41,485 nucleotides of DNA, taken from a virus. How positions within the stretch are numbered: the first letter of the stretch is position 1; every line of letters starts with the position of its first letter. Of this stretch, positions 1-41,485 are shown piece by piece. Location: positions 1-41,485 of the IMG/VR virus record IMGVR_UViG_3300044858_002790. One strand, given 5' to 3'. The translations under genes were made by a program, and so were the position numbers. The notes under the pieces are model-generated. The model searched no databases. It saw nothing but the letters and a program-made list of their open reading frames with translations, and was not told where the DNA came from.

Positions 1-2
1 CC

Positions 3-332
3 GAACGTTGGAGAACGACAACCATTGAAGAAATGTTCAGAAAGAGATTTGACAAAAATCCAGAGATCGACAATAATTGGTTGATCGAAAATAAAGTTAT
101 ATGCGCTGATGTAATGAATCACACTGTTATTTTGAATCCTAAACTGAAAGATCGTCACTTTTTCAAGGTCATGGATACATACACAACATTTCAAGCATTG
201 GATATGTGGATTTGTGGCACACTTGCATATCCACAGAATGCGATGGTGATGTTGGATGACAAATCGATGATCGCAAAGCATGGGTTCGATAAGTGGTCTT
301 TTAGAAAACAACCTGAGGGGTATGGAAAGTGA
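3..332 (+). CDS. Hypothetical protein, probably 5'-truncated by the window edge
   Basis: The frame is open from the window edge through the first visible ATG at 33, and the residues before that ATG (ERWRTTTIEE) look like ordinary coding sequence, so the true start is probably outside. About 99 residues follow the ATG. I recognise no family. It ends in a TGA that overlaps the GTG start of the next gene, so it belongs to the same translationally coupled run. Confidence 0.6.
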   Translation, partial: ERWRTTTIEEMFRKRFDKNPEIDNNWLIENKVICADVMNHTVILNPKLKDRHFFKVMDTYTTFQALDMWICGTLAYPQNAMVMLDDKSMIAKHGFDKWSFRKQPEGYGK

Positions 333-559
333 AAGTTGAAGCATTTAAGTGTGATAGTTGCAGCACTATCATGCAAAATAAAGAAGCTGGATTCGAATTT
401 CGTGGTAATGTTGCATACTTAGATGGTGGTGGCCTGATAGGGAATAATTTGGATGGCGACAAAGTCATCAAACTTGTGCATTATTGTACGTCTTGCACCA
501 TCCGCATTTTAGGGTTGCAGCACAAAGCAACCATCAGACAATCGGGAGAGTTATTGTGA
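329..559 (+). CDS. Small zinc-ribbon-like protein (76 aa)
   Basis: GTG start inside a GTGA stop-start overlap with the upstream gene. Two CxxC pairs are visible, CDSC near residue 8 and CTSC near residue 53, spaced as in a treble-clef or zinc ribbon, so it probably binds one zinc ion and could contact nucleic acid or protein. No specific family is recognised. Its own TGA overlaps the GTG start of the following gene. Confidence 0.7.
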   Translation: MKVEAFKCDSCSTIMQNKEAGFEFRGNVAYLDGGGLIGNNLDGDKVIKLVHYCTSCTIRILGLQHKATIRQSGELL

Positions 560-1128
560 GTCCAGAACTAGATAAGCAACTGTGTGAAAAGTATCCAAAG
601 ATTTTCCGTGATCGTCATGCACCGATGACCCAAACATGTATGTGTTGGGGTCTTGAAGTGGGTGATGGTTGGTTCAACATTATGAATCGTGCATGTTCAT
701 TGGTGCAGAGTTATATTGACCAGAAAAGGGCACAACGACTTTCTGCTATCAAATTCAATCGTGCGCTGAAGCAAGCATTGGAAAAGAACAATAAGCTACC
801 ACTAATCAAGCATTATACAATTGGTGGTAATGTTGAGTGGGCAGAAAGACAAGTTGAAAGGGATTTGTCAAGGCCCCTATATAGACCTGTACCAGAAACT
901 GTCAATCAAGTTGTTGCAACACAGGTCAAGGAAAAATTTGGCACTCTCCGGTTCTATTACAACGGTGGTGATGACTATTGTGATGGTGTGATTCATATGG
1001 CTGAGTCAATGACTGGGTGCACTTGCGAAGAATGTGGGAAGCCAGGGCGAAGTAACACCAGTGGATGGATTAAAGTGCGTTGCCTCGAGTGCTTTAAAGA
1101 CGAAACTTTTGGGAGTGATGTACTATGA
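556..1128 (+). CDS. Conserved phage protein with C-terminal zinc ribbon (190 aa)
   Basis: I place the start at GTG 556 (VSPELDKQL) because it overlaps the previous stop and a GGGAGAG ribosome site lies about five bases upstream; the open frame extends to 484 without such a signal. The core VKEKFGTLRFYYNGGDD is typical of a recurrent phage hypothetical family. The C-terminus has CTCEECGKPG and a later CLEC, a likely zinc ribbon. Function unknown. Confidence 0.75.
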   Translation: MSPELDKQLCEKYPKIFRDRHAPMTQTCMCWGLEVGDGWFNIMNRACSLVQSYIDQKRAQRLSAIKFNRALKQALEKNNKLPLIKHYTIGGNVEWAERQVERDLSRPLYRPVPETVNQVVATQVKEKFGTLRFYYNGGDDYCDGVIHMAESMTGCTCEECGKPGRSNTSGWIKVRCLECFKDETFGSDVL

Positions 1129-1283
1129 GTGAGAAGTGCTTTGAATGTGACAAACCCGCTGAATGGGTTCGTTATACACAGTTCGCAGGTAACCATTATT
1201 TCTGCGAGGAACATGCTAGGCAAGAAGAAGATTTTAAAGGAACAAGTCCATCTTATTATGATTGGGAGAAAATAAATGAGTGA
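1125..1283 (+). CDS. Small CxxC/CxxH protein (52 aa)
   Basis: Short gene starting at an ATG that overlaps the TGA of the preceding gene (ATGA). The peptide begins MSEKCFECDKPAEWVRY and has CFEC near residue 5 and CEEH near residue 32, a plausible C2CH zinc site. Its end overlaps the next gene by eight bases. No family recognised. Confidence 0.65.
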   Translation: MSEKCFECDKPAEWVRYTQFAGNHYFCEEHARQEEDFKGTSPSYYDWEKINE

Positions 1284-1488
1284 CAGATTCGATATGGAGC
1301 AGCAAATTATGGCAGTGTGGGGTATGTGTGAAGAACTCGACCTGCTGATGGAAGGTGTGATGGAAAAGGATATGAGCAGAGATGATATTTGTAATGCCCT
1401 ACTTGGTTTGAAAGTTATGCATCAGTTGAAGTCGGAGAAACTGTTCGACACTTTTGAGAAACTGATCCGTGACGGGAGAATGGCATGA
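1276..1488 (+). CDS. Conserved small phage protein (70 aa)
   Basis: Acidic helical protein beginning MSDRFDMEQQIMAVW. The pattern of a Met-Glu rich first helix followed by IMxVWGMxEELDLL resembles small proteins found repeatedly in large myophages, whose role is unknown. Start at ATG 1276 is preceded by GGGAGAA inside the upstream gene. The stop overlaps the next start (ATGA). Confidence 0.7.
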   Translation: MSDRFDMEQQIMAVWGMCEELDLLMEGVMEKDMSRDDICNALLGLKVMHQLKSEKLFDTFEKLIRDGRMA

Positions 1489-1766
1489 GTAAATTCTGGG
1501 GATGGGTTGCCAATAAGATAAATGACAGGGAAAAGAACAATGTGATTTTGATGCCCTCACTTAAAACAAAGGATTCGATGGATCTTGCCGGTGAGAATAA
1601 ACTAGAGTTCACTGTCCATTTTGCTGAAGGTGGAGTTGTTCTTCAGAAGCACAGTTATGATCCCATTAAAGATCGTAGTCGCAATAAGCTGATGATCATT
1701 TCCGATGATAAAGATATTGCGAAGGAGATCGGTGAGTTCGTGGCTGTTGAAATTTTGAGGTCGTAA
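1485..1766 (+). CDS. Hypothetical protein (93 aa)
   Basis: ATGA overlap with the preceding stop; GGGAG lies eight bases upstream. The protein begins MSKFWGWVANKINDREK and continues as a predicted alpha/beta mix with no recognisable motif. It closes the first transcription block; a new promoter lies just downstream. Confidence 0.65.
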   Translation: MSKFWGWVANKINDREKNNVILMPSLKTKDSMDLAGENKLEFTVHFAEGGVVLQKHSYDPIKDRSRNKLMIISDDKDIAKEIGEFVAVEILRS

Positions 1767-1778
1767 GTAAATCAATAA

Positions 1779-1819
1779 GTTACTGCTCCTGTTGCATTTT
1801 GTACTGCATTTGTTATAAT
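1779..1819 (+). promoter_or_regulatory. Sigma70-like promoter with upstream GTTAC box
   Basis: GTTAC at 1779-1783, -35 TTGCAT at 1792-1797, 16-nt spacer, -10 TATAAT at 1814-1819. The transcript would begin near TTGGTACATCGA, a sequence shared with the promoter at 34794. It drives the gene at 1852. Confidence 0.8.
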
Positions 1820-1851
1820 TGGTACATCGAATAGCAAGAAGGAGCAGCAAA

Positions 1852-2145
1852 ATGTTCGTCATCGTCAATACACAAACTGGGAAAGAGCACAAGCTCAAAG
1901 GTTGGCATACGTCCGCCGCAGTGTATGATACCGAACGTGGTGCCAAGACTGCATGTACCAAGTTGAACAAAAAGGTCCCTGGTTGGGAAGTGATGGAAAT
2001 TGGCGCATGGCATGTCCTCAAGGCGCTGAAATTCCCAGTCAAAATGGTCAAGAAAATCAACATGATGTCTGGCAAAGAATATTTCGAGGCGGAAGATACC
2101 CCTTGTTATATGTCGCCTGCATGTGAATCTTACTGGTCAGCTTGA
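1852..2145 (+). CDS. Conserved phage protein (97 aa)
   Basis: The ATG at 1852 has AAGGAGCAGC just upstream; the longer frame from 1819 starts inside the promoter -10 and is rejected. It begins MFVIVNTQTGKEHKLKG, has YDTERGAKTACTKLN in the middle and ends near ACESYWSA. This arrangement is characteristic of a small uncharacterised protein common in proteobacterial phages. The 3' end overlaps by nine bases the 3' end of the convergent homing endonuclease gene, as expected if that gene inserted just behind it. Confidence 0.75.
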   Translation: MFVIVNTQTGKEHKLKGWHTSAAVYDTERGAKTACTKLNKKVPGWEVMEIGAWHVLKALKFPVKMVKKINMMSGKEYFEAEDTPCYMSPACESYWSA

Positions 2146-2745
2146 TTTTATCATAACAAATGAACCATCTGGCAGATATTTTCGTTTTGTTCCTTTTTTT
2201 GATTCTGACATTTTTTGATTACGTTCAGCACTATATGGGTTTATTTCGCCAGAGTCTATTCGTTTTTGTCGAGTTTCATTTCTCTGAATGACAGAATCTA
2301 ATGGCATTTTCCAACCTGACCCCTTTCGTTTGGCATTTGTTTTATACGCTGTTTCACTCATTTTTCGTTTTTGTTCTTCTGTTTTAGGGACACCTTTATG
2401 AGTTTTAGAAGCTACAATTTTGGTATTTTCGGATTGATTAGTTGGGCCTCTAAATTTGGGCCCGCCATTGTGTCTGTTCAGCCAATCTGCCCTTTTTGCA
2501 GCATTTATTCTTGACAATAATCGATGTTCCCACAATAATGCTTTTTCAGGTGAATCAAACAATCGTTTAACTTTAACAGTAAATGAATCTGCGCCAAACT
2601 TTTCAATTAATCTTTTAACTAACTTCGAAGATGAGAAATATGTTGTCCATAAATCGATTGGTGAGCATCCCTTGGAGTATTTTATTCCATAGTAATGTTT
2701 TCCTGTCAATTTATGATATAAGTGATAACTAAATGGTTGTGTCAT
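2137..2745 (-). CDS. GIY-YIG homing endonuclease with NUMOD3-like repeats (202 aa)
   Basis: The only convincing minus-strand gene. The N-terminus carries a GIY-YIG nuclease core: YHLYHKLTGKHYYGIKYSKG at residues 7-26 supplies the paired Tyr motif, and E73 in LLWEHRLL is the likely metal-binding catalytic Glu. The C-terminal half has NUMOD3-type DNA-contacting repeats (TEEQKRKMSE; ERNQKMSESKKG). Such enzymes cut a recipient genome to spread their own gene. The start at 2745 has AAGGAGG upstream and a TATAAATA box about 18 bases before it. Opposite orientation and lone position mark it as a mobile insertion. Confidence 0.88.
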   Translation of the reverse strand: MTQPFSYHLYHKLTGKHYYGIKYSKGCSPIDLWTTYFSSSKLVKRLIEKFGADSFTVKVKRLFDSPEKALLWEHRLLSRINAAKRADWLNRHNGGPKFRGPTNQSENTKIVASKTHKGVPKTEEQKRKMSETAYKTNAKRKGSGWKMPLDSVIQRNETRQKRIDSGEINPYSAERNQKMSESKKGTKRKYLPDGSFVMIKSS

Positions 2746-2762
2746 ATAAACCTCCTTTCATT

Positions 2763-2770
2763 TATTTATA
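2763..2770 (-). promoter_or_regulatory. T4-late-type promoter box TATAAATA for the homing endonuclease
   Basis: Reading on the minus strand, TATAAATA is followed by AAAGGAGG and the endonuclease ATG. The same box plus AAGGAGG precedes the second endonuclease gene at 39657. In T4 relatives this octamer is the late promoter recognised by the gp55 sigma factor; that assignment here is inferred. Confidence 0.6.
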
Positions 2771-2784
2771 GTAAATGATCGTAC

Positions 2785-2828
2785 TGGAGCATGTAATGAT
2801 GAAATATATTTTAAGTTGGAGCATGTAA
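2785..2828 (+). repeat. 12-nt direct repeat TGGAGCATGTAA beside the endonuclease gene
   Basis: Exact copies at 2785-2796 and 2817-2828, with 20 bases between. The second copy is the ribosome-site region of the gene at 2830. Between them is a ten-codon open frame (MMKYILSWSM). It may be a scar of the endonuclease insertion or a duplicated leader. Confidence 0.7.
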
Positions 2829-2829
2829 A

Positions 2830-3000
2830 ATGAGTGGTTGCTACGTCATCTGTCGGGAATGTGGTGAGAAACACAGCACCGAAAAAGTCGAGTTTGTCGA
2901 CTGCTGTGAGGGCGATCGTGGGCAAGATGTTATGACGTTCATTTGCCCTGTGACCAAAAACGAAACTGAGAGCAATGTTTATCGGGGGTACTTCGAATGA
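2830..3000 (+). CDS. Small zinc-ribbon-like protein (56 aa)
   Basis: Begins MSGCYVICRECGEKHSTEK with CREC at residues 8-11 and further Cys (DCCEG, FICP), so a small zinc-binding fold is likely. GGAGC lies upstream within the second copy of the 12-nt direct repeat. The TGA overlaps the ATG of the next gene. Confidence 0.65.
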   Translation: MSGCYVICRECGEKHSTEKVEFVDCCEGDRGQDVMTFICPVTKNETESNVYRGYFE

Positions 3001-3224
3001 TTATCTCGAAACGATACGAAAAGGGTCAGAAGTTCCTTGACTTGGTGACATACACGCAAAGAAGTATTGACGAGGATGGACTGCCGGTTATTGACCAATG
3101 CTGGGAATGTTTCATCTACGAAAACGGGAGTGACCCTGACGAGCATAAATTTGTTGAGTTCGGCAGCGAAGCACTGGCCCTCATGTTCATTAAACAAAAT
3201 GGGTGGAAGGAGCAAGTACTGTGA
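2997..3224 (+). CDS. Hypothetical protein (75 aa)
   Basis: ATGA overlap with the gene before. A compact alpha/beta sequence beginning MIISKRYEKGQKFLDL and ending GWKEQVL; the stretch FVEFGSEALALMFIKQNG resembles the C-terminal pattern of small phage proteins elsewhere in this window (acidic residue, then a short hydrophobic helix). Function unknown. Confidence 0.65.
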   Translation: MIISKRYEKGQKFLDLVTYTQRSIDEDGLPVIDQCWECFIYENGSDPDEHKFVEFGSEALALMFIKQNGWKEQVL

Positions 3225-3436
3225 GTATTTCAGCCGTATTTTTTCATTACATGCTAATTGGTTGGCCGATTTTTACTGTCGCAATGATTTTATTGATGGC
3301 CAAGAAAAATGGTCAATTGACTGTGATGGATGTATTTGGTTCTGTGGTTATAGGAATATTACCATTCTTACGTGAGGTTCTGTTATTTACTCTCCTCGAC
3401 ATAACCAATAAAGTTATCTGGACGAGAAAAAGATGA
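3221..3436 (+). CDS. Small membrane protein, two predicted TM helices (71 aa)
   Basis: GTG start at 3221 overlaps the preceding TGA and follows GGAAGGAG. Hydrophobic segments at about residues 5-25 (FFHYMLIGWPIFTVAMILL) and 38-60 (DVFGSVVIGILPFLREVLLF) suggest two inner-membrane passes, with a basic C-terminus (WTRKR). No family recognised. Confidence 0.65.
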   Translation: MSISAVFFHYMLIGWPIFTVAMILLMAKKNGQLTVMDVFGSVVIGILPFLREVLLFTLLDITNKVIWTRKR

Positions 3437-3882
3437 ACCCAAGAATCCTCATTATGGGCCTACCTGGCTCAGGTAAGACCACACTGGCAACCAAACTTGC
3501 TGAGTCATTTCCTGCCGCAGTTAGACTAAATGCTGACGAGGTTCGGGCTGAAGCAAACGATTGGGACTTCTCAGACGAAGGTAGAACCCGCCAAGCGAAC
3601 CGTATGCGTGACTTAGCCGACGCTGCTGCTCCGGATCTTGTTATTGCAGACTTTGTTTGCGGCACTATTGACCAGCGTGACATTTTCCGACCGCACCTTC
3701 TTATATGGATGAACACGATTAAGAAAGGACGGTACGAAGATACCAATGCTGCATTTCGTGAGCCATGTATTTGCGGTATTCGGATTGACTCTTTTGATGA
3801 AATCGATTTGCAGGGAATTGTTGGTAAAATAAATGAAGTTGTTAGCAGTGGACAGAGCAATTGTGTATGTGAGGAAACGTAA
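3433..3882 (+). CDS. Adenylylsulfate-kinase-like P-loop protein (149 aa)
   Basis: Walker A GLPGSGKTT at residues 9-17 and the sequence NADEVRAEANDWDFSDEGR closely follow the APS kinase (CysC) pattern, including the conserved Arg-Gln-Ala-Asn-Arg stretch. Bacterial CysC phosphorylates APS at the 3'-OH; the phage versions are shorter (CysC is usually about 200 aa) and may act on another nucleotide or on nucleic acid. It overlaps its neighbours by single codons. A link to the PP-loop/PAPS-reductase-like protein at 25312 is possible but unproven. Confidence 0.75.
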   Translation: MNPRILIMGLPGSGKTTLATKLAESFPAAVRLNADEVRAEANDWDFSDEGRTRQANRMRDLADAAAPDLVIADFVCGTIDQRDIFRPHLLIWMNTIKKGRYEDTNAAFREPCICGIRIDSFDEIDLQGIVGKINEVVSSGQSNCVCEET

Positions 3883-4175
3883 TGAAACTGACATATAAAA
3901 ACGAATGGGAAAGCGACAAGTTTTTTGTCGATGGCAACCCAATATCTGATCTTAAGAAGGTCAGGATTCTTGAAAATGAGTATGCAGTGACGTCGAGAGA
4001 AGTCAGTGTGCCATATAGCGACATGGGCCACACTTACAATGCAATATCTAAGCATTACTACATCAAAAAGAATGTATTTGGAAAGGTGTTGGAATTCGAT
4101 CTCGGCAGACTTATTGACAAAGGTATCAAAGTTTCTGCATTGAAATATACGTTGGAGGATGGACATGAGTATTAG
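3882..4175 (+). CDS. Hypothetical protein (97 aa)
   Basis: Starts at TAATG, with GAGGAAACG upstream. Beta-rich sequence (MKLTYKNEWESDKFFVDGN) that recognises an own-family SH3-like or immunoglobulin-like possibility only weakly. Its 3' end overlaps the RNA ligase start by 11 bases, implying coupled translation. No function assigned. Confidence 0.65.
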   Translation: MKLTYKNEWESDKFFVDGNPISDLKKVRILENEYAVTSREVSVPYSDMGHTYNAISKHYYIKKNVFGKVLEFDLGRLIDKGIKVSALKYTLEDGHEY

Positions 4176-5304
4176 GAAATTAGCTAGCATACAACGCATT
4201 CTTAGCATCGATCCCATTGCCGGTGCTGATGCAATCGAAGTTGCAACTGTGAATGGGTGGAAGGTTGTAATTGCCAAAAAGGATAACTTCAAAGTGGGCG
4301 ATCTTGTCATCTACTGTGAGGTCGACTCCTGGATTCCACACTTGCTCGCCCCGTTCCTCAGCAAAGGACAAGAGCCGAGGGAGTACGAAGGCATCAAAGG
4401 TGAACGGCTGCGCACTGTCAAGCTCAGGGGCCAGATTAGTCAAGGGTTGATTCTTCCGTTGCACGTCGTATGGTCGGGCGCTCATATCAACGAGAGCTAT
4501 ATTGGTGATCCACCGTGGGATTATCAAGGTGATTGGGAAAAAGATGACCACACCTTGAACGAGGTCAACATTCGTGTTAATGGTGAGTGGACTTACGGCA
4601 CGATTGAAGGGCTAGATGTCTCCGAGAGATTGGGCATCGTCAAATACGAGCCGCCGGTGTCAGCACAGTTGGCAGGTATCTCACTCGGCGCATTTCCGTC
4701 ACAAGTCCCAAAGACTGACGAGGAGCGTATCCAGAACCTTACCAATGAGTGGAATGACTTGATTGCTGCACGTTGGGAACTGACTGAAAAGCTAGAAGGC
4801 AGCTCAATGACTGTTGGACGGATCAACGGCGAGTTTATTGTCTGCTCACGGAACCTGAACCTGCGTGAGACTGAAGGTAACACTCTGTGGGCCCTTGCAC
4901 GTAGGCATGGCATTGAAGCAAAAATGATTCGTGCAGAACTTGACAACTTTGTTATGCAGGGTGAACTCATTGGTGAGGGCATTCAAGGTAACCACTACGG
5001 CATCAAAGGCCAAGAGTTCTATGTCTTTAGCATGTATGACATTGAGGCTGGCGAATACGTTTCTAGGAAACACAGGGAAATGATTGTTGAATCGATGGGA
5101 CTGCCGCATGTTCCGGTTATTGCATTTACTGCTAACCTGACCGACACTCTCGGCATTAAGACTGTTGCTGATGTGCTGAAGTTTGCTGATGGCAAGTCGT
5201 CGCTTAACCCGAAGGTGCTGCGGGAAGGTGTTGTGTTCAAGGAGATTGACGGACAGCGGCACTTTAAGGCAGTATCAAACGAATATTTGCTGAAGCATGG
5301 ATGA
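4165..5304 (+). CDS. ATP-dependent RNA ligase, DraRnl/Rnl5 type (379 aa)
   Basis: An N-terminal OB-like domain (MSIRKLASIQ to about residue 120) precedes a nucleotidyltransferase domain, the domain order of Deinococcus radiodurans DraRnl (Rnl5). The adenylation motif I KLEGSS places the catalytic lysine at K209; motif IV is EGVVFK (354-359) and motif V HFKAVS (366-371). Family members seal nicks with a 3'-OH RNA end in duplexes, acting in RNA repair. I choose ATG 4165 over 4159 because GGAGG at 4154-4158 leaves a normal six-base spacing. The window also encodes an Rnl1-type ligase, so two ligases with different substrates are likely. Confidence 0.9.
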   Translation: MSIRKLASIQRILSIDPIAGADAIEVATVNGWKVVIAKKDNFKVGDLVIYCEVDSWIPHLLAPFLSKGQEPREYEGIKGERLRTVKLRGQISQGLILPLHVVWSGAHINESYIGDPPWDYQGDWEKDDHTLNEVNIRVNGEWTYGTIEGLDVSERLGIVKYEPPVSAQLAGISLGAFPSQVPKTDEERIQNLTNEWNDLIAARWELTEKLEGSSMTVGRINGEFIVCSRNLNLRETEGNTLWALARRHGIEAKMIRAELDNFVMQGELIGEGIQGNHYGIKGQEFYVFSMYDIEAGEYVSRKHREMIVESMGLPHVPVIAFTANLTDTLGIKTVADVLKFADGKSSLNPKVLREGVVFKEIDGQRHFKAVSNEYLLKHG

Positions 5305-5305
5305 T

Positions 5306-5334
5306 TTGACGATAAATCAAATCTTTTGTATAAT
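5306..5334 (+). promoter_or_regulatory. Sigma70-like promoter for the MoxR operon
   Basis: -35 TTGACG (5306-5311), 17-nt spacer, -10 TATAAT (5329-5334), starting two bases after the ligase stop. It lacks the GTTAC box seen at other promoters. Confidence 0.8.
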
Positions 5335-5367
5335 GCGTAACATGATTCACCTACTTAAAGGAATAAC

Positions 5368-6480
5368 ATGTCAGTGAATGTTAGTGAGAACCGTACAGTA
5401 ACTACCAGGCAATTGAAAAATGCATTGGGGTATTGTATCCGAGCAAAGCGACCAGCTATGATTCATGGTTCGCCCGGTATTGGTAAGTCTGATGTAGTAT
5501 CTGCATTGTGCTCTGATATGGGTGGTGTTCTATATGACATGCGCCTGGGACAGTGCGAACAGACCGACCTTCGTGGTATGCCGTTCTACAATAAAGACTC
5601 GGGCAAGATGGAATGGGCGCCGCCAGTTGATTTGCCAGATGAAGCAACTGCTAGTAAGTACCCCATTGTGTTCCTATTCCTTGATGAATTGAATACTGCT
5701 GCGCCATCAGTTCAGGCCGCCGCATACCAACTGATCTTGAATCGTCGTGTAGGAACATACGAACTGCCGGATAATTGCGTAGTAATTGCGGCAGGCAACA
5801 AGGATAGTGACAGGGGTGTTGCATACAGAATGCCGACCCCACTAGCCAACCGTTTCGTTCACTTTGAGCTGCGAGTGGATTTTGAATCGTGGAATGATTG
5901 GGCAGTTGAGCATCGCATTCACAAGGATGTTGTTGGATTCTTGAACTTCAGCAAAAACAGTCTTTGTGACTTCGATCCCAAGTCCAACAGCAAGGCATTC
6001 GCAACCCCTCGCTCCTGGGAATTCGTTTCGCAGTTGCTGGATGACGATTGCGATGACAACACCGCAACAGATATTATTGCAGGTACAGTTGGTGAAGGGC
6101 TTGCGTTGAAGTTTCTTGCTCACCGCAAACACGCAAGTAAGCTGCCTGATCCCAAGAAGATTCTGGATGGTTCTGTGACCGAGTTGGCGACCAAAGAAAT
6201 CAGTGTGCAATATTCCCTGATGACCTCTTTGGTATATGAGCTGAAGGATCTGTGGGACAAAATCGGAAAGACCAAGGATGAGGCCCGTTGGCACGAAGCG
6301 GCAGACAATATGCTTGCATTCATCATGGCAAATGTCGGTGTTGAAATTCAAGTTATGGGCATGCGGACTGCACTCAGGAATGAAAAGTTTAATCTACCAT
6401 TCACACCAAAGAAGTTGAAGAATTTCCAAAAATTCTACGACACAGTTGGTAAGATTATTCTGAAGGCATCCACTATTTGA
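5368..6480 (+). CDS. MoxR-type AAA+ ATPase (370 aa)
   Basis: Walker A GSPGIGKS at 34-41, Walker B FLFLDE at 102-107, sensor-1 AAGN at 141-144 and an NRFVHFEL segment near 161 define a MoxR/RavA-family ATPase. These ATPases usually partner with a VWA-domain protein encoded next door to remodel or assemble protein or metal-cofactor complexes. That partner is present two genes downstream. AAAGGAATAAC precedes the ATG and a strong promoter lies 34 bases upstream. Confidence 0.9.
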   Translation: MSVNVSENRTVTTRQLKNALGYCIRAKRPAMIHGSPGIGKSDVVSALCSDMGGVLYDMRLGQCEQTDLRGMPFYNKDSGKMEWAPPVDLPDEATASKYPIVFLFLDELNTAAPSVQAAAYQLILNRRVGTYELPDNCVVIAAGNKDSDRGVAYRMPTPLANRFVHFELRVDFESWNDWAVEHRIHKDVVGFLNFSKNSLCDFDPKSNSKAFATPRSWEFVSQLLDDDCDDNTATDIIAGTVGEGLALKFLAHRKHASKLPDPKKILDGSVTELATKEISVQYSLMTSLVYELKDLWDKIGKTKDEARWHEAADNMLAFIMANVGVEIQVMGMRTALRNEKFNLPFTPKKLKNFQKFYDTVGKIILKASTI

Positions 6481-6481
6481 T

Positions 6482-6655
6482 ATGGTTGGGCCGTCATCTC
6501 AGATGGTTTTGCGAGAAAGTATGCAGAGAAATCAGCTGTGGCATATGATCCGCAAAACCGCAGCAAACGATCCGATTTTGAAAGATATGCTAGATCAAGT
6601 TGAAGTTTATTATAGACTGAAATATGATGACTACCACAAAAATAGAAAAGACTGA
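6482..6655 (+). CDS. Small protein between MoxR and its VWA partner (57 aa)
   Basis: ATG two bases after the MoxR stop; open for 57 codons (MVGPSSQMVLRESMQRN; ends YDDYHKNRKD), overlapping the next gene by 32 bases. The ribosome site is weak (AAGG). Helical composition and its position in the coupled run suggest a real gene, but no family is recognised. Confidence 0.5.
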   Translation: MVGPSSQMVLRESMQRNQLWHMIRKTAANDPILKDMLDQVEVYYRLKYDDYHKNRKD

Positions 6656-7835
6656 TCCAAGAAAAGATGAGCTTGCCCGGGAGCGACTTATTGTTTCCCG
6701 AGTTGCCATCCTCATGCAACAACCATTCTTTGGTAATATTGCGACACGGCTGACGCTGCAAAATGCAGATGATTGGTGTCCGACCGCCGCAACTGACGGT
6801 CGCCATTTGTTCTACAACTCTGAGTTCATATGCAAACTGAAGGAAAAGGAAGTCACTTTTCTTGTTGGTCACGAACTTCTGCATGTGATATATGACCACA
6901 TAGGTCGCCGTGGCACTCGAGATCCAGATTTGAGTAACATTGCAGCTGATTACGCTGTCAATGATTCTTGTGTTGAATATCGCCTTGGTGAAAAGATTAC
7001 TAGTGTACCTCTACTATATGACCCAAAGTATCATGGTTGGGCATACGAGCAAATTTATGACGATCTATTGAGCAACTGCAAAAAGATCGACATGGACAAA
7101 TTGATGAAGATGGTTCTCGATGATCATATGGAGGATAGTGAAGATGGATCTGACCCCGGTACTGGATCGGGCAGCCGTCCTGTCCTAACTGCAGAAGAAA
7201 GGCAGCAAATCAAGGACGAAATAAAAGAAGCGATGCTGAGTGCGGCGCAGGCGGTAGGTGTTGGAAACGTGCCAGCTGGTATCAAGCGACTGATTGATGG
7301 TCTCACAGAGTCAAAAATGGACTGGAGGGAGATTCTCAATCAACGGGTTGAGGCACAAATCAAAAATGACTTCACATACATGAAGCCTAGTCGCCGTGGT
7401 TGGGGTTGTGATGCTGTACTCCCAAGTATGAAGCGGGAACCTAGTGTTGAAGCTACATTGGCATTGGATATGTCGGGCAGTATCGGTGTACCTCAAATTA
7501 AAGACTTCTTCGGTGAGATTAAAGGTATCGTTGAGCAACATGCATCGTTCAATATTGGTGTATTAACATTCGACACTCAATGTTACAACTACCAAGTCTT
7601 CACAGAAGATAACGTCGATGAGATTTACAACTACGAGCCTCAAGGTGGTGGCGGAACTTCGTTCGATTGCATCTATGATTTTTTGAAAGAGCAGGAGATT
7701 GAACCAAAGCAGTTGATAATCTTTACGGACATGGAATGTCACTGTTGGGGTGATCCGGACTATTGTGATACAGTATGGCTCGCCCACAAATCTAATAGAG
7801 TTGCTCCACATGGGATGACTGTGAAATATGAGTAA
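6624..7835 (+). CDS. DUF2201-type metallopeptidase/VWA-like protein (403 aa)
   Basis: N-terminal metallopeptidase-like domain with HELLH at residues 83-87 (zinc-binding HExxH) and a C-terminal VWA-like domain with a MIDAS-type DMSGS at 282-286. An acidic, Gly/Ser-rich linker (about 168-190) separates them. This is the architecture of the DUF2201 family, the usual partner of MoxR ATPases. The pair may form a chaperone-like machine acting on a host or virion complex. ATG at 6624 or 6627 cannot be distinguished. Confidence 0.88.
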   Translation: MMTTTKIEKTDPRKDELARERLIVSRVAILMQQPFFGNIATRLTLQNADDWCPTAATDGRHLFYNSEFICKLKEKEVTFLVGHELLHVIYDHIGRRGTRDPDLSNIAADYAVNDSCVEYRLGEKITSVPLLYDPKYHGWAYEQIYDDLLSNCKKIDMDKLMKMVLDDHMEDSEDGSDPGTGSGSRPVLTAEERQQIKDEIKEAMLSAAQAVGVGNVPAGIKRLIDGLTESKMDWREILNQRVEAQIKNDFTYMKPSRRGWGCDAVLPSMKREPSVEATLALDMSGSIGVPQIKDFFGEIKGIVEQHASFNIGVLTFDTQCYNYQVFTEDNVDEIYNYEPQGGGGTSFDCIYDFLKEQEIEPKQLIIFTDMECHCWGDPDYCDTVWLAHKSNRVAPHGMTVKYE

Positions 7836-8118
7836 TATTGACTTTAGTTTTATTGGGTGGTGTAAAGAAGCTAACCACGACAAAGTTTGGACTTCGTTCT
7901 TCGCAGAAGGTGCATGGTATTCTGCTTGGGGGCGTCGTGGAGCAAAACTACAGTTCAAGAAATACCACAGCCGGATTGAAATGCAATCGGTCGAGCGTAA
8001 AAAGCGTTTGAAATATAAAGAAGTGGATGCATTTCTATTATTCACATTGTTCCCCGACTTTGAGGATAAAGTTGGTGAGGAACTGTTGATGAAAACTTTG
8101 ATGGGTAAAGTGATATGA
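7828..8118 (+). CDS. Stand-alone WGR-domain protein (96 aa)
   Basis: FFAEGAWYSAWGRRGAKLQF around residues 24-43 is the WGR signature, with WGRRG at 34-38. WGR domains bind nucleic acid ends, for example in PARPs and in MolR-type bacterial proteins. The protein is little more than the single domain. It is coupled by overlap to the metallopeptidase/VWA gene before and the L7/L12-like gene after it, so WGR, MoxR and VWA proteins may work together. Confidence 0.75.
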   Translation: MSNIDFSFIGWCKEANHDKVWTSFFAEGAWYSAWGRRGAKLQFKKYHSRIEMQSVERKKRLKYKEVDAFLLFTLFPDFEDKVGEELLMKTLMGKVI

Positions 8119-8522
8119 ATTTAGAAAACATCTCAACTGATCAAGCTGATCGCATTGTTGGTGCCGGCATCGAACTGATGGCAGCTATCACCGCCGCATT
8201 TGGTTCTGAGGACGGCATCCAAGTGTGGAATGCACTATCAGATACTTTGGGTAACGACTTCAAAAGTGCAATCTTCATGGCAATGCTGCAAGGTAGAACC
8301 TCAGGTGTTGTGGTTGTGCAACCCGCACCTAAATTGAGGGCGGGCACTATGTTTATTGATACAATCAAAGTTATTCGTCAATACACAGGTATGGGGTTGA
8401 AGGATGCCAAAGATTTTGCTGATGAACTGAATGACGGAAGAACAAAGACGGTTGAGATTAAGTTCGATAAGAGGAATGAGTTTATACAAGGCTTGCGTAA
8501 TTGCGGAGTAACTGCAACATGA
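8115..8522 (+). CDS. Protein with ribosomal L7/L12 C-terminal-like domain (135 aa)
   Basis: The last ~55 residues (VIRQYTGMGLKDAKDFADEL...) follow the L7/L12 CTD pattern, in which the KxVRxxTGLGLKEAKxxVE helix contacts translation GTPases. The N-terminal ~75 residues are a separate helical segment unlike the L7/L12 dimerisation domain. It may contact translation factors or simply reuse the fold. The gene starts in an ATGA overlap. Confidence 0.75.
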   Translation: MNLENISTDQADRIVGAGIELMAAITAAFGSEDGIQVWNALSDTLGNDFKSAIFMAMLQGRTSGVVVVQPAPKLRAGTMFIDTIKVIRQYTGMGLKDAKDFADELNDGRTKTVEIKFDKRNEFIQGLRNCGVTAT

Positions 8523-8806
8523 ATAATACAGTATTTAATGGCTCTTCTATCCTAAGTAATTCTCTTGCAAGTGGGAGTTACATTTCTGCCAATACTAGTC
8601 CGACTACAATGACTCTTAAAAATGGTGATGCTCATTTTGAGGGTGATGTGATTATTAAGGGTGTTTCGATTGCTGAAACAATGGAACAAATAAATAAACG
8701 CCTTGCAATTCTGATACCCGATCCTGAGAAATTGGCTAAGTATGAGGCATTGAAGATCGCTTATGACGAATACAAGTTGATTGAGGCATTGCTACATGAA
8801 CCATGA
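8519..8806 (+). CDS. Conserved phage protein with beta-repeat and coiled segment (95 aa)
   Basis: ATG 8519 overlaps the previous TGA; the longer frame from 8501 lacks support. Residues 1-55 are beta-rich and Ser/Thr/Asn-rich (SYISANTSPTTMTLKNG, then FEGDVIIKG), followed by a helix with AILIPDPEKLAKYEALK. This arrangement recurs in T4-like and cyanophage proteins found near structural or accessory genes. It may be a virion-associated or trimeric protein; function unknown. Confidence 0.7.
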   Translation: MNNTVFNGSSILSNSLASGSYISANTSPTTMTLKNGDAHFEGDVIIKGVSIAETMEQINKRLAILIPDPEKLAKYEALKIAYDEYKLIEALLHEP

Positions 8807-8821
8807 CTTTTTGAGGTGGGA

Positions 8822-9034
8822 ATGATTTACTCTGTAAGAATTTGGAATGACGATTTAGGTATCTATTTAGATGAAATGACATTGTGGGCGATGGAGAACT
8901 GCTCTTCATTTCATTTAAACTATTCAGAAGACTATAGTGACACCAATAGCGGTTCGCTGCCAGCTGATACTTTGTATGTGTTCCAATTTAAAAATGAAAG
9001 TGATGCAGTATTTTTTGCACTAAAATGGAAATAA
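8822..9034 (+). CDS. Small paralogue array member 1 (70 aa)
   Basis: ATG 8822 preceded by GAGGTGGGA. First of five adjacent genes whose products share an N-terminal beta segment, an internal Trp-containing helix and a C-terminal FKNESDAVFFALKW-type tail. No biochemical role is known to me. Overlaps the next gene by ten bases. Confidence 0.7.
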   Translation: MIYSVRIWNDDLGIYLDEMTLWAMENCSSFHLNYSEDYSDTNSGSLPADTLYVFQFKNESDAVFFALKWK

Positions 9035-9246
9035 AAGTCACACTCCCATATGATAACGTTTGGACCCCTCTAGATTGGGCGAAAGAAAATTGCCCAAGCT
9101 ATATTACCAATGACGTTAATAAAGAATCCCTTGCCTTCATAAACGTTAATAAAGAATCCCTTGCCTTCATAAGCAAAAGAATTTACATTGATTATTTCTT
9201 TAGTGACGAAAAGGATGCGGTTTTGTTCGCATTGAAATTCAAATGA
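9025..9246 (+). CDS. Small paralogue array member 2 with internal duplication (73 aa)
   Basis: Shares the WAKENC helix and the C-terminal DEKDAVLFALKF motif with its neighbours. Residues around 30-50 contain VNKESLAFI twice in succession, encoded by a perfect tandem 30-nt repeat at 9113-9172. The duplication adds ten residues in frame, so the gene stays intact. Confidence 0.7.
   Translation: MEIKVTLPYDNVWTPLDWAKENCPSYITNDVNKESLAFINVNKESLAFISKRIYIDYFFSDEKDAVLFALKFK
9113..9172 (+). repeat. Perfect tandem duplication, 2 x 30 nt, inside a coding sequence
   Basis: Units at 9113-9142 and 9143-9172 are identical, beginning ACGTTAATAAAGAATCCC. Identity without any drift indicates a very recent slip or recombination event, or strong polymorphism. 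Frame is preserved. Confidence 0.95.
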
Positions 9247-9524
9247 GTGTATTTTATCGATTACCAAACATGGAATGGGATGCTCGGCCTGTTCCAAATT
9301 ATACTATGAAGGATAAGTACGGCACAGATGTGACTTTATGGCGGCACTATAAAGATGAACTAACGGAGATCATCGAGTGGATCCGTGTGCATGAAATTTA
9401 CCCGATGCCTAAAATAGAATTTCACAAAGATGAGGACTACCAAACACTCGAACTAAAAGTTGGTGTGTATATTACATTCATAAATCCGCATGACGAATTA
9501 CTTTTCAGAATGCAATTCTTATGA
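9243..9524 (+). CDS. Small paralogue array member 3 (93 aa)
   Basis: ATGA overlap with member 2. Same layout, ending INPHDELLFRMQF. The N-terminus is longer and includes an RLPNMEWDARPVPNY segment not seen in the others. Function unknown. Confidence 0.7.
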   Translation: MSVFYRLPNMEWDARPVPNYTMKDKYGTDVTLWRHYKDELTEIIEWIRVHEIYPMPKIEFHKDEDYQTLELKVGVYITFINPHDELLFRMQFL

Positions 9525-9703
9525 TATACTGGGAGGTTGTTGTCAAGGCTGGTGCCACTGACGAAGAAGCTTATAATTTCTGCAACAAAAATTTTGGCCC
9601 AGACATCCGGAATAATAAGATGGTTTGGGAATATAAAGGTAAAGGATTGTTTTATATCTATCGAGAAGAAGATGCAGCTTTCTTCATGTTAAAATATGGT
9701 TAA
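9521..9703 (+). CDS. Small paralogue array member 4 (60 aa)
   Basis: Shortest member. ATGA overlap; N-terminus MIYWEVVVKAGATDEEAYNF and C-terminus REEDAAFFMLKY align with the shared pattern of beta strand, helix, beta strand and D-A-x-F-F/L-x-L tail. Function unknown. Confidence 0.7.
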   Translation: MIYWEVVVKAGATDEEAYNFCNKNFGPDIRNNKMVWEYKGKGLFYIYREEDAAFFMLKYG

Positions 9704-9977
9704 TGATCTAAGTAATTATTTCAATGACTGGACGTTGGTCGAACTACTTCCGGGCAGTTTATCTGGTGCATACGGCGCTAAGACACGACGTGACACAGTG
9801 GTTGAATTTTGTGTCGAACATTTCGGAGTACAAGGTGGTTGTTGGGATATATTGTCACAAAGGGATGAAGTCCTCGTTACTACCACCAGAAGGATTATTT
9901 GGAGGTCATATCTCAGATTCAAAGATCCGCAAGATGCACTGTTATTTCGATTACGTTTTAGTGAAATGGTAAAGTAA
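9696..9977 (+). CDS. Small paralogue array member 5 (93 aa)
   Basis: Ends KDPQDALLFRLRFSEMVK, the clearest copy of the shared C-terminal motif; contains VVEFCVEHFG as the family helix. It overlaps member 4 by eight bases and is followed by a promoter, so it closes the array. Similar tails occur at 16074-16337 and 20741-20962. Confidence 0.7.
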   Translation: MVNDLSNYFNDWTLVELLPGSLSGAYGAKTRRDTVVEFCVEHFGVQGGCWDILSQRDEVLVTTTRRIIWRSYLRFKDPQDALLFRLRFSEMVK

Positions 9978-9984
9978 TCAATGG

Positions 9985-10026
9985 GTTACATGCCATCTTG
10001 TGTTTATACCTGCCTTCATGTATAAT
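9985..10026 (+). promoter_or_regulatory. Sigma70-like promoter with GTTAC box
   Basis: GTTAC at 9985-9989, -35 TTGTGT (9998-10003), 17-nt spacer, -10 TATAAT (10021-10026). The -35 is weak but the box-to-35 distance is the same 13 nt seen at four other promoters. Confidence 0.75.
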
Positions 10027-10054
10027 GAGTCAATGGAATTGAAATGGTGATACT

Positions 10055-10294
10055 ATGACAACGCAAGATACAACCAGCCCGGCATATCATTATGCTCGGC
10101 GGAAAGAGAAACAGGAAGCTGAAGATCATCAAACATTTATTGATGGACTAAAGCTATTAGGGTTCAACAAAGCAATGAATACTGTCGTTCAGTTATGTGA
10201 GATTGCGAGTAAGAATCACATTGACGGAGCAATGACTATTCGTGCAGCAGTTATCGCAATACAGGATGAAGAGAATGCCAAACATAGTGCCTGA
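10055..10294 (+). CDS. Hypothetical protein (79 aa)
   Basis: Begins MTTQDTTSPAYHYARRKEKQ; a charged N-terminus followed by helices (FIDGLKLLGFNKAMNTVVQL). First gene after the promoter at 9998. Overlaps the next gene by 20 bases. No family recognised. Confidence 0.65.
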   Translation: MTTQDTTSPAYHYARRKEKQEAEDHQTFIDGLKLLGFNKAMNTVVQLCEIASKNHIDGAMTIRAAVIAIQDEENAKHSA

Positions 10295-10874
10295 AAAGCG
10301 TGATCAGTTAAATCACGTCCTATTCTTAGACTTCGACGGCCCGTTGTTTTCTGACAGGTACATTGTATATCACCCAGATAACCGCAGGCCATACCCAGGT
10401 AACGTTGCAATGCCTGACAACATCAACTACTGGAAGATGGATCCTTTGTCGGTCGATATGCTGAACTTCATGCATGATATATTCGCATTCACCACGGTTG
10501 TTAGTTCATCGTGGAAGCGGTTCGTGAATAAGGAGCAATGTCAAGATCTGTTCGAAGTCAATGGTCTAAAGTTGAATTTGGCTGATGATTGGGCCACGGT
10601 TAGGATGGATACATTTGGCCGCAGACAATGTTGCAGGGCATCTGAGATTGCAGAATACATCGACAGGCACGGCATTGCTGAATATATAATTCTGGATGAT
10701 CCAGGTTCTGGACTGTCACTTGATGACCACGATAACCACACCATGGAAAAGCACCGTATTGTTATGGTCAATCCAGATGTTGGTATCGGATCATACGAGC
10801 ATCGTCAGATGATGAAGATTATTAATAGTTGGGCTGGTATTCCTGAGAGCCCTTTGAGTAGATTGTGGGGGTAA
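10275..10874 (+). CDS. HAD-superfamily hydrolase, Swiss-Army-Knife RNA-repair type (199 aa)
   Basis: HAD motif I LFLDFDGPLF gives nucleophile D19 and D21; motif II is VVSSSW, and ILDDPGSGL with a downstream Asp pair supplies the acidic motif. The spacing matches the HAD domains described in Swiss Army Knife RNA repair proteins, which remove 3'-terminal phosphates. I choose ATG 10275 because GTG 10242 and ATG 10266 lie deep inside the upstream gene; this is not certain. It would fit with the RNA ligases and Pnk in the same window. Confidence 0.75.
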   Translation: MPNIVPEKRDQLNHVLFLDFDGPLFSDRYIVYHPDNRRPYPGNVAMPDNINYWKMDPLSVDMLNFMHDIFAFTTVVSSSWKRFVNKEQCQDLFEVNGLKLNLADDWATVRMDTFGRRQCCRASEIAEYIDRHGIAEYIILDDPGSGLSLDDHDNHTMEKHRIVMVNPDVGIGSYEHRQMMKIINSWAGIPESPLSRLWG

Positions 10875-11113
10875 TGATGTTACAAGGATGGGAATGTCCA
10901 AAATGTAAAGCGGTTATGGGCCCTGCAGAGAAGGTGTGCGTTAATTGTAAGGGTAGTATGCATTTCCCTTACACATATGATCCCTTGCACCCTGCATTCC
11001 AACCATATATTCACGATAACACACAATGTCTTGTTTGCGGTGGTTGGCATCATGGACTACCTTGCCCAAGATTTAATGTAACTTGTGAGTCTAATGTAAA
11101 GGATGAAAAATGA
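10874..11113 (+). CDS. Zinc-ribbon protein (79 aa)
   Basis: Starts at TAATG overlapping the HAD stop. CPKC and CVNC in the first 30 residues form a rubredoxin-like knuckle pair; a second set (QCLVCGGWHHGLPC) lies in the C-terminal half. Probably binds two zinc ions. Function unknown. Confidence 0.7.
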   Translation: MMLQGWECPKCKAVMGPAEKVCVNCKGSMHFPYTYDPLHPAFQPYIHDNTQCLVCGGWHHGLPCPRFNVTCESNVKDEK

Positions 11114-11418
11114 ATATTGAGAAAGCGCTATCATCTGCAGTACTTATGTCGGATCCGGATTCAGGAGCCATGAAACGAGTTAGCCCCAGAAATTCCACCT
11201 CAATGCTGACAAGAGTTCTTGAACATTTGAATGAAACGGGCGAACTAGGAATTTTGCTTCTGAAGGATGATGAATTGAGAATTTGGTGGGGTGAGTGTCA
11301 GCGTAAAAAAGCTGAACAAGCGATAAAAGATGCTGCAATCGAAAAGCTAAAGCGTGAATTTAGTGATCAAGAGCGTGAATTTATATACAATTATATGCAA
11401 ATGGAAGGACGAGTGTGA
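11110..11418 (+). CDS. Hypothetical helical protein (102 aa)
   Basis: ATGA overlap with the preceding gene. Mainly charged helices (ECQRKKAEQAIKDAAIEK; REFSDQEREFIYNYMQ). No motif recognised. Its stop overlaps the GTG of the next gene. Confidence 0.65.
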   Translation: MNIEKALSSAVLMSDPDSGAMKRVSPRNSTSMLTRVLEHLNETGELGILLLKDDELRIWWGECQRKKAEQAIKDAAIEKLKREFSDQEREFIYNYMQMEGRV

Positions 11419-11681
11419 GAAGGATAGTATGCGCTGCCATTAGACACAAGAATGGTGACATTATTATAGGCCCGCGGCACTTCGATTCCACCATGCACAA
11501 GCAAATCGATCAGTACAAGCTGATTCATATTGACTGGAGAAGGGCAGAACAAGGATTCATTGACACGTGGGGAGACTTCTTAACACGAGAAGAAGCGCTT
11601 CAGAGGGCAGTTGAATGTGAGCAAATGACAGAAAAAAGAACATATCCACCACACAAACTGTATAGTGAGGATTTATATTGA
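11415..11681 (+). CDS. Conserved phage protein, GPRHFD family (88 aa)
   Basis: GTG start in a GTGA overlap, with GGACGA upstream. VCAAIRHKNGDIIIGPRHFD followed by a Trp-Gly-Asp-Phe-Leu-Thr-Arg-Glu-Glu-Ala segment is a pattern widespread in phages and never characterised, to my knowledge. The EEALQRAVE helix resembles that of small adaptor-like proteins. Confidence 0.7.
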   Translation: MRRIVCAAIRHKNGDIIIGPRHFDSTMHKQIDQYKLIHIDWRRAEQGFIDTWGDFLTREEALQRAVECEQMTEKRTYPPHKLYSEDLY

Positions 11682-11682
11682 C

Positions 11683-12255
11683 ATGGTTACTAAGACGATA
11701 AAATTTACAGTAAGAATTCCCGATTGGCTTTACCGCTATCGATGGAAAAACGTCAAGGGTTGGCTGCTGTTCTACATCAAACCTTACCGGTGCGCTGATT
11801 GTGGCACCAGAATGAACTTTAGTTGGTTCGATATTTGGCTGCCAGCCGGTAAGCTGCCACGCAGACTTGGTGTGTCGTACAACTTACCCAACTTGGAATG
11901 CCTTTGCCCTAAATGTACTCTGAAAAGATTGGATACAATGGTTGCAAATCCATTATTTGACATTTATCAAGAAAGGGAGCATTATAATATTCAAGATACC
12001 TGTGATGTTTGCGGCGAAAAGAAAACATCATATAAAGCAATCAGGATGTCGAATGCAAGTTCCATCGACAGTATAAGGTTTTGCACAGGTGGATCTTGGA
12101 ATGGTCATCATGTTTGTTTGGACTGCACTAAGACAGCATTTGAACATGGTGAAATGAGTTCGAGTATTTACATGCAATATAGAGGTAAGAGTGTTCCGCA
12201 AAATGGCAGGGGGCTACCAGTCGTAGATGGGCATGTTAAGTTTCCAGACCGATAG
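11683..12255 (+). CDS. Protein with two zinc-finger clusters (190 aa)
   Basis: Two separated Cys sets are visible: CADC with CPKC, and CDVC with CLDC, each typical of a treble-clef finger. ATG 11683 is taken as start; the GTG at 11665 is a poor alternative. The spacing to GAGGA is long, so the start is uncertain. Possibly a nucleic-acid-binding or HNH-like degenerate protein; no catalytic His-Asn-His is evident. Confidence 0.65.
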   Translation: MVTKTIKFTVRIPDWLYRYRWKNVKGWLLFYIKPYRCADCGTRMNFSWFDIWLPAGKLPRRLGVSYNLPNLECLCPKCTLKRLDTMVANPLFDIYQEREHYNIQDTCDVCGEKKTSYKAIRMSNASSIDSIRFCTGGSWNGHHVCLDCTKTAFEHGEMSSSIYMQYRGKSVPQNGRGLPVVDGHVKFPDR

Positions 12256-12284
12256 TTCGGAATACAAATTTTTTAAGGATTATT

Positions 12285-13061
12285 ATGGCACATGCATTAG
12301 AATTTCGTAAAGGTGGCATTCTCATACACCATGAGTGGGTTTATGATGATGAAAAGGGGAAAGGTCAATATGTCGAGAAAGATATAACCGACAATTGGTT
12401 TCATCGTCGTGACTTACCTTGCAAGCTAGGACCAGGCGTCACGTTAAATGATGTGTTCTTGTTTGTTGATCGTGAACCGGAGATTTGCGACATGATATTT
12501 GTCAATTCGTTCGCCAAAGCATTGTGGCAGGATTGGAAGAAGGTTTTCCATCAAACCAGGATCATGCGGCCGACGGATCACTATAGTCCAGACGACATTG
12601 AATTTTTGGAGTTGTACTGGAATCCTGAGATACACAATTGGGATGGTGTTGATGAAATCGATGGCGCAGAAAGTCCATGCTGCCATGGTTTGGGATATGA
12701 ACTGCGTGAAGATAAGTTTGAGAAGTGGCAAGATACTCCATTCTTCAACAAAGGATATCGGATACCTTGGGCAATCGACTTTGCTCCACTAATTACATTG
12801 ATCGATCTGCCTATCCTGCTGAATGAGAAGTTTGAAATCAGAGATGATTGGCGTAAGCACAAGAATGACATGAGTAACGTACCCAAACTTCTATCGTGCA
12901 ACAAGAAGTTTTCATTTGAGCAAATAATTGGTGGACTGCTCTGGGAATTGTCATTCTATGGAACTGAGGATGAAAAGACTGCAAAGTGTGACGAATTAAA
13001 TAGTATGGCGGAGGAACTAGAATTGACACAAAATACAGAAGGGAATATAATCAACAAATGA
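12285..13061 (+). CDS. Hypothetical protein (258 aa)
   Basis: Good ribosome site (TTAAGGATT) and ATG 12285. Acidic, Trp-rich sequence (MAHALEFRKGGILIHHEWVY) with no recognisable domain. The length and position in a conserved run make it a genuine gene. Its 3' end overlaps the next gene (ATGA). Confidence 0.65.
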   Translation: MAHALEFRKGGILIHHEWVYDDEKGKGQYVEKDITDNWFHRRDLPCKLGPGVTLNDVFLFVDREPEICDMIFVNSFAKALWQDWKKVFHQTRIMRPTDHYSPDDIEFLELYWNPEIHNWDGVDEIDGAESPCCHGLGYELREDKFEKWQDTPFFNKGYRIPWAIDFAPLITLIDLPILLNEKFEIRDDWRKHKNDMSNVPKLLSCNKKFSFEQIIGGLLWELSFYGTEDEKTAKCDELNSMAEELELTQNTEGNIINK

Positions 13062-13312
13062 ACAATACAAGAGATTTTTTTGAACAGGATCTGGCTGTTG
13101 ATGATTGGGTTCTTTTCGGAACTCCAATGGACAAAGGTCGAGGGTTTTATGTTGGTAAAATTGTTAAATTTAACCCCAAGAAAGTGCTGGTTAAATATGA
13201 CAAGGGCGCAAGAGCGACAGGTCAAACCTCAGAAACATTACTCTATAGTGAAGAGATGTTTAAAATTGATGAGCATTTAATGATGTTGTATCTTTTGAAA
13301 AGGAAAGTTTAA
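13058..13312 (+). CDS. Hypothetical protein, possible SH3-like fold (84 aa)
   Basis: ATGA overlap. Contains DWVLFGTPMDKGRGFYVGKI followed by VLVKYDKG, a beta-barrel-like alternation reminiscent of small SH3/KOW folds that bind RNA or protein. Assignment is only by pattern. Confidence 0.55.
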   Translation: MNNTRDFFEQDLAVDDWVLFGTPMDKGRGFYVGKIVKFNPKKVLVKYDKGARATGQTSETLLYSEEMFKIDEHLMMLYLLKRKV

Positions 13313-13665
13313 TGAAGAAAAGCCAGATTGTCGAAGCTCTACATCAGGGCATTTGTACTGTAACTTTCACTAAAGTTAATGGTGATGAGCGAGTGATGCA
13401 ATGCACATTAAGTAGTGAAATGATTCCACCGTCGGAAGCTATTCGGCTGGCAAACTTGATGCCCGAGCCTAAAGTCAAGGAAGTTGTTGTCAATAATACT
13501 ATGACTAATCAGTCGCTTCTATCGCAACTTGCACAATTGCCGCCTGGTCGCAAAGTCAATGAGAATTTGGTCAATGTGTATGTCCCCGATGTTGGTAATT
13601 GGAGATCATTCCGTGTTGATAGCGTAAAGAGTTTTGTTAATGCAATAGGAGAAGAACTAGTATGA
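13312..13665 (+). CDS. WYL_2/DUF2693-type SH3-fold protein (117 aa)
   Basis: VTFTKVNGDERVMQCTL near residue 17 and a C-terminal WRSFRVDSVKSF segment are hallmarks of the phage WYL_2 (DUF2693) family, with an Sm/SH3-like beta barrel thought to bind a ligand or nucleic acid. The central 25 residues (NNTMTNQSLLSQLAQLPPG) form a variable linker insertion. Confidence 0.8.
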   Translation: MKKSQIVEALHQGICTVTFTKVNGDERVMQCTLSSEMIPPSEAIRLANLMPEPKVKEVVVNNTMTNQSLLSQLAQLPPGRKVNENLVNVYVPDVGNWRSFRVDSVKSFVNAIGEELV

Positions 13666-13925
13666 GTAAATTGATTGTTGTACCATCGAGTGCTGCTGAT
13701 CGTAAAGATATCAAAACTAAGGTGCGGGAAGCTACTGACTGCTTGGTTCGTGTTGAGGGTGAGAAGGAGCAGATCAAAGCCATCGTTGAGCTGGTCGCAG
13801 AAAAATACGAGCTGCCAAAAGCATTTGTTAATCGTCTAATCAAGACTGCATATAAGGCTGACTTCGATAAGAATGTGGCAACTGAGGCAGATTTCCAAGA
13901 ACTTTTTGAGGCAGTAATGCAGTAA
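13662..13925 (+). CDS. DsbA-like small DNA-binding protein (87 aa)
   Basis: Length and spacing match T4 DsbA (89 aa), a dsDNA-binding protein that acts at late promoters: REATDCLVRVEGEKEQIKAI, then FVNRLIKTAYKADF and a C-terminal acidic helix FQELFEAVMQ. In T4, dsbA lies near rnh; here rnh is 2.7 kb downstream. The call is by pattern only. It would fit with the TATAAATA late boxes at the endonuclease genes. Confidence 0.6.
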   Translation: MSKLIVVPSSAADRKDIKTKVREATDCLVRVEGEKEQIKAIVELVAEKYELPKAFVNRLIKTAYKADFDKNVATEADFQELFEAVMQ

Positions 13926-15115
13926 TGGCTAGACAAGCGAAAGCTAATAAAACCCAAGCACGTGTTAAGCTACACGTAAAGGCTCGCAAGGCCGCTTGGG
14001 AGAACAATGAACCAGAAATTTCTCCAATGGATTATTCTGGCTCACTTGTCAGGCTATTAAACTTTCATAATGCCGAAGTTGATGATAAACTTAAGCAGGG
14101 TTGGGCATTGGCATATTGGAAAGGCCAAAAGAAAAACATCAAAGGACTGTCATCGATCAAAGAAGGTCGATTCAGGCAAGTTGGTGTATTAATTCGACAG
14201 CTCGACCGTGGCGCTGCACTAGACGAAACTCATCTTGCATTCATTGAGAACAAGTACAAGGAGTTGATCAAAGAAGTCGAAGTTGAGAAAGAAGTTGTTA
14301 AGGGCGTTAGTGTCAAACCCAATGTGCAAGACTATATCAAGGCTCAAGTGTCGGCTCATGTTGCAGAGCTAGATAATGCATTGGATAAATTCTGTATCGA
14401 TGAAACCGCATTTGATGTTACCGCATATTTGAAGAATGCACAAGTTACTGCTGTTGTATCGAAACGGGTAGGGTTGGCATTTCAGCATCATTTGGATGAA
14501 TTCAAATCTGTTGCGTTAGCTCGTGAAAGAGCAGTAGAGTTGAAAAAGTTGAAGATCAAAGAAGATGCAATGACACCAGAGCAACTGTATGCGGTCGATA
14601 TGAATTCTCAAATGATCGAAGCGTATAGCCATTATGGTACTGTTAAGTTGCGGCACATAATTGAATTCATTGAATCAATAATCAAAGATTGTGGTATTGC
14701 AGCAATGAAGGCGAAGGTAACAAAGGCTCCAAGGGTTAAGAAAGAAAAGCCTGCTGCGGTATTGGTTGCCAAGCTGAGGTGGTTGCCCGAATTCCCTGTA
14801 TTAGGATTGAAGTCTGTTCGCCCAGAAAAGATTGTTGTGTCGGACGCATTGTATTTGTATGATACTGTTAAGCGGAGAATCATTCGATACATTGCACAAG
14901 ACGGTATGTTGTTGTCAGTCAAGGGATCGACTATTATGAACTTCGACCCCACAAAGTCAGGCAGTAAGATTTTGAGAAAGCCTGAGCTGCAGTTGAAGGG
15001 TGTTAGTGATATGACAAAGCGCCCAATCAATGAGTGGTTTAACACAATCAAGGCAACATCTGGTATTGCCAGAGGTAGAACATCAGAAAGCATGATCATT
15101 TTAGGTATTTACTAA
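13925..15115 (+). CDS. Conserved phage protein (396 aa)
   Basis: TAATG start directly after the DsbA-like gene. Highly basic N-terminus (MARQAKANKTQARVKLHVKA), a helical middle including an EVEVEKEVV segment, and a C-terminal domain with YLYDTVKRRIIRYIAQDG and ILGIY. A basic hinge (KVTKAPRVKKEKP) separates the halves. No family is recognised with certainty; DNA- or RNA-binding is plausible from the charge. Confidence 0.7.
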   Translation: MARQAKANKTQARVKLHVKARKAAWENNEPEISPMDYSGSLVRLLNFHNAEVDDKLKQGWALAYWKGQKKNIKGLSSIKEGRFRQVGVLIRQLDRGAALDETHLAFIENKYKELIKEVEVEKEVVKGVSVKPNVQDYIKAQVSAHVAELDNALDKFCIDETAFDVTAYLKNAQVTAVVSKRVGLAFQHHLDEFKSVALARERAVELKKLKIKEDAMTPEQLYAVDMNSQMIEAYSHYGTVKLRHIIEFIESIIKDCGIAAMKAKVTKAPRVKKEKPAAVLVAKLRWLPEFPVLGLKSVRPEKIVVSDALYLYDTVKRRIIRYIAQDGMLLSVKGSTIMNFDPTKSGSKILRKPELQLKGVSDMTKRPINEWFNTIKATSGIARGRTSESMIILGIY

Positions 15116-15125
15116 GGAGAAGCAA

Positions 15126-15329
15126 ATGAGTGAGAGTTTTAGGAATCATCCAAACAACCCAGCTTGCCAGCCATTCAACATCAATGGCTCGAAGTGTAAG
15201 AGCAAGCGTATGACGGCATGGAACCCCAACAGCCCGAATTACTTCCTCAACAAGGGGTCTAAGAAGACCAAGGCAGCATTCACGCAGGAGGATGCAGTTG
15301 CTGAGGTTGTAGCAGAGGTGCAACCGTGA
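15126..15329 (+). CDS. Small basic protein (67 aa)
   Basis: AAGGAGAAGCAA precedes the ATG. Asn/Pro/Lys-rich N-terminus (FRNHPNNPACQPFNINGSKC) and acidic tail (DAVAEVVAEVQP). Low complexity, no family recognised. Confidence 0.65.
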   Translation: MSESFRNHPNNPACQPFNINGSKCKSKRMTAWNPNSPNYFLNKGSKKTKAAFTQEDAVAEVVAEVQP

Positions 15330-15532
15330 GGTATCATGTGCTTGTGAAAGAGCTGTGTTCTAATGCAATGGTCACAGTTATTGTTGATTCACATTCGAGG
15401 TTGGATGCACTTATTTTTGCAGAAGCTAAGACATTCGGCGGCTCTGCGATTGGTGTCAAGGACGATGCGCCTGTTGATTTGCACATGCATGGCACAATTC
15501 TACCAGCAGAAAAATTTTGGAGGGTAAGCTAA
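15326..15532 (+). CDS. Hypothetical protein (68 aa)
   Basis: GTG start overlapping the previous TGA (GTGA). Beta-alpha-beta pattern MRYHVLVKELCSNAMVTVIV then RLDALIFAEAKTFGG; similar to small phage proteins of unknown role. Stop overlaps the next start. Confidence 0.65.
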   Translation: MRYHVLVKELCSNAMVTVIVDSHSRLDALIFAEAKTFGGSAIGVKDDAPVDLHMHGTILPAEKFWRVS

Positions 15533-15708
15533 TGAGCGAAGTATTTGAAAATGAAGCAGTGCAGACAGTAGAGCCACAACAAACATTGGCGCAGTTGATT
15601 CAGCCCGCACGTGGTAAAGATGAGAAGTATGAAGATTATGTAGTTCGCCGCAGGTCTGCCAATAAGGTCCTTAAGGAATATCTCCGTGGAAAAGTACAAG
15701 TATCATAA
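15532..15708 (+). CDS. Hypothetical protein (58 aa)
   Basis: GGAGGGTAAGC lies just before ATG 15532 (TAATG with the previous stop); the TTG at 15517 is not needed. Acidic first half, basic second (VVRRRSANKVLKEYLRGK). No family recognised. Confidence 0.65.
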   Translation: MSEVFENEAVQTVEPQQTLAQLIQPARGKDEKYEDYVVRRRSANKVLKEYLRGKVQVS

Positions 15709-16081
15709 AGACGGCACTCAGCCACAAGATGGTGAGGTGTTCGTTTTTGGATCTAATCTAGCAGGGATACATGGTGCTGGTGCGGCAAGAGAAGCACATA
15801 GATCGTATGGTGCGATAATGAACAGGGGGATGGGATTGATGGGACAGTCATATGCAATCCCAACTAAAAACGAACGGATACAAACCATCCCTTTAAAAGA
15901 TATTGCAGTATATGTCAAATTGTTTATTGCTGCAACAGAACAACATTACAACAGGCAATTTTTTATCACACGTATCGGTTGTGGTTTGGCAGGTTATACA
16001 GATGCGGACATTGCACCTATGTTCAAAAACTCACTAACCAATTGCAACTTCCCAGAAGAGTGGAGAGAATTTCTTGAGTAG
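15686..16081 (+). CDS. Macro-domain-like protein (131 aa)
   Basis: VFVFGSNLAGIHGAGAA at residues 18-34 is the glycine-rich ligand loop of a macro (A1pp-like) fold of the phage-type subfamily; FFITRIGCGLAGY near residue 93 is the second loop. Macro domains bind ADP-ribose or hydrolyse ADP-ribosyl groups. In a phage this could counter NAD-based or ADP-ribosylating host defences, or act on tRNA-splicing by-products. GTG start with AAGGA upstream, inside the previous gene. Confidence 0.75.
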   Translation: MEKYKYHKDGTQPQDGEVFVFGSNLAGIHGAGAAREAHRSYGAIMNRGMGLMGQSYAIPTKNERIQTIPLKDIAVYVKLFIAATEQHYNRQFFITRIGCGLAGYTDADIAPMFKNSLTNCNFPEEWREFLE

Positions 16082-16337
16082 ACGTTTCAGAAAGAGGCCG
16101 GTGCATGTCGAGGGAGAGCAAATAGTTTTCACACGCCCGGGGTATAGGGGTGAGTGGGTTGCTTTTATTCCGTGGAATAAGTGGCAGGTTGTTACTGATT
16201 GGTGCACCAATATGCTTGGGCCAGGCGGTAACAATAAGAAGTGTAAATGGCGCCCAGCGAGGGTGGATCAAGACAGAATATATATCAGAACCAAGGAAGA
16301 TGCGGTTTTATTTCAATTGACGTGGGCAGGTAATTAA
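16074..16337 (+). CDS. Small protein of the DAxxFxL-tail family (87 aa)
   Basis: TTG start overlapping the macro-domain stop; GGAGAG upstream. The C-terminus RTKEDAVLFQLTWAGN matches the tail of the five-gene array at 8822-9977, so it looks like a dispersed paralogue. The basic N-terminus (RRFRKRPVHVEG) is its own. Confidence 0.65.
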   Translation: MSRRFRKRPVHVEGEQIVFTRPGYRGEWVAFIPWNKWQVVTDWCTNMLGPGGNNKKCKWRPARVDQDRIYIRTKEDAVLFQLTWAGN

Positions 16338-16346
16338 GGAGAAAAT

Positions 16347-16637
16347 ATGGCTAAGAATGAATTTGATGCTGATGTTCAGCGAATGACAGAAACGGATCGA
16401 CAACTTGCTGAGAGGTTTAACCCACCTGTCGTCGAAGAAAAGCGTGGCCCAGGCCGACCAAGGAAAGAAGTTATTGAGTCTGCATCCGATCCAAGGCACG
16501 GCGCTGAAGTGTGGGTGCAAGCAATTTGTGCTGCGATGATTTCAAAGCAAGTTGCTCATGCAGCTCATGTCGAAGGTATTGTGCCAATTGCCGATGCAGT
16601 TCTTGAGGCGTATAAAATTCGGTTCCCAATCAAATGA
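16347..16637 (+). CDS. AT-hook protein (96 aa)
   Basis: KRGPGRPRK near residue 33 is an AT-hook-type GRP core that binds the minor groove of AT-rich DNA. The C-terminal half is helical (AICAAMISKQVAHAAHVEG) and may oligomerise. A second AT-hook protein lies at 28594. GGAGAAAAT precedes the ATG. Confidence 0.7.
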   Translation: MAKNEFDADVQRMTETDRQLAERFNPPVVEEKRGPGRPRKEVIESASDPRHGAEVWVQAICAAMISKQVAHAAHVEGIVPIADAVLEAYKIRFPIK

Positions 16638-17524
16638 TTATTATGGATTTCAGCCAAGTAATTCTTGGCTCGATCATGGTGAATTTGAAGAACGAGGCTA
16701 AGTCAGATAATCCTGATGGAAGGAATATGATTAAGCACTTGTTCTTCTCATCGCTGCTTTCGTTCAAAAAGAAGTTCAAAGACAAAGAGATGATCATTGC
16801 ATGTGACGATCGCCATTATTGGCGTCGTGACTTCTTCCCACATTATAAGGGGCATCGAAAAGAAGGACGTGATAAATCGGTGCATGATTGGGATTTCATT
16901 TTCGAAGTTATCGAAGAATTGAAGCAGGACATTCGTGACAACTTCCCATACAAACTCATTCAAGTACCTGGCGCAGAGGCAGATGATGTAATTGCTGTCC
17001 TGTGCAAATACCTCCAAACAAACGATCTGGAAAAGGTCGGTCTATTTGATGACGAACCAAAACCAATCACAATCATTTCTGCTGATGGTGATTTTGTTCA
17101 ATTGCAAAAATATAAGAATGTGAAGCAGTATAGTTCGATGCAAAAGAAAATGGTCGTACCCAAAATGTCCCTCCAAGATTTTATGATAGAGCACATTGTT
17201 CGAGGTGATGCGGGTGATGCAATCCCCAATATATTATCGCCCGACAACGCTATCGTTGATCATATTCGGCAGACGCCAATTAAGCAAAAGCTATTAGATA
17301 ATTTTAAGATTAGTGTGATTGCAGGTGATATTGAAGGTGACATGAAGCGAAATTATATCAGAAATAAAACTCTGATCGACTTTGACTGCATACCAGATGA
17401 CATATATAATAGTGTAGTAAAGGAATACGAGTCATATGAGCTGAAAGGAAATAGAACTAAAATCCTTAATTATATGATGCGTAATAAGATGAAGCATATG
17501 ATGGAGAATTTAAGTGACTTTTAA
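16634..17524 (+). CDS. rnh: T4 RNase H-type 5'-3' exonuclease/flap nuclease (296 aa)
   Basis: FEN-superfamily layout: MIIMDFSQVI supplies the first metal Asp (D5), the RRDFFPHYKGHRKEGRD segment is the arch/clamp region, AEADDV and SADGDFVQL carry the central acidic cluster, and GDAGDAIPN is the helix-hairpin region. T4 RNase H (305 aa) removes RNA primers during lagging-strand replication. Length and motif order agree. ATGA overlap with the AT-hook gene. Confidence 0.88.
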   Translation: MIIMDFSQVILGSIMVNLKNEAKSDNPDGRNMIKHLFFSSLLSFKKKFKDKEMIIACDDRHYWRRDFFPHYKGHRKEGRDKSVHDWDFIFEVIEELKQDIRDNFPYKLIQVPGAEADDVIAVLCKYLQTNDLEKVGLFDDEPKPITIISADGDFVQLQKYKNVKQYSSMQKKMVVPKMSLQDFMIEHIVRGDAGDAIPNILSPDNAIVDHIRQTPIKQKLLDNFKISVIAGDIEGDMKRNYIRNKTLIDFDCIPDDIYNSVVKEYESYELKGNRTKILNYMMRNKMKHMMENLSDF

Positions 17525-17601
17525 CCATGAACTGGATAATGAATGTTCTTAATCTATTCGCCCGTAACGATTTAAAATTTGAGCCTATAAGGAGCACGTG
17601 T

Positions 17602-18051
17602 ATGGATAATGAAAAAGTGAATGTTGGTAATGCGAAACATGCATTTGAATATCTCACATTGATCAATGATGCATCAACCGAGGAAGAAAAAATTGGTTTG
17701 TTGAGGAAGTGGGGAGGTACGCCGCCACTCAATATGCTTTTGCCTTTAAACTGGAACAAAAATGTTGTTCTAGACCTCCCAGAAGGTGCGCCGCCTTATA
17801 AGCAAGATCAATCCACTCACCCCGACATGATGACCAATCTAGCAAGTCAGATTGGTCGTTTGAAGATTTGCGTGAAGCAGAATGATGTGAAGAAGCGTGA
17901 TAAAGAGCGGGTGTTTATTCAAGTGTTAGAGCAAGTCCCTTATAGGGATGCAGAAGTTCTGTTGGCCGCAAAGGATCGCCAATTAGAAGAATTGTATCCA
18001 AATATAACCCCAGAATTAGTCGCTAAGGTATTCCCCAATTATGTAGCTTAA
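17602..18051 (+). CDS. DUF6433-like phage protein (149 aa)
   Basis: AAGGAG lies before ATG 17602; the ATG at 17527 has no ribosome site. The pattern EEKIGLLRKW, VLDLPEGAPPYK and FIQVLEQVPYRDAEVLLAAKD follows the DUF6433 family of T4-related phages, whose function is unknown. In relatives it lies near replication genes, as here beside RNase H. Confidence 0.75.
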   Translation: MDNEKVNVGNAKHAFEYLTLINDASTEEEKIGLLRKWGGTPPLNMLLPLNWNKNVVLDLPEGAPPYKQDQSTHPDMMTNLASQIGRLKICVKQNDVKKRDKERVFIQVLEQVPYRDAEVLLAAKDRQLEELYPNITPELVAKVFPNYVA

Positions 18052-18066
18052 TATAAGGAGTGTGGC

Positions 18067-18213
18067 ATGAGCTTACTAAGTAACAAATTTGCGATTGTGG
18101 ATTCAGTTACTTTGAGGATTTTAGTTACATCATATAATGAAGTTATCATCAGATCAATTTTCAATTCGGGATTTAAAACAAACAATGGCACTTTTAAAGT
18201 GATTAAAATTTAA
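18067..18213 (+). CDS. Hypothetical small protein (48 aa)
   Basis: ATAAGGAGTGTGGC precedes the ATG and the frame ends in TAA at 18213, whose last base begins the next ATG. Peptide MSLLSNKFAIVDSVTLRILV; beta-rich, no family recognised. Confidence 0.6.
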   Translation: MSLLSNKFAIVDSVTLRILVTSYNEVIIRSIFNSGFKTNNGTFKVIKI

Positions 18214-18404
18214 TGAGATACATATTTTGGGGTTTACTTTTCCCGGCAGCGCTAACAGCAAATATCTTAGCTGTAATTTTTATTCTTTGCGTTAAAACTG
18301 TTGCCCTTATAAAGCACCTTTTCGATCTTCCAATTGAGGTTATGAATGCGGTTGATGTTATATTAGAGAAATTAGGGAAAAAGGAAGAAGATGCCAACAT
18401 TTGA
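18213..18404 (+). CDS. Small membrane protein (63 aa)
   Basis: A single strong hydrophobic segment at about residues 3-33 (YIFWGLLFPAALTANILAV then IFILCVKTVALI), followed by a charged C-terminus. Likely inner-membrane. It overlaps the next gene by 14 bases. Adjacent lysis-type genes make a holin-like role imaginable but unsupported. Confidence 0.65.
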   Translation: MRYIFWGLLFPAALTANILAVIFILCVKTVALIKHLFDLPIEVMNAVDVILEKLGKKEEDANI

Positions 18405-18666
18405 TTATCATTGTGGGTCTTGTGATTATACATGGGACGAAGTTCGTAAAATATCAGACAGAAAAACACCAGAATCAGAAGCGTGCCCCAATTGTCATTC
18501 GATAGGTTATGTCGCACAGACAATTTCAGCACCGCCTTCACTTGGAGATCCAGTTCGCCTTGGATTCACAAGACCGAATTCTGGTATGAGGGAGGCATTG
18601 CAGAGGGTGCAGGAAAAATCCCCCAATGCAACTACCAAAAATAATTCGACGTTAACTCGAATGTAA
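18391..18666 (+). CDS. FmdB-family zinc-ribbon protein (91 aa)
   Basis: Starts MPTFDYHCGSCDYTWDEV, the classic FmdB regulatory-protein N-terminus with CGSC and CPNC pairs. Phage copies are common and uncharacterised. A second one lies at 20952. The C-terminal 35 residues are low-complexity. Confidence 0.8.
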   Translation: MPTFDYHCGSCDYTWDEVRKISDRKTPESEACPNCHSIGYVAQTISAPPSLGDPVRLGFTRPNSGMREALQRVQEKSPNATTKNNSTLTRM

Positions 18667-18720
18667 CATTGGTTACTACTTATATTATGATCCCAATACT
18701 AACAACTAATAAGGAATCAT

Positions 18721-19446
18721 ATGGTACCAACTGCAAGAGCCCCACGCATAAAAAAAGATAAGGTGGTAAAATCCGTAAAGCCTAATGGAGACAACCTTCA
18801 CCTTGCAATAAAAGTAATGCCTAAGACAGAAGGTCAAAGGCAAATGATGTTTGCATTTGAAGAGGGTTTAAATATTTTGGCATATGGATCTGCAGGTACT
18901 GGGAAATCATATGTTGCATGTCACCTCGCACTGAAGAAGTTATTTGCCGATCCCAAACGAAACAAGATAGTGATTGTTCGCAGTGCTGTTCAAACGAGGG
19001 AAATGGGGTTTCTTCCTGGGTCATTAGATGAGAAGTCTGACCCTTACAAAGCACCGTATAAAGCAATCATAAATCAGCTGTGTGGGAATGGTACTGCGTG
19101 GGACATTCTAACGAAGAAGGGAATGGTTGAATTCATTACATCTTCATATGTTAGGGGAATAACTATCGAAGACTGCACCATCATCATTGACGAGTATCAG
19201 AATATGTCGCAGCACGAATGTCAGTCTGTATTAACACGTGTTGGGGAGAATTGCCAAGTTATCATGTTGGGTGACACAAAACAAACCGACTTGAACAAGA
19301 AAAAAGAAGAATCATGTTTTGATTGGGTTCTCAATGTGACACGTAGAATGTCTGATTGGTTTGATGTCGTACACTTCACTCCTGCTGATATTGTTCGTTC
19401 TGGGTTCTGTAAAGCACTCATACTAGCTATAGAGGATATAGCATGA
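18721..19446 (+). CDS. phoH: PhoH-like ATPase (241 aa)
   Basis: Walker A GSAGTGKS at residues 56-63, the conserved VIVRSAVQTREMGFLPG stretch at 85-100 and Walker B IIIDEYQN near 154 define PhoH. It is an ATPase of unclear function, possibly an RNA helicase, very frequent in marine and freshwater phages. It starts a run ending with the GH19 lysozyme, which overlaps its stop (ATGA). Confidence 0.92.
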   Translation: MVPTARAPRIKKDKVVKSVKPNGDNLHLAIKVMPKTEGQRQMMFAFEEGLNILAYGSAGTGKSYVACHLALKKLFADPKRNKIVIVRSAVQTREMGFLPGSLDEKSDPYKAPYKAIINQLCGNGTAWDILTKKGMVEFITSSYVRGITIEDCTIIIDEYQNMSQHECQSVLTRVGENCQVIMLGDTKQTDLNKKKEESCFDWVLNVTRRMSDWFDVVHFTPADIVRSGFCKALILAIEDIA

Positions 19447-20063
19447 CAATACTCCATAAACATCTTACATTGATTTCAAAATCTGAGAAGCTGGATGAGT
19501 GGGTTGATGCATTCAATTTGATACTACCTCAATACCAAATCGACACTAAACTTAGGCAGACAGCATTCTTGGCTCAGTGCGCACATGAATCTGGTGGATT
19601 CACCATCCTAACTGAGAACCTCAACTATTCATCTGATGGTCTTCAAAAAATATTCCCGAAGTATTTCAACAACCCAGCATCAGCTATAGCATATGCTCGC
19701 CAACCAGAAAAAATTGCAAATCGTGTGTATGCCAATAGGATGGGTAATGGAAATGAAGAGAGTGGTGATGGTTGGAAATTTAGAGGTCGAGGTTTGATTC
19801 AGCTAACCGGAAAGGAAAATTACACCAAGTTTAGCGAAGCAACCTACAATGATAAAAGGCTGCTCGACGACCCCGCATTTCTAATCACATTTGAAGGTGC
19901 AATCAGATCCGCTTGTTGGTTTTGGAACACAAGGAAATTGAATGAATTGGCTGATGCAAGCAACCTGACCGAAATAACGAAGAAAATCAATGGTGGCTAC
20001 CATGGTCTTAGTGATAGATTGTCGAAATACAACACTTTACTAGAAGTTTTTGACATAAAATGA
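19443..20063 (+). CDS. GH19 chitinase-like endolysin (206 aa)
   Basis: AHESGGF at 47-53 carries the catalytic Glu E49, and a second acidic site follows at TEN near residue 58; GRGLIQLTGKENY and a Trp-rich SACWFWN segment complete the GH19 core. In Gram-negative phages this fold cleaves peptidoglycan during lysis. No signal peptide, so it would need a holin. A promoter overlaps its last codons. Confidence 0.9.
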   Translation: MTILHKHLTLISKSEKLDEWVDAFNLILPQYQIDTKLRQTAFLAQCAHESGGFTILTENLNYSSDGLQKIFPKYFNNPASAIAYARQPEKIANRVYANRMGNGNEESGDGWKFRGRGLIQLTGKENYTKFSEATYNDKRLLDDPAFLITFEGAIRSACWFWNTRKLNELADASNLTEITKKINGGYHGLSDRLSKYNTLLEVFDIK

Positions 20064-20078
20064 TGTAATGTATATAAT
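20050..20078 (+). promoter_or_regulatory. Sigma70-like promoter overlapping the lysozyme 3' end
   Basis: -35 TTGACA (20050-20055), 17-nt spacer, -10 TATAAT (20073-20078). It drives the nuclease gene whose ATG lies 29 bases after the -10 with no clear ribosome site. Confidence 0.85.
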
Positions 20079-20106
20079 ATATGTTATTTGATACAATATC
20101 CACTTT

Positions 20107-20751
20107 ATGATACATAACTTATTGCCTAAACTTAAAATAACTAGAAACGATTCTGAACATGGGAGAACCTATACAACACCAGAAGGAAACATCTATCCCA
20201 GTGTCACTGAGTGGATCTCAAGAACAAGTGACAACAGTCACCTTGTCGAATGGAGAAATGCAGTCGGAAATGAAGAAGCCGACCGCGTTAGTTCACGAGC
20301 ATCACGGCGTGGAACCGATTTTCATAATCTTGTCGAGTCTTTCCTTAGCACTGGTAACGTGGATTTTGGTAAAAATATTCTTCTGAAGAATCAATTCAAG
20401 TTATTTGGACCTGTGTTGGATCGGGTGTCAGATATCAGAGGACTGGAATATCCACTATATTCTGACATTCTTAAGTTGGCAGGAACATGTGATTGTATTG
20501 CATCATTTGATGGTGTTCCTGCAGTTATTGATTGGAAGACTAGTAATGATTTGAAAAGTCTCAGCATGATCGAAAATTATTGGCTTCAATTGACGATATA
20601 TAGTTTGATGATAGAGGAACGTTATGGACTGCATTTGCCGCAGATCGTTGTTGCAATATCAGTTGATAGTATGAAGCCGCAAGTGTTTAAGGGGATTCGT
20701 AATGATTGGTTTCCGCTATTGGCGAAAAGGATAAAGCAACATGCCAATTAA
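20107..20751 (+). CDS. PD-(D/E)XK nuclease, exonuclease/Cas4-like (214 aa)
   Basis: RRGTDFHNLVESF around residue 68 is the helix that follows the first strand in RecB/Cas4-type nucleases (H73). LAGTCDCIA contributes an Asp (D129), and VIDWKTSN gives D142 and K144, the D...(D/E)xK metal site. Phage members act in recombination or DNA degradation. No iron-sulfur cysteines are visible, which separates it from Cas4. Confidence 0.82.
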   Translation: MIHNLLPKLKITRNDSEHGRTYTTPEGNIYPSVTEWISRTSDNSHLVEWRNAVGNEEADRVSSRASRRGTDFHNLVESFLSTGNVDFGKNILLKNQFKLFGPVLDRVSDIRGLEYPLYSDILKLAGTCDCIASFDGVPAVIDWKTSNDLKSLSMIENYWLQLTIYSLMIEERYGLHLPQIVVAISVDSMKPQVFKGIRNDWFPLLAKRIKQHAN

Positions 20752-20962
20752 CATTGTGATTGGGGACAGTGCAAACACAGTCGAGGCCGCCGTGGATTTT
20801 GTAACTGAGCACTTAGGGGAATTTAATTCCGCACGACCTAAATGGGAAGTTGTTCGTCAGTTTCTGGCACCATGGTCGTATGTTTTTAGGTTTCACAAAG
20901 ACACACCAGAAGAATTGTTGGTCGAATTTATACTAAGGTTTGGAGGTAGTAATGCTAGTTGA
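20741..20962 (+). CDS. Small protein of the DAxxFxL-tail family, divergent (73 aa)
   Basis: ATG 20741 overlaps the nuclease end. The FVTEHLGEF helix and the C-terminal PEELLVEFILRFGG resemble the array at 8822-9977, in particular member 5. Function unknown. Confidence 0.6.
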   Translation: MPINIVIGDSANTVEAAVDFVTEHLGEFNSARPKWEVVRQFLAPWSYVFRFHKDTPEELLVEFILRFGGSNAS

Positions 20963-21146
20963 CTATAAATGTTCTGGTTGCGGGAGAATAGAAGAAAAAA
21001 ATATAAAGGGGTTCAGCCAAGAGCCTCAATTTTGCACGTTGTGTGATTCACCGATGATAAAGCAGTTGTCAGCACCTAGTTTCAATATCAAGGGATATAG
21101 TTATAAAAACTCATATTCAAATACAAACAAGACAAACAAGGAATAA
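20952..21146 (+). CDS. FmdB-like zinc-ribbon protein (64 aa)
   Basis: GGAGG at 20941 places the start at ATG 20952. CSGC and CTLC pairs and PMIKQLSAPSFNIKGYSY match the FmdB-type phage proteins. The Asn/Lys-rich tail is low complexity. Confidence 0.75.
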   Translation: MLVDYKCSGCGRIEEKNIKGFSQEPQFCTLCDSPMIKQLSAPSFNIKGYSYKNSYSNTNKTNKE

Positions 21147-21147
21147 T

Positions 21148-21729
21148 ATGGTAAAGAAATTAGATCTGAGTATGCTGTCGGGGTTGAATTCTAGCAGCCG
21201 ACACAATAAGAATGCATTCTGTTTAATATTTGACGAAATCAACGAAGAAGTAGCTAAACAAGTAGTCCAATTTGTGATTGAGGCAAATTTTTGTGATCCT
21301 GAGGAAAGGCCAGACATTTTGAATTTGCTGATCAATTCACAAGGCGGATCTTTGACTGATGCTTTCGCCATCATCGACGTAATGAAGTCTAGTCATCTCC
21401 CAATTCGCACTGTTGGTCTCGGACAAATTGCATCTGCTGCATTGATGATTTTCATGGCAGGCACAAAAGGCCATAGAGTATTGACCCCTAACACTTCTAT
21501 ACTTAGTCACCGTTGGTCAGGCGGTGGTATTGGTAAATCGCACGAACTCTTTGCTATCAGTAAAGAGTTCGACTTAACTTCTGACCGCATGTTTCATCAC
21601 TACAAAGAGTGTACTGGGCTAACTGATACTGTGATCAAGAAATATCTGCTGCCGCCTGAGGATGTATATTTGACTAGTGAAGAAGCGCTGCGTCATAAAA
21701 TATGTGACAAGATTGCCCTATTGAATTGA
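21148..21729 (+). CDS. ClpP-like serine protease (193 aa)
   Basis: The crotonase/ClpP fold signature NSQGGSLTDAFAIIDVMK is followed by LGQIASAALMIF with nucleophile S96, and SILSHRW with H121 as the catalytic His; the third residue would be an Asp near 170. Typical phage ClpP-like proteases mature the head or degrade host proteins. No AAA+ unfoldase is coded beside it. Confidence 0.85.
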   Translation: MVKKLDLSMLSGLNSSSRHNKNAFCLIFDEINEEVAKQVVQFVIEANFCDPEERPDILNLLINSQGGSLTDAFAIIDVMKSSHLPIRTVGLGQIASAALMIFMAGTKGHRVLTPNTSILSHRWSGGGIGKSHELFAISKEFDLTSDRMFHHYKECTGLTDTVIKKYLLPPEDVYLTSEEALRHKICDKIALLN

Positions 21730-21760
21730 TTTTCGTGGCACTTTCATTATGAGGAATTAA

Positions 21761-22498
21761 ATGGCTAAAATAGGTTTTGAATTTGAGTTTTTGCACCAAC
21801 TACACGATGATGAAATAATGGATGACCTAGGAAGCAAGTATAACATTGTAATTGATTCATCAATCAGGCATGACGAGAAGTGTTTAAAACGTGACGGATG
21901 GCACCGGTGGGAAATCATAACACCACCAGAAAGCCCCGCAACAGCATTAAAAACACTCAGAACAGTGCAATCTTATCTTATTGATACAGGTGCACGAACA
22001 AACACATCTTGTGGATTTCATGTAAACTTGTCAGAAAAAGACATGGGGAAGTTCGATCCGCTGACCTTGATTGCTGTGACTGATGAAACAATGATAAGCA
22101 ATACTTTCAATCGGCAGGACAACCCATACTGCATCTCTTGGAATTATTACTTCGAGCTTCTGTGGAAGAAGATCAATAGATACGTAAAACTTGACAAATA
22201 TTTGCAGATGATTGATAATGCATCAATGCTTGTAAATTCTAGTGCTTATGGGGATTGGATTACCAATGATCACAAGTATGCACAGCAGGTTGCAAAAGAA
22301 CTGGTCGACAAGTATGTTTCTATCAATGTATCTAAGCTAGAGTACGATTATGTTGAGTTTAGAATGATAGGTGGAACAGACTATCACCTTAAGATGTTGG
22401 AACCGTTTGTCTTAAACCTTGCAGAATCGGTAGCATATGCAGCTAAAGGAAAAGACAAAACAGCAATTGTTGATTATTTCACACAATATGGAGTTTAA
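21761..22498 (+). CDS. Putative amidoligase (245 aa)
   Basis: GFEFEF at 5-10, WEIITPP, GFHVNLS and the C-terminal YVEFRMIGGTDY are the order of conserved elements of the amidoligase_2 family, relatives of glutamine synthetase and GCS that form amide or isopeptide bonds. Such genes often sit in clusters that modify proteins or the cell wall. The neighbouring ClpP-like protease recalls peptide-tagging systems, but no evident tag gene is seen. Confidence 0.75.
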   Translation: MAKIGFEFEFLHQLHDDEIMDDLGSKYNIVIDSSIRHDEKCLKRDGWHRWEIITPPESPATALKTLRTVQSYLIDTGARTNTSCGFHVNLSEKDMGKFDPLTLIAVTDETMISNTFNRQDNPYCISWNYYFELLWKKINRYVKLDKYLQMIDNASMLVNSSAYGDWITNDHKYAQQVAKELVDKYVSINVSKLEYDYVEFRMIGGTDYHLKMLEPFVLNLAESVAYAAKGKDKTAIVDYFTQYGV

Positions 22499-22500
22499 TT

Positions 22501-22719
22501 ATGTTTATGCGTATGTTTAGGGATATTTTCTGCAATGAACCTCCGTCACTGGAAAAGCAAGAAGATGTTGATGTTGAGCTAAAGCGATTGCGTGATAGTC
22601 TCGACCAAAAGCGTAAAATCGCCATCGAAAAGATGGGTGACAAGTGGGTATTGCACCCAGCGCATCATGTTAAAAAGCAAGACGTTGCTGCTAACAGTCT
22701 TGGGTTCAGAACAGCATGA
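22501..22719 (+). CDS. Hypothetical protein (72 aa)
   Basis: Begins MFMRMFRDIFCNEPPSLEKQ; charged coiled-coil-like middle (DVELKRLRDSLDQKRKIAIE). TGA overlaps the next ATG. No family recognised. Confidence 0.6.
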   Translation: MFMRMFRDIFCNEPPSLEKQEDVDVELKRLRDSLDQKRKIAIEKMGDKWVLHPAHHVKKQDVAANSLGFRTA

Positions 22720-23270
22720 TTGAAAGTCTACCGTTTCAAAAACACAATGGTGTGATGGTCGACCTTGAGACACTTTCTACTGAACCTAATGCGGCGATCA
22801 TATCGATTGGTGCTGTGAAATTTTCATATCACATGGGTGTTATGAGTAAATTCAAAGTGAATATTTCTGGTCGAGATGGTCATGCACATGGACTACATAT
22901 TTGTCCTGATACTGTTGATTGGTGGTCGAAGCAGAGTAAAGAAGCGCAAGACGCTTGGAAGTTGAATCCACAATCACTATCAGATGGTCTGAATTCGTTT
23001 ATCGAGTGGTGGGGCGAAGATAAGAACTTGTGGTTCTACTGCAATGGGTTATCGTTCGATGCTCCTATCCTCCGAACTGCACTTGGTAAAGTTGGGCTAA
23101 AGCAACCTTGGCAATATCGACATGAGATGGATCTTCGTACCATCTATAACATGGTTGGGTTCGATAGGAACAAAAGAAATAATGATGCACTCCTTTACCA
23201 TGATGCTCTAGCCGATGCTGAGTTCCAAACTAAAGAATTGCTTAACTTGTTTGAATGTGAGCCATTTTAG
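22716..23270 (+). CDS. DEDDh 3'-5' exonuclease/exoribonuclease (184 aa)
   Basis: VMVDLETLS gives D16 and E18, CNGLSFDAPIL the third acidic site, and HDALADAE supplies H162 and D167, the DEDDh signature. The pattern with AAIISIGAVKF matches the Rv2179c-like/phage 3'-5' exoribonuclease group. Possible roles are RNA turnover or nucleotide salvage. It ends just before a promoter. Confidence 0.85.
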   Translation: MIESLPFQKHNGVMVDLETLSTEPNAAIISIGAVKFSYHMGVMSKFKVNISGRDGHAHGLHICPDTVDWWSKQSKEAQDAWKLNPQSLSDGLNSFIEWWGEDKNLWFYCNGLSFDAPILRTALGKVGLKQPWQYRHEMDLRTIYNMVGFDRNKRNNDALLYHDALADAEFQTKELLNLFECEPF

Positions 23271-23272
23271 TT

Positions 23273-23301
23273 TTGACATATATAGTGCAGTGCTTTATAA
23301 T
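23273..23301 (+). promoter_or_regulatory. Sigma70-like promoter of the 7-deazaguanine cassette
   Basis: -35 TTGACA (23273-23278), 17-nt spacer, -10 TATAAT (23296-23301), beginning three bases after the exonuclease stop. It drives folE and the genes behind it. Confidence 0.88.
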
Positions 23302-23328
23302 GTAGGTTAATCATAACAAGGAGCGGCA

Positions 23329-24009
23329 ATGTCAATATCTGACACCATTACAAACCGGATCAAAAATGCAGGCAGTAAGTTTTTATGTAATGATAATATC
23401 TCAGAATTTATCCATGAAGGTGAACTGAAACTTCTTCAAGATGAAGTTGAGGAAAAATTCAAAGGTGTACTCAAGTCATTAGTAATCGACACCGAACATG
23501 ATCATAACACAAACGAAACAGCAAAGCGTGTTGCCAAAATGTTCGTCAAGGAAATTTTCTCAGGTAGGTATGTTGAGAGTCCCAAAATCACGTCGTTTCC
23601 AAATGCACAGTCATACGATCAACTATACATTGTTGGGCCGATTGATGTACGCAGCACTTGCGCTCATCACTTTCAGAACATTGTAGGTAATGCTTGGGTG
23701 GGTGTTTTCCCGGGTAAGAATGTAATCGGTCTGAGTAAGTTTAATCGAATTGTTGATCATATTTCGAGTCGTCCTCAAATTCAAGAGGAAATGACTGTGC
23801 AGATTGCAGATGAAATCGAACGCATTACAGATGCAGAAGGTATTGCTGTTGTTGTTAAAGCAGAACACATGTGTATGACTCATCGTGGTGTAAAGGCGCA
23901 TGAGTCGGATATGGTAACGTCTGTCATGCGTGGTGCATTGCGTGAGCAACAAAAACTGCGTGAAGAATTTTTCTCTCTATTGCAAGGTATGAAGGGTTAC
24001 CGAGTATGA
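23329..24009 (+). CDS. folE: GTP cyclohydrolase I (226 aa)
   Basis: Zinc ligands C111, H114 (STCAHHF) and C182 (EHMCMTHRG) and the substrate loop SKFNRIVDHISSRPQIQE identify FolE. It converts GTP to dihydroneopterin triphosphate, the first step toward folate or 7-deazaguanine (preQ0). Immediately followed by a DpdA-like transglycosylase in ATGA overlap, which points to the latter. AAGGAGCGGCA precedes the ATG. Confidence 0.93.
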   Translation: MSISDTITNRIKNAGSKFLCNDNISEFIHEGELKLLQDEVEEKFKGVLKSLVIDTEHDHNTNETAKRVAKMFVKEIFSGRYVESPKITSFPNAQSYDQLYIVGPIDVRSTCAHHFQNIVGNAWVGVFPGKNVIGLSKFNRIVDHISSRPQIQEEMTVQIADEIERITDAEGIAVVVKAEHMCMTHRGVKAHESDMVTSVMRGALREQQKLREEFFSLLQGMKGYRV

Positions 24010-25283
24010 TTTTTGAATACATTGCAAGTGGACTTTCGTTTGTGTGGAAAAACACATTCGATGCAACTAATGGTGCTGATATCTGCGCCAAAGCAGTTGA
24101 TATGACTGATCGTATGTTAGCGCAGCATCCCAACCACAAATATGGTGTGCTATTCAATGCATACACAGAAAAGTCTACTGTGCAAAGTGTTGTCGATGTT
24201 TTCGGTAAATACACCATTCAAGCAGACTCGGGTGGACTGCAGATGCTGACTTTGGCGCATGGTAATATTACAGACGAAGCCAAAGACAAAATTTATCGTG
24301 TGCAAGCAAAATATGCAACTATTGGTATGTCATTCGATGAAATCCCTGTGCGGATTGTCGGACACCGTGCCGAAATTCACGACATGGGAACGAAGTATTT
24401 TGACCCATCGATGATTGAGGAGTGTGCGATAGCGTCAGGTAAAAACTTGACAAGGCAGATCGAAGTGTATTTGGAAGAAAAATCTAAATGCAAACCGCTG
24501 ATGATCATCCAAGGAAATTGTATGGAAACGTACAAGAAGTGGACTGACATAATCATCAAGCAAGTGCCACAAGATTATTGGCCATACATCGCAGGGATTT
24601 CTAGCAGTTCGTTTTCTTTGGGTAATGGGCTGAAGCAGGACGTTGAACGAGCTTTCACTCTGACTCAATTGCAGATCCCTGACCATATTAAAAAGCATGT
24701 GCACTTGCTTGGTGTCGGCGCAATGAATCGATTGATTCCTGCAATTCAATTTCGTCGCAGTGGACTGTTCACCGATGATATGTTGTTCTCTTACGACTCA
24801 ACGAAACACACCGGTGGGTGCATTCGTGGTCAGTATCAACAAGATTCACAGATTGTTCAGCTTCGCAGAACACGGTGTCCAAAATTCCATGAAGCGTATT
24901 TGAACATTTCGGATTTCAGTAGGAACGTGCTGAATTATGATATGACAGAAGATGATTTCTATATGGTCATCATTCGTGGTAATTTGGAGTGGACTGAGAA
25001 GTACGGTGGAAACACAGGACGAATGTATGATCGCAATGTTACTGCATACGCATTTCTTCTGTATTCAGTTAATGAAACGATGAAGGCCACAGAAAAGATG
25101 ATCAACGACGAGACGTACATTTCGAAGATAATTCGGGGTGTCGAGCCAGAAAATCTCTATGCCTTGTCGAAAATTAAGACTTTGTCCGACTACAACAACT
25201 GGGTCAAACATGCAGCACGACATTTGACTTCTAAGAGCGTTCGTAACAAAGATAAATTTGCAACATTAGAGGAGTTCATGTAA
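24006..25283 (+). CDS. dpdA: DpdA-like DNA (tRNA-type) guanine transglycosylase (425 aa)
   Basis: ADSGGLQML at 73-81 is the TGT catalytic-acid motif (D74), SFDEIP supplies a second conserved Asp, and AGISSSSFSLGNG and LLGVGAMNRL follow the TGT barrel. The tRNA-type TGT GGxxG and zinc-loop details differ, as in DpdA proteins that exchange guanine in DNA for a 7-deazaguanine. With FolE and a QueD-like gene in the window, DNA modification to evade restriction is likely. QueC and QueE are not seen here and could be elsewhere or host-supplied. Confidence 0.85.
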   Translation: MIFEYIASGLSFVWKNTFDATNGADICAKAVDMTDRMLAQHPNHKYGVLFNAYTEKSTVQSVVDVFGKYTIQADSGGLQMLTLAHGNITDEAKDKIYRVQAKYATIGMSFDEIPVRIVGHRAEIHDMGTKYFDPSMIEECAIASGKNLTRQIEVYLEEKSKCKPLMIIQGNCMETYKKWTDIIIKQVPQDYWPYIAGISSSSFSLGNGLKQDVERAFTLTQLQIPDHIKKHVHLLGVGAMNRLIPAIQFRRSGLFTDDMLFSYDSTKHTGGCIRGQYQQDSQIVQLRRTRCPKFHEAYLNISDFSRNVLNYDMTEDDFYMVIIRGNLEWTEKYGGNTGRMYDRNVTAYAFLLYSVNETMKATEKMINDETYISKIIRGVEPENLYALSKIKTLSDYNNWVKHAARHLTSKSVRNKDKFATLEEFM

Positions 25284-25311
25284 TATGTGGTTTTCAGTAG
25301 AAGGGAATGGT

Positions 25312-25899
25312 ATGAATAAAACTGAAGTGGCATTGGAGAGAATCAAAAAGGCAGCCCTACCAATTGATCTTGGTAGTATCTTTGCAGGCCATTCTGGTGG
25401 CAAAGATTCGTGTGTCATTCATCATCTAGCCAAACGTGCATTGGGTGACAGTATTACTACTGTGCATAATGTAAAGCCTATGCTGGGAACAAGTGGTGAT
25501 CCTGTTGCTGCATTGACTGAAATGCACCCTGAGACGCTAGAGTTCTTGTACTCAAATGTTTGTAAGAAAGGTCGTGTGTTGTTTATGCATTCTAGCAATA
25601 TGCCAGAGTGGGTCAAGGAAAATTCTATGCGGATGCAGATTGATGGTGCGAGGATTGCAGAAGCAAATCGCCCAGGCAAAAGCTCTGATATCATTCGGAA
25701 TGGTGTCAATGTCAATCGTAGCTTGATGACAGAAATTGAACCTGTTGGTATTTTTGGACTGACAATTTGTTATCCTATTCTAGACTGGTCGGATGAAGAT
25801 GTGTTCGATTATCTTAATGATAATGACCTGCCATTCAGCGCTGAGTATCTAAAGAATGGAGAATACGACTCTTGGAAATGGAAAAAGACACATGCATGA
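25312..25899 (+). CDS. PP-loop ATPase, PAPS reductase-like (195 aa)
   Basis: SGGKDS at 28-33 is the PP-loop motif of adenylating N-type ATP pyrophosphatases; CYPILDWSDEDVFDYLND is typical of the PAPS reductase/DndC branch. It may activate a carboxyl or sulfur group during base modification. I prefer ATG 25312 (GAAGGGAATGGT upstream) to 25285. It sits between DpdA and the PIG-L gene, overlapping the latter by eight bases. QueC is also a PP-loop enzyme, but the motif context is not QueC-like. Confidence 0.8.
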   Translation: MNKTEVALERIKKAALPIDLGSIFAGHSGGKDSCVIHHLAKRALGDSITTVHNVKPMLGTSGDPVAALTEMHPETLEFLYSNVCKKGRVLFMHSSNMPEWVKENSMRMQIDGARIAEANRPGKSSDIIRNGVNVNRSLMTEIEPVGIFGLTICYPILDWSDEDVFDYLNDNDLPFSAEYLKNGEYDSWKWKKTHA

Positions 25900-26695
25900 A
25901 AGGTATGTAATATTTGCACCTCACGTTGATGACGAGGTGATTGGTTGTTATCGATTCTTGAACTCACATAAAGTTGAGGCTGTTTATTACTTCTGTGAGT
26001 TGAGTGTCGAGCGACGCAATGAGGCTGTGGCTTGTGCAAACAAATACGGGTTCAAGCCTGTATTTGCAACCACAGACACTCTCCTTGTTGATCCTGATGT
26101 TGTTATTCTTGCACCAAACATCAACGATAAGCATCCGCAACACAATGCGATCAATCGACTTGCAAAGAAATTTCCGAACGTAAAGAAATACTATTCGGTT
26201 GATATGAATGTCAAATTTGATGTGCTTGAATCAAGTGAGCAATCAGATAAAAAGAATTCGTTGCTTAGTCTGTTTCCTAGTCAGGCAGCATTGTTTGCCG
26301 ATGAGAAATATTTTCTATTTGAGTCACTTATTGATGATGACTCAAGGAAAATGATATGGGTAACATTTCAGCGTAAAGGGCTGCATCGATATCCACAAGC
26401 AGCAACAGCACCAGAACTAAGTGATGTTAGCTACTTAGGAAATGAACATCGACATTTATTCAAGTTCAAAGTGTCAATCGAAGTCAATCATGCAGATCGA
26501 GAGATTGAGTTCCATCAGTTCTTGAATTGGCTAGAATCGTTGTATGATGGAACATTATCATTGGATTATCGTAGTTGTGAAATGATAGCAGATGAATTGG
26601 CAGATGCTATTCGTAAAGAATATTCCGATAGAAAATTAATCATCGACATTTCCGAAGATGGGGAATGCGGTTGCACATGCGAGTACATGATATGA
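25892..26695 (+). CDS. PIG-L/LmbE-type deacetylase (267 aa)
   Basis: APHVDDEVIG at 9-18 is the PIG-L zinc and catalytic signature (H11, D13, D14), with a later APNINDKHPQHNAINRL supplying the His pair (HPxHN). Family members remove acetyl from N-acetylglucosaminyl groups (mycothiol, bacillithiol, GPI). The C-terminal ~100 residues are extra and end in CGCTCEY. Start at 25892, overlapping the PP-loop gene. Two genes downstream is a GT4-like glycosyltransferase, as in MshA/MshB and BshA/BshB pairs. Confidence 0.85.
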   Translation: MHERYVIFAPHVDDEVIGCYRFLNSHKVEAVYYFCELSVERRNEAVACANKYGFKPVFATTDTLLVDPDVVILAPNINDKHPQHNAINRLAKKFPNVKKYYSVDMNVKFDVLESSEQSDKKNSLLSLFPSQAALFADEKYFLFESLIDDDSRKMIWVTFQRKGLHRYPQAATAPELSDVSYLGNEHRHLFKFKVSIEVNHADREIEFHQFLNWLESLYDGTLSLDYRSCEMIADELADAIRKEYSDRKLIIDISEDGECGCTCEYMI

Positions 26696-27117
26696 AAAGA
26701 GGTATTGAGTGTGAAGGCGAGTTTCAAGGGCTAGACACATTGTTTATTGATGCGTCCGAATTCAAAGGTATGTGTGGTGTCAAACTTTTGCCTCCAGTAA
26801 AGCAGATTTATATTTGTGACCATCAAAGTGTATTAGACTTGTATCATGCAGACTTAGCTTGGTTGGCTCTTGTTGAAGGATACAGAATAACGGTTGAGCG
26901 TCTGCAGTTTGAAGCCGCACCGTATTACATCAACATAATGCTAGTTGTTGATTCTGACTCATTTTGGAACCTTCGAGGCCAAGATCAAGTTAAGTTCTCA
27001 AAGGATTTGAATGTGTATGCAATACAGAAGAAGTCGATGCCATACACAAATCCAGTAGAATTCACCGGCGATGTTGAGATTTTTATGCAAACCAATTTAG
27101 AGGAAAAACATGACTAA
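26692..27117 (+). CDS. Unknown protein in the modification cassette (141 aa)
   Basis: ATGA overlap with the PIG-L gene. Begins MKRGIECEGEFQGLDTLFID. The C/E-x-GEFxGLxTLF opening faintly recalls the N-terminus of QueE radical-SAM enzymes, but the CxxxCxxC cluster motif is missing, so that identity is not supported. Position between a deacetylase and a glycosyltransferase suggests a role in the same modification. Confidence 0.7.
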   Translation: MKRGIECEGEFQGLDTLFIDASEFKGMCGVKLLPPVKQIYICDHQSVLDLYHADLAWLALVEGYRITVERLQFEAAPYYINIMLVVDSDSFWNLRGQDQVKFSKDLNVYAIQKKSMPYTNPVEFTGDVEIFMQTNLEEKHD

Positions 27118-28204
27118 GCTATATTATGTACCAATTGAGCCATTGGCCGAACGCTACACGCAGCAATGGTATGACAATTTCCCTCCGAAGTTTCGTACCG
27201 CAGGGTTTGATGTTGAAGTAATCGACGGCACACCACTATCGAATCATGTTGGTGTTGGCACGTTCTTGGATATCAACTCGACCATTGCATATAAGAATAG
27301 TCAATTTATCAAAATTGCCAACCTGTTTCATACAGGTCAAGTTGCCGATGGAAGTGTGTTCTTCTTTGGTGATATGGAATTTTGGGGACTAGAAAGTCTC
27401 CGCTTGATGGCTGACATGAACGGGATCAAAATTAAGATTTGTGCATTCCTTCATGCTGCATCATACACAATACAAGACGCATTTGCTATTGCTGCTCCAT
27501 ATCAGAAATATACTGAAATTGGTTGGGCTGTTGCATGTGATAAAATCTTTGTGGGTTCTCAATATCACAAAGACGCATTTTTTGATCGCCGCATCAAGAA
27601 ATTGGCTGCTGAAGGATTGAAGCAGTTAAAAGATAAAATCATTGTTACTGGCAATCCACTGTTCAGCAGCGATTTCCCTGAATTTACGACCCCAAAGAAA
27701 AATCAAATCATTATCTCGAATCGATTTGATTGGGAGAAGCGACCAAACATCAGTCTCGACTTTGCGTATGTTTTGAAGAAGAAACACCCTGATTGGAATG
27801 TTGTTGTTACCACCAGCCGCCCGCAATTCAAGTCGAACAAGCAATGGCTGGTCGATTATGCTCGTGGTCTTGAAGCTGATGGTGTTATCACAATCATGTC
27901 AGGACTTACAAAGTTTGAGTATTATACGGAGCTGGCTCAGAGTAAGATTATGTTGAGCAACAGCATCGAAGAAAACTTCGGATATTGTATCGCTGAGGCA
28001 CTTGTGTATGACACATATCCGTTACTTAAGAACAATCTATCTCACCCAGAGTTGGTTGAAAACGATAGTCGCTTGTTGTTTGATGATGAAGATGAGATCG
28101 TAGAAAAAGCAGAAGCATTGATGGCATCAGATTTTAAAGTACATCAATATGCTCAAAAGTACTTCTACAATCCTATTGACATGATGATCAAGGAAATGTC
28201 GTAA
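27110..28204 (+). CDS. GT4-like (GT-B fold) glycosyltransferase (364 aa)
   Basis: N-terminal Rossmann-like half ends near IIVTGNPLF; the C-terminal half has IIISNRFDWEKRPNISLDF and the donor-binding SNSIEENFGYCIAEAL motif (E-x7-E). That is the GT-B glycosyltransferase pattern of family 4. Last gene of the folE run; it may glycosylate a modified base or a precursor that the PIG-L enzyme deacetylates. Alternative: virion or surface glycan modification. Confidence 0.82.
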   Translation: MTKLYYVPIEPLAERYTQQWYDNFPPKFRTAGFDVEVIDGTPLSNHVGVGTFLDINSTIAYKNSQFIKIANLFHTGQVADGSVFFFGDMEFWGLESLRLMADMNGIKIKICAFLHAASYTIQDAFAIAAPYQKYTEIGWAVACDKIFVGSQYHKDAFFDRRIKKLAAEGLKQLKDKIIVTGNPLFSSDFPEFTTPKKNQIIISNRFDWEKRPNISLDFAYVLKKKHPDWNVVVTTSRPQFKSNKQWLVDYARGLEADGVITIMSGLTKFEYYTELAQSKIMLSNSIEENFGYCIAEALVYDTYPLLKNNLSHPELVENDSRLLFDDEDEIVEKAEALMASDFKVHQYAQKYFYNPIDMMIKEMS

Positions 28205-28531
28205 AACAAGAAACAAACTTGTAAAATAGAAACGCCAGTAGTCATAGCCCTTACTGACTACCCGAGCGATGAACACCAGCAGAACCACTAGCTGACCACG
28301 CATCGTTAAATAAGTGCCTACTTGGGAGCAGTCTACGTTACGCACAAAAATTGGTTGCACCGGGTCACCCTGCCTGCGGACATCGACACCTTAACAAAAG
28401 TCGGACTGGGAGACATGAATAAACCAGTTGCAACTAGTGGATCATTTAAATCCCGTCTGTAATTTATAAGACGACTTCGTCGTCTGGGCTGCGCCCATTT
28501 CATGTTTCTAATCAAGTAGTTACATTCAATG
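28205..28531 (+). ncRNA. Intergenic region with several strong RNA hairpins; function unknown
   Basis: About 330 bases without a convincing gene. Visible pairings: 28238-28244 with 28255-28261 (7 bp), GCGATG/CATCGT bordering 28265-28306, and at 28469-28485 a perfect AGACGAC/GTCGTCT hairpin immediately followed by a GGGC/GCCC hairpin (28486-28496). The latter pair may act as a terminator of the cassette, though no T-run follows. A 15-codon frame at 28417 preceded by GGGAG is possible but unsupported. Confidence 0.5.
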
Positions 28532-28560
28532 TTGCAAATTTGTGCCACTTGATGTATAAT
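28519..28560 (+). promoter_or_regulatory. Sigma70-like promoter with GTTAC box
   Basis: GTTAC at 28519-28523, -35 TTGCAA (28532-28537), 17-nt spacer, -10 TATAAT (28555-28560). Followed by TTGATGTATCGATT, similar to the start region of the promoters at 1792 and 34794. Confidence 0.83.
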
Positions 28561-28593
28561 TGATGTATCGATTAATACCTAAGAGGTCAAGAA

Positions 28594-28797
28594 ATGACAC
28601 AATACATTGTTGGATCTGCAATTCATTACGGGACATACGGCCGTCAAATGGAAGTCAATGAAGATGGCGATGAAATTGAGGTCAAAGTTGCTGTTGTAAA
28701 ACGGTCAAAGCGCGGCAGACCTCGGAAAGATGAAGTCTCAGAAGGCAATAAGATGTATGTAAATCCAGAGATGTATAAGGCATTTGGTTTATTCTAG
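28594..28797 (+). CDS. AT-hook-type small protein (67 aa)
   Basis: AAGAGGTCAAGAA upstream. KRGRPRK near residue 39 is a canonical AT-hook. Flanks: an acidic segment (NEDGDEIEVKV) before it and a short helix after it (VNPEMYKAFGLF). First gene of the promoter at 28532, so an early DNA-binding role is plausible. Confidence 0.7.
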   Translation: MTQYIVGSAIHYGTYGRQMEVNEDGDEIEVKVAVVKRSKRGRPRKDEVSEGNKMYVNPEMYKAFGLF

Positions 28798-28805
28798 GAG
28801 ACATT

Positions 28806-28937
28806 ATGTGCGTACAAGTGTATTCGGGTGACGTGTTGATTGACGAACGTGAGTTCACCACAGAAGTTGCTGCATTGCAATTTGCCGATTATTGGCAGGA
28901 CGAAGGTTACAAGGTACGGATAACTGAGGTGGTATAA
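28806..28937 (+). CDS. Small hypothetical protein (43 aa)
   Basis: AGGAGACATT precedes the ATG; the TAA overlaps the ATG of the RNA ligase. Peptide MCVQVYSGDVLIDEREFTTE. Typical tiny early phage gene; no family recognised. Confidence 0.6.
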   Translation: MCVQVYSGDVLIDEREFTTEVAALQFADYWQDEGYKVRITEVV

Positions 28938-30094
28938 TGGAAGTTCAAAAATTCATTCGGGAAAAGGGTTGGCAAGCACTCAAGGACGAATTGTTCATCG
29001 AGGTGCGGGAATACGACCATGGTTTGCGTGTGCTGAACTACAGCATGATCGAGTCGCCGAAAATGCACCCGGTTGTTGCAGAATGTCGTGCGCTGAAGTT
29101 GGATACTGATGGCAATGTTGTTTCTCGTGCATTCAATCGATTCTTCAACTTCGGTGAGGCTGGCACTGAGAACTTTGATTTCTCGAACTGCACTGTGTGG
29201 GAAAAGGCTGACGGCTCGCTGTGCCCTGTGTATTTTTGCCCGCAAACCAACCAATGGGAAATCTCAACCCGTGGTACTGGTTTCGCTGAGGCTAATCATG
29301 TATTCGGTACTAAGCGTGATTGTACTTTCCGTGAGGCGATTCTTGATGCTATGCGAATGACTGAGCAAGAATTTCAAGCCTGCATGTCATCTGTTGAGTT
29401 TCACAAGTCATGCACGTATGTTATGGAATACTGCTCGCCGTTCAATCGCATTGTGACTCCGTACTCCGAGCCGCACATGGTTCTGCTTGCTGTTGTGTCG
29501 AACATCACACACATCGAAGCGAACAACGCAGGCTTGGCAGAATGGACGAAGTTGCTGTCGAGTAAGGGCATGAATATCCGTATGCCGAAAGTGTATCATG
29601 TATCTTCCGGTGATGCATTGGTTAAGCTGGCTGAGTCGCTCGACAACCTGCAAGAAGGTTTTGTGGTTGTTGATCACAATACAGGCAAGCGTGTGAAGTG
29701 CAAGTCGTCGCATTATGTTCTTGTGCATCAAATGCGTGGCAACGGTACGCCGACAATGAACAACCTGCTTGAACTGGTTGCGAAGAATGAGCAGGATGAA
29801 TTGTTGGCGTACTTCCCGGAGTACAAGGTGTTCATTGACCCTGTTGAAGATGCATTGAGACAGCTGAAACTTGAAGCGAGCCTACTTTACAATCATGTTA
29901 AAGACATAGAGTCACAAAAAGATTTCGCAATCAGAATTCTGTCAGTTGTTGATCCGTGTCTTTCTCCGATACTTTTCAAAGCTCGCAAAGATAACGTTTC
30001 AACCGAACAAGCATTCATGTCGTTGTCGTTGTCGCAGCAATGCAATTTGATTGAGAAATTCGTTGGTGGTAAATGGACGTTTAGGGAGAAGTGA
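28937..30094 (+). CDS. rnl1: T4 Rnl1-type RNA ligase (385 aa)
   Basis: WEKADGSLCPVYF places the adenylated lysine at K90; the EYCSPFNRIV segment carries motif III, LQEGFVVVD motif IV and KRVKCKSSHYVLVHQ motif V. T4 Rnl1 is 374 aa and repairs tRNAs cut in the anticodon loop by PrrC. Pnk lies 1.2 kb downstream with one small gene between, the same repair pair. Confidence 0.93.
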   Translation: MEVQKFIREKGWQALKDELFIEVREYDHGLRVLNYSMIESPKMHPVVAECRALKLDTDGNVVSRAFNRFFNFGEAGTENFDFSNCTVWEKADGSLCPVYFCPQTNQWEISTRGTGFAEANHVFGTKRDCTFREAILDAMRMTEQEFQACMSSVEFHKSCTYVMEYCSPFNRIVTPYSEPHMVLLAVVSNITHIEANNAGLAEWTKLLSSKGMNIRMPKVYHVSSGDALVKLAESLDNLQEGFVVVDHNTGKRVKCKSSHYVLVHQMRGNGTPTMNNLLELVAKNEQDELLAYFPEYKVFIDPVEDALRQLKLEASLLYNHVKDIESQKDFAIRILSVVDPCLSPILFKARKDNVSTEQAFMSLSLSQQCNLIEKFVGGKWTFREK

Positions 30095-30095
30095 A

Positions 30096-30260
30096 ATGAC
30101 ATTAGACAAGTTGATTGATGAGGTCGGCCTCATTGAACTAACCGATGCTGACATTGAAGAAATGCAAGCACGAATAAATGAAGCAGACGAAATCTTCGCA
30201 GCGGAAGCAGAAGCAAAGCGAATAACAATTGAGTGGCTTAACTACGAATATACGGTGTAA
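30096..30260 (+). CDS. Small acidic protein (54 aa)
   Basis: AGGGAGAAGTGAA precedes ATG 30096, directly after the ligase stop. Glu/Ala/Asp-rich helix (DADIEEMQARINEADEIFAA). No family recognised; located between rnl1 and pnk, so it may belong to the repair unit. Confidence 0.6.
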   Translation: MTLDKLIDEVGLIELTDADIEEMQARINEADEIFAAEAEAKRITIEWLNYEYTV

Positions 30261-30264
30261 AATA

Positions 30265-31146
30265 ATGAAAGCAATTATAACTGTTGGTGTGTCTGCATCT
30301 GGAAAGACTACATGGGCGAAAGCACAGAGTGGGTTTGTTGTCATTTCTCGTAATGACATTCGCCGTGAAATTCTTGAAGTTCGCCACAACCGCCAACTTC
30401 GCCCAGGTGAACTTTGGAAGTTGTGGAAGTGGAAAGATGAGAACTTGGTAACTGCAAAAGTTGATACTGATATTGCGTTCTTAGCCGATCGTGGTCAAGA
30501 TATCATTGTTGCTGATACCAATTTGAATACTAAGCATCGTGATGCTTTGGCTTTGAAGTTGAAGTGGTATGGGTATGAGGTCGAGTACAAGCATTTCACT
30601 GTGACGTTCGAGGAAGCAATTCGGCGTGATGCTGGCCGAGCTGATGGTGTTGGTCATTCTGTCATTTGGAAGCAGTTCAAGCAATGGTACGATGCTATGG
30701 GTGGTACTAAGTATGTGCCTGACACATCTTTGCCGAAAGCAGTTATCTTCGACGTTGATGGTACGCTTGCTAAGATGAATGGTCGTGGCCCGTTTGATTG
30801 GCACCGTGTCGATGAAGATGACGTTCGTGAAGAAATCGCTGTCATGTTTCAAGGTTTCAAGGCAGCAGGTTACAAGATGATTGTTTTGTCTGGTCGTGAT
30901 TCTGTTTGTTTCGACAAAACCAGCAATTGGTTGGCCGACAACGAAATCTTCTATGACGAGATGTTCATGCGTGAAGAAGGTGACATGCGGAAAGACAACA
31001 TCATCAAGGAAGAGTTGTTCTCTGAGCATATCGCCCATAAGTACAACGTGAAGATGGTTGTTGATGACCGCCCGCAAGTTGTGCGTCAATGGCAATTGAT
31101 GGGTCTGCCTGTTGCTGCTGTTGCGAACCAGTATGAAGAATTCTGA
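30265..31146 (+). CDS. pnk: Polynucleotide 5'-kinase/3'-phosphatase (293 aa)
   Basis: P-loop GVSASGKTT at 8-16 (kinase) and HAD nucleophile motif IFDVDGTLAK with D163 and D165 (phosphatase) match T4 Pnk (301 aa) in order and length. It restores 5'-phosphate and removes cyclic or 3'-phosphates at broken tRNA ends before Rnl1 seals them. Start at ATG 30265; the longer GTG 30229 frame is not needed. The next gene overlaps its end. Confidence 0.93.
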   Translation: MKAIITVGVSASGKTTWAKAQSGFVVISRNDIRREILEVRHNRQLRPGELWKLWKWKDENLVTAKVDTDIAFLADRGQDIIVADTNLNTKHRDALALKLKWYGYEVEYKHFTVTFEEAIRRDAGRADGVGHSVIWKQFKQWYDAMGGTKYVPDTSLPKAVIFDVDGTLAKMNGRGPFDWHRVDEDDVREEIAVMFQGFKAAGYKMIVLSGRDSVCFDKTSNWLADNEIFYDEMFMREEGDMRKDNIIKEELFSEHIAHKYNVKMVVDDRPQVVRQWQLMGLPVAAVANQYEEF

Positions 31147-31483
31147 CTGGAACGTGACCAAGAACGGAACCGGCCCATTTTCAGACTGGGATTGGGACAG
31201 AGATTTTCCTGTGAAGGATGATTTCTGTCCCCTCTGCGGTCGTGAATTGGGTGACGTTTGGGACGAACATCACCTTGTCCCCAAGTGCAAGAAAGGTAAA
31301 GAGAAATTCAAAGTTCATGTTGTGTGTCATCGCAAAATTCATTCATTGTTTTCTGAGAATGAGTTGCGTGACTATTACAACACATGGGAGAAGTTGAAAG
31401 AGAATTCTGCCATACAAGATTTTATCAAGTGGGTTCAGAAACGTCCGATTAATTATGTTGATTCCAGTAGGAGAGCTAAATGA
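31133..31483 (+). CDS. HNH endonuclease (116 aa)
   Basis: CPLC at 32-35, DEHHLVPKCK with H46/H47, VVCHRKIH with C65, H66 and H70: a zinc-bound HNH fold. It has no separate DNA-binding domain, so it may be a homing-like nuclease or a phage-encoded DNA nicking enzyme. ATG 31133 overlaps the pnk end by 14 bases without a clear ribosome site. Confidence 0.82.
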   Translation: MKNSDWNVTKNGTGPFSDWDWDRDFPVKDDFCPLCGRELGDVWDEHHLVPKCKKGKEKFKVHVVCHRKIHSLFSENELRDYYNTWEKLKENSAIQDFIKWVQKRPINYVDSSRRAK

Positions 31484-31758
31484 TTACGCAACACTATAAA
31501 GTAAAAGCAATTCCCGCAATTCTTGAGAATGCCAAGCCGGGGCATTTTGTGTATGAGGACAATGATGCTGATATTCCGAAGGGATTCATTGACTTCGTGT
31601 CTGACTGTGAAATGGCAATTATGCTGTTCGAACCCGAAGAACTCCGAGGATTTGAATATAAAGTCATTGCTCCTCTGTGTGATTGGGAGACCAGACTGCA
31701 GGAAATCATCGACAATGATCCGGAAATGAAAGAAGTTTGGGACTTGGTGTGGAAGTGA
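31480..31758 (+). CDS. Hypothetical protein (92 aa)
   Basis: ATGA overlap with the HNH gene; AGGAGAGCTAA upstream. Acidic alpha/beta sequence (VYEDNDADIPKGFIDFVSDC). No family recognised. Confidence 0.62.
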   Translation: MITQHYKVKAIPAILENAKPGHFVYEDNDADIPKGFIDFVSDCEMAIMLFEPEELRGFEYKVIAPLCDWETRLQEIIDNDPEMKEVWDLVWK

Positions 31759-31976
31759 AAGGCATAAATAATAATACCGATCTCGAGTCATTCATAAAGG
31801 CCCTTCAAGAGGCCAATTCTGAGCATTTTTTATCGCTTAAAGGTTCAGGGCAATTGGGGATCGGTTGTGGTTATTGCCCGCCTAATGTTTATGTAAAAAG
31901 TAGCACAGGCGCTTACGCACCGGCATGCGTAAGACTCGACGCAACTCTAGGAGTTGTGGTGGAAGAGAAGGAGTAA
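31755..31976 (+). CDS. Hypothetical protein with Cys pair (73 aa)
   Basis: GTG 31755 in GTGA overlap is taken as start; TTG 31737 is the longer alternative. Contains QLGIGCGYCPPNVYV and a later PACVRLD, a possible single metal site. Unknown function. Confidence 0.55.
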   Translation: MKGINNNTDLESFIKALQEANSEHFLSLKGSGQLGIGCGYCPPNVYVKSSTGAYAPACVRLDATLGVVVEEKE

Positions 31977-31979
31977 AAA

Positions 31980-32609
31980 TTGTATAAGATACCAAAACGG
32001 GAAGAGTACTTCTACCATGATGGCAAATTCTACATGAAAAGTAAAACAGCAAAAGGAATAAAGTTAGGCGCATTAATAGGGTTCATTGTGACGTTCTTAT
32101 TTGGAACGTCCACTGTCGGCAGTCACTATATGCCAGGCCCCAAAGCAGTATTCTATAGTACAGCAGAGAACAATTTGACCAACTACATACAATCAGTGAA
32201 CAAAAATGTATCATACACTGATGCAGTTCAGATTGTTAAATCAACAATGAAGTGGGCGAACGAGTTTGAATTAGATCCCGCCCTTTTGATCGCAATTCAA
32301 GAAGTTGAGTCAAAATTTAATAAGCATGGTATAAGTTCGGCAGGTGCAATGGGACTGATGCAAGTCATCCCGTCATGGCACTTGAGTAAAATGAGTAAGG
32401 CGATTGCTGATGTTGGTAACCCTGAACCATTCAATATCAATACAAATATATACCTAGGATCATGGGTACTAAAGTTGTGTATGAAGCAATTCAATTTGAC
32501 AAAAAATGCACTTCTTTGTTATAATGGTTCTAATGCTAATCCCAATGGGTACGACGTAAAAGTAATGCAGGCGTACAACATGGTGAAGAAAGTGATGAAA
32601 GGGAGCTGA
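31980..32609 (+). CDS. Membrane-anchored lytic transglycosylase, SLT type (209 aa)
   Basis: TTG start after GAAGGAGTAAAAA. A hydrophobic segment at about 28-47 (GALIGFIVTFLFGTSTVG) anchors it. The SLT core follows: EVESKFNKHGISSAGAMGLMQ, with catalytic E110 and the GLMQ motif. Cleaves glycan strands to 1,6-anhydro ends; with the GH19 enzyme it could aid entry or lysis. A promoter lies in its 3' part. Confidence 0.88.
   Translation: MYKIPKREEYFYHDGKFYMKSKTAKGIKLGALIGFIVTFLFGTSTVGSHYMPGPKAVFYSTAENNLTNYIQSVNKNVSYTDAVQIVKSTMKWANEFELDPALLIAIQEVESKFNKHGISSAGAMGLMQVIPSWHLSKMSKAIADVGNPEPFNINTNIYLGSWVLKLCMKQFNLTKNALLCYNGSNANPNGYDVKVMQAYNMVKKVMKGS
32496..32525 (+). promoter_or_regulatory. Sigma70-like promoter inside the transglycosylase gene
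   Basis: -35 TTGACA (32496-32501), 18-nt spacer, -10 TATAAT (32520-32525). It would give independent transcription of the QueD-like gene at 32610. Confidence 0.7.
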
Positions 32610-33074
32610 ATGACAGGAAAGTTTGTTAGTACCAAAACATATACTGCAGAACGTGGATTTGCTGTTGCATACAGACAATGGAGAGCAGAATCTCATTGTC
32701 GATTGATCCATGGCTATAGTCTAGGATTTCATTTAGAGTTCGAGTGTGATGAAAACGATCTCGATGCCCGCAATTGGTGTGTTGATTTCGGTTCATTGAA
32801 GTCGTTCAAGGATTTTTTGGAAGATCATTTCGATCATACATGTTTGGTTGCTCAAGACGATCCCGAATTTAAATTGTTCGAGGAAATGCATCACAAGAAA
32901 CTCATTAAAATGGTGGTTGTCGAAAAGACAGGATGTGAGGGTTTGGCTAAATTTCTTTTTGACTATCTGGATGAAATTTGGATTCCAGAAAACGGTTATA
33001 GCGACCGAGTGAAAGTTCGTAAAGTCGAAGTTAGAGAAACACCTAGCAATTCTGCAATGTTTATAAGGGAGTAA
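32610..33074 (+). CDS. QueD/PTPS-like protein with altered metal ligands (154 aa)
   Basis: SHCRLIHGYSLGFHLEFE, VDFGSLK and FDHTCL follow the 6-carboxytetrahydropterin synthase (QueD) pattern; C30 aligns with the catalytic Cys. Of the three zinc His in E. coli QueD (H16, H31, H33), only the middle one (H34 here) is retained; Y21 and Y36 replace the others. So the metal site is changed or lost. It may still act in the FolE/DpdA pathway, or bind pterins without turnover. GGGAG precedes the ATG. Confidence 0.8.
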   Translation: MTGKFVSTKTYTAERGFAVAYRQWRAESHCRLIHGYSLGFHLEFECDENDLDARNWCVDFGSLKSFKDFLEDHFDHTCLVAQDDPEFKLFEEMHHKKLIKMVVVEKTGCEGLAKFLFDYLDEIWIPENGYSDRVKVRKVEVRETPSNSAMFIRE

Positions 33075-33075
33075 T

Positions 33076-33366
33076 ATGGATATAAAAGTGATAAAGCTTG
33101 TGTCAGGTGAAGAACTGATTGCAAGTGTCAATGAGAACCTTTCTGGTCAAATTTCGTATGTCAAGCCCCGTGTGTTTGTTATGCAGCACAATCAAAGTGG
33201 GCAAGTTCAAGCAGCTTTGGTGCCATATATAATGTCTGCGCCTGACGAAACCATCGAAATAAATGCAAGTGCTATCGTTTCGATTGTTAGTAGTGTGTCG
33301 AAGCAACTTGAGGATGCGTATCTACAACATACGTCGAGTATTGATTTAACAGCAGCAAAACTATAA
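33076..33366 (+). CDS. LSm/SH3-like phage protein (96 aa)
   Basis: MDIKVIKLVSGEELIASVNE matches the first strands of Sm-like phage proteins (LxxGExxxG-type turn), and NASAIVSIVSSVSKQL the second Sm motif region. Could bind RNA or act as a small adaptor; assignment is by pattern only. AAGGGAGTAAT upstream. Confidence 0.5.
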   Translation: MDIKVIKLVSGEELIASVNENLSGQISYVKPRVFVMQHNQSGQVQAALVPYIMSAPDETIEINASAIVSIVSSVSKQLEDAYLQHTSSIDLTAAKL

Positions 33367-33376
33367 GGAGAGTATT

Positions 33377-33538
33377 ATGGGTGATTCTTTTGACGAGAAG
33401 TATGCGGGCATCAATGCATACGAAGGCGGGTTTATGGTTTCCTTTGGTGGCAAAACCGTTATTGTAACATCATTGAACAAAGCAATTAAGCTTGTCAGGG
33501 AATATCTTGCAGTACCTGGCACAACTGAAGGAGAGTAA
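33377..33538 (+). CDS. Small hypothetical protein (53 aa)
   Basis: ATAAGGAGAGTATT before the ATG; the TAA is followed by the TTG start of the outer-membrane-type protein. Peptide MGDSFDEKYAGINAYEGG, then FMVSFGGKTVIVTSL. No family recognised. Confidence 0.6.
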   Translation: MGDSFDEKYAGINAYEGGFMVSFGGKTVIVTSLNKAIKLVREYLAVPGTTEGE

Positions 33539-33539
33539 T

Positions 33540-34100
33540 TTGAAAAAGACAATTCTAGCAACACTTTTGGCAGCAGCATCATTCGGCGTATTGGCTAGTG
33601 AATTTGGCTCAGTCGAATACACCCCAGCCGTTAAGAACAAGACTACTGGTCAGATCGCTTCTGATCAAACCACAGTCGTAGTCGGAACCTCAGCATTGAA
33701 GTTTGTTACTGTTGATGGTAAGCTGGATGTGACCCGCAACCGTGGTAATGGTCTTCTGACCAATGATGCACAAGTTCGTGGCACCATTAAGATGCCAATT
33801 GGTCAGAATTTGGACGTTTGGGGTCGTGGTGGTGTTGGTCGTTCCTTCACAACTGGCAACAGCTACGGATTCTATACCTATGCAGGTGGCGCTGATCTTA
33901 AGCTGTACGACAATGTCACTGCATTCGCATCTGCCGAGCGCAACAACTCATTCAAGGCTGGCAATCCACACTCGACAGCTTATGAGCTTGGTCTAGGGTA
34001 TTCTTTGACCAAGAAAGATACACTTAGTGCATCATATGTCCGCACACTGGGCGATATTGACACTGGTGGTGTTAAGGTGGGATATTCCCGCAGTTTCTAA
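33540..34100 (+). CDS. Signal-peptide-bearing outer-membrane-type protein (186 aa)
   Basis: TTG start after AAGGAGAGTAA. A clean Sec signal peptide (LKKTILATLLAAASFGVLA, residues 1-19) with likely cleavage before SEFG is followed by alternating beta strands rich in Gly, Asn and aromatic residues, ending YVRTLGDIDTGGVKVGYSRSF, a C-terminal Phe typical of outer-membrane beta barrels. Perhaps a surface protein altering receptors (superinfection exclusion) or permeability. The neighbours are not structural genes. Confidence 0.8.
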   Translation: MKKTILATLLAAASFGVLASEFGSVEYTPAVKNKTTGQIASDQTTVVVGTSALKFVTVDGKLDVTRNRGNGLLTNDAQVRGTIKMPIGQNLDVWGRGGVGRSFTTGNSYGFYTYAGGADLKLYDNVTAFASAERNNSFKAGNPHSTAYELGLGYSLTKKDTLSASYVRTLGDIDTGGVKVGYSRSF

Positions 34101-34121
34101 ATTTGATAGGAGATCTATATT

Positions 34122-34313
34122 ATGGCAAAGAAAATTCGTGTAGGTAATCAAGTAACCCTTCCAGCCGGTACCCGTGTAACCATTAATGGTGAAACGACTC
34201 GCCGCATCCGTGATACCGTTGTGACTGTTCGTGACATTGAGCAGACCCGCACTGGGAACACGAAGGTCATCTGGAAGAGCATGGGTTACCGTGCATCTGC
34301 AGTATTGAAGTAA
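34122..34313 (+). CDS. Small basic protein, possible KOW/SH3 fold (63 aa)
   Basis: ATAGGAGATCTATATT upstream. Contains VGNQVTLPAGTRVTINGETT and VTVRDIEQTRTGNTKVIW, a strand-turn pattern of small SH3/KOW-like RNA-binding proteins. Function unknown. Last gene before the RNA-rich region. Confidence 0.6.
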   Translation: MAKKIRVGNQVTLPAGTRVTINGETTRRIRDTVVTVRDIEQTRTGNTKVIWKSMGYRASAVLK

Positions 34314-34369
34314 CATAAATAGTTTTGTAAAAGGATAGGTTCAGCAAATATCTAATCATAGATAACTTA

Positions 34370-34560
34370 AAACATGCAAATGTGGAGAGTTCCCGAAGGG
34401 GATGACATCTGGAAAGACAGATGGCAGTGTGGAAAGACATACTGAATTTTGTGGTGGCAAAGAAATCATATGACTGACGGAAAGACGTCTATAGCGATAA
34501 CGATCGGAAACCCCATCCTGACAAAAATATTTTTGAAAAAGTGCAAGATTTGAGTGAAGT
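34370..34560 (+). ncRNA. Candidate small RNA with three repeated GAAAGA-loop hairpins
   Basis: No strong ORF. Three hairpins share the hexaloop GAAAGA closed by a G-C pair: 34406-34423 (6 bp stem), 34425-34444 (7 bp) and 34476-34489 (4 bp). Each reads GGAAAGAC across the loop. Repeated GGA-containing loops recall CsrA/RsmA-sequestering RNAs, but the identical hexaloop could bind another protein. A 23-codon ATG frame at 34374 lies within and is probably not real. Confidence 0.55.
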
Positions 34561-34575
34561 AGGCATATATAATAC

Positions 34576-34704
34576 ATGAACAACGAAAGGGCAATGATGC
34601 TACAGCAACTAAAATTATCGATATCAACCTCACAAGAGCATAATGCACTCGTGTGGTTTCCTATTGGTACATCATATGCCAACCGCGGAGATTGCACATC
34701 GTAG
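34576..34704 (+). CDS. Possible small protein (42 aa), weak
   Basis: ATG at 34576 three bases after a TATAAT at 34568; internal ATG at 34594 with GAAAGGG is an alternative. Peptide MNNERAMMLQQLKLSIST. Composition is plausible but there is no family evidence, and the following terminator would end the unit. Confidence 0.3.
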   Translation: MNNERAMMLQQLKLSISTSQEHNALVWFPIGTSYANRGDCTS

Positions 34705-34734
34705 GGCCCTAACAGAATTATCGCATCAACCAGG

Positions 34735-34763
34735 GCCCGATGAACACAAATCATCGGGCTTTT
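34735..34763 (+). terminator. Rho-independent terminator
   Basis: Stem GCCCGATG/CATCGGGC (8 bp), loop of nine bases, then TTTT. It separates the upstream RNA region from the ArfA-like gene promoter. Confidence 0.85.
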
Positions 34764-34780
34764 AACTAATAAATCAAGGA

Positions 34781-34821
34781 GTTACTGAATCGATTGACAC
34801 AAAGTGAAATTTTGTTATACT
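34781..34821 (+). promoter_or_regulatory. Sigma70-like promoter with GTTAC box for the ArfA-like gene
   Basis: GTTAC at 34781-34785, -35 TTGACA (34794-34799), 16-nt spacer, -10 TATACT (34816-34821). The start region reads TTGGTACATCGATT as at 1820. Confidence 0.85.
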
Positions 34822-34855
34822 TGGTACATCGATTGAATTTACAAGGTAGGACGAA

Positions 34856-34975
34856 ATGAAACGAAATCCAGTAGCCCGAGACCTGCGTAGCCCGAAGTAT
34901 CGGATGCGTGTGGTAGCTTCGAAGAAGGGCAAGGGCAGCTTCAAACGTAAGGAAAAACATCAGTCGGATCAATAA
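34856..34975 (+). CDS. arfA: ArfA-like alternative ribosome-rescue factor (39 aa)
   Basis: Peptide starts MKRNPVARDLRSPKYRMRVV and contains KKGKGSFKRKEKH. E. coli ArfA has [25 protein letters not shown], so the basic KKGKGS-(Y/F)-x-RK core and the preceding hydrophobic-basic helix are preserved. ArfA binds stalled 70S ribosomes with an empty mRNA channel and recruits RF2. The phage version is shorter than E. coli ArfA (72 aa), lacks its hydrophobic C-terminal tail, and has an ordinary TAA stop. ACAAGGTAGGACGAA precedes the ATG. It has its own promoter between a terminator and the tRNA promoter. Confidence 0.8.
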   Translation: MKRNPVARDLRSPKYRMRVVASKKGKGSFKRKEKHQSDQ

Positions 34976-35017
34976 GTTACAGATTCGATTGACAGAAAAA
35001 GAAGTTTCGAATATAAT
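34976..35017 (+). promoter_or_regulatory. Consensus sigma70 promoter of the RNA/tRNA region
   Basis: GTTAC at 34976-34980, -35 TTGACA (34989-34994), 17-nt spacer, -10 TATAAT (35012-35017): both hexamers are perfect. Shortly downstream, AAGGAAATTAATC precedes a six-codon frame (MKWHRM) at 35054-35074. Confidence 0.92.
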
Positions 35018-35508
35018 GTGTTTTCAATGTTGCAAATGAGAAGGAAATTAATCATGAAGTGGCATCGAATGTAAGGATGGTCAAGTCGGGATTCGTCGGA
35101 CCGTACATCAGAATCCCCGGTTTATGGAGCTCGTAACATAAACTGCTAGGGTAATGTCAGAAGTTCCAGGACATAGCGAGTGTAGGACCTGATTGGCAAC
35201 GTGGGCCAGTGATTGTCAGGTTAAATAAAAATCAGAACGGGCGTGCTGTGGGATGGAGTATCTAATGTGATACGAAAAAACCAGCATTAGGTCTCGGGAG
35301 AAATGCCTGAGACCACATTTTTAAGTGCATTCTGTGTACTTAAAAATGTAAATTTGTCGGAAACACATCTTGGATTCGTCGGGAGACAGTAACTGAGATG
35401 TGCGGATAAGATAGTAGCGGGCGGTACCCGAGCGTGCCGAAAACGCCATGAGGGGCAAAATACCCAAAGTGGAGTACGTGTTCCTGGGAATTCAGACAAT
35501 TAAATTAT
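35018..35508 (+). ncRNA. Structured leader region of the tRNA transcript, no ORF
   Basis: About 490 bases. Strong hairpins: 35290-35314 (GGTCTCGGG with CCTGAGACC, 9 bp) and 35315-35349 (12 perfect pairs, ACATTTTTAAGT with ACTTAAAAATGT). GATTCGTCGG occurs twice (about 35090 and 35373). No tRNA found here. May be part of a larger structured RNA with 35840-37355. Confidence 0.55.
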
Positions 35509-35595
35509 GCTGTTATAGACCGATATGGATACGGGGCAGTCTGTAAAACTGTCGCCCTCTGGGCCAGCTAGGTTCGATTCCTAGTAGCAGCACCA
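35509..35595 (+). tRNA. tRNA-Tyr (GTA)
   Basis: Class II tRNA with long variable arm. Acceptor GCTGTTA/TAGCAGC (one wobble), anticodon loop CTGTAAA, T-arm CTAGG-TTCGATT-CCTAG, ends ACCA. Confidence 0.92.
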
Positions 35596-35710
35596 AGTTT
35601 GAGGTTGTTTAGTGGCGTCGCTAAACGTAGCTAGGCAATTTGTTGTTGATGTATGGCTGCATACTGCTGCTGAATCTGGAGGAAGATGTTAGCGCATTGG
35701 GTACTACCGA

Positions 35711-35748
35711 TAAGTGGCGGAAGGTAAGGTTCGAGTCCTTTACACTTA
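35711..35748 (+). other. tRNA minihelix-like element
   Basis: TAAGTG (35711-35716) pairs perfectly with CACTTA (35743-35748), and AAGG-TTCGAGT-CCTT (35726-35740) forms a T-arm just inside. D and anticodon arms are missing and there is no CCA. Remnant tRNA or structural mimic. Confidence 0.5.
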
Positions 35749-35763
35749 ACTCAATTAAACAAC

Positions 35764-35839
35764 GGGGCGCCATGTACCAAGCGGGCGAGGAGCACTTGCA
35801 ATGCACCTGTGTAGGGTTGAATTCCCTAGCGTTCCACCA
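35764..35839 (+). tRNA. tRNA-Ala (TGC) with degenerate D-arm
   Basis: Standard 76-nt numbering: acceptor GGGGCGC/GCGTTCC (wobbles), anticodon loop CTTGCAA, T-arm TAGGG-TTGAATT-CCCTA, ends ACCA. The D-stem positions do not pair, and the T-loop has G where C56 is normal. Either an atypical functional tRNA or a decaying one. Confidence 0.7.
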
Positions 35840-37355
35840 AAACTCGGGGTTTATGGGTTACATCAACATTCTGCACTGGCCAGGCGAGCATGCCTGGGTT
35901 CGAAACCAGAGTGTGAGCGTAAGATATGTTGGTGGAGGTTCGATTCCTCGGCCTCGTTTCAAATAAGTCAAAGCGTTCCCCAAAACAAGGAACTCAATGA
36001 TTAATGTCAAGCAGTGCCCGCAACCTGTTGCTGCCGGGGAAATGAGACGGGAATAACACTTAACTAGTATGCCTAGCACGACAGCGCCAAATTTAAGAAC
36101 AGTTAGGGGTGACGAGTATCGAAACCCTTTGACAGAGAGGAGTGTCATAAAAAGCCCCTCGAAAATTGTATCATTAGCTCACAAGCAACCACAGGACTTG
36201 TGTTAAAAAGATGTGGAGTCAGGGACGAATTAAACTAAGTCCAGATATTACTGACAGTAGATCGCTAATGGTTCTTATTACTAGCCGGTCAGTCTAGTTT
36301 ACTGATACATCACATGACTCTACGCCTAAGACATACAGCTGGGTCGGCGCAATGTGATATACTCAACTGAAAGTGCCTAGGTTGAGCCCTATTCGTATCA
36401 ACCTGAATCATGGCAGGTATAGCCCATGGACGGTAGCAGAATCCGAGTGTAACCAGAACGCAAGGTTGCGGCGTGAATGAGCCTCAGGGACTAACCAATG
36501 AAGGCAAGGAATCTGCAGAGCAGAAATGCTTATTGAGTGTAGGAGGGTTTATTTGCTCCCGCCCATCAGTGCTTGATGGAGATATGCAAAAGTAAGTCGC
36601 TTTACTGGACGCTATGTGTCGGTGATGAATTCCGACTTAACGACTGTGCGGTAATCCCGTGGCTGGAGTAACTGTGCAGAGACGCTCGACCGAGCAGATT
36701 CGTGATAGAAATGACTTAGCCAGTCGGTCCTGATGCAAACTCAGGGGTGTCCAGTAAAGTGATTTAAATGTAGTTGTATTTTGGCTATTGCGGTAACAAT
36801 AGCCAAAATACAATTTGTAGTAAGAGCCGACGTGCAGGGCTTATAAAATATTCGCACGCCAGATTTGTAGTTGAAAGAGTTTATGGGGGCTTGACCTCAT
36901 TACAATAAGTGCAGTGATGCACCCAAAGCAAGGATTCTTACATACTTGCGCCAGAAACGGTTGATTCAAGCAAGCATTGACCTCCACGGTGACGTGGCGT
37001 TATCTGATAAGACCGGGTGACGTAAACAGGAAAGATGTGTTGTGGAAATAACGTTTGCTTAAACGCCTGACCCGCAAGGGAAGGGGAACGTTAGCAGATG
37101 GAGAGTAACAGGTGGTGCTGACCTCACAACAAAACCAACATCTCAGTGTGTAAGGGAAAATGTAGTGCGATTTGTCTGAGCCTTCGCAAGCAAGGGCTGT
37201 CGTGCAATGTTAGTGAACCGAGGGCGCTATATCAAATTGGCGTACAAGGATCGCAAAACATGGTTAAGTACCCGGGAGGGGAAAGACATGAGTCGAAGCG
37301 TATTGTGTATCTAACAAGGTATGCAGCGTTTGAGGATGCTCGACTCGGTAAGTTC
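35840..37355 (+). ncRNA. Large structured non-coding RNA candidate(s) inside the tRNA array
   Basis: 1.5 kb with no convincing ORF or recognisable tRNA but many stems: 35861-35869 with 35926-35934 (9 bp), 36213-36221 with 36315-36323 (9 bp), 36600-36610 with 36749-36759 (11 perfect pairs enclosing a 138-nt domain), the 17-bp hairpin 36774-36813, and GNRA hairpins at 36909-36922 and 36984-36997 (GTGA) and 37071-37080 (GCAA). Ornate large RNAs such as GOLLD and ROOL are known beside phage tRNA genes; I cannot say whether this belongs to them or is a new class. Confidence 0.6.
36774..36813 (+). repeat. 17-bp perfect inverted repeat (hairpin, loop CGGTAA)
   Basis: 36774-36790 and 36797-36813 are exact complements. 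No T-run follows, so it is more likely an RNA structural element or RNase III site than a terminator. Confidence 0.9.
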
Positions 37356-37430
37356 ACTAAAGTTGGCCTAAGGCAGGCCATCTCCCTTTCTAGGAGAAAG
37401 CAGTTGGTTCGATTCCAACCTTTTGTACCA
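37356..37430 (+). tRNA. tRNA-Glu (TTC)
   Basis: Acceptor ACTAAAG/CTTTTGT with one T:T mismatch, D-stem GGCC/GGCC, anticodon arm TCTCC-CTTTCTA-GGAGA, T-arm GTTGG-TTCGATT-CCAAC, ends ACCA. 75 nt. Confidence 0.88.
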
Positions 37431-37844
37431 TAAAATGCAAAGCCATCCTCGGTTTAGTGTGAAAGACATCTAATGCTTCAGCCGCAAGGTAATGAAGCCT
37501 TACAATGCTCGCAAGGCGGAGTAAGTTTGTGTCAAGAAGTTCATAGGGCGTCGAAACCCGAACAGCTCGCAAGGCTGGTGGATGAAAAGATACAGAGTAA
37601 TACTAAACGACGTGCCTACTGCCTGGCACTCAAAAACGGCGATGTTGCTGAACTACCGCATGACCCCTGGAAACATGCATGTGGTGGAAGTCGGAAGAAA
37701 AGTCCTCGCAAGGGATTCAATAATATCCGAGGGTTCAGTACTGTTGGTGTATTCTCAGCCTACAGATGCTTTACACAAACACACTGGAATGGGGGACTTG
37801 ATCCGCCCCGCCAATTAAGGCGCTAGTGTGTTGCTGTAAAGTAT
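37431..37844 (+). ncRNA. Structured spacer RNA with repeated CTCGCAAGG hairpins
   Basis: CTCGCAAGG occurs at 37508-37516, 37566-37574 and 37705-37713, with a CCGCAAGG relative at 37482. Enclosing stems include GCTTCA/TGAAGC (37475/37493), CTTAC/GTAAG (37499/37521), and CTTTAC plus ACACACT (37769-37785) with AGTGTGT plus GTAAAG (37825-37841), which ends three bases before tRNA-Asp. No convincing ORF. Confidence 0.6.
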
Positions 37845-37918
37845 GGCCTATTCATATATTGGTATTATATGCGCCTGTCTAGCGCAAGAAGGGAGTTCGA
37901 TTCTCCCATAGGTCGCCA
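37845..37918 (+). tRNA. tRNA-Asp (GTC)
   Basis: Acceptor GGCCTAT/ATAGGTC, anticodon arm TGCGC-CTGTCTA-GCGCA, T-arm GGGAG-TTCGATT-CTCCC, ends GCCA. AT-only D-stem. Confidence 0.92.
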
Positions 37919-38024
37919 AACATCGTCCAACTTGCGGATGTCGCTCATGGGAAAGACTGGGGAATACATAACCTAGTATCAGCCTTGAGAGCAAGAGAGT
38001 GATGAAAATTCACTCAAGAACAAT

Positions 38025-38098
38025 GGTGTGTCTGATGTAGTGGTAGCACTTCTGACTGTGAATCAGAAAGCGAGGGTTCGATTCCCCGATACACCCCA
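38025..38098 (+). tRNA. tRNA-His (GTG)
   Basis: Includes the encoded G-1 opposite C73, as expected for His. Acceptor GTGTGTC/GATACAC, anticodon arm TCTGA-CTGTGAA-TCAGA, CCA end. The T-stem is imperfect. Confidence 0.9.
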
Positions 38099-38104
38099 AA
38101 TTAT

Positions 38105-38158
38105 GAGGATGCTAGTATTCGTTACTACAATCAGTAACCAGGCTGATCGTCCTCACCA
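38105..38158 (+). other. 54-nt ACCA-ended tRNA-like element
   Basis: Acceptor-like GAGGATG/CGTCCTC (7 bp) followed by ACCA. Inside: hairpin TAGTA-TTCGT-TACTA and T-arm-like ATCAG/CTGAT with an 8-nt loop. It has two arms instead of three and no recognisable anticodon arm. Confidence 0.55.
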
Positions 38159-38166
38159 AATGCAAT

Positions 38167-38250
38167 GCCCCGGTGGTGAAACTGGTAGACACAAGGGACT
38201 TAAAATCCCTCGCTTATGGCGTGCCGGTTCGACTCCGGCTCGGGGCACCA
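38167..38250 (+). tRNA. tRNA-Leu (TAA)
   Basis: Class II. Acceptor GCCCCGG/TCGGGGC, anticodon loop CTTAAAA, T-arm GCCGG-TTCGACT-CCGGC, ends ACCA. 84 nt. Confidence 0.95.
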
Positions 38251-38260
38251 AAGAATATAT

Positions 38261-38336
38261 CCCTAGGGAGCTCATAAGGACGAGCGTTGTCTTGATAAGG
38301 CAGAGGTAGTGAGTTCGAATCTCACACTAGGGACCA
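38261..38336 (+). tRNA. tRNA-Ile (GAT)
   Basis: Acceptor CCCTAGG/ACTAGGG (last pair mismatched), D-stem GCTC/GAGC, anticodon loop TTGATAA, T-arm GTGAG-TTCGAAT-CTCAC, ends ACCA. Confidence 0.9.
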
Positions 38337-38365
38337 AAAGTTGTGTTGCAACTAATGTCGGTGCT

Positions 38366-38410
38366 CCCGTTCTCCCGACTTAAAATGACCGAAAGGTAAT
38401 AACGGGACCA
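38366..38410 (+). other. Short ACCA-ended element with possible pseudoknot
   Basis: CCCGTT (38366-38371) pairs with AACGGG (38401-38406), followed by ACCA. The 5' strand lies in the loop of a GTCGG/CCGAC hairpin (from 38358), giving an H-type pseudoknot, and ACC-GAAA-GGT forms a GNRA hairpin between. Resembles viral tRNA-like 3' ends in principle only. Confidence 0.45.
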
Positions 38411-38416
38411 AACAAT

Positions 38417-38492
38417 TGCGGGTTGGGTCAGGTGCCTACACCGGCCTCATAAGCCGGATCGGAACAGAGTGCGATTCTCTGGCCCGCTTCCA
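38417..38492 (+). tRNA. tRNA-Met/Ile2 (CAT)
   Basis: Anticodon arm CCGGC-CTCATAA-GCCGG, T-arm CAGAG-TGCGATT-CTCTG (T-loop lacks TTC), CCA end. 1:72 is a T:T mismatch, as a 1:72 mismatch occurs in initiators. D-arm is irregular. Whether elongator, initiator or lysidine-modified Ile is not decidable. Confidence 0.78.
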
Positions 38493-38497
38493 AATAT

Positions 38498-38582
38498 ACT
38501 ACGTATGACTAATGGCGGGTCATCACCCTTTCAAGGTGATTTGCGAGAGCATAAATGGGTTCGATTCCCATACGTAGTACCA
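38498..38582 (+). tRNA. tRNA with Glu anticodon (TTC) but class II variable arm
   Basis: Acceptor ACTACGT/ACGTAGT, D-stem GAC/GTC, anticodon arm TCACC-CTTTCAA-GGTGA, variable arm containing TGC-GAGA-GCA, T-arm ATGGG-TTCGATT-CCCAT, ACCA. Normal Glu tRNAs have a 4-5 nt variable loop; this one has 15. Confidence 0.8.
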
Positions 38583-38601
38583 TACAATGAAAGGAGACGT
38601 C

Positions 38602-39486
38602 ATGCGGACAAGAATAGTTAATATTGGTTCTTGTTCTGGGCGTGACATCCTACTTTCAGATAAGCAAAGAGCATTGTCGTTTTATGATATGTCTGAGGCA
38701 TATAATTTCAACGGTTCAGTTGCATGTAGTTATTCAGCACCAGGCAAATATGCAGAGCGGCTGTATAACGAAATGCATAATATCATTGATCGTTATCCGA
38801 AAATGATTCGATCGCAGTACAATTCTATTGTCAAGCCTACGACTGCATTAACCATGCTGCAAGGCCATCCAATGAATTCAGTATTTCTGCTCGATCCCGG
38901 ATATGAGATAGGTAACTTTTTCTACGACGGGTTGGAGATGTTTGATATACGATTATCATATTCTATATTCAAAGATAATTTTCCAGACTGGTTGTCAGAT
39001 GTTGTACTTAAACATTGGCACAAGTTTGATACCAATGACGTCACTATTGCAATGATGCGACAACATCGATTATTTGACTTCATAAGTAAGGTCGATGCAA
39101 TGAATGTTCATGCAATTGCAGTTGACAACGTTTTTAGTGACAGAATTTTTGTCGAAGATCAAAATGTAGTTGTTCAGAATATGTCGTTGTGTGCTTCTCG
39201 TGTGCCATTTTTGACCATGACAAACGATACACAAATGATTACAATGAACATCGAATATGCAAAAGAAGTTATTGGTCAATTTTACCGGATTATGAAACGT
39301 GCTATAGGTCGAACTCAAAATATCAAATGGTTTGAAATCGACAACAGCATTTGTTTTGCAGATCCAAAGCATTATTTAGGGTACCATCCAGTTCATCTAC
39401 ATCATAACTGCAGGCGATTGCTGTCAGACAGATTATATGAGATGGTGGATAAAAAGAATTCAGAATTAGTAGTAGAACAGTATTAA
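38602..39486 (+). CDS. DUF6270-like SGNH-type protein (294 aa)
   Basis: AAGGAGACGTC precedes ATG 38602; the upstream ATG 38587 lacks a site. VNIGSCSGRDILLS near residue 7 gives the G-S-C-x-x-R-D opening of DUF6270, an SGNH/GDSL-hydrolase-like fold found in capsule and glycan loci. A later LGYHPVHLHHNCRRLL may carry the His-containing block. It sits alone between tRNA genes. Substrate unknown. Confidence 0.7.
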   Translation: MRTRIVNIGSCSGRDILLSDKQRALSFYDMSEAYNFNGSVACSYSAPGKYAERLYNEMHNIIDRYPKMIRSQYNSIVKPTTALTMLQGHPMNSVFLLDPGYEIGNFFYDGLEMFDIRLSYSIFKDNFPDWLSDVVLKHWHKFDTNDVTIAMMRQHRLFDFISKVDAMNVHAIAVDNVFSDRIFVEDQNVVVQNMSLCASRVPFLTMTNDTQMITMNIEYAKEVIGQFYRIMKRAIGRTQNIKWFEIDNSICFADPKHYLGYHPVHLHHNCRRLLSDRLYEMVDKKNSELVVEQY

Positions 39487-39594
39487 AATTCTCCTCATCC
39501 GAGAATAAGGATAGTTACAGCAACCATAACAATGGCAGTCAGCGGCAATCTGACATTAATCTATCGTGCAAAAAGCTATCCTGTTAAAACAATT
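39487..39594 (+). other. Intergenic with tRNA-like pairing, no canonical tRNA
   Basis: AGGATAG and CTATCCT could pair as an acceptor over about 75 bases, and GTCAG-CGGCAAT-CTGAC resembles an anticodon arm, but no T-arm is present and there is no CCA. Possibly a decayed tRNA. Confidence 0.35.
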
Positions 39595-39629
39595 CGGCGT
39601 GTAGCGCAGTCTGGTAGCGCATCTGCTTT
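39595..39629 (+). pseudogene. 5' half of a split tRNA-Pro
   Basis: CGGCGTG, T-A, D-arm GCGC-AGTCTGGTA-GCGC and the 5' strand TCTGC of the anticodon stem, stopping at the TTT of the anticodon loop. The missing acceptor partner TACGCCG-ACCA is at 40369-40379. Confidence 0.8.
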
Positions 39630-39630
39630 A

Positions 39631-39638
39631 TATAAATA
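39631..39638 (+). promoter_or_regulatory. T4-late-type box TATAAATA for the second homing endonuclease
   Basis: Lies within the insertion, two bases after the tRNA break, and is followed by ATAAGGAGGTTTT and the ATG at 39657. Same box and ribosome site as the endonuclease at 2137. Confidence 0.6.
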
Positions 39639-39656
39639 ATAGCATAAGGAGGTTTT

Positions 39657-40277
39657 ATGCTATTATGTAGATTTTGCGATAAAGAATGTAAGAGCGCCAA
39701 CTCATTAAGAAACCATGAAAGGTTATGTAAAAGTAATCCTGACAAGCAAGAGAGCGGATTCAAGAAATACAACGAGACAGGGCTCAGATGGAATTCGGGA
39801 CTGACTAAAGAAACGGACGACAGAGTCTTACAGAATTCAATAAAGACCTCTGAGGCATTGAAAAAGAAATTTGCTTCTGGAGTTAAGCTATATGCTCATA
39901 CAGATGAGTATTGGACACCCGAGAGGCGGAAAGAGAAGTCGGATTGGAGAAAGCAACTTCATATCGATCATCCAGAAATGCACCCAAATAGAAAGTTAGC
40001 TGGGAATCGGCATAAGATGACATACCCGGAAAGAGTTGCATACGACCACCTTACTAAATCTGGTGTTATATTTGAACATCAAAAAAAGGTTTTGAAATAC
40101 TTTCCTGATTTTGTGATTGGCAATATAATCATAGAAATTGATGGGGAAAATTGGCATAATGAGGAAGAAGACAGAATTCGTGACGAAGAAATATCTAAAG
40201 AAGGGTATACTGTCTACCGAATTAAGTCGAAAGAACGTATAGAACAAAGAATTAACGAATTACTCCGATTAGTGTAG
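39657..40277 (+). CDS. Homing endonuclease: zinc finger plus Vsr/PD-(D/E)XK-like nuclease (206 aa)
   Basis: N-terminal C2HC finger (C4, C7, H20, C24 in LLCRFCDKECKSANSLRNH...C). The C-terminal third has ERVAYDHLTKSGVIFEHQKK, then YFPDFVIGNIIIEIDGENWH, a Vsr/DUF559-like PD...ExD core. Such fusions are free-standing phage homing nucleases. It is inserted in a tRNA-Pro. Its last five codons including the stop overlap the next tRNA. Strong AAGGAGG site. Confidence 0.85.
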   Translation: MLLCRFCDKECKSANSLRNHERLCKSNPDKQESGFKKYNETGLRWNSGLTKETDDRVLQNSIKTSEALKKKFASGVKLYAHTDEYWTPERRKEKSDWRKQLHIDHPEMHPNRKLAGNRHKMTYPERVAYDHLTKSGVIFEHQKKVLKYFPDFVIGNIIIEIDGENWHNEEEDRIRDEEISKEGYTVYRIKSKERIEQRINELLRLV

Positions 40278-40338
40278 CCCGGCAACATGCCTGCTTTGGG
40301 AGCAGGTGTCGAAGGTTCAAATCCTTCATCGGAGACCA
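40263..40338 (+). tRNA. tRNA-Pro (TGG), complete, overlapping the endonuclease 3' end
   Basis: Acceptor CTCCGAT/ATCGGAG, anticodon arm CCTGC-TTTGGGA-GCAGG, T-arm GAAGG-TTCAAAT-CCTTC, ends ACCA. The first 15 bases are also coding sequence of the endonuclease. Confidence 0.92.
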
Positions 40339-40345
40339 AAATTGT

Positions 40346-40379
40346 TAGGTCCAAGGTTCGAATCCTTGTACGCCGACCA
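40346..40379 (+). pseudogene. 3' half of the split tRNA-Pro
   Basis: Variable loop AGGTC, T-arm CAAGG-TTCGAAT-CCTTG, acceptor TACGCCG and ACCA. Pairs with CGGCGTG at 39595-39601. The 3' anticodon-stem strand is missing. Confidence 0.8.
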
Positions 40380-40386
40380 ATATTAT

Positions 40387-40463
40387 CAGTGCGTGGTGAC
40401 AAGTGGACGTCGACCTGTTTTGGAAACAGGAATATGCCGGTTCGAGGCCGGCCGCACTGACCA
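40387..40463 (+). tRNA. tRNA-Pro (TGG), second copy
   Basis: Acceptor CAGTGCG/CGCACTG, D-stem TGAC/GTCG, anticodon arm CCTGT-TTTGGAA-ACAGG, T-arm GCCGG-TTCGAGG-CCGGC, ends ACCA. 77 nt. Confidence 0.85.
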
Positions 40464-40468
40464 AAAAC

Positions 40469-40602
40469 GATCACTGTGCTCTTGTCGTCTAAGCGGTCTA
40501 GGACATTTAATTTTCATTCCTGTTTCTAGAGCAGGAGACGTTGGCTGATCACCAATGTTTGAGGATTAAAAAATGCAGGTTCGACTCCTGCTGAGGGCTG
40601 CT
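40469..40602 (+). other. Composite, non-canonical tRNA-like region
   Basis: An outer set (GCTCTTG at 40478, D-arm GTCTAAGCGGTCTAGGAC, T-arm GCAGG-TTCGACT-CCTGC, TGAGGGC at 40592) would be a tRNA of about 120 nt. Nested inside are a CCTGT-TTCTAGA-GCAGG arm and GATCACT/GCTGATC followed by ACCA (40469-40554). CATTT/AAATG and AAT/ATT pairing could close an intron-like insert. No single canonical cloverleaf fits. Confidence 0.4.
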
Positions 40603-40706
40603 CATTAGTTTTAACCAGGCGTCAGTGCACGCCTATCATGCAAACGATCCGCCTGAGGCGCAGGATAATCAGTTGCATGAGCCTAATGAGGCACACAAAA
40701 GAATAC
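40603..40706 (+). other. Structured spacer
   Basis: AGGCGT/ACGCCT hairpin (loop CAGTGC) near 40617-40634, then CATGCAA/TTGCATG (7 bp) enclosing a CGCC-TGA-GGCG hairpin. No tRNA or ORF seen. Confidence 0.4.
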
Positions 40707-40791
40707 GCCCTGGTGGTGGAATTGGCAGACACGACGGTCTTAGAAGCCGTTGCCGAAAGGTGTGAGAGTTCAAGTCTCTCCTGGGGCACCA
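40707..40791 (+). tRNA. tRNA-Leu (TAG)
   Basis: Class II. Acceptor GCCCTGG/CTGGGGC, anticodon loop CTTAGAA, T-arm GAGAG-TTCAAGT-CTCTC, ends ACCA. Confidence 0.95.
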
Positions 40792-40819
40792 AATTAGTAA
40801 GAGCACAAGTGTATTGTGC

Positions 40820-40907
40820 TCCAAGGTGAAGCAGAGTGGTAATGCGCCGGACTGTTAATCCGTAGTTCTTTATTGAACATCCGTAGGTTCGATCCCTACC
40901 CTTGGAG
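40820..40907 (+). tRNA. tRNA-Asn (GTT) with enlarged variable region and no CCA
   Basis: Acceptor TCCAAGG/CCTTGGA with G73 as in bacterial Asn, anticodon arm CCGGA-CTGTTAA-TCCGT, T-arm GTAGG-TTCGATC-CCTAC. The variable region holds GTTC-TTTATT-GAAC, flanked by ATCCGTAG twice. It ends GCAG rather than GCCA. A normal tRNA-Asn follows. Confidence 0.75.
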
Positions 40908-40939
40908 CAGAATACATTTTGAGAGGTAGTAAGTTCCGT

Positions 40940-41014
40940 TCCCCTGTAGCTCAGCGGCAGAGTAGGTGACTGTTAATCACTTGGTCGGTGGTTCGATCCC
41001 ATCCTGGGGAGCCA
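40940..41014 (+). tRNA. tRNA-Asn (GTT), canonical
   Basis: Acceptor TCCCCTG/CTGGGGA (one mismatch), anticodon arm GGTGA-CTGTTAA-TCACT, T-arm GGTGG-TTCGATC-CCATC, ends GCCA. Confidence 0.93.
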
Positions 41015-41036
41015 ATTTTATTAAAAGGAGACGCAG

Positions 41037-41198
41037 ATGCAAACGAAGCAGATGAAGCGTGAAACTGTCAGCAAACTCGCTGCAGTTCGTAATAGCCGTA
41101 CCCCGGCTCAACAAATCAAGGAACTCGACACTCGCCTTGGCGATGGCGTCGGTGCCAAGAAGGAACGTGCAAGGCTTGCGAAGCTGATGCAAGCCTAA
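41037..41198 (+). CDS. Small basic protein within the tRNA array (53 aa)
   Basis: AAAAGGAGACGCAG precedes the ATG. Peptide MQTKQMKRETVSKLAAVRNS, then a helix rich in Lys, Arg and Ala ending RARLAKLMQA. No family recognised. Lies between tRNA-Asn and tRNA-Gly. Confidence 0.65.
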   Translation: MQTKQMKRETVSKLAAVRNSRTPAQQIKELDTRLGDGVGAKKERARLAKLMQA

Positions 41199-41208
41199 AT
41201 AACAATAT

Positions 41209-41284
41209 GCGTGGTTAGCTCAGCTGGTAGAGCACCTGTTTGCCAAACAGGAGGCCGCAGGTTCGAACCCTGTACCCCGCACCA
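41209..41284 (+). tRNA. tRNA-Gly (GCC)
   Basis: Acceptor GCGTGGT/ACCCCGC (one mismatch), anticodon arm CCTGT-TTGCCAA-ACAGG, T-arm GCAGG-TTCGAAC-CCTGT, ends ACCA. Confidence 0.93.
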
Positions 41285-41290
41285 GATTTT

Positions 41291-41364
41291 GCCCCTTTAG
41301 TACAATGGTAGTACAGTTGACTTGTAATCATCAGATCTTGGTTCGATTCCAGGATGGGGCACCA
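41291..41364 (+). tRNA. tRNA-Thr (TGT)
   Basis: Acceptor GCCCCTT/ATGGGGC, anticodon loop CTTGTAA, T-loop TTCGATT, ends ACCA. Confidence 0.93.
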
Positions 41365-41369
41365 ACGAA

Positions 41370-41442
41370 TTAGGTAGAGCCAGATGGAGAGGCAGACGTC
41401 TGCAAAACGTAATAATCGGTTCGATTCCGAATACCTAATCCA
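41370..41442 (+). tRNA. tRNA-Cys (GCA)
   Basis: Acceptor TTAGGTA/TACCTAA, D-stem GCC/GGC, anticodon arm GACGT-CTGCAAA-ACGTA, T-loop TTCGATT, ends TCCA. The array probably continues beyond the window. Confidence 0.92.
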
Positions 41443-41485
41443 GTTTAGCTTGGCTAGTCACAAAGAGTATGTTTAATCGGGCCGG

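Follow-up and report, generated by a model that had tools for sequence, protein, structure and literature searches.

A GOLLD RNA flanked by two unclassified structured RNAs in the tRNA array of a phage

A non-coding region within a tRNA array

Nearly 3 kb of DNA between a promoter and a tRNA-Asp gene in a viral tRNA array (positions 35018-37844) had been read as almost devoid of coding potential yet rich in complementary segments. This raises the question of whether the region encodes one giant RNA, of the GOLLD or ROOL type or of a new class, or several RNAs. The window analysed, 41,485 nucleotides in length, covers positions 1-41,485 of the virus record IMGVR_UViG_3300044858_002790, and 16 tRNAs were called in it by ARAGORN. 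By sequence comparison, the locus is a GOLLD RNA flanked by two unclassified structured RNAs, here termed elements B and D, found in three phage lineages. The region is not the single RNA of about 3 kb suggested by the sequence-only reading; it consists of several RNAs together with a tRNA-Tyr gene, decayed tRNAs and a tRNA-like element that this reading had not noted. The choice it offered between a member of a known family and a new class resolves as both, with a GOLLD member accompanied by the unclassified B and D.

The region is non-coding and its folding is far above chance. The two open reading frames tested, of 117 amino acids (37473-37826) and 95 amino acids (37146-37433), are both broken by frameshifts and stops in a relative of 87% identity, in agreement with the near-absence of coding potential proposed earlier. 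The frequent long stems of that reading were also confirmed, with perfect stems of 17 bp (36774-36790/36797-36813), 12 bp (35315-35326/35338-35349) and 11 bp (36600-36610/36749-36759), compared to a longest perfect stem of 14 bp across 200 dinucleotide shuffles of the region. Stems of at least 9 bp numbered six against an expectation of 2.7 ± 1.7 from dinucleotide shuffles, so some of those of 9-10 bp are probably due to chance. RNAfold gave z-scores of -4.2 for 35018-35508 and -3.6 for 36276-36815, and none of 100 shuffles was equally stable in either case. Comparative folding against column shuffles gave z-scores of -5.3 for D, -5.6 for the GOLLD 5' domain and -7.1 for the GOLLD 3' domain; the two coding controls scored -1.9 and -0.9. 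The proposed structures withstood an examination of compensatory changes in relatives for GOLLD, D and B alike.

All elements of the cluster lie on the plus strand. The promoter (TTGACA-17-TATAAT, 34989-35017) matches the sigma-70 consensus at 12 of 12 positions, as had been noticed from the sequence, is kept in the related locus L171 and is likely the start of the cluster transcript. Element B (35018-35508, about 490 nt) extends from the promoter to tRNA-Tyr (gta, 35509-35595), which was called by ARAGORN and scored 35.7 bits with the Rfam tRNA model. Decayed tRNAs occupy 35596-36000, recognised by T-arm motifs in the sequence and by alignment with L171; alignment and tRNA calls identify one of them (about 35768-35841) as the counterpart of an intact tRNA-Ala in L171 and L179. 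Element D (36276-36770, about 490 nt) follows, and the 17-bp perfect hairpin (36774-36813) stands in the gap between D and GOLLD. This hairpin is bare in the window; in L171 a tRNA-like insert (12381-12450) sits at the tip of the hairpin between D and GOLLD, and in L190, a 424-kb relative, the equivalent place immediately 5' of the GOLLD 5' domain has a tRNA-like element (2732-2819) at the tip of a long helix. The anticodons of the L190 and L171 elements are odd (caca and cta, respectively).

Upstream of the promoter, a non-coding block (34381-34766) has about 72% identity in L171 and ends in a terminator-like hairpin, the stem of which (34732-34743/34751-34762) shows three double compensatory changes. 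This block was considered as a further structured RNA, element A, with a low folding energy (z-score -4.4), but its seven compensatory pairs compare with 7.2 expected and it is not counted among the structured RNAs here.

A GOLLD RNA upstream of tRNA-Asp

The suggestion that the region might be GOLLD was borne out for its 3' third (about 36.88-37.84 kb) and failed for B and D. The Rfam model RF02032, which spans the 3' part of GOLLD only, matched completely (model positions 1-416) at 37290-37761 with 187.8 bits (E 1.7e-51; gathering score 150). An HMM built from 36871-37300 of the window and L142 picked up the homologous 5' regions of further GOLLD loci, including L143 (E 1.3e-47), L153 and L150, and places the start near 36880. 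Double compensatory changes occur in 53 of the 106 predicted pairs of this 5' domain (36871-37289) in an alignment of five sequences. A block at 36876-37840 has 87% identity to L010/L142 and takes in the 3' terminal hairpin region (37762-37840; pairs 37771-37775/37835-37839 and 37778-37787/37823-37832), just 5' of tRNA-Asp. Given the RF02032 match, the homologous and covarying 5' domain and the conserved block, comparative evidence identifies 36.88-37.84 kb as a GOLLD RNA about 0.95 kb long. It has the traits of the family: a conserved 3' domain, a variable 5' domain upstream, and a phage origin near tRNA genes. The other family proposed, ROOL, received no support, as the Rfam search gave no ROOL match in the region even at E ≤ 5.

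The GOLLD 3'-end motif was found at 110 IMG/VR loci. From these, 100 records were scanned with RF02032; 74 matched at E ≤ 0.001, 71 of them above the cut-off. A further GOLLD-like match, weak at 40 bits, lies at L191 1365-1719 on a 424-kb contig (G110); the full GOLLD of that contig is about 48 kb away.

Two structured RNAs without an Rfam family

Immediately 5' of GOLLD, element D aligns piecewise with L171 and L179-L181 at 73-86% identity. Its core has 81-86% identity over three lineages, and the mean column identity of the core alignment is 96%. Of the 145 pairs in the consensus fold, 17 show double changes; on window columns, 16 double-changed pairs were counted against 4.7 ± 1.5 in 100 shuffles (maximum 8), with an energy z-score of -5.3. 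A 19-bp helix (36594-36613/36746-36765) carries four double changes between the window and L171, and is partly broken in L179. Searches with D from the window, L171 and L179 gave no relevant Rfam match at E ≤ 5, and D matched neither RF02032 nor the GOLLD 5' domain. One D loop holds a small basic open reading frame of 43 amino acids in L171 (11746-11877) and 42 amino acids at the matching place in L179, ending GRYCRFNYG-G-; it has no PHROGs match and is cleanly missing from the window (at about 36399).

Element B is partly conserved in L171 and L179. Its halves gave comparative z-scores of -4.9 and -4.6, with 14 double-changed pairs against 7.0 ± 2.1 in shuffles for one half and seven against 3.3 ± 1.4 for the other. 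In both halves the highest count among the shuffles attains the observed one, so the support for B is weaker than that for D. Aligned with L171 alone, B has 30 double-changed pairs, compared to 18.8 ± 3.5 and a maximum of 27 in shuffles. The Rfam search with B was without match. Across the three lineages on which both elements rest, covariation thus identifies structured RNAs without an Rfam family, with good support for D and moderate support for B.

Three different 18-mers from D each retrieved the identical four viral contigs from IMG/VR, and a 16-mer scan of a genome collection gave seven matches, none a D homologue by nhmmer. BLASTN of 35018-37844 against phage records found no match, and the neighbouring proteins (294 and 63 amino acids) used as queries found no related loci. 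D seems to be narrowly distributed, with the reservation that more distant relatives escape exact probes.

The position of D invites the view that, in the present lineage, it is a 5' extension of GOLLD and the two form a single RNA of about 1.56 kb: D adjoins GOLLD on the same strand, neither a promoter nor a terminator was found between them, and the adjacency is held in the window and in L171/L142. Against this, D survives in L179-L181, where the GOLLD 5' domain is cut to about 95 nt before tRNA-Asp and where no GOLLD match was found elsewhere on the contigs, which are possibly fragments; conversely, L143, L153 and L190 have GOLLD without D. Since each occurs without the other in full, D is best read, from its distribution, as a separate RNA, and we regard the extension as unlikely. 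Still less credible is that B and D are decaying debris of the tRNA array, or a self-splicing intron, instead of functional structured RNAs. Decayed tRNAs do lie between B and D, and small basic reading frames such as that in the D loop of L171 and L179 are frequent in mobile introns, but debris is hard to reconcile with the identity of the D core over three lineages and with compensatory changes well above those of shuffles, and at E ≤ 5 the Rfam group I and group II intron models matched none of the three loci (window, L171 and L179).

A tRNA shape in the GOLLD linker

The tRNA-like module at 37356-37430 was called by ARAGORN (anticodon ttc; Rfam tRNA 35.7 bits). In the RF02032 alignment it occupies the unstructured linker, and relatives carry such modules at the equivalent position. 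tRNAs in the GOLLD linker have been published (PMC12286853, discussion), so that neither GOLLD nor a tRNA in its linker is new; the addition made here is quantitative evidence, from sequence comparison, that most of the linker modules are something other than decoding tRNAs. The viral loci contain 18 distinct linker elements in 14 sequence groups. A CCA end is encoded in two of these groups, compared to 153 of 220 distinct tRNAs elsewhere in the same loci (Fisher p 6e-5), and anticodons that are non-decoding in bacteria (A34, amber or a short loop) were found in four groups against eight of the 220 other tRNAs (p 0.003). The modules of the window and L142 differ in anticodon (ttc and att), while their D and anticodon stems are preserved via compensatory change. 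Retention of the fold is a biased measure, as ARAGORN calls intact folds only; this bias weighs less on the contrasts in CCA and anticodon, since the same program called the control tRNAs. The scarcity of encoded CCA ends and the surplus of non-decoding anticodons suggest that the linker module family is a structural tRNA mimic. The window's own module is a counterpoint, as its anticodon is still normal and its CCA is encoded.

These last features, and the real tRNAs all around, would fit an ordinary tRNA gene that arrived by turnover of the tRNA array and is excised by RNase P and 3' enzymes to serve translation, leaving GOLLD in two pieces. We consider this less likely, as the copies in relatives are mostly without CCA and many of their anticodons could not be used, and the window copy has U37 and six of seven acceptor pairs. 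The tRNA within mycobacterial GOLLD was judged to be a pseudo-tRNA, with expression undetected (PMC6582537).

Predicted function

Traits of the GOLLD family are a 14-chain cage, intermolecular kissing loops and expression during phage lysis; to our knowledge, GOLLD is one of a handful of cages that RNA builds without protein, and no function has been assigned to it. The GOLLD of env-38 is 833 nt long with its 5' domain at 1-420, and cryo-EM placed its linker in the interior of the nanocage (PMC12286853). By homology with env-38, the GOLLD RNA of the window most likely assembles into a 14-chain cage, in which the 5' domain would form the cap and the 3' domain the ring. The tRNA-shaped module of the linker would then sit inside, with up to 14 per particle. 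The tRNA/RNA cluster is probably read from the promoter at 34989.

Since such modules retain the fold but, for the most part, no longer the features of decoding and maturation, their likeliest role is that of a bait or tether for a host or phage tRNA-binding factor, rather than a translating tRNA; an anticodon nuclease, a tRNA-modifying enzyme and the ribosome are candidates. Phage T4 uses enzymes of the Pnkp and RNA-ligase type to mend tRNAs cut by anticodon nucleases. The window encodes a similar RNA repair set, with a Pnkp-type kinase-phosphatase (30229-31146), an RNA_lig_T4_1 ligase (28937-30094) and a second RNA ligase (4159-5304), which makes a tRNA-handling target plausible but nothing firmer. 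B and D may be further ornate phage RNAs or processing leaders as a working guess. Taken together, a GOLLD cage with the linker module as bait or tether, and with B and D as independent RNAs of the same cluster, is the account we consider reasonably probable. Its bolder form, in which D and B would be two new large phage RNA classes on one transcript with GOLLD, and the linker module a caged, non-decoding tRNA mimic that captures a tRNA-binding factor, is less likely than not.

The locus resembles known GOLLD RNAs (RF02032; env-38, PMC12286853) in its complete 3'-domain match, its homologous 5' domain, its setting in a phage tRNA array and its linker tRNA, reported for some members. It differs from env-38 in length, about 0.95 kb compared to 833 nt, a difference largely accounted for by the linker tRNA module, and in the unrelated elements D and B that come before GOLLD. 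It shares with mycobacterial GOLLD (PMC6582537) a tRNA cluster and a tRNA-like element within GOLLD, but belongs to another phage lineage. ROOL is similar as a large ornate cage RNA near phage tRNAs (PMC12286853), but neither its sequence nor its structure was matched here at E ≤ 5. The analysis adds two unclassified structured RNAs, D and B, recognised by comparing three phage lineages; they suggest that the tRNA arrays of large phages hold more structured RNAs than Rfam lists. A linker that repeatedly carries tRNA-shaped modules, mostly unfit as ordinary tRNAs, hints at what the cage may contain, an idea that is testable.

Elsewhere in the tRNA array of the window is a gene for a DUF559/Vsr-like endonuclease (39657-40277). 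What resembles, by eye, the 5' part of a cut tRNA lies upstream of this gene, within 39598-40277.
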